64,000 bases of DNA from the NCBI GenBank assembly GCA_006247105.1, contig CM016925.1:310001-374000 (forward strand), read 5' to 3'. This DNA comes from Giardia muris (lineage: Eukaryota > Fornicata > Diplomonadida > Hexamitidae). The translations under genes and the position numbers were made by a program. This document shows, in pieces, positions 1 to 64,000 of this stretch (position 1 is the first letter of the stretch; every line of letters starts with the position of its first letter). The notes under the pieces were generated by a model. The model had not been told where the DNA came from. It did no database searches and worked only from the letters and a program-made list of their open reading frames with translations.

Positions 1-1062
1 AAAGCCTTCCCCGGAGCACCCTCAAAGCCGTGGAGGCCGCTCGTCACTGCTCAGGGATCGGACTCGCTCTCCTTCTACGAGCACATCCCGTCTGGTAACG
101 AGCTGAAGGAGAAGAGTCCCCAGCACCTTGTCGTCCTCGTCCCGGCCCTGTTCTCTTCGCATCAGCAGACTTCCCAGTCCTCGTTGGCCTGCCAAGCAGC
201 ATGTACCGTGAGATTCCCGTGCACAAAGACAAAAGGGGGCCGTCGACCACGTGGGCGTCGGAGATCTGCTCGAAGTCGTCCCGCCTCACGGGGACCTCTT
301 CCGGGTTCCAGGCACTGCAGAGCGAGGCCCTCAACCTTGTGGAGACCGGTCGTACTCGTCTCCGGGGTATCGATCAGACCCCACTGCTGTCGATCCTTGA
401 GCTTCTTGCACCGAAGGACGGCTCTCTTTCCTGGATTCATGCTACACCTTCAGAAGGAGGTCGACGCAGTCAGAACGAGGACTGTGACCGGGGTATCAAC
501 CCTGATCGCACTCCAGACCTTCCTGGGCTGGAGACGGGCCCGGATGGCTTCGTGACTGCCGTGAGTAGCCCGATGCCAGGCATGTGTCCGATGACCCCAC
601 ATTAGGGTGTTCGGCCCCTTTAAGACCACGACTGCACGTCAGCAGCCCCAGGCGGTCCTCTGGTGCAGGACGGCTCGTTGTCGTCCCAGGCCGTGAGCCC
701 GCCCACATTGGACGACTCCGGCTCCTCGTTGGCAGAGATGGGACGTATCCCTCCCCAACGGCCAGGGAGAGAGGACGACCATAAGTCAGGGGCGTCTCCC
801 TTCTGAGTCTGGATGCGAGTTGCACGTCAGCCAGCTTGGACCCACGCCTCCTCGGAGGGGCCAGGATGCTCTCCGCCCTGTCATTGAGTGGGTGGGGAGC
901 TATAAGGGGAGACCGATGACCAGTGGGAGCTCATCCAGGGACGAGAGCACCCCGAGGAGAGCTGTGGGCCTCCCGTCCTCGGGGCAGGTCGTTGGTAGTG
1001 GTTGGAGGTCCAGAGTGTCAGATGGGGGCCTCAGTGGAAGGCTTGTGAAAGTGGACACTTAA
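1..1062. other. Decayed stretch, no intact gene
   Basis: I find no convincing intact gene here. The plus strand is open from base 1 to 555 in one frame and from 201 to 605 in another. The minus strand is open from 825 to 496 and from 334 to 44. Several of these translations are Ser/Arg/Pro-rich and look like broken pieces of once-coding sequence, similar in flavour to the low-complexity minus-strand stretches near 7.1-7.4 kb and 11.0-11.4 kb. I infer decayed gene remnants upstream of the NEK gene, but I cannot name the parent family. Confidence 0.35.
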
Positions 1063-1071
1063 TGTTCAAAA

Positions 1072-1950
1072 ATGTCCGTTATGCCTTTGATGGAGGCGGC
1101 CTGGATTGGCGACCTCGAGGGCGTGAAGGCCAACCTTAAGGAGGTAGGGCAAAAGAATGAAGACGGTTGGACGGCCTTAATGAAGGCTGCAGAATATGGT
1201 CACGCCAACTGTATCCCCCTTCTTGAGAAGGAAGTTGGAGTACAGGACAACCAAGGATGGACCGCATTGATGCTGGCAGCCTCCAATGGTCAAACGGACT
1301 GTACTCGACTCCTCCTCTCTGAGGCGGGGAAGCAGACGACGGGGAAATGGAATAGGCTTCCCCCCGGAATGACTGCTCTCATGATGGCAGCACGTGAGAA
1401 TCACCTTGAAGTCGTCCAACTTCTCCTCCCTTATGAACGAGGACTGAAGGACTCCAAAGGTCACACGGCTAAGTGGTATACAAAGAACAGTTCAAAGGAA
1501 GGTGACTTCACCCGTGTTCGTGAACTCCTCGAGAACGAAGGAATAGAGCGAATCCCTCCTCCGCCGAATCCTGCTGAAATGATTGAGCTTCGAGAACGTG
1601 TCAATGAGCTTTCTGCCGAGAACGACTCCCTCAAGAAAGACCTCTCCTCTTCCAAGAATGCACACGAGGGGACGAGGAAGAAGCTATCCCAACAGAATAG
1701 GGAAGTCTCATCCCTCAAACAGCAGCTAGAGAAGTACCGGAAGATGTACGAGATCTCGAACAGTAGGGCACAAGAGGCCGAGAAGAGCCTTGCTGAGATG
1801 AGGGAAGAAAACTCCTTCCTCAAAGCCCAGCTTACTGAGATGGAGAGTTCAATGTTCGCAGATAATGACATGTTCGCAGAGGACTACATGGACATAGTAT
1901 TTCAGACGTCCACAGATGACTCTTCTATTTTTGATCAAGGCGACTTCTAG
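1072..1950 (+). CDS. Ankyrin-repeat/coiled-coil protein (21.1 type), N-terminal part of a split NEK gene
   Basis: 292 codons. Residues 4-165 hold ankyrin repeats with the Giardia-typical 'GWTALMKAA' and 'LLPYERGLKDSKGHTA' signatures. Residues 170-260 form a charged coiled coil. The ATG follows an A-rich tract (ttcaaaa), as is usual for Giardia starts. The frame ends at a single TAG (1948-1950), and the very next codon continues in the same frame into the coiled-coil, ankyrin and kinase sequence that ends at 4131. This is therefore probably the N-terminal third of one roughly 1,020-codon NEK-ankyrin gene interrupted by a stop. If translated alone it would be a soluble 21.1-type protein. Function unknown; NEK and 21.1 proteins in Giardia are linked to the cytoskeleton and cell cycle (family knowledge). 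Confidence 0.8.
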   Translation: MSVMPLMEAAWIGDLEGVKANLKEVGQKNEDGWTALMKAAEYGHANCIPLLEKEVGVQDNQGWTALMLAASNGQTDCTRLLLSEAGKQTTGKWNRLPPGMTALMMAARENHLEVVQLLLPYERGLKDSKGHTAKWYTKNSSKEGDFTRVRELLENEGIERIPPPPNPAEMIELRERVNELSAENDSLKKDLSSSKNAHEGTRKKLSQQNREVSSLKQQLEKYRKMYEISNSRAQEAEKSLAEMREENSFLKAQLTEMESSMFADNDMFAEDYMDIVFQTSTDDSSIFDQGDF

Positions 1951-1986
1951 AAAGTGCAAGAAGAAGCAGAGGAGAGGCTCTCCCAG

Positions 1987-4131
1987 ATGAATCAAGAGAT
2001 ATCTTCTCTCAAAGCCCAGCTCTCCAAGACCACTGAGGACCTCAAGAGAGCACTTGCAGACCAGAAGGCCCAGAACCTCGCCCTCGAGAAGGAGGTTGTC
2101 CAATTGAGGACCGAGAGCCATGACATGAAAGACCTTCGGATACGCCTCGAAGAGGTGGAGGAGGAGAAGAGGGTCCTCCTCCAGAACCTCGCTGCTGTCG
2201 GGGGCAGGCTTCCCCCTGCACGGGAGGACAGCTCTCTCATCTCATCCGCCATCAGAGGAGACCTCAACACACTCCGAAGGCACCTCGACCAGGCGGGACA
2301 GAAGGACTCCTCAGGCATGACGGCCCTGATGCACGCCGCCTCCCGAGGCCAGACCGAGGTCGTCCGCCTCCCTCGACCCCTCGAGGCCCACCTCCAGGAC
2401 GGGAGGGGATGGACGGCCCTGATGCATGCAGTGGGGGGAGGACACGAGGAGTGCGTCGGCCTCCTCCTTCTGGAGAGGGACCTGAGGGACGGGGAGGGCA
2501 GGACGGCAGAGGACGTCGCCAACGGCCTTCCCGACGGGGAGAGGAGGAGGATCACGCCTCTCCTCAGAAGGAAGGTCCACCTCCCCGACCTTCCCGATGA
2601 GCTCTCGTCCTTCCAGCTTACGGGGAGGCTCGGAAGGGGGGCCTTCGGGACCGTCTTCTCCGCCTGGTCCGAGGAGCACGGGAACAGCGCCCTGAAGGTC
2701 GTCGAGTACGAGGAGATGGAGAGGACGATCGTCGACTCCCTCCGAAGGGAGATGGGGACCATCCCCTCCCTCGAGCACCCCCACGTCCTCCGCTACCACC
2801 GGGTGCACGACGACCCGGACAACGGGACCGCCTACCTCGTGATGGACTGGTGCTCCGGGACGCTCCTCGACGAGGTCCGGGGGCGCGGGGAGAGGGGAGA
2901 GCCCTTCAGGGACGATGAGGTGTGGAGATGCCTTCGGGAGATGGCGAGCGGTCTTGCCTACCTCCACGAGAGGGGGCTCGTCCACAGAGACCTGAAGCCG
3001 GGGAACATCTTCCTTGCTCCAAATGGAAGGCTCGTCCTCGCAGACTTCGGACTCGTTCGAGATGCCGCCAGGTCTCGCCAGATGAGCACGGTCGCAGGGA
3101 CGGAGCTCTACATGGCCCCTGAGCTCTATGATCCGGAGCCGCAGTACTCCTTCCCGGTCGACGTCTGGGCCCTGGGAGTGATGGGATATGAGATGTGCAC
3201 CGGGAAGTTCCCCTTCTCCACCGTGCCCGCGATTCTTGAAAAAGACCCTCCGGCCATCGAGAACAGAGATGGGGGGCTTGTTACTCTCATCTCCCGGATG
3301 CTCTCAAGGAACCCCAAAGACCGTCCGACAGCACGGGACGTCCTCAAGGAGACGGAAAGAGAGGATGACACAACTCCAGATTCCAGGACATTCCCATCGC
3401 TCCCCGAAAGCATGAAACAACACTACTCCCTCAAGACTTCCTTCGAGGGGCGTCCGAACACCTTCAAGGCGGTCGATAGCATGAACAAGCCCTGCATGAT
3501 AGAAGTCGTACCACACCCCGAGGGCCCTTCTCTCCTGAACTCCCCGACTGAGCTGAAGGACCTCCGCCACCAGAACGTCCTGGAGTACTCCTGCGTCATA
3601 GACGACGGGAAGGGCCGTGTCTTCATTGTGACAGCCTGGCACCCTTCGACGTTACAGGACGCCATGACTCGAAGACTCGGGAACGGGGAGATCAAGCAGC
3701 ATCTTCGACAGCTCGCCTTGGGACTCGAATACCTCCATGGGAAGGGAATAGTCCTCCGATCCATCTGTCCGAAGAGTGTCCTCCTTTCGGATGACGGAGA
3801 ATGCATCCTGGGAGGGCTTGACTGCGCATCCTTCATCTCTGACGCTCCCTGCAAGCCTGTGGGAGAGCCACTCCGCCGTCCGCCCGAGATGCAGCAGGGC
3901 AGGACCTCCTACAGACCATCTGCGGACATCTGGGCCCTCGGACTTCTTGCCTACGAGCTGTGCACTGGAAGGCTCCCCTTCACGACTGAGGAGCAGGTGG
4001 CACGGATGGACGCCCCACCTCCCGAGGAGAGGGACCAGGATCTCGTCACGCTTGTACTGAGGATGCTGGAGAAGAACCCGGAGAGGCGTCCGACGGCACA
4101 GGAGGTCGTGAGGACATTGCGTAGGAGGTGA
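1987..4131 (+). CDS. NEK-type kinase: coiled coil, ankyrin, active kinase, then pseudokinase
   Basis: The frame is open from 1951 straight after the TAG of the upstream ORF; the first ATG is at 1987. Numbering from codon 1954: coiled coil about 1-80, two ankyrin units about 92-185, kinase 1 about 220-465, kinase 2 about 490-725. Kinase 1 looks active: glycine loop GRGAFG (227-232), ALK Lys248, HRDLKPGN (Asp347), DFG (364-366), APE (388-390). Kinase 2 has lost HRD (reads LRS), DFG (reads GLD) and an obvious glycine loop, yet keeps the PPE and DIWALGLLAYELCTG helices, so it is a pseudokinase. The central 962 bp recur almost unchanged at 7538-8499. The closest family is the expanded Giardia NEK kinases. 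Confidence 0.85.
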   Translation: MNQEISSLKAQLSKTTEDLKRALADQKAQNLALEKEVVQLRTESHDMKDLRIRLEEVEEEKRVLLQNLAAVGGRLPPAREDSSLISSAIRGDLNTLRRHLDQAGQKDSSGMTALMHAASRGQTEVVRLPRPLEAHLQDGRGWTALMHAVGGGHEECVGLLLLERDLRDGEGRTAEDVANGLPDGERRRITPLLRRKVHLPDLPDELSSFQLTGRLGRGAFGTVFSAWSEEHGNSALKVVEYEEMERTIVDSLRREMGTIPSLEHPHVLRYHRVHDDPDNGTAYLVMDWCSGTLLDEVRGRGERGEPFRDDEVWRCLREMASGLAYLHERGLVHRDLKPGNIFLAPNGRLVLADFGLVRDAARSRQMSTVAGTELYMAPELYDPEPQYSFPVDVWALGVMGYEMCTGKFPFSTVPAILEKDPPAIENRDGGLVTLISRMLSRNPKDRPTARDVLKETEREDDTTPDSRTFPSLPESMKQHYSLKTSFEGRPNTFKAVDSMNKPCMIEVVPHPEGPSLLNSPTELKDLRHQNVLEYSCVIDDGKGRVFIVTAWHPSTLQDAMTRRLGNGEIKQHLRQLALGLEYLHGKGIVLRSICPKSVLLSDDGECILGGLDCASFISDAPCKPVGEPLRRPPEMQQGRTSYRPSADIWALGLLAYELCTGRLPFTTEEQVARMDAPPPEERDQDLVTLVLRMLEKNPERRPTAQEVVRTLRRR
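2010..2971 (+). repeat. Copy 1 of 962-bp near-identical duplication
   Basis: This stretch matches 7538-8499 at a constant offset of 5,528 bases with no indels and about nine substitutions by eye, clustered near 2371-2395, 2457, 2486-2491 and 2916. It covers the coiled coil, the ankyrin pair and the N-lobe plus the start of the C-lobe of kinase 1. Homology breaks off just before the HRD motif. The low divergence suggests a recent duplication or gene conversion. Confidence 0.95.
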
Positions 4132-4402
4132 ATGTGAGTGCTTGTTCCGTTCTAGAAGTCGGCCTGGGAGGAGCTTTCTCGAAGGACGAGGGCGACGACG
4201 GAGTCAAGGAACGTGGGGCGAATGCAGAGATGGTCGGGACGGCATCGGAAGACGTAGATGCCCAAGGAGGCCTTGTAGCATTGGTCTTCCAAGGGGATGC
4301 TCAAATAGCAGAGCAGGAGATGAGGACAGTTATTTACACTAAACAGCGGTGCATAATATAAGCGAGCCTTGTCAACTCGTTGCTCAGAGAGGACCTCTTC
4401 CT
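4132..4402. other. Intergenic, tail-to-tail gap
   Basis: A 271-bp gap between the stop of the NEK gene and the stop of the cathepsin-like gene on the other strand. Short overlapping open frames exist on both strands (for example 86 codons on minus from 4412), but none has a recognisable motif. The 3' part is A/T-richer (ataatataag near 4353). I see no RNA gene. Confidence 0.5.
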
Positions 4403-5791
4403 CTATGCCCAAAACTTCCGCCTCACATCCTTTGATTGGCGGGAGCGCTTTTTCACGAGGAACACTATAGCGGCGATTACAGCTCCAACGACTAATATCA
4501 CTATGATGCAGATGACAACAACCGCGCCTGCCGTCAAGCCCGAGCCGCTGCTAGCATCTAGTCCAGTCTCTGTGTCACGGACGACGTACGAGCTCCAATA
4601 CTTGTCTGCATCAGGCTGACGCACATACGGCTCTGACATGTCTCGGCTGGTGAAGTAAGCGGGTGAGCCCACATACGCCCTGGTTTCAATGCAGAGCGTA
4701 TTGGCGCCTATTGGGACCATGAAGAAGCCTCGGATTCCCCAGTATTCGCCCCAAGAGTTCCGGACGAGCCACACGTCCTGCCCTCTGTACTTCCCATAGC
4801 CAGCAAACGCAACTTGATGGTCAGCGGAGGCATTATTGCAAGGTCGATGAAAGACTCCGGACCTGTAATCTGAAAGCGCATATGCTCCTAAGAGTCCGTC
4901 TCCCATTGTATTCATGGTGGTTGGGACTGCAATCCCTCGCGCCAGCCAGCTTTTCAGTGTGTTGATCTGGGTCTTTGAGATCTTTTGACCGTTCTGTAAG
5001 TCGAATAGCGAGAAGAAGGAAATATTACAGCCATCACTCGCTGTCCCAATGGTTTTATATGGGTGGAATGGTTGTGTGACCTTTCGGGTGGCCTTAACAA
5101 TTGTTGTAGGATTACCCGTGAGATTTAGCAAGGGAAAGTCCTGTTCGGTTTCAACCGTGTCGAGCGTCTCGTCAACATATGCTTGGGCAACGCGCAGGAA
5201 ATTCCCTCCATCGCAAAATTTGTTCGGAGGAGACGTGTTGTTCATGATGTACTGCACGGATGACACAAAGTTCGGCTGCTTAAAGACCTGGTCGACATTG
5301 CTGTCGTCCTTGAAGTTCTGGCGAGTCCTACGGACCAGTGAATCGATACTAGCTGCAGTACCGTGTGCCCAACACGACCCACATTGACCTTGATTTGCGA
5401 CAGGGCCTAGAAGCCCAAGCTCACGAAGGTCGACGCTCGAGGGCAGATTCACGAGGATTCCATTGGTATCTACCCTGTAATATAGTGGGCATGCGCCTGA
5501 AGCTCTTAACTCCTCGTCAGGGAGCTCGAGATGAAGATTGGGGACCATGGGGACTCCAAACCTTGAAGTCAGACCGTACGTTGCGTTCCCATCACTGTAC
5601 TGCACCAGAGAGTCCAGCTCCTCGAGCGTCTCGGCGTGCTCAACCCCAAGGTGGGCGAGACGCCTGGCGAAGAAATCGTAAACGTCCCCTCTCTCATGCT
5701 CGGCGAGCTCGATGTTGTACCGATCGAGGTACAGTTGGAAGAGGCGCGGGACATCGGCAAGGGCCGTGACGAGGACTAGGCAGGGCAGCAT
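4403..5791 (-). CDS. Membrane-anchored cathepsin-like (papain family C1) cysteine protease
   Basis: 462 aa. A short N-terminal hydrophobic stretch (about 1-12) can act as signal peptide. A propeptide runs to about 115. The mature C1 domain contains the oxyanion Gln134 and catalytic Cys140 in NQGQCGSCWAHG, His325 in ADHQVAFAGYG, and Asn345 in VRNSWGEYWG, so the triad is complete. A single transmembrane helix at about 422-447 is followed by a basic tail (KKRSRQSK), giving a type I membrane protease. Giardia cathepsins act in encystation, excystation and lysosome-like vesicles, and some are membrane-anchored (family knowledge). It lies head-to-head with the gene at 5797, with only 5 bp between start codons. 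All catalytic residues are present, so it is probably active. Confidence 0.92.
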   Translation of the reverse strand: MLPCLVLVTALADVPRLFQLYLDRYNIELAEHERGDVYDFFARRLAHLGVEHAETLEELDSLVQYSDGNATYGLTSRFGVPMVPNLHLELPDEELRASGACPLYYRVDTNGILVNLPSSVDLRELGLLGPVANQGQCGSCWAHGTAASIDSLVRRTRQNFKDDSNVDQVFKQPNFVSSVQYIMNNTSPPNKFCDGGNFLRVAQAYVDETLDTVETEQDFPLLNLTGNPTTIVKATRKVTQPFHPYKTIGTASDGCNISFFSLFDLQNGQKISKTQINTLKSWLARGIAVPTTMNTMGDGLLGAYALSDYRSGVFHRPCNNASADHQVAFAGYGKYRGQDVWLVRNSWGEYWGIRGFFMVPIGANTLCIETRAYVGSPAYFTSRDMSEPYVRQPDADKYWSSYVVRDTETGLDASSGSGLTAGAVVVICIIVILVVGAVIAAIVFLVKKRSRQSKDVRRKFWA

Positions 5792-5796
5792 TAATT
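5792..5796. promoter_or_regulatory. Minimal bidirectional start spacer
   Basis: Only five A/T bases (taatt) separate the ATG of the minus-strand protease (5789-5791) from the ATG of the plus-strand gene (5797). Giardia transcription starts at A/T-rich initiators beside the ATG, so each gene's promoter must overlap the other gene's coding sequence. Confidence 0.6.
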
Positions 5797-6729
5797 ATGC
5801 TGACCGCTCGCGGCTTGATTGACGATGATTCTGGCCCCATTGACATCTCACTGGGATACATCGACCAGCACCTCACCATCAGCACCGGGGAGACTTGCAA
5901 TCTCTCCGCACCGGAGTACTCGCCTGCCGCCGAGGCTTTCCTTCATGGAGTCCTGCTCATCACGGGAGCAGACGTCGTCCTCGCCCCTGGCAGTAGCTTC
6001 TCCGGAGTCCTCGCCCCCGGGACGAAGAAGATCGTCGACTTCCTAGGCCTCATCCCGAACTCGTCACTCCCCCAATCTCAATTCACTCTGGTACCCATGA
6101 CTGGAAGAAGTCTTGTCACCCTCATCCAGACATATCTCGCGGAGGCCCAATGCCAAACCCTTCAGCAGCCACGGTTCTTCCTTCGGCTCGTGGGGCTCCG
6201 GTTTGAATACACCTCTCCGGATTGCAGGATTAAGACCGTCCGATACTGCCGAACATGGATCCTAGAAGATCCACTATGTCACAACTGGGTCAGCATGGAC
6301 CCGTCGACCTCATTCATGGTCGCCATCGATAACTCTGTCTACACACACTTTGTCAATCAGTCCTTCTTCAACAAGGAGCTCAGTCAGCAGATGGACGTCA
6401 ATCTCATCGACGGGATCATCCGATATTTCCGCCAGTACAATGGCACAACTCTCGTGCCACACGATAACTTCAACCTTTCGCTAGTCTCCCTCTCCACGAA
6501 GGAGTTCAGGCTTAAGCTGCTCTTCCTCCTGGCCGTCCTGTCGTCAATCGTGTTGATGCTCGTCGTGAGGCAGTGCCTGGAGATGAAGAGGCAAGACCGT
6601 AACAGCCGTGTACAACTGTTCTATCGCTTACAGAGCGCTATCAAGGCTCCGTCGAGGATGAAGACCCCACAGCTGCCACGGAAGCAGACGAGACGTGAAA
6701 TACTGCGGGACATGGCGTCTTTGAATTAG
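5797..6729 (+). CDS. 5'-nucleotidase C-terminal-domain-like membrane protein
   Basis: 310 aa. Residues about 32-190 resemble the C-terminal substrate-binding domain of the 5'-nucleotidase/2',3'-cyclic phosphodiesterase family: GADVVLAPGSSFSG (57-70), LVPMTGRSLVTLIQTYL (98-114), then RFFLRLVGLRFEY (126-138) and FMVAIDNSVY (173-182). The metallophosphoesterase domain that normally precedes it is absent, so catalysis is unlikely. One transmembrane helix (about 239-257) is followed by a basic cytosolic tail. There is no clear signal peptide at the N-terminus. The gene may be a 5'-truncated nucleotidase or a binding-only derivative. It is divergent from the protease, with a 5-bp spacer. Confidence 0.6.
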   Translation: MLTARGLIDDDSGPIDISLGYIDQHLTISTGETCNLSAPEYSPAAEAFLHGVLLITGADVVLAPGSSFSGVLAPGTKKIVDFLGLIPNSSLPQSQFTLVPMTGRSLVTLIQTYLAEAQCQTLQQPRFFLRLVGLRFEYTSPDCRIKTVRYCRTWILEDPLCHNWVSMDPSTSFMVAIDNSVYTHFVNQSFFNKELSQQMDVNLIDGIIRYFRQYNGTTLVPHDNFNLSLVSLSTKEFRLKLLFLLAVLSSIVLMLVVRQCLEMKRQDRNSRVQLFYRLQSAIKAPSRMKTPQLPRKQTRREILRDMASLN

Positions 6730-7649
6730 GATGAGGTCTTCCTCGGTTCCCAGACCTCAATGGGCCACTCTGATGTCGGATGGCCTACGTGGCTCCGCAT
6801 CACCTTCGTGTAAAAGAAGGAAGGCTCGAGCCCATAAGCCTGCATCTCCGGGCCATGGACGGTAAGAAGGTGTTCGTGGCAATTCTCGCAGATCGCCAGA
6901 CATGCCCAACAGAAAGCTGTGTTACAGTGGAGGCAGGCGACGCTATCACAGCCGTCATCATCCTTGAGATACCTCCGCTTGCAGTTGGGACAGGGCTTTG
7001 TGATGTTGTTAGTAGAGTCAGACCGCATATCGGGGAAGTGACGACCACAAACGTCGCAGGTCTGTTCGCAGATGACCCGGAAGTTCCTCTGAGGACTCGG
7101 ACTGCACCTTTGAGTCTTGTCATATGGATTCCGATCACGGGAGAGGCGGGAGAACTGCGAGGCTCCATCAACGGGGACTGTATGACGGGGGACACCTCCC
7201 CTTCCAGTCTCATCTGGACGAGAATGGGTAGGGGATGCCAACTGGAGAGGTACGGGGGATCCAGTGACGAGAGCTCTCCAGAGTGAATGGGACGTTTCGC
7301 GGGACCGGGGGGAGCACCGAATCCTGGGGTCTGCGGGCTTCTTCTCTGTGCTAGTGGAGTGGGTGCTCAGCCACAGGGACCGGAGGAAGATGAGAGGAGT
7401 CCTCAGTGAGAGGAGGTGGGGGGAGATGGATGTAGAATCGCCCGCAACGAGGCCAGTACACGTGCTGAGCAGCTCCAGAAGCCAGTCGATGAAGAGAAGA
7501 ATGAGCAGAAGAAGAATGCTGCTCTTATCGACAGTCCCAAAGCCCAGCTCTCCAAGACCACTGAGGACCTCAAGAGAGCACTTGCAGACCAGAAGGCCCA
7601 GAACCTCGCCCTCGAGAAGGAGGTTGTCCAATTGAGGACCGAGAGCCAT
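6726..7649 (-). CDS. RING/IBR-type zinc-finger protein (RBR-like) with disrupted 5' end
   Basis: The frame is open for 307 codons. The C-terminal 114 residues (from about 7070 down) carry the Cys pattern of an IBR/RING2 module: CEQTCDVCG (194-202), CPNC (220-223), GCDSVACLHC (233-242), then FCWAC and CENCHEH (247-260). This pattern is typical of RBR ubiquitin ligases. Upstream is Ser/Pro/Arg-rich sequence without any ATG until 7649. That ATG lies inside the 962-bp kinase duplication read antisense, so the first 37 residues are almost certainly not original. The 5' half of the gene was probably replaced when the kinase fragment arrived. It could be an expressed chimera or a pseudogene. The stop overlaps the end of the nucleotidase-like gene by 4 bp. 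Confidence 0.6.
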   Translation of the reverse strand: MALGPQLDNLLLEGEVLGLLVCKCSLEVLSGLGELGFGTVDKSSILLLLILLFIDWLLELLSTCTGLVAGDSTSISPHLLSLRTPLIFLRSLWLSTHSTSTEKKPADPRIRCSPRSRETSHSLWRALVTGSPVPLQLASPTHSRPDETGRGGVPRHTVPVDGASQFSRLSRDRNPYDKTQRCSPSPQRNFRVICEQTCDVCGRHFPDMRSDSTNNITKPCPNCKRRYLKDDDGCDSVACLHCNTAFCWACLAICENCHEHLLTVHGPEMQAYGLEPSFFYTKVMRSHVGHPTSEWPIEVWEPRKTSS

Positions 7650-8609
7650 GACATGAAAGACCTTCGGATACGCCTCGAAGAGGTGGAGGAGGAGAAGAGG
7701 GTCCTCCTCCAGAACCTCGCTGCTGTCGGGGGCAGGCTTCCCCCTGCACGGGAGGACAGCTCTCTCATCTCATCCGCCATCAGAGGAGACCTCAACACAC
7801 TCCGAAGGCACCTCGACCAGGCGGGACAGAAGGACTCCTCAGGCATGACGGCCCTGATGCACGCCGCCTCCCGAGGCCAGACCGAGGTCGTCCGCCTCCT
7901 CCGGCCCCTCGAGGCCCGCCTTCAGGACGGGAGGGGATGGACGGCCCTGATGCATGCAGTGGGGGGAGGACACGAGGAATGCGTCGGCCTCCTCCTTCTG
8001 GAGAGGGACCTGAAGGACAGGGAGGGCAGGACGGCAGAGGACGTCGCCAACGGCCTTCCCGACGGGGAGAGGAGGAGGATCACGCCTCTCCTCAGAAGGA
8101 AGGTCCACCTCCCCGACCTTCCCGATGAGCTCTCGTCCTTCCAGCTTACGGGGAGGCTCGGAAGGGGGGCCTTCGGGACCGTCTTCTCCGCCTGGTCCGA
8201 GGAGCACGGGAACAGCGCCCTGAAGGTCGTCGAGTACGAGGAGATGGAGAGGACGATCGTCGACTCCCTCCGAAGGGAGATGGGGACCATCCCCTCCCTC
8301 GAGCACCCCCACGTCCTCCGCTACCACCGGGTGCACGACGACCCGGACAACGGGACCGCCTACCTCGTGATGGACTGGTGCTCCGGGACGCTCCTCGACG
8401 AGGTCCGGGGGCGCGGGGAGAGGGGAGAGCCCTTCAGGGACGAGGAGGTGTGGAGATGCCTTCGGGAGATGGCGAGCGGTCTTGCCTACCTCCACGAGAA
8501 GAGGTATGTTCATAGAGACCTGAAGCCGGAGAACGTCCTCCTCTCCTATTATGGTTTCATTGGCCTGGGAGTATTGATATGTGATACACGGCATGTTCCT
8601 GTTGCTTGA
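7416..8609 (+). pseudogene. Truncated second copy of NEK-ankyrin kinase
   Basis: The frame is open from 7410 to 8609, but the first ATG is at 7653, inside the coiled coil. It begins with a short coiled-coil stretch unlike copy 1 (about 7440-7537), then 962 bp matching 2010-2971, then about 30 bp of divergent kinase sequence through HRDLKPENVLL, and then unrelated sequence to the stop. The DFG loop, activation segment, APE and whole C-lobe are missing, so no active kinase can result. The different flanks and the divergent HRD segment (EKRYVHRDLKPEN against ERGLVHRDLKPGN) suggest a mosaic of two NEK genes. A product of up to 319 residues from 7653 cannot be excluded. Confidence 0.8.
7538..8499 (+). 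repeat. Copy 2 of 962-bp near-identical duplication
   Basis: Matches 2010-2971 with about nine substitutions and no indels. The left border is at the motif cccaaagcccag and the right border falls within the codons just before HRD. No terminal inverted repeat or target-site duplication is evident, so homologous recombination or gene conversion is more likely than transposition. Confidence 0.95.
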
Positions 8610-8702
8610 AAGATGGAATAGGTCTCCGAGTGGTCGCAGGACAGCGTAAGCGGAGACAGTCCCCGAATCCAGGTGGACTGCCACAGTAGACACATCTCCG
8701 AA

Positions 8703-10070
8703 ATGCTTTGGTTTGTGACCATTTGTGCAGCCTCACTTGTTGAGGCCTATGCCCGTGGAGAGCGTGAGTACAACGAGCTGACGTCTGCAGGTCCGGACGA
8801 CGCCTGCTTCGCATCTCTCGGCCTGGACCTCAGAGAGATCTGCCCCCAGGTACTGGAAAGTGAGGGCGACGATGTGATACATCAGTATGCTGCCCTGCGT
8901 CTGACCAGCTGTTACCTCGAACTCACCGGACTCTCCCCTGTTCGGTGCTGCCCCCGTCGTCCCGGAAGAGCTTCCAAGCTTCGGGCATGTATCCGTACAC
9001 TGGGCAAGGAGGAGGGAGGCACTGGGGTTGCGGTCTTCGTGCACCAGCTCGGTCGCATCTTTGATCTTTGCGTCTACCTCGAGGCATCGGCCTTCCAGCG
9101 ACGTTCAGCGTCGGCTTCTCGTGACCTCCTGGCCTCATCCGAGCGTGCACATGATGCCTTGATTACATTGCAACAGACTGCGCATAGCACACTCGAGGAG
9201 CTCTCCGCCCAAAGCTCTAATCTCCAGGCGTTGATCGAAGCTCTATCCGACTTGGCCCTGCATGCGGTCACTGCACAGGAGCAATTGGGGAAGAGGATGG
9301 AGACACTAGATACGGCACTGTCGAGTCAGACGGCAAGTCTCCAAAAAGGTCTGAACGATGCCCTCGTCGCCCAGGAGTCTGCCATAGCCCGGGTTGGTGC
9401 TCTGGTAGAAAGTCTCGAGGCCCGTCTGGACATCATACACGAGTCGCTCAACGTCACTGCCGATACTGTGAGGCACGTGTCGGATGAGCTTGAGATAGCG
9501 GGAGGAAGGCTGTCCGGGATCGCTGCTTCCACAAATGCTCTTCAAGGGGCAGTCGAGACGCTTACAGAGGAAGTCGAACGTCATTCAGTCTACGTTGCTG
9601 AGGTGCACAAAGAGCAGCAAGCCTCGTCCGAAGCACTTTCAGCGGCCCTGGAGTCAGTCGAGCACCAAGCAAGACAGCAGACCGCTGCCCTGATCGCAGT
9701 TGGAGAGGCCGTGGAGAGGGTTACGACGGTCGGCTTCCGCCCCTTCCACATCCTCGGCCTTCTCGAGAAGCGGGCTCCAGGCGGGGTCGTCTGGCATCTA
9801 GGCGGATATGTCGTGGCCCGTGCCTCTTCAGCCCTCTGTCACTCAGGAGATTCCGTCTCACTCGCCGCTCTCTTCTGCGCGACGTACCTCGTTGAGTATG
9901 CAGTCGGTAGCGGCGGAGCCCTTCTGGCATCATGCGTACCGCGCCCAGACGTCTTTGTTGCTGTGACACGTGGTCTGCAGTATCTGATACGTGCCCTGTC
10001 TATCCTTCCTATCATCCTCCCCCTCTTCCCGGCACACCACACCAAGAGATCATCGAGGAAAGGGCGGTGA
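8703..10070 (+). CDS. KAR5/GEX1/Brambleberry-like nuclear membrane fusion protein
   Basis: 455 aa from the ATG at 8703, chosen because it begins a clear signal peptide (MLWFVTICAASLVEA). Next comes a Cys-containing N-terminal domain with the family pattern: a Cys, then 'ICPQVLES', then 'ALRLTSCYLELTG' and two Cys. A long amphipathic coiled coil runs from about 150 to 345 (SSERAHDAL through QTAALIAVGEAVERV). The C-terminus has two or three hydrophobic segments (about 370-445) and a basic end. This order (signal, Cys-rich domain, coiled coils, C-terminal membrane segments) defines the KAR5/GEX1/BMB family, which fuses nuclear envelopes in karyogamy. In a binucleate diplomonad it would fit nuclear fusion in the cyst (inference). 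The family call rests on pattern only. Confidence 0.65.
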   Translation: MLWFVTICAASLVEAYARGEREYNELTSAGPDDACFASLGLDLREICPQVLESEGDDVIHQYAALRLTSCYLELTGLSPVRCCPRRPGRASKLRACIRTLGKEEGGTGVAVFVHQLGRIFDLCVYLEASAFQRRSASASRDLLASSERAHDALITLQQTAHSTLEELSAQSSNLQALIEALSDLALHAVTAQEQLGKRMETLDTALSSQTASLQKGLNDALVAQESAIARVGALVESLEARLDIIHESLNVTADTVRHVSDELEIAGGRLSGIAASTNALQGAVETLTEEVERHSVYVAEVHKEQQASSEALSAALESVEHQARQQTAALIAVGEAVERVTTVGFRPFHILGLLEKRAPGGVVWHLGGYVVARASSALCHSGDSVSLAALFCATYLVEYAVGSGGALLASCVPRPDVFVAVTRGLQYLIRALSILPIILPLFPAHHTKRSSRKGR

Positions 10071-10080
10071 CGAATTCCGT

Positions 10081-10437
10081 TCATAGATCAAGAGCTCGTA
10101 ACGCCCGGGCCAGCGACTCGTCCTCTGACGGAGTCCGGATGGAGGCGAGGTCCACGAACGAGGGAATCTGGTCAGGGCTGTATCGTCGGAACTCGTCTGG
10201 AGTAGCCGCGAGTGGCGAGACGAGTTGTCCGTGTAAGGCATCCTCGGTTGGGCGCCTTGTGGGGAAGGGGTCTCTGGGAAGTACTTTTTGCCCTCTCATG
10301 GATGGAAGGTCAGGAGCATCGTAGGAATACAGACTCGATGATGCAGAATCCACGGGGGATGAAGTCTTGAGGGCAGGGGGCCAGTGAGACTCTTTCTTTT
10401 GTACATCGAGCCCCAGTTCTGGCCTCTCTTGCCTCTT
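10081..10437 (-). pseudogene. Small gene remnant, Ser/Pro-rich
   Basis: The minus frame is open for about 118 codons with no ATG. The translation looks protein-like, for example 'SLYSYDAPDLPSMRGQKVLP' and 'RRYSPDQIPSFVDLASI'. Upstream, another minus frame (10501-10310) reads 'SSEKTPQPLKEARE' at the place where this frame has 'KRQERPELGLDVQ', which suggests a frameshift near 10430. I infer the 3' end of a decayed minus-strand gene. No family recognised. Confidence 0.4.
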
Positions 10438-10550
10438 TCAGAGGTTGGGGTGTCTTCTCAGAAGATCCTGGCCACATCGTACTCTGCACGCCCTCACCCA
10501 ATTATCGCTAGTTCGGCTATCGATAGAGTGTATCCCTCGATTAAAAGAAG

Positions 10551-11045
10551 ATGCGCATCGTCCTCTACTACTCCCACCTGGCCGAGCCTGTGAGCGTCGT
10601 CAACGCCCCTCTGATCGAGGAGGCGAAGAAGCTCCCCAACGTCCAGGTCCGTTGGCTCGACTCTCTCTACCCCTCCTTCCGTCTGACCCCCGAACAGATC
10701 GCTGCCGAGCAGAAGATCATCGAGGGTGCCGACGCGGTCTTCTTCCAGTTTCCAGTCCACTGGTTCTCCTGTCCTGCAATGCTCAAGAGCTTCATCGATT
10801 CGGTCTTCGCCTATGGGTGGGCCTACGGGACAGGAGAGGCATTACGTGGAAAGAAGTACCGCGTGATCATGACGACCGGTGGGAACTCTAAGAGCTATTC
10901 TGGAGAGTTCACGATCAACGATCTCGCAAAGCCCTTCATCACCTCCGCGAAGTATTGCAGTATGGAGCCACTGCCTTTCCACGTGATCCACTCCGACAGT
11001 CCGAGTGAGGGCCGTGTGGAGAAGTACCTCTCCCTCTTCAAGTGA
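10551..11045 (+). CDS. Flavodoxin-fold NAD(P)H quinone oxidoreductase
   Basis: 164 aa. The N-terminal strand MRIVLYYSHL with the flavodoxin-like beta-alpha start is followed by 'ADAVFFQFPVHWFSCPAMLKSF', 'VFAYGWAYGTGEALRGK' and 'IMTTGGNSKSYS', all typical of the KefF/YwrO/NQO-like (Flavodoxin_2) family. It binds FMN or FAD and reduces quinones with two electrons, probably in the cytosol, and would give oxygen or drug tolerance. The length is a little under the family's usual 170-190. The ATG follows 'ttaaaagaag'. Relatives are mainly bacterial, so transfer is likely (inference). The stop lies within AGTGAA (11041-11046). Confidence 0.88.
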   Translation: MRIVLYYSHLAEPVSVVNAPLIEEAKKLPNVQVRWLDSLYPSFRLTPEQIAAEQKIIEGADAVFFQFPVHWFSCPAMLKSFIDSVFAYGWAYGTGEALRGKKYRVIMTTGGNSKSYSGEFTINDLAKPFITSAKYCSMEPLPFHVIHSDSPSEGRVEKYLSLFK

Positions 11046-11430
11046 ATCCTCCTGGAGCGGGGTCGGCATCGAGGTCCTCTAGTGTGGAGTGCTCAGAGAG
11101 GGGAGGATCATCTCCAGTCTTCTCTGAAGGGTGGGAGCGAACAGGACCGATTGAACAGCAGTCCGGAGCTCTCATCAACGGCCTGACATCCCTGGGTGGC
11201 TGTGGAGTGGGCCGCATCATCGACTCGTCAACCTCCAAACGACCTCGAGGCACCTCTGGAGATACAGGCACCCGGGTGCAGACGGGACGAGTCAGTTCGG
11301 GGGCTGGCCCTTGCCCTCCAATAGAGCCCGGACGACCCGCAATGCTCGGGACGATCGACCGCTCCTCCGGGAGGGCAGTACCGGAGATCGACGTCCTCGA
11401 GGACTCGGTGGAGGTGAAGGCTCGAGCTAC
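11042..11430. other. Non-VSP sequence fused in frame upstream of the VSP
   Basis: The VSP reading frame stays open back to 11042 but has neither a signal peptide nor CXXC motifs before about 11436. On the minus strand the same bases are open for 177 codons from 11571 to 11038. Its last 120 residues are Ser/Pro/Arg-rich and look more like a genuine protein tail than the plus frame does. I infer that a decayed minus-strand gene was joined to a VSP fragment near 11420-11440. Confidence 0.4.
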
Positions 11431-12913
11431 GGGAGAGTGCGAGGCAAACTCAAAGTTCACCATCCCGGGGGTTGAGGGGACGTTCTGCAAGAAGTGCAGT
11501 GACACGAACCAGGCCCCGATCAATGGGAAGTGTGGGGCGACTACTGCTGTCACGGATGCTGAATGCGCCAATGGTGTCTGTACAAAGTGTGGAGACTCAA
11601 GTACGGACTACTTCCTCTTCTATGGTGGGTGCTACAAGACGGACACCTCTCCTGGGAACAAGCTCTGCAAGACCGTGGTTGCTGGGAAGTGCACCGTTCT
11701 CCAGGATAACTCCCCCGCCTTCATCAAGAGTGAGGTTCTCTACCTCTGCAGTGACAACTCGACAGATGCGGGAGGAAAAGAGAACTGCGGTACATGCACC
11801 TACGAGTCGTCCTCAACCACCTTCACCTGTCAGACCTGCCTCCCCGGCTTCGGCCTTGTTGACTCGACCTGCAAGGCCTGCACCGTCCAGAACTGCAAGA
11901 CGTGCTCCTCCTCCGCCTGCTCCGAGTGCGCCTCCGGGTTCGGGCCCGTCTACGACTCATCCCTCGTCACCACGAACTGCACCTCCTGCCCCACGGACTG
12001 CACCGACTGCGCCGACCAGGGCTTCTCGACCATCTGCGAGAAGTGCGGAACGGGGAAGGTCCCCATCGACGGGAACTGCTCTGATCCGAACTCGAACGTC
12101 TGCACGGCCCCATCATCCCCAGACGGGACCTGCTCGTCCTGCAAGAACGGGTTCCTCTTCTACCAGGGCGGGTGTCTCTCCCCCCAAAAGGCGGCGGACC
12201 TCAAGGTCTGTGCCCTGGGAAGCCAGCTCCTCGTCGGGAACACGACCGTCTGCACCGAGTGCAAGGGGGGCTTCGTCCCGATCGACGGGGAGTGTCTTCC
12301 GATCAAGCAGATCAACAATGGGACGACGAGGGCAGGTCAGGACATCTGCCTCGACGAGAAGGGGAACAAGGTCTCGGACACCGCCACGAAGTGCGGGGCC
12401 TGCATCAATACGACAGTCAACACCAACAACTACTTCCTCTTCAACGGAGGCTGCTACCCCATCCCGGCCGCGGGGTCTTCCTCCTCTTCCTCTGTCGGGA
12501 GCCTCCTCTGCTCAGCGGCCACGAATGGAAAGTGCACTACTCCCGCCTCCAACGCCCCCTTCATCCTCGATGCATCCTCAGGCGCCTTCACGGCCTGTCC
12601 GAAGGAGTGCGGGGCCTGCACCTCCTCGACCGCCTGCAGCTCCTGCGCCCTTGGGTACTACAACACCACTACTGTGACCGGCCCCTCCGACTGCACGGCC
12701 TGTCCCAGTGGGTGCACCTCCTGTCCAAATGGGAAGTGCGCCCTCTGCTGGGACGGCTCCACTCCCACCAACGATGCCTGCCCCTCTCCCCCCTCCTCCA
12801 GTTCTTCGGGGCTCTCGGGGGGTGCCATTGCGGGGATCGTCATCGCCGTCCTGCTGGTGCTGGGAGGCCTCGGGGGCTTCCTCGGTTGGTGGTTCGGATG
12901 CAGGGGGAAGTGA
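11342..12913 (+). CDS. Variant-specific surface protein (VSP), signal peptide missing
   Basis: 523 aa from the first in-frame ATG; the frame is open from 11042. From about 11436 the product is a typical VSP: about 30 CXXC motifs, GGCY boxes ('FLFYGGCYK', 'FLFNGGCYP'), 'CTKCGDSS' and 'GFVPIDGEC' modules, a Ser-rich spacer, a transmembrane helix (SGGAIAGIVIAVLLVLGGLGG) and the tail GCRGK. VSPs coat the trophozoite and are exchanged in antigenic variation. A VSP needs an N-terminal signal peptide to reach the surface, and none is present, so this copy is incomplete and probably serves as a silent or donor sequence (inference). The tail lacks the final Ala of G. intestinalis VSPs, as in G. muris. 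AGTGAA overlaps the stop (12913-12918). Confidence 0.9.
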   Translation: MLGTIDRSSGRAVPEIDVLEDSVEVKARATGECEANSKFTIPGVEGTFCKKCSDTNQAPINGKCGATTAVTDAECANGVCTKCGDSSTDYFLFYGGCYKTDTSPGNKLCKTVVAGKCTVLQDNSPAFIKSEVLYLCSDNSTDAGGKENCGTCTYESSSTTFTCQTCLPGFGLVDSTCKACTVQNCKTCSSSACSECASGFGPVYDSSLVTTNCTSCPTDCTDCADQGFSTICEKCGTGKVPIDGNCSDPNSNVCTAPSSPDGTCSSCKNGFLFYQGGCLSPQKAADLKVCALGSQLLVGNTTVCTECKGGFVPIDGECLPIKQINNGTTRAGQDICLDEKGNKVSDTATKCGACINTTVNTNNYFLFNGGCYPIPAAGSSSSSSVGSLLCSAATNGKCTTPASNAPFILDASSGAFTACPKECGACTSSTACSSCALGYYNTTTVTGPSDCTACPSGCTSCPNGKCALCWDGSTPTNDACPSPPSSSSSGLSGGAIAGIVIAVLLVLGGLGGFLGWWFGCRGK

Positions 12914-12918
12914 GTGAA
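12913..12918 (+). terminator. AGTGAA polyadenylation-type signal of VSP
   Basis: AGTGAA starts on the last base of the VSP stop codon. It matches the Giardia AGTRAA polyadenylation consensus, which usually lies at or just after the stop. Confidence 0.55.
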
Positions 12919-13007
12919 TGGTGAAGGGGAGACCTGGAGCGAGAGGTGACATCGAGCTCATTATAGACCTCCAGCTCATCTGGATGGACGGAGAGGGGGT
13001 CATATGG

Positions 13008-13547
13008 CTACACATCCGGCCACTCAGGATACTCGACGACAAGGGCCTCGTCGGCCTTCCCCCGGCAGTACGGACAGCAGTGGTCGATCTGATCAGCACA
13101 TACCTCACAGACGACGAGGTGCCGGCAGGGAAGGAGGATCGCGTCCTTCTGGCGTGAGAGGCAGACGACGCACCCGTCAACCATCTCGTCCTCGACCTTA
13201 CAGAAGGCGTCATCCAGTGCCCCAAGTGCTCCGGGCTCGCAGAGGAGTGCCGACCAGACCAGCTCTCCGAGCTCCCGGGCCTCCGACTGCTCGAACGACT
13301 GCTCGATCGGGGACAGGAGGGCCAGGACGTGGTGCGGGCTGAGCATCTCCAGCCTCTCCCGTACCTTCCGCATGACCGCCTCCTCCAGGGTATCTGCAAC
13401 TGCTCGATACGTCCTTGAAGAGTGAGTCGGGCTGCTCCCGAACAAGCCTTCGGATCCCCTCGATGTGCATTCTTCCGTCTCCTTCGTGGACTGCCGCCTC
13501 GTCCGCCAGGAGTCTTGCGCACTCGACCCGGCCCTCTTGGAGTGCAA
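13008..13547 (-). CDS. C-terminal RING-finger part of frameshifted ankyrin gene
   Basis: The 179-codon open frame is meaningful from about 13430 to the stop. A helical region (RAVADTLEEAVMRKVRERL, then 'PIEQSFEQSEARELGELVW') leads to a C3HC4 RING: CVVCLSRQKDAILLPCRH, then CEVCADQIDHCCPYCRG. Such RINGs bind E2 enzymes in ubiquitination. The first 40 residues are an out-of-frame reading of the ankyrin gene that overlaps it. Ankyrin and RING frames differ by one base, so the two parts most likely form one 21.1-RING gene carrying an indel near 13405-13430, or the sequence has a one-base error. Confidence 0.75.
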   Translation of the reverse strand: MHSKRAGSSAQDSWRTRRQSTKETEECTSRGSEGLFGSSPTHSSRTYRAVADTLEEAVMRKVRERLEMLSPHHVLALLSPIEQSFEQSEARELGELVWSALLCEPGALGALDDAFCKVEDEMVDGCVVCLSRQKDAILLPCRHLVVCEVCADQIDHCCPYCRGKADEALVVEYPEWPDV

Positions 13548-14895
13548 GCAGAAGGGCCGTCTCCTTCCGGTTGTTGAACAGCCCCCCCTCTAGTGGGGCG
13601 AGTAAGGTAGCGGATGATATATCCCCAAGAAAGGCGGCAACCATTAGTGCGGATGCACCTCCAGATATGTCAGCAGCAAACGGGCTAATTCGAGAAGTTT
13701 GAAGTCCAGCCTCGAAGGGAAGAAGAAACCGTACGTATTCGAGTTGATTTGTATATACAGAGAACATAAGAGCAGTCCAGCCCGCACTATCTTGACGACC
13801 GATCTGATGCAAATAGCTTTCAAAGTCGCTCTTATCTTTCAAAATGATATGGGCCATCAAAAGCGTACAGCCTGGAATGACGGGTCGCCTATGCGCCTCA
13901 AGAAGTAGCGCTGCCTCACAATATTCGCACCGTAGTCGGCGGGCTGTTGCGGAAAGACCCTCAAAGAATCGAGAGGTCTTCTTGAGAAGCCGCTTTGCTA
14001 TGTCCCACTTTCCCCGCTTTGCGCCGAGATCGAAAGATGTGCAGCCGGAATCGTCGCGCAAATCCGTCTCATTAAGGAGTAATAACGCTGCGTCTTCGTG
14101 ATAATTGTCTATGGCATAGAAAAGGGCAGGGCGCCCACGTACATCCTGCATGCGTTGTTCTTTTTCTACTAGTAAACGAAGCACATCATTCCGCCCGTTA
14201 AAGGCTGCGTACATGAGAGCCGTACGCCCATGATAATCTTGACTGCAGGCCTCTTTTTGAACGAGCATTTGGGCAATTTCGTGACGGCCGTATTGTGCTG
14301 CTTTCATTAGAGCTGTTAGGCCGCATAAATCACTCATTCCAGCCTGGGAGATCAAGTTTTCTGCCATTTGCGTGTCACCGATGGTTGCCGCCAGAATGAG
14401 CGTCGGAGTGATGGCTGTAGGTGGATCTATATGTGTAGAGGGCTCGTTATCAAGAAGATCAATAAGTTGCTTGTCCCTTAATGCTTTAGCATACCAGAGA
14501 GCGGTATGACCCTGTGAATCGACTAGCCTCTGCTCAAAGGGCGCCAATAGAGTCACCAATTCTAGTCTTCCCTTAGAGACAGCTATCATTAGGGCCGTTA
14601 TGCCTGGACAGAAGCCATTTAGGTATGATGTGCTTTGCATTGCCACTTCACCCAAGAGAAACTGTGCACAGTCCAGGCGGCCCCAGTAGGCAGCGTACAT
14701 GAGGGCGCTCCAACTGGCCTCGTTGGTTAACCGCTGTTCCAGGGGAGCCAGTAAGAATGTCGCCTCAGGCTTATTCTCCACTACGGAGATGAGGAGTGCC
14801 GTCCAGCCATTGCCATCTCGCTTCCCTGCCTCTTCGAAGTGTTGTCGTATGTCATTCACGTGGCCTTTTCGGACGGCTTGGATAAGCCCAGTCAT
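13210..14895 (-). CDS. Ankyrin-repeat protein 21.1 (frameshifted from its RING)
   Basis: 561 codons, of which about the first 490 are genuine. About twelve ankyrin units can be seen, with repeated signatures such as NGWTALLISV, SWSALMYAAYWGR, GLTALMKAAQYGR, GRTALMYAAFNGR and GWTALMFSVYTNQ. After 'LVREQPDSLFKD' the frame runs into a Gly/Pro/Arg-rich C-terminus that is an off-frame reading of the RING-domain region, which reveals a frameshift. The intact gene would encode about 630 residues of ankyrin plus RING on the minus strand, 14895 to 13008. Codon use is markedly more A/T-rich than in the region before 13 kb. Role: protein-interaction scaffold, possibly a ubiquitin ligase (inference). Confidence 0.85.
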   Translation of the reverse strand: MTGLIQAVRKGHVNDIRQHFEEAGKRDGNGWTALLISVVENKPEATFLLAPLEQRLTNEASWSALMYAAYWGRLDCAQFLLGEVAMQSTSYLNGFCPGITALMIAVSKGRLELVTLLAPFEQRLVDSQGHTALWYAKALRDKQLIDLLDNEPSTHIDPPTAITPTLILAATIGDTQMAENLISQAGMSDLCGLTALMKAAQYGRHEIAQMLVQKEACSQDYHGRTALMYAAFNGRNDVLRLLVEKEQRMQDVRGRPALFYAIDNYHEDAALLLLNETDLRDDSGCTSFDLGAKRGKWDIAKRLLKKTSRFFEGLSATARRLRCEYCEAALLLEAHRRPVIPGCTLLMAHIILKDKSDFESYLHQIGRQDSAGWTALMFSVYTNQLEYVRFLLPFEAGLQTSRISPFAADISGGASALMVAAFLGDISSATLLAPLEGGLFNNRKETALLLALQEGRVECARLLADEAAVHEGDGRMHIEGIRRLVREQPDSLFKDVSSSCRYPGGGGHAEGTGEAGDAQPAPRPGPPVPDRAVVRAVGGPGARRAGLVGTPLRARSTWGTG

Positions 14896-14933
14896 TTAAG
14901 TATCACAGATGATCAAAAAAAGGGAGGTTCACC

Positions 14934-15110
14934 ATGAGTTTAAGACCGACGGAGGCAGAGATGTCCATTATAGCTGCAAGACGCCAAGCCATCGCGACGG
15001 CTATGATAGCAAGCGCATCACAGCCCCTATACAATAGCGCTGCACTGAATTGCACTATTGCAAGAGAGGTGGATAGGCTGGAGCGGGCGTTTGTCATCCT
15101 ACAGTCTTAG
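14934..15110 (+). CDS. Small 58-residue hypothetical protein
   Basis: A short ORF: MSLRPTEAEMSIIAARRQAI... ending ...REVDRLERAFVILQS. It is predicted wholly helical with a hydrophobic/charged periodicity. The ATG lies 38 bp from the divergent start at 14895, with an A-rich tract (atcaaaaaaagg) between, and the stop lies 15 bp from the stop of the HAD gene. It therefore fills an otherwise empty 230-bp gap exactly as neighbouring genes are packed. A competing minus ORF (15097-14903, 64 codons) is its antisense. No family recognised; it could be a small complex subunit. Confidence 0.5.
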   Translation: MSLRPTEAEMSIIAARRQAIATAMIASASQPLYNSAALNCTIAREVDRLERAFVILQS

Positions 15111-15125
15111 CGGGCTCAGAGGCCC

Positions 15126-15845
15126 TCAAGAATCAAGAAAGGAGGGGATACGGTCGTATCCCGCTCCCGTAGCCACCAGAAAGCATGCCTGCTCTAAGAG
15201 TATTCGATCTTCTTCAGTGGCATAGATTCCAACCGTCCGACATCCAAGCTCCTTGCCAGCACGAATATCTGGTACTCCATCCCCAAGAACGATGCTTCCC
15301 GCAAAGTCGACGTTAGTTGTGTCAGCGAATGCTCTCAGCATGTCAGCTTTAGTATTCATATGGACATCACTGGGTTCGTAGCCTATGATGGCGGTGAAGT
15401 AAGTGTCCAGGCCCACGTATTGCAGTATCCAACGGGCTTGGTCGGCAGTATTTGCGGTTAGGGTTGACAGACGATATCTATTGGAGAGCGTCTTGACAAG
15501 GTCGCGGGCTCCAGGGATGATATACTCCTCGGGAGTGAATCGATGTATGATATATGCTCTTTGAACGTCCATAGTCCGAGCCGCTAAGTCGACCGGGTCG
15601 ACTTGAAGTGGGACTTCAAGGAGGTTGGCCAAGGCTTTGATCTTTCTTACGGGATGAAAGCCTTTAACCTTGGCACGCAATTCTCGAATTCTAACTTGAA
15701 GTTCCGAATCAATACTGAAAAAGGGGGTATAGTCCGTCGGAATCTGGCCACCCTTGATCGCCTCCAATTGAAATGCGTACCCAACCGAAGCGACCCCACA
15801 CTCATGGACAAGGACGCCATCGATATCGAAGAAGGCCCATTGCAT
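15126..15845 (-). CDS. HAD-superfamily hydrolase
   Basis: 239 aa from the ATG at 15845; the codon before it is TTG. All four HAD motifs are visible: DIDGVL (Asp7 nucleophile, Asp9 acid/base), motif II TANT near 130-133, motif III Lys near 166 (NTKADML), and motif IV GDGVPD (Asp189, Asp193). An alpha-helical cap lies between motifs I and II (about 15-100). The fold fits the phosphoglycolate/beta-phosphoglucomutase-like branch, and the substrate cannot be told. It is a soluble cytosolic phosphatase by family. The start is divergent from the gene at 15873, with an A/T-rich spacer of 27 bp. Confidence 0.85.
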   Translation of the reverse strand: MQWAFFDIDGVLVHECGVASVGYAFQLEAIKGGQIPTDYTPFFSIDSELQVRIRELRAKVKGFHPVRKIKALANLLEVPLQVDPVDLAARTMDVQRAYIIHRFTPEEYIIPGARDLVKTLSNRYRLSTLTANTADQARWILQYVGLDTYFTAIIGYEPSDVHMNTKADMLRAFADTTNVDFAGSIVLGDGVPDIRAGKELGCRTVGIYATEEDRILLEQACFLVATGAGYDRIPSFLDS

Positions 15846-15872
15846 CAATTTTTTCTATCAATTAGGAAGCCA
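15846..15872. promoter_or_regulatory. Divergent A/T-rich start spacer
   Basis: A 27-bp spacer (core aattttttctatcaatta) lies between the ATG of the HAD gene on minus and the ATG at 15873 on plus. It is a typical Giardia A/T-rich initiator tract serving both directions. Confidence 0.5.
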
Positions 15873-17903
15873 ATGTCAAATACGGACCTTGAACGCATCC
15901 TGAATACTTGGTCGGTATCGGAGAGTTCTCGAAGGGCGGTCATTGATGGTCTCACGGAGAGTAGTGTTATCTCGTGCCCGGATCACGCCATTTGTCTTCC
16001 TGACCTTGTTCTCGAGAGTTCGGACCTTATCGATCCTTTATCGACTCATGTCAACCTAAGTGACACGATGCTTCTTGAGACGGCCTTGTCGACGAATATA
16101 TGTGCACTTCCGACGCCTGACCTACATACTATGAATAAGGCACATGTCAATACTCTTCTAAGGCCCGAAGTATATCTCCCAGGGGTTGAAGGGCTTATTA
16201 GGAACGAACGACAAAGTCATCTATTAAGTCTAGATGACATTACCATTAGTCCTGATGGGCAGATCTTTAGTTTAAAGGGCACAGGGGTACGAAGCTTGAC
16301 CTTTGAATTCTGCGATCTTGGTATAGTATTCACTGAGGTAAGAATTTTGGATCTAAGCTTTAATCCACATCTAGACCTACGACATGTCATTGACTTTCTC
16401 AAGGCGCACAATATGAAAGGGTTAGAAGAGATATGGTTATATGGAACAAATCATGGACAAAAAGATGACGAAAGAGCTCTGGAAGAGATCCAGAAGCAAG
16501 TATCAATAATAACCCTTAAAACCGTTAAGTTGTATGACGTGTTTTACGCCACAACGTATCCAACAATCACTCTTATGCATCTCTTTTATACCTTGGATCA
16601 TTATAATGATCATGAGGTCTGGATTGACGACACTTCCGACTTGGAAACCAGTCTATCCAGTATTGACCCTAAAAAAGAACAAGAATATCCTATCTTTATT
16701 GCTACTAATTTAATTCTTGATTCTTCAATACCTGAGAAGAACTTGGTATTTCTAGAGAAGTTGTGCACGTCCCAAATACCATATCTTCCGAAGCTTACCG
16801 ATGTTTGGGTTGATATCCCTGAAAGCTATTCCTTCGAGCCGATTTCTTTTCGAACTATCCCTTTTCGTATTAATGGACAACAAATCTTAACAATGCTCAT
16901 CCCTAGGACTGAAATAAGTCATATCACTCTCTCAACCGAGATGCTTCTAGATCTACGTGGTAAGGTGTATGACTTTTGGCATCGTACCGCAAGAATCGTC
17001 CCAATCGACTTCGAAGGTGATAGGTTCACAAAGGCTGGTGTTTATCTGTATTCACCAGATGCAGAAAGCGCCTTTAATATCGCTTATTTCTCAACCCCTC
17101 TTGCTAACCCATCCGTTGGTAAAGAAAGAAACTCCTATGCCATGCTTACCTTAAACTCCCGTATGCAACTGGTCTTCGTCTGGATGGCCGAAAGAGGGAA
17201 GCCTAATGCACATCGTTCTCCTTCTTATGAGATCAACCTTGTCAATAGTGGTAATACGACGACTGCAGACAATAGACTTGTCATGAGCGTTAAACTTGGC
17301 TGGGACGTTAAAGACCCAAGGGTAAGCAAGTGCTTAGTCGATTCTCTTTTAAAAGACGCAACGGCTAGTGGCTGGGCAATCTATCCGGCGTTGCGGTGCG
17401 CGAATGCAAGTACGCTTCAAGGCGGTCTAACTCTTTGTCCTTTTGCACACGAGTCAATAACTACTGGGATCGTATTATTTGCATCCCAGGTTGCACGGAT
17501 GCATGCCAAACATCAGATCCCATGCTTTCTTGATCCACAAAGGAACATAATGACAAGGAACGTTTCCGAAGCCGCTTGCATGTTGATCTCACGCGCCGTC
17601 CGGAGCTTTGTAGTCCTCCCGTTGACAAAGGAGATAGCACAAGTATTCAAACTCGAAATCTTATTAACTCTTGCTGATGAGATCATCACTTCATGTCAAA
17701 TCGTCCGGGTTTCGGCTACCAGCCTTGAGAAGAGACGGCTTCTCTTCTTACCTAGTGATATCAATAGGAACCTATTCTTTAATCCATTGACAGAAAGTCT
17801 TCGGCATGTAAGCTTGCAAGGTTTCATGAACCGTTCCATCACCCTCGCTTTGGAAGCTTTAGCCATACCCGAGGTGGCATGCGTGATCTACAGTGTGCAG
17901 TAG
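15873..17903 (+). CDS. Hypothetical protein with leucine-rich-repeat-like segment
   Basis: 676 aa from the ATG at 15873. The frame is open further up, to 15603, but that part overlaps the HAD gene and has no coding character. Residues about 130-190 read like leucine-rich repeats ('LTFEFCDLGIVFTEVRILDL', then 'SFNPHLDL', 'HNMKGLEEIWLYGT'). The rest is a mixed alpha/beta sequence without signal peptide or membrane helix that I recognise. The base composition is A/T-richer than in the accessory block. AGTAAA for this gene lies at 17920-17925, immediately before the next ATG. No function proposed. Confidence 0.75.
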   Translation: MSNTDLERILNTWSVSESSRRAVIDGLTESSVISCPDHAICLPDLVLESSDLIDPLSTHVNLSDTMLLETALSTNICALPTPDLHTMNKAHVNTLLRPEVYLPGVEGLIRNERQSHLLSLDDITISPDGQIFSLKGTGVRSLTFEFCDLGIVFTEVRILDLSFNPHLDLRHVIDFLKAHNMKGLEEIWLYGTNHGQKDDERALEEIQKQVSIITLKTVKLYDVFYATTYPTITLMHLFYTLDHYNDHEVWIDDTSDLETSLSSIDPKKEQEYPIFIATNLILDSSIPEKNLVFLEKLCTSQIPYLPKLTDVWVDIPESYSFEPISFRTIPFRINGQQILTMLIPRTEISHITLSTEMLLDLRGKVYDFWHRTARIVPIDFEGDRFTKAGVYLYSPDAESAFNIAYFSTPLANPSVGKERNSYAMLTLNSRMQLVFVWMAERGKPNAHRSPSYEINLVNSGNTTTADNRLVMSVKLGWDVKDPRVSKCLVDSLLKDATASGWAIYPALRCANASTLQGGLTLCPFAHESITTGIVLFASQVARMHAKHQIPCFLDPQRNIMTRNVSEAACMLISRAVRSFVVLPLTKEIAQVFKLEILLTLADEIITSCQIVRVSATSLEKRRLLFLPSDINRNLFFNPLTESLRHVSLQGFMNRSITLALEALAIPEVACVIYSVQ

Positions 17904-17919
17904 ATGAATACGGTTCGCG

Positions 17920-17925
17920 AGTAAA
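17920..17925 (+). terminator. AGTAAA polyadenylation-type signal
   Basis: AGTAAA sits 17 bp after the stop at 17903 and ends 4 bp before the next ATG at 17930. The poly(A) signal of one gene and the A-rich initiator of the next are therefore effectively the same short tract. Confidence 0.55.
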
Positions 17926-17929
17926 CAAA

Positions 17930-18967
17930 ATGCTTCTAATCATCAAAAGACGTTCAGGTGAAGCACGCGTGGAGGTGCCGGATGAGATGTTAGTATCCGA
18001 GGCCACGAGACGTGTATGCGAGGAATTGCACTTACCCCCCGCACGTACACGCTTCTACCTCGAACAAGCTTTAGATGGGATGTCCGAGGGCTGCTCCGAT
18101 ACCGGGACGAAGACCACGAAGTGTATTAAACGGGTTTACCTTCTAGGAGAGATTCCAATCAATAGGTTTGGGAAGGAGACCTTGACGTTGGGGGTGAAGG
18201 ATATGGGGTCACAGGTGAGTTATAGGGGAGTTTTCCTCCTAGAATACGCTGGCCCATTACTAATCTGGATCGGGATGTACAGCTGTAGTTCCATACGACG
18301 CTCGAGCATCTTTACCAAGTTGGCCACTATCATGTGGGTTTTCCATTACTGTAAGCGTTTATTCGAGACTCTCTTCGTCCACACGTTCTCTCAAGCGACA
18401 ATGCCCATGTATAACCTTGTCAAGAACTGTACCTACTATTGGGGCTTCGCGGTTGCGATCTCATGGCATGTCCTTTATTATAGTCCTGGTATTGACGTCC
18501 AGAAGAGTTTGGAACAATGGGAAGAACTACTTCAACAGTTTCGAGACACACAGGATAAGAAGTACGTACTGACTCTTAGTCGTTCCATATCCGAACACCT
18601 TTTCTTCAACGTGACCTTATTACCCGTCATCTTTTTCTTCCTCTTTGAGACGTTGAACTTCTATTGCCATATCAAGCTTCGTAACCTACGTAAGGAGAAA
18701 GGGAAGGAGAAGGGAAAGGGGTCTGAGCCAACGCCACGTTATTTATTACCCGTTGGCTTCCTTTTCAACCGAATCACGTGTCCGAACTATACCATGGAGG
18801 TGCTATCTTGGGTCTCCTTTACCCTGTTCACTCATTCTTGGGTATCGGCCTTATTCACGCTATGCGGGTTCGTTCAGATGTTAAAGTGGGCGGATCAGAG
18901 GCATAAGAAACTTATGGAATTGTATCCAGAGGTTCAAAGACGTTGGCGTATCTTCCCACTCATTTGA
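17930..18967 (+). CDS. Very-long-chain trans-2,3-enoyl-CoA reductase (TECR/Tsc13-like)
   Basis: 345 aa from the ATG at 17930. The earlier in-frame ATG at 17879 lies inside the previous gene, and the family starts with the MLLIIKRRSG-type strand. An N-terminal ubiquitin-like domain (about 1-80) is followed by a steroid-5-alpha-reductase C-terminal domain: 'VFLLEYAGPLLIW', 'FHYCKRLFETLFVHTFSQAT', 'MPMYNLVKNCTYYWGFA' and 'CPNYTMEVLSWVSF', ending 'KWADQRHKKLMELYPEVQ'. Five to six membrane helices. It catalyses the last, NADPH-dependent step of very-long-chain fatty acid elongation in the ER. Giardia scavenges most lipids, so the enzyme may remodel imported acyl-CoA (inference). Confidence 0.93.
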   Translation: MLLIIKRRSGEARVEVPDEMLVSEATRRVCEELHLPPARTRFYLEQALDGMSEGCSDTGTKTTKCIKRVYLLGEIPINRFGKETLTLGVKDMGSQVSYRGVFLLEYAGPLLIWIGMYSCSSIRRSSIFTKLATIMWVFHYCKRLFETLFVHTFSQATMPMYNLVKNCTYYWGFAVAISWHVLYYSPGIDVQKSLEQWEELLQQFRDTQDKKYVLTLSRSISEHLFFNVTLLPVIFFFLFETLNFYCHIKLRNLRKEKGKEKGKGSEPTPRYLLPVGFLFNRITCPNYTMEVLSWVSFTLFTHSWVSALFTLCGFVQMLKWADQRHKKLMELYPEVQRRWRIFPLI

Positions 18968-18998
18968 TTGGAAGAAGGTGTGAAGGAACTGAATCATC

Positions 18999-19802
18999 TC
19001 AAGGCTGTTTAAGGCTTTGTAGGGTCTTACAAAGCTCATCGATTCGTGTCTGGAGGTCACGAATGCTCTCGAGCGTATCGACAGGTGAATGTGGGTCGAA
19101 TAGGTATGCACCAACAGTGCTTATATCGTGATCCATAGAAAAGGGAGGATAAGTCCCTTCTAGCTCCTGTGGGGTCATATGGGCTATTAGACGTCCAGTC
19201 CCCTTCCGCATCAGCCCTTCGGCCATAACTTTTCGTGTATTCGTTGTCCTTGTATCCGCGGAATATATAAACGGTAACCTTCCACGTGCATTCTGATGCC
19301 ATAGGAATTGTGTCATACTCAAGTGGTGGAGGATGGTGGATTGCCTTTGGGCTATTCGCTCGATATCGAGAAGGTGTGCAAACCACAGCTTCGGCTTGAT
19401 GAAAATTAGCATATCCGGAAAGATCCGACGCGAATACCGTTCGCCATCGATAATGATCCTGACGTGCAGGATCGATGGGGGTAAACTCGAGTCACGATAG
19501 AATACATGCAACCGTGCATCAAAACCCGTTTGCCCTAATACTGTGATTTCGTACGGTGGCTCATAGACCGCCCTAATGTTCTGTGAGAAGTCGGGATGGA
19601 TCACAAAGGAGACCTTCTCGATGAAGGGGGATAGATCTAGACCACAATTCGAATGTAAGAAGAGAGTCCAACAATGCCAGTCCTGATCTCGCCCAATACT
19701 CTTTCCAAGACGGAAGCGGACAAACCCATAGCAGATCCCTTTGATGTAGATCGTCGGAATCTCCACATCAAGCCTGGGTTGTGTGGCCGTTATTGGTGGC
19801 AT
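18999..19802 (-). CDS. YEATS-domain chromatin reader
   Basis: 267 aa. Residues about 18-135 match the YEATS fold: 'HCWTLFLHSN' (HxWT), 'FIEKVSFVIHPDF', 'PPYEITVLGQTGFDARLHVFY'. The GWGEF-type loop reads GQTGF. A C-terminal coiled coil ('LESIRDLQTRIDELCKTLQS') resembles Yaf9/GAS41, which sit in NuA4 and SWR1 complexes and read acylated histone H3 lysines. Nuclear function inferred. The start abuts 'tttttct' at 19803. Size and domain order fit Yaf9 (about 226 residues) better than ENL/AF9. Confidence 0.85.
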   Translation of the reverse strand: MPPITATQPRLDVEIPTIYIKGICYGFVRFRLGKSIGRDQDWHCWTLFLHSNCGLDLSPFIEKVSFVIHPDFSQNIRAVYEPPYEITVLGQTGFDARLHVFYRDSSLPPSILHVRIIIDGERYSRRIFPDMLIFIKPKLWFAHLLDIERIAQRQSTILHHLSMTQFLWHQNARGRLPFIYSADTRTTNTRKVMAEGLMRKGTGRLIAHMTPQELEGTYPPFSMDHDISTVGAYLFDPHSPVDTLESIRDLQTRIDELCKTLQSLKQP

Positions 19803-19933
19803 TTTTCTAATGTAAAGTTATCGCATTATCAACGACAACACCATTATCGACTTGTTCACCTTCGCCTTCGTCTCCCCCCAAAGGGATTCTGACATACCTT
19901 CTTTCCTTCTTCCCTTCTTCATTCGCATAGAAA

Positions 19934-20245
19934 ATGACCGAATCATCGAGAACAACGGACGCTTGTGTCAAGAATGTCTTTTGCCCGCTTGTCCATGGTG
20001 TGGACCTCATCATTCCGCCGGAAAGACCGTCCCCATGCGTGGTCGAGGCAAACCCCATCCTTGCAACCATGGCTCACCCACAGAACGCCCTATTAACGAA
20101 GAGCGTCAGGTTACCTCTTGAACTTCCAAAGGGTCTTCGGGATGATATCCTCACGATGCCTGACCTTCTACCAGACGCTCGCCAGCTCCGTGGAGCCGAA
20201 CAGGCTATCCTCTTCTCAATGATGTCCTTGACGGTCTTTGATTGA
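19934..20245 (+). CDS. Hypothetical protein, 103 aa, possibly N-terminal part of a split gene
   Basis: The ATG follows 'cgcatagaaa'. The product is soluble and has no motif I can name. One segment ('NALLTKSVRLPLELPKGLRDD') faintly recalls the N-terminal domain of GINS subunit Psf3, but this is too weak to call. The frame ends in TGA (20243-20245) and the same frame then stays open to 20659, so this and the next ORF could be one gene with an in-frame stop. A competing minus ORF (20070-19807, 87 codons) is less likely because its end runs up to the YEATS gene start. Confidence 0.5.
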   Translation: MTESSRTTDACVKNVFCPLVHGVDLIIPPERPSPCVVEANPILATMAHPQNALLTKSVRLPLELPKGLRDDILTMPDLLPDARQLRGAEQAILFSMMSLTVFD

Positions 20246-20299
20246 TGGCAAGATGATAACTTGAAGGCTTGCGACTCTTCTTATGAGCGATGGAGGTAT

Positions 20300-20659
20300 A
20301 TGACAAAGAGAAGAAATATGTTCAACCCACAGGAAAAGACCATCCCGTGCCTTCCAAACATGCCAGTCATCATACATCTGGTTGCTACTGATTCCCTTTC
20401 CGGTCCTGTAAAGGTCTCAGTGGTCTGGGATGTCGCCTTCCAAGACACCGAGGTCTCTCTCGGCGAGGTCGTCCTTTGTTCTGAGCCAGTACCACTAACC
20501 CTCCCAATAGGTAGTCCCGAGGTCCCTTGGAGCTTGGCCACAAACATCCATTGTCTTCGTTTACGAGCAGAAGGACACAAGGAGGCTACACAGCTCTTCC
20601 AGATCGCCTACCTCAACCCGGAGACCGTCGTCCTACGCCCTCTGCCACAGTACGATTGA
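20300..20659 (+). CDS. Hypothetical protein, 119 aa
   Basis: The first ATG of this open frame is at 20300, with a second at 20318; the frame is open from 20246. The sequence is rich in beta-strand character ('PVIIHLVATDSLSGPVKVSV', then 'VWDVAFQDTEVSLGEVVLC'), suggesting a small beta-sandwich. No signal or membrane segment. It lies in the same frame as the ORF ending at 20245, so the codons between (WQDDNLKACDSSYERWRY) may also be coding. No family recognised. Confidence 0.5.
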   Translation: MTKRRNMFNPQEKTIPCLPNMPVIIHLVATDSLSGPVKVSVVWDVAFQDTEVSLGEVVLCSEPVPLTLPIGSPEVPWSLATNIHCLRLRAEGHKEATQLFQIAYLNPETVVLRPLPQYD

Positions 20660-20756
20660 GTGAAGGTCAGAAAAGCCAGTCAGCAGGATATCAGACTGGG
20701 GCGGCATACTTCATCATCGAAAGTCTTTTTTTCCTCCTTTCTCTCTTAAAAGGGAA

Positions 20757-23700
20757 ATGCCAAGTGCTGAGGCCCGCCAGCTCCTCTTCGAAGGCCGCTC
20801 GGAGGCTGAGATCGTGAATAGCCTGCTTGCCCCGGCGTTAGACCCCTTGCGGCTCGAGCTCCCCGGGGACTATAGTGCCCTGGAAGCTCACCTCGAAGGA
20901 TTATTGACAATGATTGATCAATTGGATGTCGAGCTACGAGAGCAACAATACTCCGTGGCTCAAGACCTCATGAACAAGAGGGCCTCCTTGACGCAGCAAT
21001 CGGAGGTCACCTCAACCCAGATTGAAGGCTTCAAGGACGTGATACAGGTGCTCGCAGACCAGGTGGCTGAGATCGCACGTGTCGCTACGGCGGGTCCAGA
21101 GGCTACACAACTTATGACAAACGGGAAGAACATACAGACTGCAACGTTCCTTCTGCAGCTCTTTAATGAGTTCCTTCTCGTTCGTCTTGTTGGAGGGGTC
21201 GCCCTCCAGATGGAAATGGCTCCAGTTGCCCGTGGCGTAGGAGTTATAGTCCAGCATAGTGCCTATGCTCAAGCATTGGCCTCTGATACTCTCTTCAAGA
21301 CAGCTTCCAATGAGAACCCAGAATTCCCAGCGGCCATCACGTATTACCATCCGGAGGCCCTCTGTGTCGGGATCAGTCCGGAACGGGCGGACATGCTCGG
21401 GAAACCCGGATATACTAGTCCCATGGGCTTCACCCCTACACCCTTCGATAGAAATGCGCATACAGAGACAGGATTGGCGCTCGAGTACCTAGAGCAGAAT
21501 ACGACGGCCTGCTCAGTGTACGAGTACTCGCCCTTCCTTCCTCCTTCGGTTCGCTATCTCCTCGCTAGTCCCTTCACGCGTCACCAGATGCTTTTGGCAC
21601 TCAAGTTGCTCATCAGCGCGTTCGACATTCACAATACGCTCTCCATCCCTAGGGCGGATTGTCTCACGCAGAATGCGGATTTGCCTTGGTCTCTATTCTC
21701 GCACCCGCAGGTTCGCGAGCGCTTGCCCTTGCCCCTTTCCTCTGAGTACCTGAACTTGGCTACGGAGCAGACCTTGGAGCTCTTACGCGCGCTATACAAC
21801 TCAATAACATCTGTGTCTTCCATCTTACCACTCCCCCCGGTACATTGTCTCGCCAAACGCCTTTTTGAGCTTGAGGCGGCAGCGAAGCAGATCCAGACGG
21901 CAAACGCTGGGAAGGGATTAGAACTTTCCGATGCACGTCGCATTTATAAGAGGTATGGCATCTACATGTCTGATGCTCCCACATTTTTCGACTATACCTC
22001 TCGGATGCCAGCAGACTCACAGGAAAACTACGTCTTTGGAAGCTTCTGCCATCGGCATGGCTTGCTCTACGAGCTCTGCTTGGCTCTAGCTCCCAGGAAG
22101 CCTCCAAACCTCCTTAAGGCGCGTCGAATCATTATGACGATGGACTTGCTGGGCCTTGGGTCATACGACCTCGTCTTCGAGACGATCGCCTATACATGCA
22201 TGCGAAGTAATAGAGATGTTCTCGACTCGTTCCTTGGTTCTCCGTTGCTCAAGACTCTCGAAGACATACCTGACGTCTGTGCTGGGTTCGGTTGCACACA
22301 GACCCTTTCAGCCACATCTCCAGGAGGCGGTACAGACATACCGTCTCAAACCACCGTTAGCACTCAGAATTGGCTTGATGACATCGCTATACGGGCGAAG
22401 GATGCGTTCCCTATGCTTTCACAGTACTTCACTCAAGTCTTCCAACTCGCACGCGGGTTGTTTTGTGTCTGCGTTATGACTCTTCGAGACCCACGCCAAC
22501 TTATCCTCCAGCTGACGCAGTTCCTGCTGCGCCAGCTCGTACAGGACATCACCGAGCTACTCGCGGCGGCTTGCGAGCAATTTGGAGGGAATGAGGCACA
22601 GGTCTCTTTGTTCCTCGTCCGAATCCAGCCAATCATCAAATGCTACATTGAAGAGATGGTCGTTAAGCTTTCTATGATAGACTTCGCCGCCTTGACCGAG
22701 GAGTTCGACGCGAATAAGATCTGGGTCAAACAATACCCCCTTGTGTATGGACAGGATTTCCGCTTCTCCTGCCTGGCGGAGGGTGGGCTGAGCTTCAACA
22801 ATCAACTTGAGGAGGTAATTGCAGACGCAATCTCTGCATCACAGGCCTCTCTCACCCGTACGGCTGGTGCAGGCGTAGGAGGCTTCAATCCGCAACTTCT
22901 CGCCCCGATCTTTGCGCCGTTCGGTGGGAATACAAGTAAGAGAAGGTCGGGCCAGACTAGCAGTGCTGCCAATAGCGTCGATAGCTTCTTCTCTGGGCGT
23001 GGTGGTCCAAATATAATCCAAGCTATGCTCTACCCCGTTTCAGACGTCCGGACGGGAAACTCCTACTCTTGGTCCTTCTACTTCGGGGCCTCCGACGAGT
23101 TTGACGAGATTGATTGGAAGTTTGATGAATATTTTGTCGAACATTATCTGAAAGACAACCCTACACGGGCTTCACAGTTCAGTGACCTCGGAGAGGACTT
23201 GAAACGACGCAAGGAACTTTTCCAAAAGATCCGTGAGTTATATACCCATCTCTGCGCGATTTATCGCTGTGTACTAGGCACTCCTCTGACGAAGGGTGCG
23301 CCAAAGTCCCAGTCCGAGCCATTAGAGATTGACTTTGATGCACTTACGTTATCTCCCACCGACTTACGCGATACTTTCTCTCGTATGACTCTGACCCTGA
23401 AGTCTATTGATCAGTATCGGGCTCCAATATACACGCAGGAAACAACCGCAATGATTCAGGCTCAGTTCAAGTATGCCATCGTCGTCCCTAATCACACTGT
23501 CGCTGGGTTCGTCCCGATGCTTCCAGCCTTTATGAGTGTTCCTCTCTTCCTCAATCGTATGCGTTTCGATGGCACGGATAACATCTCCCTTCTCGACCTA
23601 CTTCAGTCTTTCGAGCAGCGTCAACATGAGTATATCGAGGGTATGAACCGATGCTCGAATGCATCCATCTCCCGAACCATCCGGAAGTTTATTCCCGAGT

Positions 23701-25604
23701 ATTATGGTGCAAGCGACATCCGCGCTCTGACCACCTATATCGTGATGAATTCGCCGTGGCCTTTCATGGACAAGACGTTAGGGAACCCCACAGGTGATGG
23801 AATGGACTCATCCTCGGTACTTACCGAAAACTCTCCAAGCTTGTTCACAGGACAGGCATTGGCAACGTCGATCGGTGAGCAGCTCCGTCGAGGGCTGACA
23901 GACGAGGTGGATTACACGGTCAGGCAGCTTTTCGCAGATTATTACCAGAACGAGTCCACGTATCTAACGCACCACCTTTCGCAGTCGACGCCTCTTCCCT
24001 TTCTGCAATCGCCGCATGCGGCCGTTGACCAGCTTATCCAGAGCTCGTGCCCGAAGGGCGTCTCGCGGACGATGTATAGCAGCACATCCATCATTGTCTA
24101 CGTCGAACGGATGCGCGGGGTGATACACCGTACCCGGTACATGTACACGAAGATGAACACCTTGCTGGACAAAACCGTGGGTCAGTCCTTTTATAACTAT
24201 CGTGGCCAGACGTTCCAGAACGTGCAAGCGTTGTTGATTCGCCAGCTAGTTGAGACGCTCTCCGCCCGCTTCGAGTCTTGCGTCCATGACCTCGCGCAGA
24301 TGTGTCTCGAGGCAAGCGATGGGACGATAACAGATACCGTGATTCGTCATCTGGCTGGAGATCTTGGTCGGGCCACTGGGATGTATGAGGTTCCTCGTCT
24401 CATCACTTGCCCTCCTGGGGTGGTCGCTGCCGATTCGTTAAATAAGGAAGGGAAGTTGACGACTGCGTGGACTCGTTATGCAACTGCCTTAGCTATCCCG
24501 TACGGTCTTGAAGGGACGATCTCCAGTTCCCAACAGTTGCTTGTCCAGTATCGTATTCGTTCGAACGGTTGTCCAATTGGCTTCGGGGCCGGAACCGGAC
24601 CTATAGAGGGCTCATGTTTTATCTTAGAGAAGGAGCCAACTGACCCCTATAATAATAGCGTAGCACAGTCAGCCTCTTTCGCCGCGATCAGCCAAGGGCT
24701 ATATATGCCCCTTTCCGACCTCTGTTTCGAGATCTTCAATGCGACGCTCCAAGGGCTTGAGTGCTTCGTTTCAGTCCTACGGAATGATGTGGGGGCCTTC
24801 CACGCAAACGAGGAAGTCGAACAGCTCATCACTCGGGAGATCAACAGCTTGGACCGCGCCGTTGAGAACGTCCTCGACAATCTGCTGCTGTTTTTCGTCG
24901 AGCTTACGACGTCCGGTTGTCGTTACCTTCTCAACCGTTATAGACTCCGTAGCTATGCGTTATCTGATGGCCAAGAGGCGCCTCCCACCATAGTGACGAC
25001 CAATTTCCTTCAGTTCTGTAAGTATCTTCAGACCGATAAGACTCCAACGATGTTAAACCCTTCTACTGGGGCTCCGATCCATACCACGTATTTGGCGGAG
25101 CTTTTGACGAACCAGATCACAATACTTAAAGCTGGACCCTATCCGAGTCGATCTGTTGAGCTTGTTGCCACTCGAGTGATTTGTTCATTCATACGCACCT
25201 ACATTGCGCACCTTTCGAGGCTCCAAATCGCACCAAAGGATATCATCTCTGTCATAGCCGAGATTCGGATCCTGACCGACACTCTTGATGGTATAATCGA
25301 TACCTTTGAGAGCACGCAAGCTCAAGCAGCCATGCGTGAGGATTTAGTTCTTCTCGAGCTCAGTAAGATGATTCTGGTGACGCCGGTCCTCTCCTTCGAC
25401 GCGGACCTGACACACACGATTCGGAAGCATATGAAACGGTATAAGGATGAGATCTTGCTTTTGACGCAGGTCTTGGCGCGGATTCACTCCGGGGGGCTCT
25501 CGTTCATCAACCAGGGGCAGCAAACAGTGCGTTCCGATCATTACAAGGACTCTAGCTTTAGCTCCGCGATTGATGCTCTATTTAGAGCCATTATGAGTGA
25601 ATAG
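20757..25604 (+). CDS. Giant helical protein, CATCHR-like (Sec10/exocyst-like)
   Basis: 1,615 aa, the longest gene in the window. The N-terminal 150 residues are a coiled coil of tethering-complex type: 'LTQQSEVTSTQIEGFKDVI', then 'VLADQVAEIARVA', and 'TATFLLQLFNEFLLVR', where Sec10/EXOC5 proteins have 'ATKVG..LE...A..L..YFLEF'. Near the C-terminus 'DTLDGIIDTFESTQAQAAMR' followed by 'LLELSKMILVTPVLSF' resembles the last Sec10 helices. The middle is all-helical with an 80-residue low-complexity insert (about 700-770). At roughly twice normal Sec10 length it is strongly expanded. If right, it tethers secretory vesicles at the plasma membrane. Other CATCHR proteins (Vps53, COG) or a lineage-specific protein remain possible. 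Confidence 0.45.
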   Translation: MPSAEARQLLFEGRSEAEIVNSLLAPALDPLRLELPGDYSALEAHLEGLLTMIDQLDVELREQQYSVAQDLMNKRASLTQQSEVTSTQIEGFKDVIQVLADQVAEIARVATAGPEATQLMTNGKNIQTATFLLQLFNEFLLVRLVGGVALQMEMAPVARGVGVIVQHSAYAQALASDTLFKTASNENPEFPAAITYYHPEALCVGISPERADMLGKPGYTSPMGFTPTPFDRNAHTETGLALEYLEQNTTACSVYEYSPFLPPSVRYLLASPFTRHQMLLALKLLISAFDIHNTLSIPRADCLTQNADLPWSLFSHPQVRERLPLPLSSEYLNLATEQTLELLRALYNSITSVSSILPLPPVHCLAKRLFELEAAAKQIQTANAGKGLELSDARRIYKRYGIYMSDAPTFFDYTSRMPADSQENYVFGSFCHRHGLLYELCLALAPRKPPNLLKARRIIMTMDLLGLGSYDLVFETIAYTCMRSNRDVLDSFLGSPLLKTLEDIPDVCAGFGCTQTLSATSPGGGTDIPSQTTVSTQNWLDDIAIRAKDAFPMLSQYFTQVFQLARGLFCVCVMTLRDPRQLILQLTQFLLRQLVQDITELLAAACEQFGGNEAQVSLFLVRIQPIIKCYIEEMVVKLSMIDFAALTEEFDANKIWVKQYPLVYGQDFRFSCLAEGGLSFNNQLEEVIADAISASQASLTRTAGAGVGGFNPQLLAPIFAPFGGNTSKRRSGQTSSAANSVDSFFSGRGGPNIIQAMLYPVSDVRTGNSYSWSFYFGASDEFDEIDWKFDEYFVEHYLKDNPTRASQFSDLGEDLKRRKELFQKIRELYTHLCAIYRCVLGTPLTKGAPKSQSEPLEIDFDALTLSPTDLRDTFSRMTLTLKSIDQYRAPIYTQETTAMIQAQFKYAIVVPNHTVAGFVPMLPAFMSVPLFLNRMRFDGTDNISLLDLLQSFEQRQHEYIEGMNRCSNASISRTIRKFIPEYYGASDIRALTTYIVMNSPWPFMDKTLGNPTGDGMDSSSVLTENSPSLFTGQALATSIGEQLRRGLTDEVDYTVRQLFADYYQNESTYLTHHLSQSTPLPFLQSPHAAVDQLIQSSCPKGVSRTMYSSTSIIVYVERMRGVIHRTRYMYTKMNTLLDKTVGQSFYNYRGQTFQNVQALLIRQLVETLSARFESCVHDLAQMCLEASDGTITDTVIRHLAGDLGRATGMYEVPRLITCPPGVVAADSLNKEGKLTTAWTRYATALAIPYGLEGTISSSQQLLVQYRIRSNGCPIGFGAGTGPIEGSCFILEKEPTDPYNNSVAQSASFAAISQGLYMPLSDLCFEIFNATLQGLECFVSVLRNDVGAFHANEEVEQLITREINSLDRAVENVLDNLLLFFVELTTSGCRYLLNRYRLRSYALSDGQEAPPTIVTTNFLQFCKYLQTDKTPTMLNPSTGAPIHTTYLAELLTNQITILKAGPYPSRSVELVATRVICSFIRTYIAHLSRLQIAPKDIISVIAEIRILTDTLDGIIDTFESTQAQAAMREDLVLLELSKMILVTPVLSFDADLTHTIRKHMKRYKDEILLLTQVLARIHSGGLSFINQGQQTVRSDHYKDSSFSSAIDALFRAIMSE

Positions 25605-25608
25605 AAAT

Positions 25609-27498
25609 ATGTTCTCAGGAAGGGTATTATATGTCGCGCCAGGCCGATCTTCGACGTCTTTCTTTGCTCTCTCACGCATTTCAGGGCTTCCTGTACGTCT
25701 GGAATGTGTCGAGGTTTCTAAGGGACCAATACGGGAGTCGGGTATAAGATTACTACACTCATTGGGAAATGCGGAGGGCCCATTTACGGCGCCTCTTGAG
25801 GTCATTGAAGGACCAAATCATGTCGTGATTTTGATCGAGCATCTCGCAGGTCAACCATTACAATCTTGTGAGAAGATATTCCGAAGTTATAAGGATCCAT
25901 CTCTAACTCTTCTTAAATTACTCTGCGGGTATGCTAGAGACCTCGCGACCAAACCTAAGTCATCAATGTTACATGCCTTTCTTTGGAACCACACAACTCC
26001 GACTACGCTTCAAGTTACAACTACCGGTTCTCTTCGGTTATATCTCGAGCCTGAAGGGCTCTTTTCCTCACTCCCGCAATCAATCAGGCTAATAGGCTCA
26101 CCGACACAATATTTAGTCCGTCTATTCAGAACACTTCTTACAGTGTTCAAATTCTCAACGTCAAAGACCATATCTTTGCTCGATGAGATGTCTAGAATAC
26201 CGTCGAAGCTTCAGATCGATGACTTGTGGCATCATTCCATCCTTAAAGGCATCCCCTATCATGTTCAACCCCCTCACTATTCAGCACCGCTCAATATTGT
26301 CAATATTGACTCTGAACGCTTTCGACAGAACTTTCATCAATATCTTCGTTGCGTTGGCCGCTTCTCTAAACGGGAATACTTGATCCCATTGCTTCGGACG
26401 TTTCTCAACCCCCAGTTTAAGGTTCTTAATCTTGGTCCCTTTCTTCAAGGTGATGAGAGGGTGCTTGAGGCCTACGAACTGGCCATGGAAAACGGGGACT
26501 ATGGAATACTTGCTATGCTGGGTGGTGCATGCCCTTCTGCTCGTCTATCATTGACGCCATTAATGGAAAGAATTCTTTCAGATGAAGCATGTGTGGACTT
26601 AAAGGAGACTGATCGGAACCTCCTTTGGAAGCAAGCCAAGTATGGATACACAGCGCTCATGTTTGCCATCCTAAGAAATCGTATCGGACTATGTCAACAG
26701 ATCTTACCCTTGGAAGCGAACCTACGGAATAGATGTGAAGAAAGTCCTAGAGATATTGCTCGAAAAGTTGGACTCTTCGAGCTTATGGATCAACTTGATA
26801 GGCTTAAACTTGATCCTGATGAAGAAGGAAACACTTCCCTTATCACCGCCGTCCTTAATAACGATCTGGATAGTGCGAGACGGTTCATTTACATGGCAGG
26901 TGTGACTAACATTGAGAATCGGTCAGCACTTCTTATAGCCACGATGAAGAAGTTGTACCCACTACTCACCATTTTGGCACCTGCAGAGGCTCATATCGTG
27001 CATTCACTCCCCAGTTCATATGGAAGACAAGCCACAAATGGCATGACAGCGCTCCACTGGGCCGTACTCAATAACGACTTGGAGGCCGTACAGTTACTCA
27101 AGACATATGGCGCAGGGATAACTACAGGCGCCAACCAGACGTCATTGATGCTTGCCGCTTCCTTAGGCCTCGTAGACATCGCAAAGGAACTCGTTGACCT
27201 TGAGAGAGGATTGAGAGATAACAAGGGGCGGACTGCACTCATGGTGGCCGCGTATTCAAACCACCCCGAGGTCATTGACGTGCTCTTGGACTCAGAACAA
27301 CGACTCGTCGACGAAAACCACTGGAGTGCCTTAGAAATCGCGGTTCGAAGAAACCATCTCGAATGTATCCGAGCTCTTGCACCGGCCGAGGCAAAAGAGT
27401 ATTATAGGGAGGCGATTGATGCTGTCCACTCGTCAGCCTTCATTCGCTCCTGTGATAAGGATGAAATCATCGCGACGATCCGGGCGCACCTCGATTAG
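25609..27498 (+). CDS. NEK-like pseudokinase with C-terminal ankyrin repeats
   Basis: 629 aa from the ATG at 25609, 4 bp after the preceding stop; the frame is open from 25597 through GTG. Residues about 1-215 resemble a kinase only in outline: a glycine-loop region 'GRVLYVAPGRSSTSFFALSR', no catalytic Lys, and no HRD, DFG or APE. Residues about 335-620 carry ankyrin repeats: 'YGYTALMFAILRNRIGLCQQ', 'MTALHWAVLNNDLEAVQLL', 'GRTALMVAAYSNHPEVIDVL'. This is the layout of the inactive NEK group that dominates the Giardia kinome. Probably a scaffold. The stop overlaps the complementary stop of the next gene. Confidence 0.7.
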   Translation: MFSGRVLYVAPGRSSTSFFALSRISGLPVRLECVEVSKGPIRESGIRLLHSLGNAEGPFTAPLEVIEGPNHVVILIEHLAGQPLQSCEKIFRSYKDPSLTLLKLLCGYARDLATKPKSSMLHAFLWNHTTPTTLQVTTTGSLRLYLEPEGLFSSLPQSIRLIGSPTQYLVRLFRTLLTVFKFSTSKTISLLDEMSRIPSKLQIDDLWHHSILKGIPYHVQPPHYSAPLNIVNIDSERFRQNFHQYLRCVGRFSKREYLIPLLRTFLNPQFKVLNLGPFLQGDERVLEAYELAMENGDYGILAMLGGACPSARLSLTPLMERILSDEACVDLKETDRNLLWKQAKYGYTALMFAILRNRIGLCQQILPLEANLRNRCEESPRDIARKVGLFELMDQLDRLKLDPDEEGNTSLITAVLNNDLDSARRFIYMAGVTNIENRSALLIATMKKLYPLLTILAPAEAHIVHSLPSSYGRQATNGMTALHWAVLNNDLEAVQLLKTYGAGITTGANQTSLMLAASLGLVDIAKELVDLERGLRDNKGRTALMVAAYSNHPEVIDVLLDSEQRLVDENHWSALEIAVRRNHLECIRALAPAEAKEYYREAIDAVHSSAFIRSCDKDEIIATIRAHLD

Positions 27499-28472
27499 CG
27501 AGTTGCTGCGCGCTCCCCCGGAGGACTGGAGGTTATTTCAGCGGATTCGATTGCTGTCCGATCGGTCTGGTCAAGGACCATTGTGCTCTCCAGAGATTCG
27601 CACGTTTCCTTTGGTGTCCGGTCATACAGCCTGAGGATGCAAGCGCAGGGGCAGCACTTGAAGATGGAGACAAGGATGATGGCGGAGATCCCGACGACGG
27701 CCGAGAGACTGACCGCCCACGCGTCCCAACCGATGTCATAGTCGAGAGGGATGGTTACTGTGCAAGATATTGTCCCATTCACCGATTCGTTCTCTGAGAA
27801 GGCGGGTGAGAGTGAGACGTCAAAGACACTATCGCCGTAATTAGTGGAGAAGCATTTTCTGATTTTCTCTATGGCATCCTTTGCCGTGCTCGTCACTGAA
27901 AGATTTTTGGTAGCATTTCCTTCATCAGGCATCTTGTAGCTCACAGTCGTCATGAATCGCTGCGCGGGGTACGGGCCATAGTGGATTTGGGTTCCATTGG
28001 GGAACGTGTGCGTCGGCCAATGACGTTTGTAGATACTCTTTGCATTACTATACCAGGTGCCATCACTTTCATTCGCGACCTTAAAGACACGTTGGGCAAA
28101 TGGGAGTCTGAACACGGCAAGGTTATCCTGATATGTAAACTTATCCACATCGGAGTTGGCAGGGCTACGCATCTGTGAGGCAACGCTCCCGAAGAGAGTG
28201 GTGGTATAGGAGACGACGCTATAATACTCCGACTTATTTGAGGTCGGCATCTCCAGAGCTATTGTGAACGGAGTCGTATTATCGTATCCACGGAAGAGGA
28301 TATTAATGTTGACGGCACGAGCGCGCATGGTGAACGTGGCGATATTACGTCTACCGTTAGGCGGGCTAAGGGCGCAGGTCCCGGCGTATGTGCTATTGGT
28401 CGCCACACGTTCGCGCGTGTAATTCGTTAGAACCAGACCTTCAGCCAATAAGAAGCCGATTAACCAGAGCAT
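27495..28472 (-). CDS. Type I membrane glycoprotein, unknown
   Basis: 325 aa. Signal peptide (MLWLIGFLLAEGLVLT), then an ectodomain of about 235 residues with many N-X-S/T sequons and few Cys, one transmembrane helix (AVSLSAVVGISAIILVSIF) followed by CCPCAC, which could be palmitoylated, and a 45-residue acidic cytosolic tail. No family recognised. Its TAA (complement of 27495-27497) overlaps the TAG of the plus gene (27496-27498) in a tail-to-tail pair. Confidence 0.8.
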   Translation of the reverse strand: MLWLIGFLLAEGLVLTNYTRERVATNSTYAGTCALSPPNGRRNIATFTMRARAVNINILFRGYDNTTPFTIALEMPTSNKSEYYSVVSYTTTLFGSVASQMRSPANSDVDKFTYQDNLAVFRLPFAQRVFKVANESDGTWYSNAKSIYKRHWPTHTFPNGTQIHYGPYPAQRFMTTVSYKMPDEGNATKNLSVTSTAKDAIEKIRKCFSTNYGDSVFDVSLSPAFSENESVNGTISCTVTIPLDYDIGWDAWAVSLSAVVGISAIILVSIFKCCPCACILRLYDRTPKETCESLESTMVLDQTDRTAIESAEITSSPPGERAATR

Positions 28473-28478
28473 TTTATA

Positions 28479-29546
28479 TCAATCGGGGCAATCCGCGGGA
28501 GCATAGTCTGCTAGGAGCCCCTCGATGGCCGTAAGGAGTGCGTCTGCGACGTGGGAGGTGTCTCCAAGAAGGTCCACGACTGTTAGGTGCAACTCGCGTA
28601 GGAGGGGATATATGGCTATGCTCTTTAAGCGTTCTTCTCCACTAGGAATGTTACAGAGGAGAAGGATGCAGTCGGCTAGGTCCCCATGAGGTGCCTCAAC
28701 AACGGGGACGTACATGGACTTGTCAAGAACCTCTATTAACTCCCTTGATAATGCTTCTCGTTCTTCCGGTCGTAATCCCCTTTTCCCCTCGTCGGTCCAT
28801 TCTTGGCAAGTACGGTCAATCACTAAGGCCGGAAGGAATTGAAGGACGAGCTCACAACATATAGTCAATAGCTCAGTGCTTGTACCAGTTGTTCCTTTTA
28901 AGTGTAGGAAGATGTTGCGTAGAAGAGGTGTGAGTGGAGTAGAAGTCACCCCTCCTCTTAATTCGTCTGAGATCTGTCTCGCAAGGCCTTTAGCTTGAAC
29001 CTCCTTCGCAAGTTCGATTACTATGTCAATGGATAAGGATTTCAATGCAAAACAGTTAGTTAGGAAGTAAATGCAGCCTGGACGAAGAGATGAAGATGGG
29101 TTCTGAGCCCACTCGCAGATTACTTTGAAGAGGGAACGAATGTTTGTATTTGAGACGAGATGGTTAGTGAAAGCTTCATGACGAGAAAGGTTGACGAGGA
29201 TCGTCAAGAATAAGGGTTGCATCTTGTTAGTCACCTCTCTAGTCAAGATATTATGTATCAGGTATGAGATCAACGCCGGAAGATGATTACTATTTGCTAT
29301 AGTTATGACAGCATTTTCATCCTCACATGCCATACTTAATATCTTGTGGGCCAGCAACGAGCACGTGACATCATGTTCTGTACGTGGGGTTTGAATCATA
29401 GTAGTAATGATAGCCTCACAGCAATCAGCCTTGCTTACCTCATCAACCACGGACTCGTGACGGTTCTCCTTCAAGCCACGTAGGATAGCATCGGCCACTT
29501 CTTGAGATGGAATGAATGAGCGAAGGGCTATAGAAATGTCTTCCAT
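28479..29546 (-). CDS. HGH1: HGH1-like armadillo-repeat chaperone
   Basis: 355 aa, all-helical. The N-terminal half has ARM-like units with the family's 'FLTILVNLSRHEAFTNHL' and 'SLRPGCIYFLTNCFAL' (compare RRGxxGxxxNCCF). The C-terminus carries the diagnostic HGH1 block 'CILLLCNIPSGEERLKSIAI' followed by 'YPLLRELH' and a final helix. HGH1 helps TRiC fold elongation factor eEF2 in yeast (family knowledge). The gene begins 6 bp after the stop of the upstream flavoenzyme on the same strand. Confidence 0.75.
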   Translation of the reverse strand: MEDISIALRSFIPSQEVADAILRGLKENRHESVVDEVSKADCCEAIITTMIQTPRTEHDVTCSLLAHKILSMACEDENAVITIANSNHLPALISYLIHNILTREVTNKMQPLFLTILVNLSRHEAFTNHLVSNTNIRSLFKVICEWAQNPSSSLRPGCIYFLTNCFALKSLSIDIVIELAKEVQAKGLARQISDELRGGVTSTPLTPLLRNIFLHLKGTTGTSTELLTICCELVLQFLPALVIDRTCQEWTDEGKRGLRPEEREALSRELIEVLDKSMYVPVVEAPHGDLADCILLLCNIPSGEERLKSIAIYPLLRELHLTVVDLLGDTSHVADALLTAIEGLLADYAPADCPD

Positions 29547-29552
29547 GTAAGT

Positions 29553-32276
29553 TTACAAATCCTCAATGTCATTAGTAGCTTGTCTACTTGCAGCTTGTTT
29601 ATGAGCATCCATCACCTGATCACTCAATCCAAAGGGGTTCTTTGGATTGGAAGTTACATCCTGATCCTTCTTAGACTCAGTAGGAACAATCCCTTCCATC
29701 AACATAGCCTTAACCCTCGTCTCAAAATTGTCGGGCTCGAAGTGTTGCATTGGAGGTACTCTGTAGACCTGTCCACGTAAAGATTCATCACACGATAGCC
29801 CAGCAGCGTTTGCAACGATCCACTTGTTGATCTCCTGACCCGCTCGCTTCCCAGCTCCAAGAGCCTTGATAGCCGTTGCAGCCCCAGTCCGAATATCCCC
29901 ACCAGCAAAAACCCCTGGAAGGGACGTGGCGAAATCATCATCGGTAACAATGAGACCGTACTTATTGACTGCCAATTGCTTCGAACTATCCGACAACGTT
30001 CTATCGGCACTCTGCCCAATGGCGAGAATGACAAGCTGACAAGCTACAAACTTGAACTCTCCAGGAACTGGGATAATCTCACTATTCTCAACCTCATTGA
30101 CTTGTCCGCGAACACCCTTAATTCCTGTACAGGTCTCGTTTCCGACGATCTCCACTGGTGTGCAAAGGGTCAGAAACTCCGTCCCTTCTTCACGCGCATG
30201 CGCGATCTCCCCTACAAGTGCAGGACTATCTTGAAGTCTACGACGATACATGATACAGGCCTTGACGCCCATACGACAGACGCAACGGGCACAGTCCATT
30301 GCGACGTTTCCGGCGCCGATTATTACCACTCGATGGATTCCACGAGCAACGGGGTCAAACCCCGCTGCACGGTCGTAGATATTGGTTAAATTACAGTCTG
30401 AGAGGAACTGCTCGGCGAGGATGACACCTGGGAGGTTTTCCCCGGGTATGCCAAGGAACTTCCCTTTCCCAACGCCAATACCTATGTAGATAGCGGCATA
30501 GCCTTGCTCCTGCAGCTCGCTAATAGTAGTGTCGCGTCCGACCATCGTATTGTATCTGATCTCTACGGGTCCCCGTCGTGTTAGAAGCATAATTTCATGC
30601 TCGATGATGGACTTTGGTAAGCGGAACTTAGGGATTCCGTACGCAAGCACACCTCCGGCGACGTGGCAGGCCTCGAAAATCGTGACTCTATGTCCGACAG
30701 AAGAGCATTCCTTTGCGGCCGCTAATCCTGATGGGCCGGATCCAATGACGGCGACCTTATACCCAGTAAGAGTTATCTCGAGAGGGAGTCCATCCTTCTC
30801 CTTGATCGCCTCATCCTCAAGATGATTCTCGCGCACATAGTCGGCAACGAACCTTTCAAGCCGGCCAATGGCGACAGGCTCCTTACCCAAGCGACACAGA
30901 ATGCATCCCGACGCGCCTTCGGCCGCTTGACATTGATTCTCTTGTGGACAGATACGCCCTGTGACAGATGGGCAGCTATGCACGTCCTTGATCAAACGAT
31001 ATGCTCCCAAGAAGTCTGACTCGCGTATTCTACCGATGAACTCCGGTATTGGGACGTGGACGGGACAGCCCTTGACGCACATGGGCTTTCGGCATTGTAG
31101 ACAACGATGAGCCTCCCGAATTGCTTGCTCCGGAGTGTAACCTAGCTCCACCTGCTTCCAGTTCTTACATCTATACCCGACTGGCTGCATCGGCATTTCC
31201 ACCTGCGTCGCTGCTGGCTTCTCCTTTGGAGGCGGATGCTTTGTCATTGGCCTGTCAGACTCTTGAGTGTAACTAGAGATTGGGGTTGTGATGCTGTTCC
31301 AATCGATGGTATGGGCATTGAACTCGAGACCAGCGGACATGATTCCATGCATGATCGGAGTGTATTGTGGATGGGGTGCATCGCTTTTGGCACGAAAGCT
31401 CATGATTTCATCATCATTGGGAGTACCCTCTGAGAAATGAAGGGCTTCGTATATACTGGGAAGAGTACTTTCTATAGAGCTCACATATACATGTGCAGTG
31501 CTTAGGACCGCTCCTTCCGCGATGGATAAGCCAAGAGAGGCAAACGTTGAGATCCGATATTGATTTGTCACGCTTGCCACAGATTGCATCAGAGGAACTG
31601 TACCGACGGTATAGACAACCGTAATCGGGGGAACCCCAGACTTCCGTCTAAGTGAGTTTTCGATCACGTCTTGAACGACATCAGCTTCGGACCGGAAGGC
31701 TTTCTCGGAGTCTTCACTCCCGATAAGAGGGTTACTACAAAGCTTCTTAAAGAGCGGGATCCATGCACGATTTAAAGGAGAGCGTGGTAGAATGACGGGG
31801 ATGTAGTTGCTCTCCTTAGGGCCTAACATCCGTAACAATGAATATGCAAATGTTAGACCATGGTCACCCGAGACAATAAGGCCGGTCCCTTGTGTTGTTA
31901 GGAGATGTGTAGGCTTTCCTGTCGGGCCCAAGATGTCTGCAAAGATAGTCCCGGGGGTGGACATGCAGATGGCCTTTGATTCTGCACTACATGGTTGTCC
32001 CACAAAAGAGACATAGCCTAGTTCTCTATCAACAGCGGAGATAGGGAAGACGATGGGGATAGTACCCTGTTCACGACGGACCACAAGGAATTGTCCTGCT
32101 TGAGCATCAGCCGCCACAGTCGGTGCAGTACAAGTAAGTTCAATGGCTTCAGGATTATCTAGAAGGAGACGTCGATTCAAGACAGAGAACCAAATCTTAG
32201 GGCCCATCTCTTGAGTAGAACCGAAGATAACAGAGCCTGGCCTCGAGAGAGCCAAGTATCCGTCTGGAGTAAGCAT
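29553..32276 (-). CDS. NADPH:ferredoxin/GltD-like flavoprotein, NfnA-NfnB-type fusion
   Basis: 907 aa. The N-terminal 340 residues are a ferredoxin-NADP-reductase-like domain ('AGQFLVVRREQGTIPIVFPI', 'YVSFVGQPC'). The C-terminal 540 residues are a GltD/SudA-type subunit: Fe-S ligands CLQCRKPMCVKGCP (392-405) and CPSVTGRICPQENQC (about 431-445), FAD-binding GSGPSGLAAAKE (near 495), 'GGVLAYGIPKFRLPK', NADP-binding GAGNVAMDCAR, and a final FAD motif GVFAGGDIRTGAATAIKALGAG. Members include glutamate synthase small subunit, sulfide dehydrogenase and the bifurcating NADH-dependent ferredoxin:NADP oxidoreductase. Anaerobic electron transfer between NADPH and ferredoxin is the likely job. No glutamate synthase large subunit is nearby. 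Confidence 0.85.
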   Translation of the reverse strand: MLTPDGYLALSRPGSVIFGSTQEMGPKIWFSVLNRRLLLDNPEAIELTCTAPTVAADAQAGQFLVVRREQGTIPIVFPISAVDRELGYVSFVGQPCSAESKAICMSTPGTIFADILGPTGKPTHLLTTQGTGLIVSGDHGLTFAYSLLRMLGPKESNYIPVILPRSPLNRAWIPLFKKLCSNPLIGSEDSEKAFRSEADVVQDVIENSLRRKSGVPPITVVYTVGTVPLMQSVASVTNQYRISTFASLGLSIAEGAVLSTAHVYVSSIESTLPSIYEALHFSEGTPNDDEIMSFRAKSDAPHPQYTPIMHGIMSAGLEFNAHTIDWNSITTPISSYTQESDRPMTKHPPPKEKPAATQVEMPMQPVGYRCKNWKQVELGYTPEQAIREAHRCLQCRKPMCVKGCPVHVPIPEFIGRIRESDFLGAYRLIKDVHSCPSVTGRICPQENQCQAAEGASGCILCRLGKEPVAIGRLERFVADYVRENHLEDEAIKEKDGLPLEITLTGYKVAVIGSGPSGLAAAKECSSVGHRVTIFEACHVAGGVLAYGIPKFRLPKSIIEHEIMLLTRRGPVEIRYNTMVGRDTTISELQEQGYAAIYIGIGVGKGKFLGIPGENLPGVILAEQFLSDCNLTNIYDRAAGFDPVARGIHRVVIIGAGNVAMDCARCVCRMGVKACIMYRRRLQDSPALVGEIAHAREEGTEFLTLCTPVEIVGNETCTGIKGVRGQVNEVENSEIIPVPGEFKFVACQLVILAIGQSADRTLSDSSKQLAVNKYGLIVTDDDFATSLPGVFAGGDIRTGAATAIKALGAGKRAGQEINKWIVANAAGLSCDESLRGQVYRVPPMQHFEPDNFETRVKAMLMEGIVPTESKKDQDVTSNPKNPFGLSDQVMDAHKQAASRQATNDIEDL

Positions 32277-32479
32277 TTCTGATACTCTTTTAATCCTTAC
32301 TGTGAATTTGAAGACATAACGCTAGCCAGAAGTCTGCGTGTCATGGGCGCAAACTAGTTGTCAGGGAAAACGTACGATGAGTCAAGTTAAGGGCCTAACA
32401 ACAAGGCGTAGTAGGCACCTACTCAATACGCCCAACACGCTCAGCCAGTCCTCCTCTCTTATCCTTTCCCCTCTCTCGG
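32277..32479. other. Divergent intergenic region
   Basis: 203 bp between divergent starts. It contains A/T-rich runs next to the minus ATG (complement of 'tttctgatactcttttaatcc'), and none of the short ORFs is convincing. Long by the standards of this window, so it may hold both promoters without overlap. Confidence 0.4.
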
Positions 32480-35400
32480 ATGCTAAGGAAGGCAAAAATG
32501 CCACAGGCTTCAACACTTGGTTGCAAATTGAGCCAATTGCATGCCTTGACCGAAACCCGCGCCGTCACACATGAGGACATAGACAAGATAGCACGGCCGG
32601 AGGAGGCACGGCGGAAGGCGAGTAGTCGGCTGTTAGAAGAGGGGGAGGCTTCGACCTTCCGTCCCATGCGCGCGGCCATGTGCGCCGTGACCACTTATGC
32701 TCGTGAGACAGCGATCTCGATCCTTCCGACCTGGGAACCTCCAACCCTCGAGGAGGCAATGGCACATATCGGACTCACAGATTTCATGCGTGCATTGTCC
32801 TTAACATATGTTAAAGACCCCTCTTTAGGTACCATTCACGCCCATAAGACGATAATGGATGGCTTCATCCGTGATCAAAGAACTAGAGCCCCTTGTGATC
32901 CACATGTCCTTCAAACCCCCTCGGCCGAGCATGGGGACCATCCAATCTCTACCCTAGGTGAGGATCAATTGAAAACGCTATCTGTCAAGGGTCGGGTGAT
33001 CTACTATACGTTCACCGTTGAAGACTGGAACTTCAACGAATTACATTACCAGGAGTGTCTTTACGAGTACACTAACGCTCCCTCCAGTTGGCTCGTCCCG
33101 TTGGATGCATCGGAACTCGACCCACATGCCGGTTGTGCCATTCCCTTCCCATGGTTTGATATCTATCCACGGTTTCTCGTCCTTCTGACGCTAGCCAGCC
33201 TGAATGTACGTCTATCCGAACGGATGTACGCGTTCTTCCTGTCGCCACGCGTCGTTGATATGGTTGAGGTCCTCTTTTGGTTAATCCATGGAATCGTCTT
33301 TGCACCCACCCAAACATCTACTCCTTCTTCAGAAGTGATGAAGAATCTATTCCGTGACAAGTATCGGCCGGAGCTTTTCGAGCCATCGAACCTCCCTGAA
33401 GGCCTTGAGGAGGACGTCTATGAGGATGTGGCTACTGAGACGATGGGAGGATTAATCTCATCAAAGATGATGTCTATGAGCGTCACACAAAGCACATCGC
33501 ACCACGCAACACAGCCCATTATTGGGGCTGATGGGAGACTGCGCCGACGAGTCCTTCGTCTTCCACCTCATCTACGACCCATGCAACACAATCTTTCATC
33601 GCAGGAATATTTGAGGAACCGGTTCGCTGACGACTTTGCAGCCATTGAGCGGAACTGGCTCGGCTGTCGTTCCGTGGAGAAAGAACGCATCAGCGAGTTG
33701 CTTCCTTATATCATCTGCTCGGCAACAATCCGGGGTCTTTTTCGGATCTTCCCGGCCTATGCCCAGACATTTAGTCCGAAGTTCTGCATTTCTGTGTACG
33801 AGAACATCATCTATTACTTAACTGGAATACATGCGTATACGGACTTCATCCAAGACCTTAGGAAGCGGTACTTCCGCACAGAATCGTATCACGTGAGTTC
33901 CCTTCTCAGTTACTTCCGGCCTGGCACCGAGACCTATATTGGAGCCCATCTCATTGATGGTCAGCTAGACATACAGCCTACAAGCGCGTACTCAACCTAT
34001 AATAGCATGCGGAAGCTTCTAGCCGGACGCTATCGAGACCTGACCCGTAACCTGGTCCTGGATACCCTTCTACACGATATCCAGGTTGCTAAGGAAGAGG
34101 CTAAGCTCAATAGTTATAATTCAGAGATGCAGATGAAGAACCTCGAGTTCAGGCCGATCGAGTACGACCTCGTCCTTTTCCCTGAGGTCACGAAGCCTTC
34201 TCCCATCAACTTCGGCGTGTCTCAGTCCATGTCTAGGAATACCTTCTCCTTAAATACCTCGAAAGCCAGCAGTCCACGGCGTTCGGACAGTATCAAGTCG
34301 ACCATTATTCCAACGTCTCCTACCATTACTGATTTCGGTCGCAAAAGCATCACTCAGGTCGACTTATTTACTAATATGTCTGTTTCCGCCACACCCAAGA
34401 ACTCCGTGGCCTTAGGAGCTCACCAGCTAGAAGTGGAACAGGTGGTGGACACCACATTAAAGGCCATGTCTCCTACTAAGCCTCCTATGGCACCCGAGCC
34501 TTTTGTCATCAAGGATAATAGGGCAAAGGTATTACGTGCCACCTTGCCACAGCTTGACTCGGTTTACGATACAGTCCGAAGGGTGAAAGGCGTTGTCTCC
34601 TTACCAGAGCTGAAAAGACCAGTACGAGCACGAAGTCCAGTCAACTCCGAGGTAGATTCGGAAGTCGCGTTGGAACGGGCACGAGCCTTTGGAGTGGTTC
34701 CCTTAGAGCCGGTCCCCGACGTCAAAGATACTCTCTCTCAGAATGTGATTAACGAAGTCTTAGAGGCCACGAAGGAGGAGACAAGCGCCTCAACCCATGC
34801 GCAGCTTGTCGAAACTCTCATAGCGAAGTGTCATCATGGAGCCTCAAGCGTTTCGATTGACAACACCTTTCTTATCCGACTTGACCCGAAGTTACAGCCA
34901 TCAACGAAACCAACCATTGAAGGCGTCATAGGGAATGAAATAGTCACCTCCAACGACATTGTCCTTGTCGAGAACGACGAGACGTATACCAACCACGTCA
35001 ATACTGCTCTTCAAGATGCCATACATCAGCCACAAAGAAAGGCCTCTCTATCACCTCACCCAAAGGCGCCTAGTCCGAATCGCCAGGTCTCAAAAACCGT
35101 GAGGCATGCGGAAGAGGTCATTAGTATGCTTCCACGCACATCAGATATTACGCATAAGGACACGATAGAAAAACTTCTTGGTAATCCACTAGGAACATCC
35201 GGCCAAAAGATCTCGACTGTCCGTATCACCCCCGTTATGGAGCGCTATCTGACCATCACTGGCGCACCTTCCCCTGTTGATTTCTCCACATATATCCGAG
35301 ATACGACCTACATTGACCCCACGCTTGGGAAATCTGATACGCGTCGTCGAGTCGAGAACCATCACGCTGGAAAGCTTACACCGGTCAGAGGTGTGGCTGT

Positions 35401-36178
35401 TGATCGGGAAATAGGAGTGGTACGACGGACTCGGAATGATCCATGGTCTAGGAAAGATGTTATTGATAAGGCCGCTACGGATATGCAAGTACTTGAGGGT
35501 AGCTCTCCAGACCCATCGTCGTCTCCCGAGCTTTCGCAACGACAGAGTCCAAATAATTTCCATCTGCAATATAAAGAAGCTAAGCAGCGCCTTCATAGCC
35601 AGGCTCTTGAGTGCGAAAAGAAGCACAAGGCCGAAATGGCGGAGCTTGAGGTCCAAAAACAGCTCTTCCTGAACCGGAATCTGAAGGGACAAGCAATGCG
35701 TGCCGCAGCTCTTGCTAGAGCTCTTGCCGAGGGTGAGAGTCAAGATAAGAAGGATGGAGAAACGACCTTCCTCTCATACTTCAGCAGAGGGACGACAACC
35801 TCTGCGTTCTTAGAGTTCAAGGCTGCTCTCAAGAAAGACATTGATGATATCGAGCATGCAGATCATTTGGCACGTCGGATCCTGGCACGAGAAGAATATC
35901 ACAAGCATCACATGAACGGAGTTCCTTCTGTTCCCGTCGAGGACAATAAGCGGCGACAGAACAACCCGATCCTACGCCGAGAGGGCGTGAAGAGATCCTC
36001 TACTGCTGGAGCTGAGTCCTGTCAGGATGTGGATCGGGACCGAGAACGGGAACGCTTTGGCTCAGAATTCACCCATTCGGAGATAGAGCATGACTCAGAA
36101 CTCTCTCTTCATGCGAGTAGGCATTCTCCAAGTCCTATCCTGCGGAGACGCGAATCGGTCTCGTTATCAACGTTATAG
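32480..36178 (+). CDS. FAM227-like flagellar-associated protein, candidate
   Basis: 1,232 aa; a start at the second ATG (32498, after 'ggcaaaa') is equally possible. Residues about 220-480 resemble the FAM227 domain: 'FFLSPRVVDMVEVLFWLIHG', 'RNRFADDFAAIERNWLG', and a PYI block 'ELLPYIICSATIRGLFRIFP' with 'YLTGIH'. FAM227 proteins occur in organisms with cilia. The C-terminal 600 residues are largely disordered, Ser/Pro-rich and charged, with a basic helical patch (about 1030-1080). No membrane segment. A cytoskeletal or axonemal role fits an eight-flagellated cell (inference). It ends 1 bp from the stop of the opposite gene. Confidence 0.55.
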   Translation: MLRKAKMPQASTLGCKLSQLHALTETRAVTHEDIDKIARPEEARRKASSRLLEEGEASTFRPMRAAMCAVTTYARETAISILPTWEPPTLEEAMAHIGLTDFMRALSLTYVKDPSLGTIHAHKTIMDGFIRDQRTRAPCDPHVLQTPSAEHGDHPISTLGEDQLKTLSVKGRVIYYTFTVEDWNFNELHYQECLYEYTNAPSSWLVPLDASELDPHAGCAIPFPWFDIYPRFLVLLTLASLNVRLSERMYAFFLSPRVVDMVEVLFWLIHGIVFAPTQTSTPSSEVMKNLFRDKYRPELFEPSNLPEGLEEDVYEDVATETMGGLISSKMMSMSVTQSTSHHATQPIIGADGRLRRRVLRLPPHLRPMQHNLSSQEYLRNRFADDFAAIERNWLGCRSVEKERISELLPYIICSATIRGLFRIFPAYAQTFSPKFCISVYENIIYYLTGIHAYTDFIQDLRKRYFRTESYHVSSLLSYFRPGTETYIGAHLIDGQLDIQPTSAYSTYNSMRKLLAGRYRDLTRNLVLDTLLHDIQVAKEEAKLNSYNSEMQMKNLEFRPIEYDLVLFPEVTKPSPINFGVSQSMSRNTFSLNTSKASSPRRSDSIKSTIIPTSPTITDFGRKSITQVDLFTNMSVSATPKNSVALGAHQLEVEQVVDTTLKAMSPTKPPMAPEPFVIKDNRAKVLRATLPQLDSVYDTVRRVKGVVSLPELKRPVRARSPVNSEVDSEVALERARAFGVVPLEPVPDVKDTLSQNVINEVLEATKEETSASTHAQLVETLIAKCHHGASSVSIDNTFLIRLDPKLQPSTKPTIEGVIGNEIVTSNDIVLVENDETYTNHVNTALQDAIHQPQRKASLSPHPKAPSPNRQVSKTVRHAEEVISMLPRTSDITHKDTIEKLLGNPLGTSGQKISTVRITPVMERYLTITGAPSPVDFSTYIRDTTYIDPTLGKSDTRRRVENHHAGKLTPVRGVAVDREIGVVRRTRNDPWSRKDVIDKAATDMQVLEGSSPDPSSSPELSQRQSPNNFHLQYKEAKQRLHSQALECEKKHKAEMAELEVQKQLFLNRNLKGQAMRAAALARALAEGESQDKKDGETTFLSYFSRGTTTSAFLEFKAALKKDIDDIEHADHLARRILAREEYHKHHMNGVPSVPVEDNKRRQNNPILRREGVKRSSTAGAESCQDVDRDRERERFGSEFTHSEIEHDSELSLHASRHSPSPILRRRESVSLSTL

Positions 36179-36179
36179 T

Positions 36180-39100
36180 TTACTGATGCATGTCGTGCGT
36201 CTCCAATTGTGCACCACGAGTGATACGAGATGACCCAGACATATCAGGCCCTTGAGTGATTGGGGATCCATTGTGTGTGCTATCATATACCTTCGCTTGA
36301 GGGAAGACGGAACGTGCTGCCTCTAGCTCGGCATCCTTGTTAATTAGTGGACGGCTAGGCATGGGGTCACATTGTGTGAAGAGCTCTCCATCTTCAGCAT
36401 CATCATGCTGTCGATCCGAGAGGCCAGAAGAGTCGAGAGGGGCGTTGTAGGTAACCAGTCTATATTGCTCAGTTGTCATGGGAGTCTCAGCGAAGATGTT
36501 ACTCGTATCGGTGAGTGGGTATAAGAGAAGGAAGAGAGTAACGAAGAATGGGACTTGTGGATCAGAGTACAAGGTATGAACCTCGGCGTTACTCAGAAAG
36601 ATACGAACGGGATATGGGGCAAGTGTTGAAACATCCATACGAATGATCAATTGAGGAAGCGTGGCAAGAGCAGAGGAGGATGGGAGGAATGAGCTTGTCA
36701 CGTCGCTGAAGATCCAGGACGTGTCTTGAGTACTGACGAGAAGGAAACGATGGACGTGGAGCGTTCCCTCATACATCGTACATAAAATGATGATATTGTT
36801 AAACCAAAGGATGAAGGGTGCATGTGCAACATGATAGTTTGGCCGAGCACCAGTGACACGTTCTATAGCCCAGCCTCTACAACGAAGTAAGCCTCCGTCG
36901 AGTGCCAAGATACATGGGGGTTGACAGGACCCTTTCACGTCGGCCCAAATATATCCAGTCACTGGGCTATAAAACCAACGAAGTGCTTGGAGTTGTTCCG
37001 GAGTAGCTGGAGTGACGAGCTTCGAAAACTTGTTTATCGACTCCCTATGCCTTTTGAGCGCATCCTGATTAAACGCGGAGGCGAACTTGGAGTAGTCCAT
37101 ACGAATAGAAATCGTCTCGCCCGGGGCCCTACGCCCTGCAAAGGCGCGGGAGGCCTGCATAATGTGCTGGCTTGATATATTGTCAATAACCTCGTAACAG
37201 ACGCCCAGGATGTGCCAGGCATGCTGCGGAACCATTAGGTCCATGTAAGGCGTTCCAGCGGTGGCGATGTACTGCATTGCCCGCTGGTATCCGTCTAGAA
37301 ACTCCTCTGTCGTAGTTAGGTCGGCAAAGTGCTCACCCCATTGCTGAAGTAGACGGGTCTCAATACTTGATAAGAAGACGACGAAGATGAGGCGGCTTGC
37401 ACGTCTGAGTTGCTCATTCGCCCCGAAAATGTGGAGGTTGTGTCCAAAGTAAGCGAAGATTTCATTATTACGGTGCAGTTCAGCATCGTCAAGTCCTCCC
37501 GCACCTCCAAGGGTGGAGTCTGTCGCATTTGATTCATGTTCGCTTCCCATAATCTGCTCTGCCGCAGAGACGACTGTGTCAATGAGGGCATCTGCGTCAG
37601 GAGGAAGGACTAGCGCATCCAAGATGAGCATGTCAGCGGCCGCAGACTTGATCAACTCAAGGTCAGTCTCGGTGACCGTGTCGGCGATACAGGCGGAAGT
37701 GATGGCTTGAGATGCAGTGTATATTCGTAATTTCCGAGAGAGGTAAACACCAACGTTTGTCGCATACCAAAGAAGCATTCGATATAGGTCTATGATCGTA
37801 AGACCCGAGGCCCGTTGTACTTTGTACTCGAAATAGGTCTTACAATGGAGAAGTACTGCCTCACCATCAACGGGATGATCCGGTTGAAGGAGATAACTAT
37901 TTGGATAATCCTCAGCTCGTTGATGAAGGTCATTTCCGTTGGAATCATCAGGAGCGTCATCAAGAAGTGGGCGTTCAATCGCAAGGATATATTCGGCTAA
38001 CCAGAGCATCTCTCCATAGCAATTACGTGCCTTCTCATACTCCTGAAGTAACTCGAGGCGGGCATGCATAGAATATTTGTCAATGATATCCTGAGGAGGA
38101 TGAGGAACCCCAATTGCCGTTGGATCTAGGTCCTTCGGTAAGATAACGGCAAGCTTCTCCAGAAATTCATCAGTACCACCAAACGGGTCAGCGAAATCGT
38201 AAAGCACGAGAGCTTGGGAGTGCCTCTTATATAATGACAGAACATAGCCTCGAAGAATCCGTCTTCGGACTTGAGCGGCCTCATCTGTCATTTGTAATTT
38301 GCTTGGTAGATTGAAGCGCAGTGCATAGCGTGAGCGTCCAGCTCGAGCTAAGGTATCCTCACTGGCATAGCTTGGACAAAGTAACTCCCATGTGTTAAGT
38401 TGAGGATTCTGATAACGTTCGGGGTCTGTGAAGCAGAAGCGAACTAGATTGATCGCATAAAGAATTCCACACTCGTGGATCTGTGCTAGTTCGTCAGGAA
38501 GCTCACGTTCCGCATAATCTGTACTCAAGTCCGAATCTTGTGTTGGGCGTTCAGATGAATCATCATCCTCATGGTATCGCTCTTCAATCATCGCCAAGTG
38601 CTTATTGTTCAGCTTGGTGACCTGGGCACGCCTCCGCTCTAACTTATTTAGAAAACGACACTTCTTTGTCGTATGTCCTTTCTCGATCGTCCCAGAACCT
38701 GGAGTACTTGTCGTTCCAAGGCTTGCCGCCACGGCTTGATCAAGAGAGTGCATGGAGGCAACGCCGTGGAGATGCTTCCCAGATGGTGGTAAGGCCGAAG
38801 TGGTTTCGGTATCGGCTGGTCTCTTTCCAGAGGTGAAGGTATGGTGTGCGGATAAGTTACTAATGTCGACCTCTGCTGGATGCTCTTCCTCGTCACTTTC
38901 TTGCAGGTCGTATGGAACTAACTGATAAAAGTTATCTGAAAGCTCAAAGCTATCAGAGGAGGGACCTTCTCCTGGATTCCCACCGGATCCAGGATTATTT
39001 GATGCTTGACGATCACTTGTTACATCGTCGACTCCAGTATCATCACGGTAGTGGTAATCGTGCACAAAGTAAAGGGGTTCTCCGTCGGCATCAAGGGCAA

Positions 39101-40247
39101 GGCTGGTATCCGTGGTGTGGGTCTCAACGCTTTGATAACGAGCCGTAGAACTCCGACTTGATTCCTCCGATATCTCTCCACGACTATGTCTAGAGCGTCG
39201 TACACGAACGGTTGTTGCTGTCCGTTCAATGTTTTCGTCGATGGCATAAAAGATCCGATCACGTTCAACAAAAGGGCTAATTGTATAGAGGCAATCCTTA
39301 GGCGGGATGACACCAAGGAACGCAGCAAGAGCACTTCCCCAATGCTTTGATCCAATTTCTGAGGGGTAGATGCGTCGAGTAGTTCCATCTCGTAATGCTA
39401 AGTTTAAGGGTCTAGCTCGCACTCCAATGCTCACTGGGTTGATAACATTGTGTACGTCATCGCCGTCAAGCGTCGAAATCTCATCTATCTCGTTCGGGCA
39501 ACACCGAAGGACTTCAGACCCGTCGTCCGCAAGGATAAGTAAGATCTCGTTTGTGATGATCAAGCGAAACTCCTTCCTACCTATAATTGGGCCGGGCATC
39601 TCAATAATAGCCATGATTAGAAGCCTACTCGACTCCAAGGAGGCGATCTGAGAGGGCGTAAGGATCGGGTCGCTCTTAAAGGCTGGATATAAGTATGGTG
39701 GGATCCCCCCAGGTGCACAATAGCCTACTTCTATAATAGGCAACTGGCCGGTATAAATCCGTGGATCTGGCCAACCTTGTGGGGCGGACTTGATGGCATC
39801 CATCTCTCGCTCTATTCGTTGTTGAATCCCTCCAGGACGTGCTTGAAGCTCTCTTGTGGCAATGGTCTTTTCGAAAGTCCATACCACAAGGAAATTGAAA
39901 AGCTTATCGATCTGTGCGGGATCCGGATGCAAATAAACATCGGTGCCTGATGGAGTCACGATCCCTAACCCCGGTAAGAAGCGTGGCCCACAAGCAAAAG
40001 AAAGAGACGAGATCGCCGACTTAAGAACAGTTCCCGTCTTCTTGACGAGTCGGTCGCTTCCTGCACGGCTATACTTAAGAAAGAGCGTTGAGGTCACTAT
40101 CAAATAACGCGGAACCCCAAGGCCTTTGTTCCGATGTTGTTTGAAGAACCAACCCTGAAAGAGGATGGGTTCATCTTCATGATACTCGATGTCCAGAGGT
40201 GCGGGGGGGAGTCTTTGCCGTCCCGCCTGTAACGCTGCAGACCACAT
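36180..40247 (-). CDS. Large PH-domain-like protein
   Basis: 1,355 aa from an ATG preceded by six A residues. The N-terminus (about 25-130) has the pattern of a PH domain ('ILFQGWFFKQHRNKGLGVPR', 'YLIVTSTLFLKY'). A second PH- or GRAM-like unit is plausible at about 215-310 ('FRLIITNEILLILADD'), and another lies near the C-terminus. An acidic, disordered stretch runs from about 350 to 530; helical blocks fill 560-1000. No catalytic motif. Probably a phosphoinositide-binding scaffold of the endomembrane or cortical system (inference). It is divergent from the small gene at 40260. Confidence 0.6.
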   Translation of the reverse strand: MWSAALQAGRQRLPPAPLDIEYHEDEPILFQGWFFKQHRNKGLGVPRYLIVTSTLFLKYSRAGSDRLVKKTGTVLKSAISSLSFACGPRFLPGLGIVTPSGTDVYLHPDPAQIDKLFNFLVVWTFEKTIATRELQARPGGIQQRIEREMDAIKSAPQGWPDPRIYTGQLPIIEVGYCAPGGIPPYLYPAFKSDPILTPSQIASLESSRLLIMAIIEMPGPIIGRKEFRLIITNEILLILADDGSEVLRCCPNEIDEISTLDGDDVHNVINPVSIGVRARPLNLALRDGTTRRIYPSEIGSKHWGSALAAFLGVIPPKDCLYTISPFVERDRIFYAIDENIERTATTVRVRRSRHSRGEISEESSRSSTARYQSVETHTTDTSLALDADGEPLYFVHDYHYRDDTGVDDVTSDRQASNNPGSGGNPGEGPSSDSFELSDNFYQLVPYDLQESDEEEHPAEVDISNLSAHHTFTSGKRPADTETTSALPPSGKHLHGVASMHSLDQAVAASLGTTSTPGSGTIEKGHTTKKCRFLNKLERRRAQVTKLNNKHLAMIEERYHEDDDSSERPTQDSDLSTDYAERELPDELAQIHECGILYAINLVRFCFTDPERYQNPQLNTWELLCPSYASEDTLARAGRSRYALRFNLPSKLQMTDEAAQVRRRILRGYVLSLYKRHSQALVLYDFADPFGGTDEFLEKLAVILPKDLDPTAIGVPHPPQDIIDKYSMHARLELLQEYEKARNCYGEMLWLAEYILAIERPLLDDAPDDSNGNDLHQRAEDYPNSYLLQPDHPVDGEAVLLHCKTYFEYKVQRASGLTIIDLYRMLLWYATNVGVYLSRKLRIYTASQAITSACIADTVTETDLELIKSAAADMLILDALVLPPDADALIDTVVSAAEQIMGSEHESNATDSTLGGAGGLDDAELHRNNEIFAYFGHNLHIFGANEQLRRASRLIFVVFLSSIETRLLQQWGEHFADLTTTEEFLDGYQRAMQYIATAGTPYMDLMVPQHAWHILGVCYEVIDNISSQHIMQASRAFAGRRAPGETISIRMDYSKFASAFNQDALKRHRESINKFSKLVTPATPEQLQALRWFYSPVTGYIWADVKGSCQPPCILALDGGLLRCRGWAIERVTGARPNYHVAHAPFILWFNNIIILCTMYEGTLHVHRFLLVSTQDTSWIFSDVTSSFLPSSSALATLPQLIIRMDVSTLAPYPVRIFLSNAEVHTLYSDPQVPFFVTLFLLLYPLTDTSNIFAETPMTTEQYRLVTYNAPLDSSGLSDRQHDDAEDGELFTQCDPMPSRPLINKDAELEAARSVFPQAKVYDSTHNGSPITQGPDMSGSSRITRGAQLETHDMHQ

Positions 40248-40259
40248 TTTTTGTGCGAG

Positions 40260-40640
40260 ATGGCAGTGAACTACGAAACCAGTGGGACCCTAACGACGAT
40301 TATCACTATCAGCCTCTTCGCACTCCTTTATGCCGGGACCATCCAGTATCGCTACATGAAGAGGAAGCTCGCGGCGCGGCCTTCGAAAACCCGGGTCTTC
40401 CGCTTTCCTGCAGACTATCCTATGAGTTGTTCTAGACAGCGCTTACGGAAGAGCATAATTGATGGCCTTCCAGCCCGGTACATGGGAGTTGATCTTGATA
40501 CACGCTCCACTGAACCATACATTAGTCGTCGTGATGCTCTCTTAAGCGATATGACCGACCCCTCTTTACAGCTGGGTTATACGACACGGGACTTAACCGA
40601 GGAGGAGTATGAAGAAGGTCTTCGTTTATGTCGAAGGTGA
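40260..40640 (+). CDS. Small single-pass membrane protein
   Basis: 126 aa from the ATG at 40260, the first in this frame. A short lumenal or cytosolic N-terminus is followed by one hydrophobic helix (about 9-26: TLTTIITISLFALLYAGT) and a basic stop-transfer (YMKRKLAARPSK). The C-terminal 90 residues are charged, ending 'LTEEEYEEGLRLCRR'. Only 12 bp separate this start from the divergent one at 40247. No family recognised. Confidence 0.7.
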   Translation: MAVNYETSGTLTTIITISLFALLYAGTIQYRYMKRKLAARPSKTRVFRFPADYPMSCSRQRLRKSIIDGLPARYMGVDLDTRSTEPYISRRDALLSDMTDPSLQLGYTTRDLTEEEYEEGLRLCRR

Positions 40641-40949
40641 AGGAGTGGATGTTCTCAAATGAGAGGAAAGGCGTCTACTTTACTGTGCCGAATACTACTT
40701 TTCAAAGGGAAGTGGCTCTTCATAAAGGTGAGTGAGAACTTAAAAGAATCGAGTTCGCGGATAAAAGTGAGTGTGTACTGTAAAAGACGCAAAGAAGTCA
40801 ATTAGTATTAATAGGAAGCATATCTTATCCCTCCCTTTTCTCTCCTCTTTCAATAAAAGAGAGAGATACGATACAAGAGTTACCAAAATCACAATGACAA
40901 ACACGATCAGCATTAAAGCTCGTAGTTGGAGTTCTTCATAGGGTTCTTC
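40641..40949. other. 309-bp A/T-rich intergenic region
   Basis: The sequence between two converging genes is clearly richer in A/T than its surroundings. It has two AGTGAG-like tracts and polypyrimidine runs (ctcccttttctctcctctttc). Apart from the tentative small minus ORF (40913-40740) I see no gene, and no tRNA T-loop or acceptor pairing. Confidence 0.4.
40740..40913 (-). CDS. Possible 57-residue hydrophobic peptide
   Basis: An ATG-started frame in an otherwise empty A/T-rich gap. It encodes a strongly hydrophobic start (MLIVFVIVILVTLVSYLSLL), a basic cluster (KEERKGRDK) and a second hydrophobic stretch. It lies 36 bp beyond the stop of the upstream minus-strand gene. A/T-rich DNA yields hydrophobic chance frames easily, so this is tentative. 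Confidence 0.25.
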   Translation of the reverse strand: MLIVFVIVILVTLVSYLSLLLKEERKGRDKICFLLILIDFFASFTVHTHFYPRTRFF

Positions 40950-43139
40950 CTACAGCTCATCTCTATATAGGCTCGATTCCAGTTCCTTCTCTTCACGCTT
41001 ATCTCTTTTATTCTCGCAGCAATAGAGTCCAACCGACGTCAGAAGTAAAGTACCGATTAGGATAGATGCACATGTCAGAAGAGCGATCTGTGTCAGGTTT
41101 GCGGCTGGAAGATATGCCTTTATGATCCAACTTTTAGGTGCATCTACTGGATATTGAAAGATTTCGATGAAGGAGTTTGGAACTACACCACTCCAGGAGT
41201 TATAACAATCCCGTTGGCGTTCACCAAAGATGTTTCCGGCATAGACCGCTTCAATGTATTGTGAAATGTCACTAATACCCCAAAAGAGATATGGAGTCTC
41301 TAACGGGTTGTAAGTTAATGAAGCAAGCTGGGTTCCTACTCCAACGACCTTATTGAAGAGGTCACTTGTCACATACTTGAAAGTAATTCCTGGGACGATT
41401 GTTGATGAGGAGATAAAACTCCACGAAGGAGTTGCATACCCACAAGATTCAATACAGAGATCATTCAGTCCTCGCGCAAATAGCCCATAGCCTTTTGGGA
41501 CCTGCGATGATTCAAGGATGATGGTATTAGTCTTATTATTTAAGAAGAGTAAGAAATTCCCTCGATATAATAGATCTATAAAGGCACCGACATGGATATC
41601 GACATTCTCCTCATCAGGAATATCATTCAACGTGATAGAAGTCGGATAAAACCGCTCCTTATTGGTCGCTGATGGTTGTATGTATTTGGGACAGCCAAGT
41701 ACGTAATCGGGTGTTACTTCAAGAACACCTTCTTCTCCATTCTCACATGGGCTCAAGTTCATCATAACCATCATCGTTTTTGAACCATCGGTCAATGGAA
41801 CAAGCATAGTGGGTCGTCGAGTACGACTTTTGTCAAGAATTGAAATCCTCACCACCTCTGGGACTTGTCCTAACGCCACCTTCCAGTTATCACCCGTAAA
41901 GATCTTCATGATGTTGATAATCACCACATCCTCAGGATCTGCATTAAAGGTATAATCCAAGTCTGGAGTACACATCTCTCCGAGCGTTCTACATGTGCTT
42001 CCTGCATTATCTGCCCAACATACCTTCATCTGCTCGTTATATAGGATGTGAATGCTATTCTCCTCTATACAATCCTTCCCACGACAGACTGGATAGACAA
42101 TATCAATGGCTCCGTTCCCGTTGACGTCAAAGAAGGTTAAAGCACCAACTCCACTTCCAAGAAGAAAACTATGCTCCTCATCTAAGACATACGGGGTATG
42201 CTGGCTTGTTGATGTGAACGTGATGTGTAGCATGTCTAAGAACTCGCAGATCGCGTCCCCCGTATACGGCAAAAAAGAGTTCGTATTGACACTGTTGTAA
42301 GCCTCAGTAATCGTACTTTGTTGCTCCATATAGTTCAAATCCTGACTAATGACACTACATGGCCTAGAGACCTTCACCGCAATCTGTGCAACACAACCTC
42401 CTTCGAGGTCGATTTGTGAGACGTCCATGGGGAAGGAAAGACTAGCATTGGGATCAGTAAGCGCATAAAGAGATGTGGTACTAAAGCACTCATCCACGGC
42501 GCCATTAATACAGTCAATAATGACGTCCTCGTCGTTATAATTTGCAAGGGTGTTGATAAATACACTGAGAGTTTTGTTATCAGATGGATACACAAGGTCT
42601 GGAGCATCGACATATTTATTGATCATCATTGGGATAGGAGGCTCATAGGTGTTATGAAGCTTGACCGGTGCATAGAAACGATAGTTCCCTTCATCTGGAT
42701 AGGTTTTTGCGGTGATCTTTGATCCAAACTTGCTATTTTCCTCACCAACTGATAGATAAAGCAGGTTGACCACCTCTTCTGTCACCCTAGCATTATGGAT
42801 AGTATCCGTGGCCAATGACACTAGAAGATCCACCTTTCCATTACGTGAGAAGTCTAAAGCCTTGATAGAGATGATCTTATGATTATTGAGTCCCGTAACA
42901 TGTTCCTGGGGACAGATAGGCCCAACCAACAGCTCCATTGCGGCTAGAGGATTTGAGAGGTTCCCACTTGTTGGACCAGTATTATTGTAGATCAAGAAGC
43001 ACGCCTTATTGGCGTCGAGCGTGATCAGGTCTGGAACCCGTGTATTCGTGACGTCTGCTAGGGCGGCGACCGTCGGGTTCTCGGGGAGGAGGGAGACGGC
43101 CGTATAGGCGGCAAGGGAGACACATATGAAGGGAATCAT
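40950..43139 (-). CDS. ITFG1/LINKIN (TIP)-like FG-GAP membrane protein
   Basis: 729 aa from the ATG at 43139, chosen because it starts the signal peptide (MIPFICVSLAAYTAVSLL); another ATG lies five codons upstream. The ectodomain has FG-GAP/beta-propeller-like units: 'AALADVTNTRVPDLITLD', 'IKALDFSRNGKVDLLVSL', 'GVGALTFFDVNGNGAIDIVY' with PVCRGKDC. The last two blocks are hallmarks of T-cell immunomodulatory protein homologues. One transmembrane helix (about 690-712) follows, then a CC pair and a short KRDKREEKE tail. LINKIN proteins maintain cell adhesion in animals and bind tubulin and RUVBL ATPases; their role in protists is unknown. Confidence 0.75.
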   Translation of the reverse strand: MIPFICVSLAAYTAVSLLPENPTVAALADVTNTRVPDLITLDANKACFLIYNNTGPTSGNLSNPLAAMELLVGPICPQEHVTGLNNHKIISIKALDFSRNGKVDLLVSLATDTIHNARVTEEVVNLLYLSVGEENSKFGSKITAKTYPDEGNYRFYAPVKLHNTYEPPIPMMINKYVDAPDLVYPSDNKTLSVFINTLANYNDEDVIIDCINGAVDECFSTTSLYALTDPNASLSFPMDVSQIDLEGGCVAQIAVKVSRPCSVISQDLNYMEQQSTITEAYNSVNTNSFLPYTGDAICEFLDMLHITFTSTSQHTPYVLDEEHSFLLGSGVGALTFFDVNGNGAIDIVYPVCRGKDCIEENSIHILYNEQMKVCWADNAGSTCRTLGEMCTPDLDYTFNADPEDVVIINIMKIFTGDNWKVALGQVPEVVRISILDKSRTRRPTMLVPLTDGSKTMMVMMNLSPCENGEEGVLEVTPDYVLGCPKYIQPSATNKERFYPTSITLNDIPDEENVDIHVGAFIDLLYRGNFLLFLNNKTNTIILESSQVPKGYGLFARGLNDLCIESCGYATPSWSFISSSTIVPGITFKYVTSDLFNKVVGVGTQLASLTYNPLETPYLFWGISDISQYIEAVYAGNIFGERQRDCYNSWSGVVPNSFIEIFQYPVDAPKSWIIKAYLPAANLTQIALLTCASILIGTLLLTSVGLYCCENKRDKREEKELESSLYRDEL

Positions 43140-43152
43140 TTTTTGCTTCCAC
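43140..43152. promoter_or_regulatory. 13-bp divergent start spacer
   Basis: Only 13 bp (ttttgcttccaca without its last base) separate the minus ATG at 43139 from the plus ATG at 43153. If the upstream minus ATG at 43154 is used instead, the two start codons overlap in CATG. Confidence 0.5.
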
Positions 43153-44301
43153 ATGGACGTCTTTCTATGCTACAACCAGCTTTCGACGATTATTCCACAG
43201 GTGAGTAGCAAGCTCGAGCAGCTACACGCCGCCATTGAGCGGAGGGACCACTACGGGCTCATCTCCCTTGTCGCGATGCATACCCGTTCTCAGCTGGTCA
43301 TGTTACGCTTGAAGTATCAAGCACGGTATGGAGTTCAAGTCTTCGACGAGAGGGCATTTAAGCACTCGAGCTTCGGAGGTTTATCTGTCTCAGGGTCGCG
43401 TGTAATTAATGACGAGCGTAGTATATATGAAAGCGGTGGTGGCGAAGGAGGTGAAGGTGGTGACGAAGGATGTACCATCATCCCAGCAAGCCAGCTGTAT
43501 GGAGAGCTCCTTCGTGGGTACTTCACCAGTACTGCCTACTATGGTGCCGAATGTATTTACAATTCGTTGTATGAGTGCGAGGATGATCCTGACTTCTACT
43601 TGATCGTCGAGACCCTTTGTTCCGCTTATGACTCTACCGTGGTCCAAATCATTGATGCCTATAAGGTTCTTGCTGGGGGTCGTCAATCCTTAGTTGACGA
43701 CATTCGCGGCTTTCTCAGTAAGAATGTTGCCCTATACACGATGTTAGAAGCATTATTGACCAGTGCGGAGTACCGTTGCAGATACCTCTCCAAGGACGTC
43801 GGAGATGATAGTTTAGTCACCGATGAGCATATTCTTCAAAAGGCAAAGCTCCTACAAGACGCAACAAACGGTTTTGTAAGCCCAGAAGCCACGTTCCAAG
43901 AGATCATCCTTCTTTCCTCACCTAGAACCCTTCGTCTCATTGACCAGAAGTTCCGCGAGTTGGCTCGTACCTCTCTTGAAGAAGCTTTAGGAGAACGTTT
44001 CGCAGGTATCACTAAGTATGCTTTGAGGCTGCGTCTCATCTTCGCACTTGACCCAAAACGCTGTTACGCCACCATCCTCCATTCTGCAATCACCGAGAAT
44101 CGTGATAGTAGTATTCTAGCAACCTTTCTCAATAGTACCACATGCATGTCTGAGGTTGATGAGCAATATTGCCTCCTAGCCGGCCGACCACTCCGCCCGG
44201 CACTCCGCCGTCTCTTCACAGGCCGGGCACGCGCCCTGGCGCTCGCAATCTTCGACGAGTGTTGTCGACGCGAGTCTCAGATCGGAGAAGAAATAGCATA
44301 A
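43153..44301 (+). CDS. Divergent annexin (alpha-giardin-like)
   Basis: 382 aa from the ATG at 43153. Annexin-type helical repeats are visible: 'LEQLHAAIERRDHYGLISLV' with 'YQARYGVQVFDER' in repeat 1, and 'FQEIILLSSPRTLRLIDQKF' with 'SLEEALGERF' in a later repeat. A Gly/Glu-rich insert (ESGGGEGGEGGDEG, about 89-102) splits repeats 1 and 2. Longer than usual alpha-giardins (about 295-315 aa). Alpha-giardins bind membranes and microtubules. Calcium loops of GxGT type are not obvious. The stop TAA overlaps the next ATG by one base (TAATG). Confidence 0.7.
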   Translation: MDVFLCYNQLSTIIPQVSSKLEQLHAAIERRDHYGLISLVAMHTRSQLVMLRLKYQARYGVQVFDERAFKHSSFGGLSVSGSRVINDERSIYESGGGEGGEGGDEGCTIIPASQLYGELLRGYFTSTAYYGAECIYNSLYECEDDPDFYLIVETLCSAYDSTVVQIIDAYKVLAGGRQSLVDDIRGFLSKNVALYTMLEALLTSAEYRCRYLSKDVGDDSLVTDEHILQKAKLLQDATNGFVSPEATFQEIILLSSPRTLRLIDQKFRELARTSLEEALGERFAGITKYALRLRLIFALDPKRCYATILHSAITENRDSSILATFLNSTTCMSEVDEQYCLLAGRPLRPALRRLFTGRARALALAIFDECCRRESQIGEEIA

Positions 44302-45782
44302 TGCCTCCTCGCCGGGTGCGGCTTTCTCACAAGCAGAAGGCGGAGCAGCTCAAGGCACGGCGGCAAGCGCAACAGGACAAGCAGTCGGAGCCTGGTGGCG
44401 GCTCAAAGGCATCTGTGCCACCCTCTGAAGAGGCACGTCTAGATCCCTCCCACTTCTTTCTTCGTTTCATCAATGACTCGGATGCCACGGTTGCACGCCA
44501 TAAGGAGACGGCGTATGAACCCTTTGACTTCGAACATCCGATGTTTCAACTCGAGCAACAGGTCTATATCTCGCCGGAGAATTGCCCTGATCTTCCACGT
44601 AGGCCACCCGGCGTACGTTCGATGACACGGGAGCAACTCGAAGAGGCCGAGCGTGCTGTTTTTGACGCCTATTTCAGAGGGATCTCTCCTTGTCTTGATT
44701 CCGTCGCGGTGGAATATTGCACTTTTGAGTGCAACCCGAATGTTTATCGGCACGTCTGGCGTGTCACAGAGCGTTCCCAGGTCATGTGCATTGTTGCCGA
44801 TGCTCGGTTCCCATTGGCTCACATGCCTGTCAGTATTCTGCGTTATGCGTACGCCAATAATCGACCCGTCATCATTGTCCTTAGCAAGGCCGATCTTGTG
44901 AGCGCAGACGACGTTGCGGCATGGATGGAGTTCTTCAAGAAGTATACGACCTCAGTCCTTGGGGAGGATCGGGCGGTGATACTTGCATGTAGTCCTAAGG
45001 AATTGAAGGAGGATGGGGACGCACGACAACGTTTTCTTGAAGAGTTCATCACGGCCGCACGTCGCCTTGGAGGGATTTCTGCACCGGAGCTCATCACCGT
45101 GGGCTTCTTTGGTCAACCATCTGTGGGGAAGAGCAGTCTGATGAATGGTCTTTATGGGAAGAAGATCGTTAGCGTAAAGCTCACGCCTGGACATACAAAG
45201 CATCTTCAAACTTATTACATGATGCTCGAGGGTATCGTCTCGGGGGAGACAAATCGTTCCTTTATGCTATGCGACTGTCCAGGGCTTGTCTTCCCCGTCC
45301 GAGGCTCACCACGGCCCCTTCAAGTTATCACGGGGGTGTTCCCCCTAGCTCGAGTGCGTGAGTACGTTAGTCCTCTTCGAACACTAGTGGAACACTTCCC
45401 CACCGTCCGTGAGGCCCTTGATGACCGACTGAAGCTTACTATGCTATGGAATCGATATCCGGAGATCGATGAAAGACTTCCACAGTCACCTGGAGATTAC
45501 CTCGATCTCTTCGGGTATTTGTGGGGATATTTCGTAAAAGGGAATACACCAAACATGCATAAGGCTGGTCTGGATCTGTTTCGGCTCGTGGTTGAAGGAA
45601 GCATCTCTTATTCCCTTAAACCCGCTGAGAACTTGGAGTTTAATCTGGAGCATTGTAGAGATAATATACCACAGCCGTATGCTGACAGTGACGATAACGT
45701 TCATCATGATGAGGAGGAAGGAGCGGACGATATCGATGGTTCTGAGGGCTCTGAACCATCTGTTGAGGAGTGTAATGAGTGA
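44301..45782 (+). CDS. GNL1: GNL1/HSR1-type circularly permuted GTPase
   Basis: 493 aa from the ATG at 44301, which overlaps the preceding stop. A Lys/Arg/Gln-rich N-terminus (MPPRRVRLSHKQKAEQL) acts as nucleolar or RNA-binding region. The G motifs appear in permuted order: G5 DARFP (168-172), G4 SKAD (195-198, usually NKxD), G1 GQPSVGKSS (271-279), G2 near TPGHTKH (295), G3 DCPG (325-328). 'DCPGLVFP' followed by 'PLQVITGVFPLA' is characteristic of GNL1. YlqF/YawG GTPases of this type act in ribosome biogenesis. An acidic C-terminus ends the protein. Confidence 0.92.
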   Translation: MPPRRVRLSHKQKAEQLKARRQAQQDKQSEPGGGSKASVPPSEEARLDPSHFFLRFINDSDATVARHKETAYEPFDFEHPMFQLEQQVYISPENCPDLPRRPPGVRSMTREQLEEAERAVFDAYFRGISPCLDSVAVEYCTFECNPNVYRHVWRVTERSQVMCIVADARFPLAHMPVSILRYAYANNRPVIIVLSKADLVSADDVAAWMEFFKKYTTSVLGEDRAVILACSPKELKEDGDARQRFLEEFITAARRLGGISAPELITVGFFGQPSVGKSSLMNGLYGKKIVSVKLTPGHTKHLQTYYMMLEGIVSGETNRSFMLCDCPGLVFPVRGSPRPLQVITGVFPLARVREYVSPLRTLVEHFPTVREALDDRLKLTMLWNRYPEIDERLPQSPGDYLDLFGYLWGYFVKGNTPNMHKAGLDLFRLVVEGSISYSLKPAENLEFNLEHCRDNIPQPYADSDDNVHHDEEEGADDIDGSEGSEPSVEECNE

Positions 45783-45815
45783 TAGCTGGGAGGGAGAGAG
45801 AGGGAGGTCAAGATA

Positions 45816-47105
45816 TCAAGAGGAATGCTTCCCCTTGTGCTCTTTGTGTTGCAAGTCTTCCAGAGTCATATCTCCTTCAGTTTCAATTGCATCTGTGATG
45901 GGGGTACGTCTAGATTTAAGGATGATGGAGCCAACAATACGACGAGTATGTGTTTGCACAGCTGGCCTTGCCAATAAGGGTGTGATTCGACCTTCTATTG
46001 AACCTTTATTGAGCCCCGTTTCTAAGAACGACAAAAAGGGTGAAATGATAGTGAAAGATAAGGTGTGTAAGGGCCGATGAAAGTTTGAAGGCGTATAACG
46101 CAAACGCGTCGAGAATTCGGTACACTGTTCAGCGCGCGGTGCATCGTTTGAAATCTGATCACATAGAACTGTTATTAAACAAAGACGAAAGTCTGGATAT
46201 GTTGAGGAGATGGGGATGATGGGTTGACATACCACTTGAAAGGGGCCACATAGGAAGGTTGATGGATGGACTAATTCATGTGAATCAGTTGGATCTGAAC
46301 CTGAGCTTAAATTCTCCCTTCCTATTTGAGCGCTAATATTAGCAAGGACACATAGTTCCTTGCATAGCTCCGGGTCATAACTGAGCACTCTATTGAGAGA
46401 GGAACCATGTATATCAAGAATGAGACTAGGACTAGGACGAGTGATCGTATTACTCGATAGCCCAATGAATGCGATACCAAAGGAGGGTACAGCACTCATG
46501 AATAAAAGACATGCTTCGGATAAATCATTCTCGTCATATTGCAAAGGTCCTTCTTGGCCAAGGAAAAGGCTTTTCGCCATCATTCTGAAATAGAGCAAAT
46601 CATTATGATTAAGATGTGGTGCCATTTTAGCATATAGCGATTGGCACTTATAAAACCTATCTTCCGTCTTATCCGTCAAAGGCTCGGTCCCTATTCCATG
46701 GACTCCCGATTGCTTCTCCAACAATCCGGCAAGATGATCGAGGTAATCAAGGGAGTCCAAGATGTATGCCCCCGATTGGTGATGTATTATTGACAGGGTT
46801 AACTGTAAACGAACAAGAACCTTTGAGACGACTTCTGAAGATGGTTTCGACTCCTTCAAGCCGTAGAGAATAGCGCCGCAGAGATGCCCAATGGATAGCG
46901 TTATAGCGTAATACCCACGTACTGGGATGATTGAAAGCCTAGTTTCCCCTGTTAGAAGCAAGAACGTGATGCAACGTGTGATTGGAATGAAAGTGTCTGC
47001 TTCAAGGGTACGTTCATGTTCCGGTGTAACTGCCACTTGAAGGATATATCCATGTTGAGTAAACAGAAGAGCGACCAGTCCATTCCCATTACCGCTCCCG
47101 CTCAT
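45816..47105 (-). CDS. Hypothetical protein, possible longin-like N-terminus
   Basis: 429 aa from the ATG at 47105; the frame is open slightly further only through a GTG. The N-terminal 110 residues alternate strands and helices ('GLVALLFTQHGYILQVAV', 'YYAITLSIGHLCGAILYGL'), which could be a longin-type fold as in Mon1, Ccz1 or Fuzzy. No motif settles it. The C-terminus is basic then acidic. Only 22 bp separate this start from the stop of the upstream kinase-like gene. Confidence 0.6.
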   Translation of the reverse strand: MSGSGNGNGLVALLFTQHGYILQVAVTPEHERTLEADTFIPITRCITFLLLTGETRLSIIPVRGYYAITLSIGHLCGAILYGLKESKPSSEVVSKVLVRLQLTLSIIHHQSGAYILDSLDYLDHLAGLLEKQSGVHGIGTEPLTDKTEDRFYKCQSLYAKMAPHLNHNDLLYFRMMAKSLFLGQEGPLQYDENDLSEACLLFMSAVPSFGIAFIGLSSNTITRPSPSLILDIHGSSLNRVLSYDPELCKELCVLANISAQIGRENLSSGSDPTDSHELVHPSTFLCGPFQVVCQPIIPISSTYPDFRLCLITVLCDQISNDAPRAEQCTEFSTRLRYTPSNFHRPLHTLSFTIISPFLSFLETGLNKGSIEGRITPLLARPAVQTHTRRIVGSIILKSRRTPITDAIETEGDMTLEDLQHKEHKGKHSS

Positions 47106-47127
47106 TGTAAAAGGAGGTGCGTTCACA

Positions 47128-47937
47128 CTAATGCGATTTTAGCAGTCCTATTAAAGCGGCACTCTTCAAACGTTTGGATGGATCTGGTGATAACAATTGA
47201 GTCAGTATTGGGGAGAGAATAGGATAGTCGGCTAGGTTTAAGGGAAGTTCCACCTGGTGCGGCCTATATGAATGTCCAGTACATAATTCATATAGAAGAA
47301 CCCCAAGTGCCCACATGTCCGTAGAAGGGGTTGGCGTGTTCGACTCGTGAAGCTCTGGTGCCACATATGCACGATACTTATGTGGCGTATGTTCAAGAAT
47401 AGACCAACCAGTATGTACCTCACGTCCAATACCCAGCGTTACTAATTTGATCATCCCATCATCAGTAAGGCACAGATTAGTTGGATTAATGGCGCCATGG
47501 AAGAGGACTGAAGAGGAGTTCGCGGTCTCGTCTTCAAAACGATACGTCGTCTCGTGCATGACGGCTAAGGCCTCACATAACTGTTCAACGGCCGTTATTA
47601 TTCGTCCCTCGGGCAGTGGTTCTTTAGATAGACCATTAATAAGCTCGATCACCCCTTCTGAAGCATTGTGCTCCTGGATAAGATAATATGCCCGTGCCTG
47701 TGTGTCATGAATGACCTCTACCACACGCGTTAGGCCCGGGTGCTTGAAACACCTTGCCAATCGTACCTCCTGCTCAAGTAAAGCTAATTGTCTTGTAGCA
47801 TATGCGGAGTACTCTATAGCACGCATCTGGAAGAGCTTCCCATCTAGCTTCCGGACAACGGTATATAGGAGGCCAAAGGGGACATCGCCAGAGCATGATC
47901 GGATATCATAAAGAGCTTCCAAACGTCGGTCCGCCAT
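47128..47937 (-). CDS. NEK-like pseudokinase, catalytic domain only
   Basis: 269 aa. The kinase fold is recognisable throughout: 'HPGLTRVVEVIHDTQARAYY', the HRDLKPEN equivalent reading 'FHGAINPTNLCL', the DFG equivalent reading 'VTLGIG', then 'YVAPEL', 'STDMWALGVLLYELCTG' and a final 'DPSKRLKSA'. The invariant Lys position reads 'FQMRAIEY', with Arg. HRD Asp and DFG Asp are both lost, so phosphotransfer is not expected. No ankyrin repeats follow, unlike most Giardia NEKs. A binding or scaffold role is inferred. Confidence 0.8.
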   Translation of the reverse strand: MADRRLEALYDIRSCSGDVPFGLLYTVVRKLDGKLFQMRAIEYSAYATRQLALLEQEVRLARCFKHPGLTRVVEVIHDTQARAYYLIQEHNASEGVIELINGLSKEPLPEGRIITAVEQLCEALAVMHETTYRFEDETANSSSVLFHGAINPTNLCLTDDGMIKLVTLGIGREVHTGWSILEHTPHKYRAYVAPELHESNTPTPSTDMWALGVLLYELCTGHSYRPHQVELPLNLADYPILSPILTQLLSPDPSKRLKSAALIGLLKSH

Positions 47938-47952
47938 CTTTTTACTACCCCA

Positions 47953-50385
47953 TTACTCTAGACGCCTCAGCAGTGCCTCTGCACGCTCAATGCACACCTC
48001 CAACTGCTCCAGATAGTACTCCCGTGATAACCTCAAGGTTGATGATGGTTCATGTGACTTCGATAATTCTGGATCGTAGTTTGCACTACATATGGTATAT
48101 AACGAAGACTCTTCATCCTGTGACGTTATTGAGAGTATGGAACTCTGCAGATCCAACTTATTCGACGCATTCCTTGTAACCTGTTTATGAGCCGAAATAG
48201 CATCATCATCACTTTCAGATCCACTCTCGAGAGAATGAGCTCGAGGCTCGAAGAGGTCATGTCCATGGTTTTCCAAGCGTCCACCTCCATGAACTCCTGG
48301 CTCTGTGTACAAAAGAGAATCTATATCCTTCCGGATTAAGCCTAATGCCAATCTGACGTTAGATCCTCTCTGTTGAGAGCCTTCAACGAGAGTAGTGAGC
48401 ATCTCTGTAGATCCAAATCGTTGAGGTGTTGTGAAGTGATCTCCTCGTTCTCCTTGCAGGATATCCGAGAGACACTTCCGTCGATATGTATTGATTCGTT
48501 CTTTCTTTAACAAGTAGTATCCCAACTCGACTTGTTGGTCCAGGAAGGCTGCCAAACGAAGCTGCTGTGCTGTACTCTTTGCATCGATACTCGCCCCTTG
48601 AATGCTATGGAAGATAAGAATTGATGGCCTATCGTCTGAAGCCTCAATGGATGAAGCCGTATCACTTCTGCTTATATCATTTTGAGATGACCTTCTCACT
48701 TCGGTTCCAATCCTTTGTGGTTCACCCCCCTCCTTTATCAAGTCTGGCATATGACCAACTAAGATACGGGTAAGAAAGTGAGCTTTCGCCGCCAATAGCG
48801 TCTTCTCACCCTTATGGAGAGACGAAATGAGGGTTTTGAGTGCGGATAGGGCTTGCAAGCTCGTTTGCATCTGTGGAGCGGCTGTGAAGCCTTCTAAGGG
48901 AGTATGCATCGTACAGGTACAACAGTCGACGAAAATAATACAGGAGTTACCCCGTGCGGGGCCCAAGTAAAGGATGGTCACCGTGGGTCCACAGGCGTCG
49001 AGTGCAAGGGTATAGTCGTTCAATCCGACACGCTTCCGGATGGTGGAAAGGGTTGGGCTGGAAGGTTGTGTTCGAGAAGCCAGTCGACCTCGATCCTGTA
49101 CTAGCTTAATGCTATCCCAAGTGCAAAGGGGACGACGACTCCCATGTAACGATAGGTGCAATAGGTGTAGAGTACTTGGGTTGACACTCATGAAACGAAC
49201 ACCTGCACGAGCTAAATCCCTATGTGTTATCACCCCACCCCTGGTCCTAATCTCTCTGATGGTTGGAATGCCCTGTCTTATTTTCTTATTTAGATAGTCG
49301 TAGGGACCAGGTGCTGCAAATGGACCAGCCTCTGACTCATGAACGGTGACTATTGATCGAGACTCACTTAATTGTGAGGGTTCTCCATGACATGAGCTTT
49401 CGCCAGCGGCTTGTCGCATAGCGCTTCGATAGCTCATGCTGAGGTCCTTGGCGGCCGGGTTGTAGATATTACTCCGCATAAATGCGGTAGCCGCCATGGA
49501 AGGGTCTGGATAGAGTGCCATATCAAAATCCTGGGCACGAGCATGCACCTTCTCGAAGTACATCTGGAAGTCTGCAGGACAATTAAGTACATCGGTATAG
49601 GTTGCCTCCTCAATGACTTGCATGTCTGAAAGCCCATACTCCTCGCCAACGGGGTAATCTAAAAGATCAGCTATTCGACTTCCTGGTTCTATGGTGAAAC
49701 ATGCCATCTTTGGCCATTCCACTGACTCCTTGGCAAGATCTGGGCCTACGGCTTGAATGGTTGCCCAAAGAAGACCTCGTGGCACCCTTCGAACTTCTTT
49801 TCGGAACTCTAACTCTTCTCGTACCGCACGTTCATGTTGTGCCTGTTGCAATGTTAAGTGTCGTTTTTGTTCCCATGGTGTAAGAAGTGATAGATCCACG
49901 GACGTGGCATAAGCAGAAGTTTGCCCCACTTCTAACTTCTTTAAATGCTTGGGAAGAGGTATCCGTTCGATTTGAACAGGCTTTCCTGAGTCTATGGTAC
50001 CAAAGGATAAAGTTCCATGGCCAGAACCGACAGGACCAAATGATAATATGAGCTGTGATGCCCCACTACTTGCCCGGGCGGCTATCATGCTTGCTAATTT
50101 GTTAATAACCTCCAAAGGAGGAGAATTTGTTTGTGGCTCGCAATAGTCGTCATGCATGGCGTGGTAGACCCCAGGCTCGACGATGAGGTCGGCGAATATG
50201 TGCTTATCCGATTGATCAGTTGATAGGGCGATAACCGGAAAGGTTGTTGTAGATCCTTCGGATAGATGGGTCACGTACTCGCAAATCTCGACGCCCAGGT
50301 CTATTGAGCGGCCATCGGCGCTCCCCATCTGGATATGCCGCGGCTGCGGGGGAAAGACGTGTAGAAAGGAGGCCATGCGTGACAT
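47953..50385 (-). CDS. Degenerate kinesin-like protein
   Basis: 810 aa; a second ATG nine bases in is possible. Two blocks resemble a kinesin motor. The P-loop block 'SQLILSFGPVGSGHGTLSFG' (110-129) stands where kinesins have FAYGQTGSGKTxTMxG, with the catalytic Lys replaced by His123. The switch II block 'IIFVDCCTC' (483-491) is followed by 'SLQALSALKTLISSLHKGEK' and 'AHFLTRILVGHM', where kinesins have NxSLSALGxVIxAL and KLTRLLQDSLGG. The usual DLAGSE is lost. Between them lies a 350-residue insert. The C-terminus ends in a short coiled coil. It is probably a non-motile microtubule or structural protein (inference). Confidence 0.55.
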   Translation of the reverse strand: MSRMASFLHVFPPQPRHIQMGSADGRSIDLGVEICEYVTHLSEGSTTTFPVIALSTDQSDKHIFADLIVEPGVYHAMHDDYCEPQTNSPPLEVINKLASMIAARASSGASQLILSFGPVGSGHGTLSFGTIDSGKPVQIERIPLPKHLKKLEVGQTSAYATSVDLSLLTPWEQKRHLTLQQAQHERAVREELEFRKEVRRVPRGLLWATIQAVGPDLAKESVEWPKMACFTIEPGSRIADLLDYPVGEEYGLSDMQVIEEATYTDVLNCPADFQMYFEKVHARAQDFDMALYPDPSMAATAFMRSNIYNPAAKDLSMSYRSAMRQAAGESSCHGEPSQLSESRSIVTVHESEAGPFAAPGPYDYLNKKIRQGIPTIREIRTRGGVITHRDLARAGVRFMSVNPSTLHLLHLSLHGSRRPLCTWDSIKLVQDRGRLASRTQPSSPTLSTIRKRVGLNDYTLALDACGPTVTILYLGPARGNSCIIFVDCCTCTMHTPLEGFTAAPQMQTSLQALSALKTLISSLHKGEKTLLAAKAHFLTRILVGHMPDLIKEGGEPQRIGTEVRRSSQNDISRSDTASSIEASDDRPSILIFHSIQGASIDAKSTAQQLRLAAFLDQQVELGYYLLKKERINTYRRKCLSDILQGERGDHFTTPQRFGSTEMLTTLVEGSQQRGSNVRLALGLIRKDIDSLLYTEPGVHGGGRLENHGHDLFEPRAHSLESGSESDDDAISAHKQVTRNASNKLDLQSSILSITSQDEESSLYTICSANYDPELSKSHEPSSTLRLSREYYLEQLEVCIERAEALLRRLE

Positions 50386-50405
50386 CGTGCGCGGCCGCCC
50401 AAAAA
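50386..50405. promoter_or_regulatory. 20-bp divergent start spacer
   Basis: A GC-rich core (cgcggccgc) flanked by an A6 run directly before the plus ATG at 50406. The A-run fits a Giardia initiator. The minus gene at 50385 has no A/T-rich tract immediately next to its ATG except this same run. Confidence 0.4.
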
Positions 50406-52466
50406 ATGCTCCTCAGTGATTTTGCGTCACGGCAAACCAAGCTGATCGCCGTGCTCGAGGGCGCCTCCGCCCAGATCAAAGAGCAAAAGGCATCCCTGGA
50501 TGCTTATTTTCAGGGCCAGGTCGATCTGCGGCGGGTCATGAAGAGCCTCTACGACGCAAAGGCCGTCGTTGTCATGTCTCTCGCCGAGAACGACAAGATC
50601 ATCGAGAGTCTGAACGAGATGATCGGGCAGGAGAATAACATCCTGAGCGACGGGTCCATGCAGGCCCGTTTCTTAGCGGCGGATTCACGTGTTCTGAAAG
50701 AAGGGCTATTGGCAAGTAACGATATCGCAGACTGCGCGATTCTGGATCTGAAGGCGCTCCTTATTGCTCACGAGCCGCGCCTCTTAGACGAGGCGCTTGA
50801 GCTCGACAAAGACGTTGCTCGTTATCTTCCTAAGCGCTCCGGCTCCGAGGAGCCCTCAGTCCATAGGGAGCTGGCTACTAATGTGCTTGATACCTCATCT
50901 ACAATGCGATCGCGTACTACAAGCCCGCATCCCTGCGACGATTCTTACTTACATCTGCATGTGGCCTCTCCTAACGCTCGCAGTTACCTTTCCCGCGGCA
51001 GCCCATCCCTCCAGGCGCAGGGACAAGCGCTGGTACATTCTCCTCGGGCCTCTAACGTAGTCGAGCATACCACTAGTGCTCTGGCCACTTCCACCTCGAG
51101 TACATATGAGGAGCGAGGAAACAAGCGCCCCAAGTCTGCCTTGACGCTGCGACAGACGGTACACACGAGGGCAGCATCATCTCGAAGGCCCTTGTCAGCT
51201 ATTGCAGAACGTACGCCTTCGACGGGGAAGCGAGGGTCTGTGAGTAAGCATGATAGGAAACATGCTTCCGGTGGTTCCAACAAATCCGCGTTGAGTATTA
51301 ACAGAGTTGGTTCCTCACGAGAAGGAGGATACAGACGCAAGGACCTAGGTATTTCTGCCTGGCAAAAAGAGCTTTCCTATCATGAGGGAGATGATCAGCA
51401 GCTTCGGGCTGCTCGTCCGGAGCGTTCTGATGCTTTGCATAATGAAGTACGTGCAGATCAGCCTGTCGAGTTAGTCTTTTCGACACGCCATCCACCGACC
51501 AGAAGATTAGGATGGAGAGGCCCAGAAGATATCCATACTCAGATTAGAGACGCGTTACAGACAGATCTGAGCTTACATGGGAAAGATCCTATTCCTCACC
51601 GGACCAATAGTGCCCTATCCTCTCAAAGACTTGGGACCTCGGCTATACGACCCGGAAAACGTGATCAGATGACTGAGCCATATAGCGGGCTTAATTATCG
51701 TCTTGCCAAACGACGGAAGTCTGGTGCCGGGACTCGACGAGGTCGATCTTGGAGTGCTACTGGGAATACACCCCAATATCATCGTGATGGACTTCCTCGT
51801 GGAACGAATCTTGATGCAATTCAGAGAACGGTTGCCGATCTCAAGCAGCAGGTTTCCTCTGCTAAACAAGATATTCGGAAGCTCCGTAGTAGGCTTATGC
51901 ATCAGGAGCAAGGAATGACCTCCTTCGGACATGCCATTGCAGGTGTGACGAGCGATCTTATTCGAGACAATAGGCGTGTGGCCTCGTTAGTCAAGGAGAA
52001 TGGGCTCGCAAACAAGAGGAGCGCGAACCTTCTCTCCGCAAAGATCGCGGCCGTCCAGGCAGAGGCACGAAGTCGAAGTCGGAGTCCGTCCACTAGAAAT
52101 CTCGTGACAGCTCTTGAAGGCTATCGCGTTAATCCCGGGCGTGATGTAAGTCGCCATGAAGACCGCCCGGTTGTGTACTTCAATCATGCCTTGAATACGG
52201 AAGGCACACTTCTTCGCCGAGACCCCTCAGTCCCCATCCCCGCGCTCACGTGTCCGGTCTGTCGGGTTGACCGCTGCTCTTGTAACATGAACCAAGCATT
52301 GCTGGACGCACAGGCACCGTTTGATCCCCCAACGACAACTGCTACTGGGAATAGTTCAACTCTTACTCCACCTCTACCGGGCGATCTTTTCGACCGGGCA
52401 TACCGACGGCGTATCGTCTCGACCGTCATCAGAGATATCACTAAGCGCGGAACGATGAGCCAGTAA
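50406..52466 (+). CDS. Coiled-coil and disordered hypothetical protein
   Basis: 686 aa from the ATG at 50406 after an A6 run; the frame is open earlier but without ATG. N-terminal helices about 1-135 ('KLIAVLEGASAQIKEQKASL', 'VVVMSLAENDKIIESLNEM'), then a long Ser/Arg/His-rich disordered middle (about 150-480), a second coiled coil (about 490-570: 'IQRTVADLKQQVSSAKQDIR'), and a C-terminal TCPVCRVDRCSC cluster that may bind one zinc. It is co-oriented with the next gene, which starts 1 bp after the stop. Cytoskeletal or basal-body function is a guess. No family recognised. Confidence 0.7.
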   Translation: MLLSDFASRQTKLIAVLEGASAQIKEQKASLDAYFQGQVDLRRVMKSLYDAKAVVVMSLAENDKIIESLNEMIGQENNILSDGSMQARFLAADSRVLKEGLLASNDIADCAILDLKALLIAHEPRLLDEALELDKDVARYLPKRSGSEEPSVHRELATNVLDTSSTMRSRTTSPHPCDDSYLHLHVASPNARSYLSRGSPSLQAQGQALVHSPRASNVVEHTTSALATSTSSTYEERGNKRPKSALTLRQTVHTRAASSRRPLSAIAERTPSTGKRGSVSKHDRKHASGGSNKSALSINRVGSSREGGYRRKDLGISAWQKELSYHEGDDQQLRAARPERSDALHNEVRADQPVELVFSTRHPPTRRLGWRGPEDIHTQIRDALQTDLSLHGKDPIPHRTNSALSSQRLGTSAIRPGKRDQMTEPYSGLNYRLAKRRKSGAGTRRGRSWSATGNTPQYHRDGLPRGTNLDAIQRTVADLKQQVSSAKQDIRKLRSRLMHQEQGMTSFGHAIAGVTSDLIRDNRRVASLVKENGLANKRSANLLSAKIAAVQAEARSRSRSPSTRNLVTALEGYRVNPGRDVSRHEDRPVVYFNHALNTEGTLLRRDPSVPIPALTCPVCRVDRCSCNMNQALLDAQAPFDPPTTTATGNSSTLTPPLPGDLFDRAYRRRIVSTVIRDITKRGTMSQ

Positions 52467-52467
52467 A
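52462..52467 (+). terminator. AGTAAA spanning stop codon and touching the next ATG
   Basis: AGTAAA contains the TAA stop (52464-52466), and the next ATG begins at 52468. Poly(A) signal, stop and initiator are thus compressed into nine bases. Confidence 0.55.
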
Positions 52468-54171
52468 ATGCAGGGCACTTCCGGCTTGATGGGGACGCTG
52501 GATGAGATAACGAAGCGGCAAGAAGACCTTCACTCATTTGTGGCACGTGTCACGTCGCGATTGACGATCTTGCGCGAGAAGCTCGAACAATGTTCAGGAC
52601 TTGAGAATACGGACTCGGATAACGTCAAAGGAACCTTGCAGCAGATAAGCACGTACATCGATAAGAACATTCTCGAGACGAACGACCTTGTTGGGTTTGT
52701 TCATACGTTAGAGGAGACGGCTCTTGAGACTATTCCATTGGAACATCAAGAAGCTATTAAAGATCGCCTTTCACATATCTCGTCGGAGTGCTACGTAATA
52801 ATTGAGGGCCTCTTGACCGCCAAGGAGATTGGTGAGGGCGTACGAGAGATGCTGAAGCAAGTTCTTTCAATTACACAGTCTAGTACTACAGACATCTCCC
52901 TTTCAATCAACGTCTCAGACATGTCTCAGACAGACTTCAAAAAGCTTGAGCAGCAGCCGGAGACGATGAGGAAAGTGCACTTCACAGAGAACTTATCCAT
53001 GGGGAGTTTGACCAGTATTACAGACTCATCTATTCCCAAACGCCAGGCGAACACTATACAGGCAAAGCTTCAGAAGTTTATTAATGCTCGGGTACCTCCT
53101 CAACCAACATCGAGGCCAGCCCCAACTCAAGTGAGTCCTCCACGGCCATCCGGTGACGGTAGTACTATTGAAGAGGATTACGACTTCAGTGCCGACGAAT
53201 TATGCCATCCCTCACGCCATACATCGCCTTTGGAACCTCAGAAGAGTCCTGAACAACCATCCATGCTTGGTTCATCGTTCCGGCCAGATGTGATCTCGAG
53301 TACCTTACAATTAGGTGATCAGAAGGAAAAGACCCCTGAAAGGAGTGCTTCAAGCCTTATGCGTGCCACTTGTAAGGTCATCAACACTCAGTATAACGAT
53401 TTACCCGCGACCCCAGCACGTGCAGGCTCTACTGGGGTGGCACGTAAGATTGTACTGATCGATCAACAACCAGCAAGCAGTGAGGTTCCTTCACCTCTTC
53501 TTCAGAACACTTCGACACCAGTCAAACGTTTGGCGGCTAAACAAGGTCAACGAGTACGTGAGCGTACTATCCCTACCGTTATGGCTGATCGAAGTCCTAA
53601 TCTACATGGTTCCACATCACCTTCTCCACAACAGGTTCTTGAAGCTCTTCATCTACGGAATGAGGAACAAAAGGGTGATATTAGACAACTACGCCAAGAG
53701 GTGGCACGGCTTCAAGCTCAATTGAACTCGGTGAAGGAGGATTATCAAAAACAGGAGAACGAGGTCGTTGAGACTCTTGAGCTCTATCAACGCGCTCAAA
53801 GTCAATACGATAGAGAGATAGCAGAATGCCACAAGGATCTTGACGAGCAAAAGGGACTTTGTTCAGCCCTTGAAGATGCAATCCGTGAACTTCAACAGGA
53901 AAACTCCGAACTCAAAGCCACTAGAGAACGACCTCGTATTAACGACGAGGTAGATGGAGAACCAGACTTTTACAGCGTCCCTTACGAGGTCTTCATCACT
54001 CTTTCGACAGAGTATGCCTCCGGAATATCTCTTGGCTCAATATCTACGGCTGAGTTCTATCTTCTTGCAGGTGCACAGGAGAAGGAACTCTCGACAGCGC
54101 GGCAACAGATCACAGAGCTAACCAGCAAGCTCGAAGCGTATAAGCACATGTTTGAGACCCTCACGAAGTAG
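52468..54171 (+). CDS. Coiled-coil protein, unknown
   Basis: 567 aa. N-terminal helices (about 5-140), a disordered Pro/Ser-rich middle (about 190-390), and a long heptad coiled coil from about 395 to 490 ('LHLRNEEQKGDIRQLRQEVA', then 'RLQAQLNSVKEDYQKQENEV'). A final helical segment (530-567) is also coiled. It follows the previous gene with a 1-bp gap, so the pair may be functionally linked. Centrosomal or disc-type structural role possible; no family recognised. Confidence 0.7.
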   Translation: MQGTSGLMGTLDEITKRQEDLHSFVARVTSRLTILREKLEQCSGLENTDSDNVKGTLQQISTYIDKNILETNDLVGFVHTLEETALETIPLEHQEAIKDRLSHISSECYVIIEGLLTAKEIGEGVREMLKQVLSITQSSTTDISLSINVSDMSQTDFKKLEQQPETMRKVHFTENLSMGSLTSITDSSIPKRQANTIQAKLQKFINARVPPQPTSRPAPTQVSPPRPSGDGSTIEEDYDFSADELCHPSRHTSPLEPQKSPEQPSMLGSSFRPDVISSTLQLGDQKEKTPERSASSLMRATCKVINTQYNDLPATPARAGSTGVARKIVLIDQQPASSEVPSPLLQNTSTPVKRLAAKQGQRVRERTIPTVMADRSPNLHGSTSPSPQQVLEALHLRNEEQKGDIRQLRQEVARLQAQLNSVKEDYQKQENEVVETLELYQRAQSQYDREIAECHKDLDEQKGLCSALEDAIRELQQENSELKATRERPRINDEVDGEPDFYSVPYEVFITLSTEYASGISLGSISTAEFYLLAGAQEKELSTARQQITELTSKLEAYKHMFETLTK

Positions 54172-54173
54172 GT

Positions 54174-56060
54174 TCAGATTCTGACGTTCATCGCGTCTCC
54201 CGTGATGAGGAGGACCGTTATGATGTGCACGAGGGCCCAGAGGCGCCTGGCAAGGGTGCCTCGACCTTGATATACGAAGGCCGTCTGGCAAAGGAACGTC
54301 AGGATGACTCCGATGTAATACTTGCCGTTGTTACTTGAGACACACGTTCGGATGAACGTCGAATGGAAACGACGATTAGGGATGCAGGTCTTACAGTACG
54401 CGCAATGCTCGCCCTTCTCGCACTTCGAGAAACAGATCGTACAGGCCGTCGATAGGTCAGTGTACCCACTCAGAATACACCTCTCATCGGGAGAAAACTC
54501 CGTCTTGAACTCGGAAAGACGTTGAATGATACTGTGTCGAGTCCCCAACGAGCTTCGACTATGGGATCGATACCAAAGAAATGCCGATAATCCCGTCGTA
54601 ATGAGAGCGCGGATGATTTGTAACGTCAATCCTGACAGTAACTCCAGGAGAAGGAAACTTGCGCTAGATAGGATGAACATCCCGAGCACAAGATTCTGGA
54701 CTACAATACTACTGATAATGCCACGAATGGAGGTAGCACGCCGAATGATTTCATACACTGGAAAGGACTTGAACTCCGAGGTGTTGGGGCCCGCCGTCTG
54801 TAGGAGCCTGTTGAGCTTCCTCCGGCTTGAGATGGGTAATGTGATGCAATACAGATAAAGGTTCAAGGTCTGTGCACCAAAGGAGAGGAGATCAAGGGGG
54901 CAAATCCCCGTGGGGAACTCGGGGATGTCACGGGTATATTCGACTAGGTCCTCCGGTAGCAAATACTGAAGACAGCAATGGATGACAATAAGATCGTTAT
55001 AGTTGCAAGCGAGGGTGAAGGCCGTGAGCCCAAAGCGTCCGAATCGATGCTTCAGATGGTTCCGCACGCCATCCGGCCCATCACGTTCTGCAATAATCTT
55101 AAGGATGATGTTGATGCAAGCCTGGTTCTGGGAGGAAAGGGCACATTCGACCACGGAGATCCGCCGGTCTCTCGTCTCCGAGTCGAGCAAATTGATATCC
55201 AGACTTAACAGGTAAAGGAGCGAGTCGATAGAGGCGTTAAAGGCAGCAGTATGGATCGGTAAAAGACCATTCTCGTTATAGGCATAGATGATTTTTGTCC
55301 CCATGAGCTGCACTATCTCGTTGAGACTCGGTAAGCACGTGGCTGCGACCGTGTGTAAGTTGTATTTGACGACGAGGTCATCAAACGACGTCCCTGGACG
55401 AAGAGAAGAATGACGGCGATAAAGCTTGTGGAAGACGCAGAGGGACCCATACTGTAACGCCATTTGCATAAGGCGTTCGTAATCAACAAAGTTCATCATA
55501 CCTAGGAACTCGTAAGTGTTAATGACATCCGTCGTTGGACAGTCTCCAAAACCAGCCTCGAGAGCCGCACTTCGGCAGTCTACGAGTCGACGAGCACATT
55601 CAGAATGACGATCGCAAACAATAGATAACTCAATAGGCAGAAGTTGAAGCGCATTCGTCGAACGCATCTCCAAGAGTAAACGGGCCGCATCGGGGCGGAC
55701 CCGAGCGAAGTCGATCATCTTGAAGGTGTTGATGTAACCTAGGACGGTTAGGTGCATCAAGTTGTATCCACGAACCGAGAAGGAAGCAATGGCATCTATC
55801 GGAATCGTGTCCATGCGGGTGATTCCGTTCTCATTGATGCGCAAGATACTGGCGTGGGGCTCGTCAGGGGTTTGTGTCTCAAGTTGACGCGACTGAACGA
55901 CAAAGGTCTGAAGACTCGAATTAACACTCTCAAAGACGTGCTTGTAGAACGCCAACTCGTCGTCGGAGCGCAGGGAGACGATGCGCATGAGCGCGGCATT
56001 CTCCGTGCTGCTCAGGAAGGCGAGCATCGGGATGGTCGGATCTTCCCCTCTGGAGTGCAT
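54174..56060 (-). CDS. Ankyrin-DHHC palmitoyltransferase-like protein with DHHC changed to RFHS
   Basis: 628 aa. Ankyrin-like repeats occupy about 75-400 ('NGLLPIHTAAFNASIDSLLY', 'GLTAFTLACNYNDLIVIHC'). Two hydrophobic stretches (about 450-500) come before a Cys-rich domain, and one or two follow it. The Cys-rich domain is CTICFSKCEKGEHCAYCKTC (540-559), then four residues, then RFHS (564-567), then TFIRTCVSSNN. Spacing is exact for the DHHC motif, but Asp, the first His and the catalytic Cys are replaced; the zinc ligands are mostly kept. Akr1/HIP14-type architecture, expected at the Golgi or endosome. Autoacylation is not expected, so this is a pseudo-palmitoyltransferase, perhaps a binding protein for acylation substrates. 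Confidence 0.85.
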   Translation of the reverse strand: MHSRGEDPTIPMLAFLSSTENAALMRIVSLRSDDELAFYKHVFESVNSSLQTFVVQSRQLETQTPDEPHASILRINENGITRMDTIPIDAIASFSVRGYNLMHLTVLGYINTFKMIDFARVRPDAARLLLEMRSTNALQLLPIELSIVCDRHSECARRLVDCRSAALEAGFGDCPTTDVINTYEFLGMMNFVDYERLMQMALQYGSLCVFHKLYRRHSSLRPGTSFDDLVVKYNLHTVAATCLPSLNEIVQLMGTKIIYAYNENGLLPIHTAAFNASIDSLLYLLSLDINLLDSETRDRRISVVECALSSQNQACINIILKIIAERDGPDGVRNHLKHRFGRFGLTAFTLACNYNDLIVIHCCLQYLLPEDLVEYTRDIPEFPTGICPLDLLSFGAQTLNLYLYCITLPISSRRKLNRLLQTAGPNTSEFKSFPVYEIIRRATSIRGIISSIVVQNLVLGMFILSSASFLLLELLSGLTLQIIRALITTGLSAFLWYRSHSRSSLGTRHSIIQRLSEFKTEFSPDERCILSGYTDLSTACTICFSKCEKGEHCAYCKTCIPNRRFHSTFIRTCVSSNNGKYYIGVILTFLCQTAFVYQGRGTLARRLWALVHIITVLLITGDAMNVRI

Positions 56061-56161
56061 TTATTTGGAGACTCTAATTGAGTGTCATCTCTTCACCAGC
56101 CCATTCCTTACCCAGTAGATAGCAAGTCGCAGAAGCTGTGGCTGAACAGAAAGAAAAATTC

Positions 56162-57406
56162 ATGGGTGTGACGCACTCGTTCATAACGGAGTGGGATAAC
56201 GCTCCCAAGTCCATCATGCAGTTCGAGAGGAACGTCACCCCGGAGAGTGCGCGCGAAACGTTCAAGCGGATGGCCAACCACGAGATCCCGAACCCCGACG
56301 ACTACTCTTGGGTCTGCCGCAAGGCCGCTGCTCATTACAACACCTTGCCAAACCATGTTGACATTGACGTCGATCCTGGTGACCGTGTGATATTCGTTGG
56401 GGACTTACATGGCTGCTTCGAGTCACTTATTCGTCTTTTCCTTGGAGACCCCTCGAAAGGGATTCAGCCCACTGGGTTCCCGGGCGACATCGTCGGCGGC
56501 CGTAGGAACGTTTATCTCTTCAACGGAGACTTCATCGATCGCGGAGGGTCTGGCTATCAGATTGTCTTCGCCCTTGCTCTGTTCTCGGTCTCAAATGGGG
56601 ACTGTTGTCTTATGAACCGAGGGAACCACGAGTCAGACATGTTCGGGCTCTCGACGCAGTCCGGGATCGGGAACAAGTACATGCTCGAGGTGGCAGGGAA
56701 GTTCCCAGCCCTTGATTTCACTCATTATCGACCCGCGACCTGTGACTTCTTCTACTCGTTGCCAATTGCGCACACCTTCGACGGGAATATATTCGTGGTT
56801 CATGGAGGCGTTCCTATGGGGAATGACTTGTCTGGCGTTCCACGTGCAGCTCCCACCTATTTTAGCCCTGGCACTCCACAGAACATCCCACGCAACTTGA
56901 AACCATATGTCCTGTCAAACCTTGACACTCTCGTCCCGACACGTCAACAGACTACAAACTTCGAGGACAATCCTCGTCGACAGAGCGAGCTTTGGCACTC
57001 CTTTGTCTGGTCCTATGACCGTATGCCGTATAGCGCGGACTTCATGGAGGCGAACAAGATCAAGACGATGGTTCATTCTCATACGGCAACTCCTTATCAC
57101 CAGATCACGACCTTCCTTCCGATGGATAAGCCGGGGGAGAAATACGCCGTCCATTCCGTCGTCAAGAGCGACGAGATGTTCCAGCGCGTGAAGGCCTTCT
57201 TCGACACGCATCAGCTGGCAGACTCTACGAAGCTCTGTATCCTCGAGATCTTCTCGTCTCCCACCAATAACGGAAGCGTCTATGCGGCGGTCATCAACGC
57301 GAAGGCGGGGCCTAAGGGGAAGAAGCTTGAGTTCGATCCTTTCAAGTGGGATTACGTTTATCTTGGTGCTGCCGCTGATTATACCTTTGTCCAAACCGGC
57401 CAGTAA
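56162..57406 (+). CDS. PPP-family serine/threonine protein phosphatase
   Basis: 414 aa from the ATG at 56162 (after 'aaagaaaaattc'); the frame upstream starts only at a GTG. Metal-binding motifs are complete: GDLHG (80-84), GDFIDRG (122-128), RGNHES (153-158), a later VHGG, and the His of 'MVHSHTATPYHQ'. Between them is the PPP pattern 'NVYLFNGDFIDRGGSGYQIV'. An N-terminal helical extension of about 60 residues precedes the catalytic domain, somewhat like PPEF/PP5-type enzymes. It has no TPR or EF-hand that I can see. Soluble and probably active. AGTAAA overlaps its stop (57402-57407). Confidence 0.88.
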   Translation: MGVTHSFITEWDNAPKSIMQFERNVTPESARETFKRMANHEIPNPDDYSWVCRKAAAHYNTLPNHVDIDVDPGDRVIFVGDLHGCFESLIRLFLGDPSKGIQPTGFPGDIVGGRRNVYLFNGDFIDRGGSGYQIVFALALFSVSNGDCCLMNRGNHESDMFGLSTQSGIGNKYMLEVAGKFPALDFTHYRPATCDFFYSLPIAHTFDGNIFVVHGGVPMGNDLSGVPRAAPTYFSPGTPQNIPRNLKPYVLSNLDTLVPTRQQTTNFEDNPRRQSELWHSFVWSYDRMPYSADFMEANKIKTMVHSHTATPYHQITTFLPMDKPGEKYAVHSVVKSDEMFQRVKAFFDTHQLADSTKLCILEIFSSPTNNGSVYAAVINAKAGPKGKKLEFDPFKWDYVYLGAAADYTFVQTGQ

Positions 57407-57407
57407 A
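57402..57407 (+). terminator. AGTAAA polyadenylation-type signal of phosphatase
   Basis: AGTAAA includes the TAA stop codon of the phosphatase gene and is followed by C, matching AGTRAAY. The converging gene's stop is only about 16 bp further. Confidence 0.55.
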
Positions 57408-57422
57408 CACCGTTACCATGGC

Positions 57423-57788
57423 TTAGATCTGAAGGAGGGCAGCGGCATCCGCGACCTCCAGGGCGATTGTATGTGGGATGGCCTTAAATACTGGAATTTC
57501 AGAAGGATGTTCAGTCCTAGCAACTTGAGCACCATAACGTAACTTATAATAGAGGTAACGGATGACGAGACGCATGGCCTGTGGGGAGATATCCAAGCTA
57601 AGAGGCTTAGGACCACAATGCATCTTAAGAAAAGGACTTTGTAATATAGCCCGTTTGCAAATCGTATAGGCGTTCCCAGCCCGGTCGTGTAGCTCGATGT
57701 ATTGCTCCTCGAAGGGATTTATGCTAAAGGGATACGTGTTTTCGAACCGTTCGACTAACCTATCCTCAATCAGCTTATTTGGGTGCAT
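57423..57788 (-). CDS. ELOC: Elongin C-like (Skp1/BTB fold)
   Basis: 121 aa. 'QYIELHDRAGNAYTICKRAI' then 'LQSPFLKM' matches the opening strands of elongin C; 'DISPQAMRLVIRYLYYKLRY' followed by 'SEIPVFKAIPHTIALEVADA' matches its C-terminal signature (YFxYKxRY ... IPxFxIxPxxALELLMAA). Elongin C is the adaptor in cullin-2/5 ubiquitin ligases, and with elongin A stimulates RNA polymerase II. About the usual size (112). The N-terminal 25 residues are an extension. Confidence 0.88.
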   Translation of the reverse strand: MHPNKLIEDRLVERFENTYPFSINPFEEQYIELHDRAGNAYTICKRAILQSPFLKMHCGPKPLSLDISPQAMRLVIRYLYYKLRYGAQVARTEHPSEIPVFKAIPHTIALEVADAAALLQI

Positions 57789-57820
57789 GCTGAATTAATA
57801 TTTCATTGCCACCTTTGAAT
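57789..57820. promoter_or_regulatory. Divergent A/T-rich start spacer
   Basis: A 32-bp spacer (containing gaattaatatttcat and ctttgaat) between the divergent ATGs at 57788 (minus) and 57821 (plus). Typical Giardia A/T-rich initiators on both sides. Confidence 0.5.
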
Positions 57821-59617
57821 ATGTTCTCATCTTCATTCCCATGTCCGTTCTGCACGTCATCTCCACCCCAGTCGTTTTCCTCCCTTCCTACCCATCTCCT
57901 CCTTGCCCATAACGTCTGTAGTCTATGTACTCCAATGCGTTCTTTTGTCCGTCCTTACCTCCAAAATTCCGTCCCACAAAGTAGTAGCTCTTTTCGTAAG
58001 GCTGCTTTATCCCTTTATATGGCGGCTCAAAGGGAACCTTCTAACATGACTCTTCTCAATTCCACACCAATGCAATACATCGATATTGCACTCGATAACT
58101 TACTATCATCACAACTTTCTAGGAGACGTGCAAATGAAAGCTGGAAGCCCTTCACTCCTCTTTTACGTCTGGATGGTCCCTGGCAAGAGCATCTGGCCGT
58201 CTTCCATAGCAACGTCTTCATGCGAATCATTAAAGGAGATCAGTTCTGGTTGTGCCCCGGCTGTGGAAACTTTGTCCAAGACTTCAAACATTTGGAACGG
58301 GATTGCTCTTTGCACCTTCTCCCCAGCTATCTGCCAGCCTTAGGGTATGAGCTCTTAATGTCTGGAAAGACCGAAATTGGAATGATCTTATATCAAAGCG
58401 TACAGAAGCTTTCGGCTGACATCTCAATCAAAGATAGGAAGCAATGTTATCGAGGTCTTGGATTATTAACCGACTTGGAAGGGGATATACTTCTTACGAA
58501 AGAATTACTTCTGAACGCGGATGTTATGGAAACATTGTCTCAGAAGGTACATAGGTACGTCTTTCAGGGGGTTGACACGGTCCTTGACCAATCTACAAGC
58601 CTGAGGACCTATCTGACCACACACCTTGTCGGCCCCATCTTAAATGTTACACATTTGGATGTAACATACACCTTCGCTTTGCTGGCCGTCCTCCCTTTGG
58701 AAGATAGAACGCTTCACCCGGATATGGACACGCGTAGGATTGACTTCTTCGTCCCATTGGGAATTACTACCTCAGATGGTGCTATCATTAACGCACAACT
58801 ATCCGAATTCAAGGGGTTACTTAAGGAGGCAGTTGAGGCGTTGCTTCATCAGACATTTAAGACCTATACCTTCGTCGATACTGATGATGGATCATTGAAA
58901 TACCACATCCCTTTTATGCTTTTCCGAAACTCTGATGAAGGCGTACATATTGAATTGAACCTCACTATTGACGTCCCACAAACGCCATACGACCAGAACC
59001 CCACTGGCATCAAGCTTCGTGCGCTTTGGCCTAACGTTTCCTTCTCCTTTTCAGGGAATGTTATGATCTTAGCAGCTGAATATTTCTGTAGGTATATAAA
59101 GTACCTCATCCGTGGGAATGCGCTTAGTATTAGAGACGATAAAGGAATGACCGAATTATGGGCACATAGGAGGCTTCTTAAAGACAGGATAGCCACTAGT
59201 ATCCCGACGCACCAGGACCTTATCGCCTGGCTCGTCGAGATACTACACTTGGTTCGTAAGATGCACGCCATCTGCATAACCGTTTATGAGAACCCGGACC
59301 TGAAGGGACAGACGAAGAAGGAAAGGATCAACGCGTGCAAGGAGTTATTGAATACTTCAGAGTTTGCCACTTATAATGACACAGAAGATGGCACTTCTAT
59401 CTCCCTTCGCGTAGCAAACGCCCCCCAAGACGAGCACTACCTACTTATAGGCCAGATTGACGAGATCTTGTGCTGTATCGAGCATGGTCTTTACCCTCTG
59501 GCCTTCTATGATGCCGCCCTCGTCCTCGCAGACCTGCAGCACCTGTTGTCAGAATACCACGTTCCAGACTATAAGCATGCGGACCCCTTAATGGAAGTGG
59601 AAGCATCTTCGAAATGA
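57821..59617 (+). CDS. Hypothetical protein with Cys-rich N-terminal fingers
   Basis: 598 aa from the ATG at 57821. An N-terminal CPFC...H...H-like pattern (FPCPFCTSSPP, LLLAHNVCSLC) could be a C2H2-type or atypical zinc finger, and a second CPGC...C...H set lies near 144-165 ('FWLCPGCGNFVQDFKHLERD'). The rest is mixed alpha/beta with no membrane segment. The last codon overlaps the next gene's ATG (ATGA). No family recognised; nucleic-acid binding would be a guess. Confidence 0.65.
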   Translation: MFSSSFPCPFCTSSPPQSFSSLPTHLLLAHNVCSLCTPMRSFVRPYLQNSVPQSSSSFRKAALSLYMAAQREPSNMTLLNSTPMQYIDIALDNLLSSQLSRRRANESWKPFTPLLRLDGPWQEHLAVFHSNVFMRIIKGDQFWLCPGCGNFVQDFKHLERDCSLHLLPSYLPALGYELLMSGKTEIGMILYQSVQKLSADISIKDRKQCYRGLGLLTDLEGDILLTKELLLNADVMETLSQKVHRYVFQGVDTVLDQSTSLRTYLTTHLVGPILNVTHLDVTYTFALLAVLPLEDRTLHPDMDTRRIDFFVPLGITTSDGAIINAQLSEFKGLLKEAVEALLHQTFKTYTFVDTDDGSLKYHIPFMLFRNSDEGVHIELNLTIDVPQTPYDQNPTGIKLRALWPNVSFSFSGNVMILAAEYFCRYIKYLIRGNALSIRDDKGMTELWAHRRLLKDRIATSIPTHQDLIAWLVEILHLVRKMHAICITVYENPDLKGQTKKERINACKELLNTSEFATYNDTEDGTSISLRVANAPQDEHYLLIGQIDEILCCIEHGLYPLAFYDAALVLADLQHLLSEYHVPDYKHADPLMEVEASSK

Positions 59618-61194
59618 ATAATTCCACACCGTTGATTGACGCCGCGAGAAGGGGAGATGCCGACGCCGTCAGGGCCCACCTTCATGAAGCAACCCAACGT
59701 GACACTCGTGGCTGGACGGCCCTGATGCATGCATCCGCGAGGAACTTCGTTGAATGCGTGAAAGCTCTCATTCCCTACGAGCGTGGCCTTGCAGACCCAC
59801 AAAAGATAACGGCCCTTATGATTGCTGCCGACAACGGGCACACTGAGGTTGTTCGTCTTCTGGCTAAAGAGGAGCCCCGCCTTCAGAACTCCGACGGCTG
59901 GACAGCCCTGATGCACGCCTCCTATCGCGGCTTCGATGAATGCGCCGAGCTGCTCCTCGATGAGGCGGGAATTCAAACAACACGACGGAAGGATGGAATG
60001 GCTCCCGGCTCCACTGCCCTGATGGTCGCCGCCCGCTTCTCCCGTCCTGAATGTGTCGAGCTTCTGAGGGACAGGGAGAAGGGGTTCGTGGACTCGGAAG
60101 GTCACGACGCCCTCTGGTACGCCGAGAATAAGGGCGTGAATCCGAACGTGAAGACCTCGGAGGTGTATCGAAATAAGCACATAATTGATGCATTGACGCG
60201 AATAGTCAGCTCGTGTTCGGTACAGAATACTGCCTATGAAGAAAAGAGGGCCCAGGAAGGCGTGAGGAATGTGCCGGAGCCCAGTAGAAAAAGATCACCA
60301 GATTCCACCAACAAGAAGAAGGAACTGGAAGATGAGCCCAACTCAGTGATTCGGATGTTAAGGACGGACCTTTCAAAGGTTAAAGCCGAGAACCTTTGGT
60401 TGTGGGATCAGGCAACCAAACAAGGTGAGTATATCAAACGTCTGGAGGAGAAGGTGGAAGGGATGGAAAGAGAAAGGGAAAGGTCGAAGGAGAAGAAGTT
60501 TGCGTTTTCTTCGCTTTGGCCCTCTTTTCTACTTGGTTACGGCTCCACACGGAATGCCAACGATGAGTTACAAAAGACTCGGGATGAGTTGGAGAAGACA
60601 AAAGTTGAACTGGAGAGGACTAAGACTGAATTGCAAAAGGTATGCGAGAAGCTCCTGATATATGAATCGAAGGGCGATTGGGATATGCATCGCCCACCCA
60701 TTCACCCAAGCACCCCATACCCTCAAGGAGGTTATGTCTGGGCGGTTGAGGATAGGACTGAAAGGACTCCAATGGCGCAGATGGACTCCAGTCCTAATAC
60801 TGACCCAAAGATGACACCCCTAATGAAGGCGATATTAACTGACGACACCCAAGCCTTTCAGAACGCCAGTAATTACGTCGGAAGGTGCGATTCGCACGAA
60901 CGATCGGCGTTGATGTATGGGGCGGCCCTTGGGAAGGATTGGGCGGTAAAGGCGTTGATGGACCATGAATCTTGTTTATCAGACATCAATGGTTGGACAG
61001 CACTCATGCATGCAGCATACAATGGCCATGTAGAATGTGTCAATCTACTCACAGATGAGTTGGGAATGCAGACGACAAAGACTGATGATCCTATGACCGT
61101 AGCTCTCAAAGGGCAAAACGAGAACCCTGGAAAAGCCAAATCTTATGTGCAGTGCCTAGCACTTCTCCAAAGGGCTCTTCAAGAAAGAGGATAG
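59614..61194 (+). CDS. Ankyrin-repeat protein 21.1 with central coiled coil
   Basis: 526 aa. Five N-terminal ankyrin units (about 4-180: 'GWTALMHASARNFVECVKAL', 'GWTALMHASYRGFDECAELL', 'STALMVAARFSRPECVELL'), a charged coiled coil (about 235-350, 'LQKTRDELEKTKVELERT'), then about three more units (about 385-500: 'RSALMYGAALGKDWAVKAL', 'GWTALMHAAYNGHVECVNLL'). No kinase domain, hence a 21.1 protein. Its layout and sequence signatures resemble the N-terminal part of the NEK gene at 1072. Starts inside the stop of the previous gene (ATGA overlap). Confidence 0.88.
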   Translation: MNNSTPLIDAARRGDADAVRAHLHEATQRDTRGWTALMHASARNFVECVKALIPYERGLADPQKITALMIAADNGHTEVVRLLAKEEPRLQNSDGWTALMHASYRGFDECAELLLDEAGIQTTRRKDGMAPGSTALMVAARFSRPECVELLRDREKGFVDSEGHDALWYAENKGVNPNVKTSEVYRNKHIIDALTRIVSSCSVQNTAYEEKRAQEGVRNVPEPSRKRSPDSTNKKKELEDEPNSVIRMLRTDLSKVKAENLWLWDQATKQGEYIKRLEEKVEGMERERERSKEKKFAFSSLWPSFLLGYGSTRNANDELQKTRDELEKTKVELERTKTELQKVCEKLLIYESKGDWDMHRPPIHPSTPYPQGGYVWAVEDRTERTPMAQMDSSPNTDPKMTPLMKAILTDDTQAFQNASNYVGRCDSHERSALMYGAALGKDWAVKALMDHESCLSDINGWTALMHAAYNGHVECVNLLTDELGMQTTKTDDPMTVALKGQNENPGKAKSYVQCLALLQRALQERG

Positions 61195-61271
61195 TTCCCC
61201 CGTGATTCCCTCCTCCATAGGCTGCTGTCCCTGAAGTAAGTAGAGAAAACACGATATACATGTAGAGGAAA

Positions 61272-61940
61272 ATGTCATACTTGGAGATTGAACATCGTGT
61301 CGCATCTGAGTTTCCAAGGCTGGAGTCGGATGTCAAACGGCACTGCGACGCCCTGACACGTGCGCTGGATGTGACTGCGGACCTAGAGGCGCGAACTGCA
61401 GCACTGAAGCGGCAACTGGAAGAGACCCTGTTACTCCTGTTAGATACGAAGCTTCAACTACAAGGCTCTCTTGCACAGGCCGAGATCGACGCCCCCGAGG
61501 ACCAGAAGACCGCGACGCGCGTCGCCACCATCAACACTTACGCTGAGAGTTATTCAGCATTAAAGACATCTCTTTCTGCCGCTCAGACGGCTCTTCGAAC
61601 CCGTTGTATGTCAAGACATCTTGACAAGGCGGCAGCAGAGGCGCATATCCAGGACCAGTCGGCTCGTACCGCGGCTCTTCTGAAGAGAGCCGAGGGGTTA
61701 CATGATCCCATTCGTCAGATCAAGCAAGCTCAGCTTCTTTTACGCGATGGGTTGGAGGAGGACAAGAAGAGGCTCGACTCGTTGAGTGGGAACATTGATC
61801 TGCGTCTGAACGAGGCCGATGCAGCAATCAAGGGGACAAAGGCCGCGATGCGTTCTCTTTGTAAGCAGAATCATTGTAAGTACTTCTGTATTGCTTGCGG
61901 GCTTACGGCCTTGCACATCGTCGTTCTCATCTGGCTCTAA
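61272..61940 (+). CDS. Tail-anchored SNARE, Vti1/Qb-like candidate
   Basis: 222 aa. An N-terminal helical bundle (about 1-130), then a SNARE-like heptad region (about 145-200: 'IRQIKQAQLLLRDGLEED', 'NIDLRLNEADAAIKGTKAAM'), a short basic linker and one C-terminal hydrophobic helix (YFCIACGLTALHIVVLIWL) that ends the protein, as in tail-anchored SNAREs. Aligned to Vti1, the second half matches well ('RLRDADANLGRS...LKSM'), but the central zero-layer Gln appears replaced by Leu or shifted. Golgi/endosome fusion is the likely role. Other Qb/Qc SNAREs (membrin, Sec20) are possible. Confidence 0.6.
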   Translation: MSYLEIEHRVASEFPRLESDVKRHCDALTRALDVTADLEARTAALKRQLEETLLLLLDTKLQLQGSLAQAEIDAPEDQKTATRVATINTYAESYSALKTSLSAAQTALRTRCMSRHLDKAAAEAHIQDQSARTAALLKRAEGLHDPIRQIKQAQLLLRDGLEEDKKRLDSLSGNIDLRLNEADAAIKGTKAAMRSLCKQNHCKYFCIACGLTALHIVVLIWL

Positions 61941-61982
61941 TGCCATTCACTCTTCTTTGTGTTCTTCTTAAGTAGGAGAGGA

Positions 61983-62861
61983 TCAAATCAAACCCCATGT
62001 CCTCTTGACGGCCTCCGCAAATGTCTTGCTGTAGTTTTCGTCAAGGTCATCGGAGAACTCGGGATATAGGAGGACGGCGTTGCACCATCCGGACGAATAG
62101 AGGGCAGTGGCCACCGCCATCATGTCCGAGCTCTGGATGGAGATCGCGTCGCGGAGAAGCATGGCAATCGCGCTATCCTCGTTGGTCAACATGTAATGTC
62201 CAAATAGGATGGCAAATAGGTCCACATCCTTATAAAGCTTACGGATGCTCTCCTCGACGGTCTCTCCATAGACACGCTCATACTGCTCACAGGCATTGTT
62301 CCATCCCTCGGGAGTGGCGCTAGTAAGGGTCTCGACCAGGAGCTCCGTATTATGCACTGCGACCGCCTCCCGGATCCGCGAGACGAGATACGTGACGTTC
62401 GCGACCGACCTCGTGTCATGTATGATCCAGGAACGAAGGAGGACGCGCCACGGGTCGCTCCCAATGCAGAAGTTGCGGATCGCCGAATAGAGAGACCTTT
62501 GGGTCTGGGTGTTGAAGGCATCGCATATTTCGAGGAACATGTCCTTGGGCGTCGTCATCACGCAGTGGATCAGCTCCCAGGGGTCGTTATCCTTTATCGA
62601 GCGCTCGAAGAGGCGCAGTCGGAGCGTCAGAGGGTCCATCCAGAAGTTGATAAGGAGTGAGCGGGTGCTACTTGGTGGGAGCTGCTCCTGGATCTGGGCG
62701 TTCAGGCTTCTCCCGAAATGAGAGTGAAACATCGTTGCTACCTCCTCCCTGTGTTCGGGGGGGATAACTGTGCTGTGATAGACGAGCTCGAGAGGGTCGC
62801 GCTGGGTGATGAGCTCTTCGAGCTCCATCGCCAAAGTGTAGAACGTACGAGTCTCAACCAT
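61983..62861 (-). CDS. Alpha-giardin (annexin family)
   Basis: 292 aa from the ATG at 62861; the frame begins at a TTG slightly upstream. Four annexin-like helical repeats can be traced ('MELEELITQRDPLELVYHST', 'FERSIKDNDPWELIHCVMTT', 'REAVAVHNTELLVETLTS', and a last 'AISIQSSDMMAVATALYSSG'), and the size matches Giardia alpha-giardins (about 295). These bind phospholipid and microtubules at the plasma membrane, flagella or disc. Repeats lack the canonical GxGT-D/E calcium loops, as several alpha-giardins do. It lies downstream of a second alpha-giardin on the same strand, with about 110 bp between. Confidence 0.8.
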   Translation of the reverse strand: MVETRTFYTLAMELEELITQRDPLELVYHSTVIPPEHREEVATMFHSHFGRSLNAQIQEQLPPSSTRSLLINFWMDPLTLRLRLFERSIKDNDPWELIHCVMTTPKDMFLEICDAFNTQTQRSLYSAIRNFCIGSDPWRVLLRSWIIHDTRSVANVTYLVSRIREAVAVHNTELLVETLTSATPEGWNNACEQYERVYGETVEESIRKLYKDVDLFAILFGHYMLTNEDSAIAMLLRDAISIQSSDMMAVATALYSSGWCNAVLLYPEFSDDLDENYSKTFAEAVKRTWGLI

Positions 62862-62973
62862 CCAAAAACTCAATTTTCATCCCAAGAAGGGACATAGGTT
62901 ACGCACAAGGATATTAACCCGTTAGAATATCGACGACCAAAGAGATACGGCACGGATTCACTACGGAGCAAAA

Positions 62974-63909
62974 TCACTTGAACTTCCACAATGTTAGGCA
63001 GGCGTCGCGGACGTTGACCTTGTTGTCGTCGGTCGATGTCAGGAAGGACGTGATGTCGGACTGCATAACGCCCCAGCATGCGTAGTGGACCCAGGCGAAC
63101 TTGTGAAGCTCGTGGTAGAGCCCAGTGATGCGCGCGACCTGATCGTACCTCATGGCGACGTCTCCCTCGTGAAGGGCCCTGTACATCAGGTATGCAACGG
63201 CACGGGCCGGGGCGAGGCTGTAGTAGTGGGCGGTGCAGAGGCCACGAACGTCCTCGACCTTGCTGTACTTCGCCTCGATCGCCTCCTGAACGGTCTTCCC
63301 GGTGAGCACCTCGAACTTGTGGTTGATCTCCTTGTACTCCTCATGAGTGCTCGTGACAATGATCCTGACGATCTCGCCATGGTCTGGAGTCGCGGAATCG
63401 ACGAGGTTACGCTTCAGAGCCTCAGCGTCGCTGAGGATCGAGCTACGAGGAGCACGATCCTTCTCGAGGGAGAGGTGACAAAGATAGTCTGCGACGGAGT
63501 CGAGGCCAATCTGAGACTTGACGGTTTGGGCGAGGTCGTTACCCGTCTTCGACCTGTACTCCTCGAAGAGGGCGGCGCGCTCCCGTTGATCGCAGAGGAG
63601 GATGACGTCGTGGATCGCACGGTAGTCGTTCGTCCCCTTCATCGCCTTCTCGAGGATTGCCACGCGGGCGAGCTTCTTGCAGTTCCAGGCGTAGACCATG
63701 ATGTCCTCGAAGGGCCCATTCTTCAAGCACTTCTTCATGAAGGGGATGAGCTTCCCCTTCTCGTCGGTGGCCTTCTCGTCGTACTCAAGGCGGATGCTCT
63801 TGCGCTCATCCGCGCTGTACTTCCCGGTGAAGGCGACGAACCCCTGCTCGTTCTTGGCCTCGAGGACTGACCTCAACTCAGTGACGGCATCAGTGTACGC
63901 CGACGACAT
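62974..63909 (-). CDS. Alpha-giardin (annexin family)
   Basis: 311 aa, with the ATG after a run of A (ggaaaaaaatg). Four annexin-like repeats: 'ELRSVLEAKNEQGFVAFTGK', 'EKAMKGTNDYRAIHDVILLC' with 'LFEEYRSKTGNDLAQTVKSQ', 'GEIVRIIVTSTHEEYKEINH' with 'FEVLTGKTVQEAIEAKYS', and a final 'DVAMRYDQVARITGLYHELH'. GC-rich codon use, Lys AAG only, suggests high expression, as with other Giardia structural proteins. Membrane/cytoskeleton linker by family. Tandem arrangement with the next alpha-giardin implies ancient duplication; the two are quite diverged. Confidence 0.88.
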   Translation of the reverse strand: MSSAYTDAVTELRSVLEAKNEQGFVAFTGKYSADERKSIRLEYDEKATDEKGKLIPFMKKCLKNGPFEDIMVYAWNCKKLARVAILEKAMKGTNDYRAIHDVILLCDQRERAALFEEYRSKTGNDLAQTVKSQIGLDSVADYLCHLSLEKDRAPRSSILSDAEALKRNLVDSATPDHGEIVRIIVTSTHEEYKEINHKFEVLTGKTVQEAIEAKYSKVEDVRGLCTAHYYSLAPARAVAYLMYRALHEGDVAMRYDQVARITGLYHELHKFAWVHYACWGVMQSDITSFLTSTDDNKVNVRDACLTLWKFK

Positions 63910-64000
63910 TTTTTTCCGCGTCGAGGCGCACCTTCTCTTTTTTTGGCCCGAGAGTTCGGACTGGATTGTCGGCCAATCGTCACGGATGATGCTTCTTATG
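63910..64000. other. Upstream region of alpha-giardin
   Basis: Contains T-runs (ttttttccgcg at 63909-63919 and ctctttttttgg near 63936) that, read on the minus strand, are A-rich tracts before the alpha-giardin ATG, as expected for a strong Giardia promoter. No gene visible before the window ends. Confidence 0.4.

Follow-up and report, generated by a model that had tools for sequence, protein, structure and literature searches.

Proteins of the GEX1/KAR5/Brambleberry type bring about nuclear fusion in the sexual reproduction of plants, yeast and animals. They are defined by a signal peptide, a six-cysteine domain, one or two coiled coils and two or three C-terminal membrane segments (PMC4291462). 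Saccharomyces Kar5 and S. pombe Tht1 combine a signal, six cysteines, a coiled coil and two C-terminal membrane segments and are described in that account as mostly lumenal; the placement of yeast Kar5 depends on the SUN protein Mps3, and it acts after outer-membrane fusion (PMC4291462, PMC7586128). Zebrafish Brambleberry, which we compared by its published description only, has the family layout and acts at embryonic karyomere fusion (PMC4291462). In metamonads, the wider clade of Giardia, Gex1 is placed with Hap2 among the conserved key meiotic proteins, a clade-level statement that is discussed for Carpediemonas (PMC8516963), and in the literature text accessible to us this was the sole clade-relevant statement joining Giardia or metamonads with GEX1/KAR5.

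Nuclear fusion and DNA exchange have been reported for G. intestinalis in encystation and cysts (PMC8700996, PMC9235224, PMC11151923), and expression of Spo11, Hop1 and Rad51/Dmc1-type genes is documented for the Giardia cyst stage (PMC8700996, PMC9235224). We found no named envelope-fusing protein in the accessible text of this literature, and no report of nuclear fusion for G. muris. The original prediction had placed a KAR5/GEX1-like gene in a binucleate parasite that is reported to exchange DNA between its nuclei in cysts; it was right about the binucleate host, a gut parasite of the mouse, the assembly matching the published Giardia muris genome (PMC7641422), and the exchange is on record for G. 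intestinalis.

The window analysed here is a stretch of 64,000 nucleotides (C1:310001-374000), and the frame claimed for the gene is real: an uninterrupted ORF of 455 aa runs on the forward strand from an ATG at 8703 to a stop that ends at 10070. The ORF is open already from 8622, with a GTG in frame at 8673, and it is the ATG at 8703 that yields a signal-like N-terminus. The gene, its parts and its neighbours are these:

7416..8609, forward strand: ankyrin-NEK kinase piece, cut within the kinase domain after HRDLKPEN (kinase profile positions 2-136 of 263)
7761..10363, forward strand: core of a duplicated block common to five copies, about 98% identical (copy alignment)
8703..10070, forward strand: candidate GEX1/KAR5-like gene, 455 aa (ORF, plant GEX1 profile, genome search, copies)
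8703..8747, forward strand: putative signal peptide, residues 1-15 (by eye; Kyte-Doolittle at most 1.2 over 19 residues)
8805..9071, forward strand: six-cysteine domain with C35, C47, C70, C83, C96 and C123, and C82 as an extra (profiles, shuffles, alignment)
9108..9737, forward strand: coiled coil, residues 136-345 (SMC-type matches, heptad period)
9849..9929, forward strand: hydrophobic segment 1, residues 383-409 (Kyte-Doolittle)
9951..10040, forward strand: hydrophobic segment 2, residues 417-446, then a basic tail (Kyte-Doolittle, translation)
10551..11045, forward strand: flavodoxin-fold oxidoreductase (PF02525, E 7e-34 for the window copy)
11042..12913, forward strand: variant-specific surface protein (VSP) gene adjoining the block (Pfam)

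The layout that had been read from the translation holds for the cysteine domain, the coil and the order of the parts, and is softer at both ends. The short hydrophobic N-terminus was recognized by eye, its 19-residue Kyte-Doolittle value not exceeding the threshold of 1.2; the C-terminal peaks (1.46 at 384-402 and 1.67 at 424-442) make two predicted membrane helices plausible, though not strongly so. Cysteines stand at residues 8, 35, 47, 70, 82, 83, 96, 123, 379, 392 and 411, and the stretch 'ALRLTSCYLELTG' occupies residues 64-76. Residues 136-345 (210 residues) contain neither proline nor cysteine and have a heptad period that 1 in 5,000 shuffles reached; SMC-type coiled-coil models match this region under their cut-offs (E 2.2e-6 and E 0.049).

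Plant relatives were gathered with a bait sequence, which yielded 61 proteins; nearly all bear the names of flowering plants, and many are annotated as GAMETE EXPRESSED 1 (P0041 is unnamed); P0059, which lacks the six-cysteine pattern, was left out, leaving 60 plant GEX1. A profile of their cysteine domains and about 60 residues of adjoining coil matched the 455-aa protein at 18.1 bits (single-target E 9.7e-8, about 4.5e-4 when scaled to the 4,653 genes published in PMC7641422). Judged by the Pfam Tht1 model, the refuting outcome named with the original prediction, a lack of any significant profile match, would apply, but that model fails on plant GEX1 pieces as well (below). The score was 19.9-21.8 bits under three other weightings and only -2.6 bits (E 0.029) with unreduced sequence weights. 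The match is weak but specific: among 382 window frames the gene ranks first, with 17.6 bits vs 3.1 for the runner-up, and it is likewise first with a strict domain profile. A full-length profile of 50 plant proteins reached 31.9 bits (E 2.5e-12), a score to which the coil contributes, and single plant domain-plus-coil sequences scored from 1.6 to 19.1 bits (n=60). One-to-one comparisons in hhalign returned P-values of 9.8e-5, 1.4e-4 and 4.1e-4 with probabilities of just 30.4, 52.8 and 34.5%, and a profile of the plant C-terminus did not match the protein.

When the protein was aligned without constraint to 18 plant GEX1, its six cysteines C35, C47, C70, C83, C96 and C123 fell in invariant columns, as did A64, L67, G76, L126, F131, L142, L153 and L263. 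The Giardia and plant proteins share the spacing from first to second cysteine (11), from third to fourth (12) and from the sixth to a phenylalanine (7), and also the succession of signal sequence (putative in Giardia), six-cysteine domain, a coil directly after it and C-terminal hydrophobic segments. They differ in that the Giardia protein is 16-20% identical to the 18 plant proteins, agrees with them at 8 of the 42 near-invariant non-cysteine plant positions in residues 24-150, has loops longer by 3-4 residues between the second and third, fourth and fifth, and fifth and sixth cysteines, carries the extra cysteine C82, has two hydrophobic segments vs three in plants, lacks a long tail after them, and is encoded in five genomic copies. 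Its layout resembles that described for Kar5 and Tht1, with a putative signal and two plausible membrane segments. From Tht1 it differs in having no match to the model of that protein, and with Kar5 the comparison is one of descriptions only.

Standard libraries offer little guidance on such a protein. Pfam Tht1 (PF04163) has no match in the whole protein, and nothing in Pfam matches residues 1-145; on 15 plant GEX1 domain pieces, for which 21 families were listed, none matched a GEX1 or Tht1 model. Because all 15 plant pieces are missed too, silence in Pfam is no test of membership, and PF04163 therefore does not define the wider family; a search with PF04163 was silent in the Giardia genome and equally in the 14 genomes that served as controls. 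With the whole protein as query, Pfam, NCBIfam and the PDB returned coiled-coil or chance matches alone, and the nine PDB matches to the plant GEX1 alignment are at chance level (best E 0.29). A word-based search of 5.8 billion proteins recovered, among the best 7,998 candidates by common words, the protein itself only, with the same outcome for residues 24-150 among 3,693 candidates; neither returned a relative from Giardia intestinalis, a species that may be missing from the collection. Scans of viral and prokaryote contigs gave 48, 40, 6 and 35 pattern matches, none of them confirmed. The protein was also considered as a VSP or high-cysteine membrane protein and rejected as such, with no VSP match in Pfam and no CXXC by eye.

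Three plant queries were run against the whole genome (52 contigs, 9.74 Mb), and one of them detects the gene. With P0060, a cysteine domain plus coil that had been the best of 60 in the local test of domain and coil, the five gene copies take ranks 1-5 of 9 at E 0.0019, and the next match stands at E 0.0176. The domain-only query P0061, top scorer of 60 when the domain was tested by itself, returned nothing at E 10 and had no first-pass candidate; full-length A. halleri GEX1 also returned nothing at E 10, with 13 candidates scored.

The gene had been claimed to lie in a recombining block, and here the evidence goes further than the claim. Five copies are present in the assembly, at C1:318703+ (the window), C4:541567-, C1:831419+, C1:847245- and C5:61162-, a count that is as assembled and may include a miscount in assembly. 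Their proteins are 98-100% identical, with invariant cysteines, and two copies match the window over 7545-12300 (93.4% including gaps). The two other C1 copies face each other within an inverted repeat of about 24 kb (approximately C1:827849-852179), whose arms, about 11 kb long and 99.8-99.98% identical, contain the copies and are separated by a 2-kb spacer, and this repeat holds a tail-to-tail pair of 596-aa VSP genes with 2,025 bp between them (839001 to 841027), the pair listed first in Table 3 of PMC7641422. Duplications in G. muris often go with NEK and ankyrin genes, according to the same source. Upstream of the gene, the ankyrin-NEK frame terminates at one common position in all five copies; its window version spans only half of the kinase profile. 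At least 40 places in the genome carry this piece, counting the five blocks (of 153 candidates, 40 were scored), and outside the five blocks the similarity stops at about 8542-8571, which marks the block junction. Downstream, a 164-aa frame follows in four of the five copies, and in four of five there comes next a frame that starts like the window VSP gene or shares its DNA; the Pfam identifications, as flavodoxin-fold and VSP respectively, were made on the window copy. We infer recent segmental duplication, or gene conversion keeping the copies alike. The five-copy amplification on recombining blocks is a new finding.

The profile test, the six-cysteine register and the domain order support family membership at the limit of detection, and as judged from sequence the 455-aa protein is quite probably a divergent member of the GEX1/KAR5 type. 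It could instead be a Giardia coiled-coil protein, secreted or in the ER membrane, that has no relation to the family, its GEX1-like cysteine spacing having arisen by chance and a generic coil having raised the score; we regard this as unlikely. The strict domain profile is near noise over a proteome when run on the whole protein (8.3 bits, E 1.7e-4; among 4,653 genes some 0.8 such matches would be expected), two of the three plant queries are silent genome-wide, and the database searches yielded no relative. Some 10 bits come from the coil, in part unspecifically, as 10 of 2,000 coil shuffles equal the real coil; coil pieces displaced by heptads averaged 13.8 with a maximum of 18.9, vs 21.6 for the real one (0 of 21 reach it). 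Against chance resemblance stand the shuffle tests of the domain. On the isolated domain the strict profile scores 11.6 bits, matched by none of 5,000 shuffles; with the cysteines held fixed, shuffles reached at most 10.2 (0 of 5,000), and with the domain-plus-coil profile at most 10.4 against 12.6 bits (0 of 2,000, of which 1,686 scored at all). Since cysteine-fixed shuffles fall short of the real score, residues other than cysteine matter; the cysteines carry the match, because masking them drops the domain-plus-coil score to -1.9 bits. The bare six-cysteine spacing occurs in 3 of 20,000 shuffles, although one VSP frame in the window also fits it, and a form extended by L and A/G-F/Y after the sixth cysteine, written after the match was known, occurs in no shuffle of 20,000 and in one window frame of 382, that of the gene. 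The putative signal, the coil and the C-terminal hydrophobic segments, moreover, stand in the family order.

A descendant of the GEX1 family might also have ceased to fuse nuclei, surviving as a passenger of VSP and NEK blocks or in another membrane task; this we consider rather improbable. The copies do share their blocks with NEK, oxidoreductase and VSP-like frames, and the accessible literature gave no report of nuclear fusion in G. muris. Coding DNA is identical between two copies, and dN/dS is 0.47-0.94 in the nine of ten copy pairs that differ, by 2-4 synonymous and 4-8 non-synonymous changes, from which we claim no selection because so few changes are not told from neutral ones. Yet the reading frame is open in five copies of five, on which ground a pseudogene was rejected as well, and within the core the gene is less variable (16 of 1,368 columns) than the intergenic DNA next to it (11 of 392; Fisher P 0.03) or the NEK piece (54 of 836), a difference that gene conversion could also produce.

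The genome offers a setting for nuclear fusion. It encodes a SUN-domain protein at C2:389000-391900 (PF07738, E 1e-13), and domain searches also detected Mnd1 and a TP6A_N/Spo11-type gene; that these three were found indicates that the search method works on this genome. By eye, the SUN-domain protein has a membrane segment and a long coiled coil. A genome search for HAP2 (PF10699) found nothing, a result to be read with control genomes that do not prove a divergent HAP2 detectable.

Our preferred reading, a divergent GEX1/KAR5/Brambleberry-type protein that also has a role in nuclear fusion, is in our estimation moderately probable as a whole. The short signal peptide would insert the protein into the ER and nuclear envelope, where the disulphide-bonded six-cysteine domain and the long coiled coil would be kept in the lumen and a C-terminal membrane hairpin would serve as anchor. 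Where two nuclei already lie in one cytoplasm, the protein would then couple their envelopes and help these to fuse, in the manner of yeast Kar5 once the outer membranes have merged, and the SUN-domain protein may be its partner there. We infer the localisation, lumenal topology, fusion activity and timing. A gamete fusogen such as HAP2 would not be needed in this proposal, because both nuclei share one cell.

More broadly, Giardia may keep, and G. muris may recently have multiplied, the ancient karyogamy factor GEX1/KAR5 without a detectable gamete fusogen, so that the machinery of sex would be reduced to fusing two nuclei in one cell and the gene would ride on recombining antigen-gene blocks that nuclear fusion would help to spread and homogenise; this is offered tentatively, as an idea we lean somewhat against. 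The 455-aa gene is a concrete test candidate for the nuclear fusion reported in Giardia cysts, and, if it is of GEX1 type, tagging the protein and removing the gene would put that process to a direct test.

Some smaller features of the window may be recorded. The canonical encystation Myb2 hexamer is absent from the sense strand within 200 bp of the gene, and one antisense occurrence lies at -104; this promoter motif lends the preferred reading no support. A very weak SUN-like match, under the cut-off (E 0.07), lies at 28989-29108 on the reverse strand. A 310-aa frame at 5797-6726, which has no Pfam match at E 0.001, shows a C-terminal hydrophobic stretch by eye.
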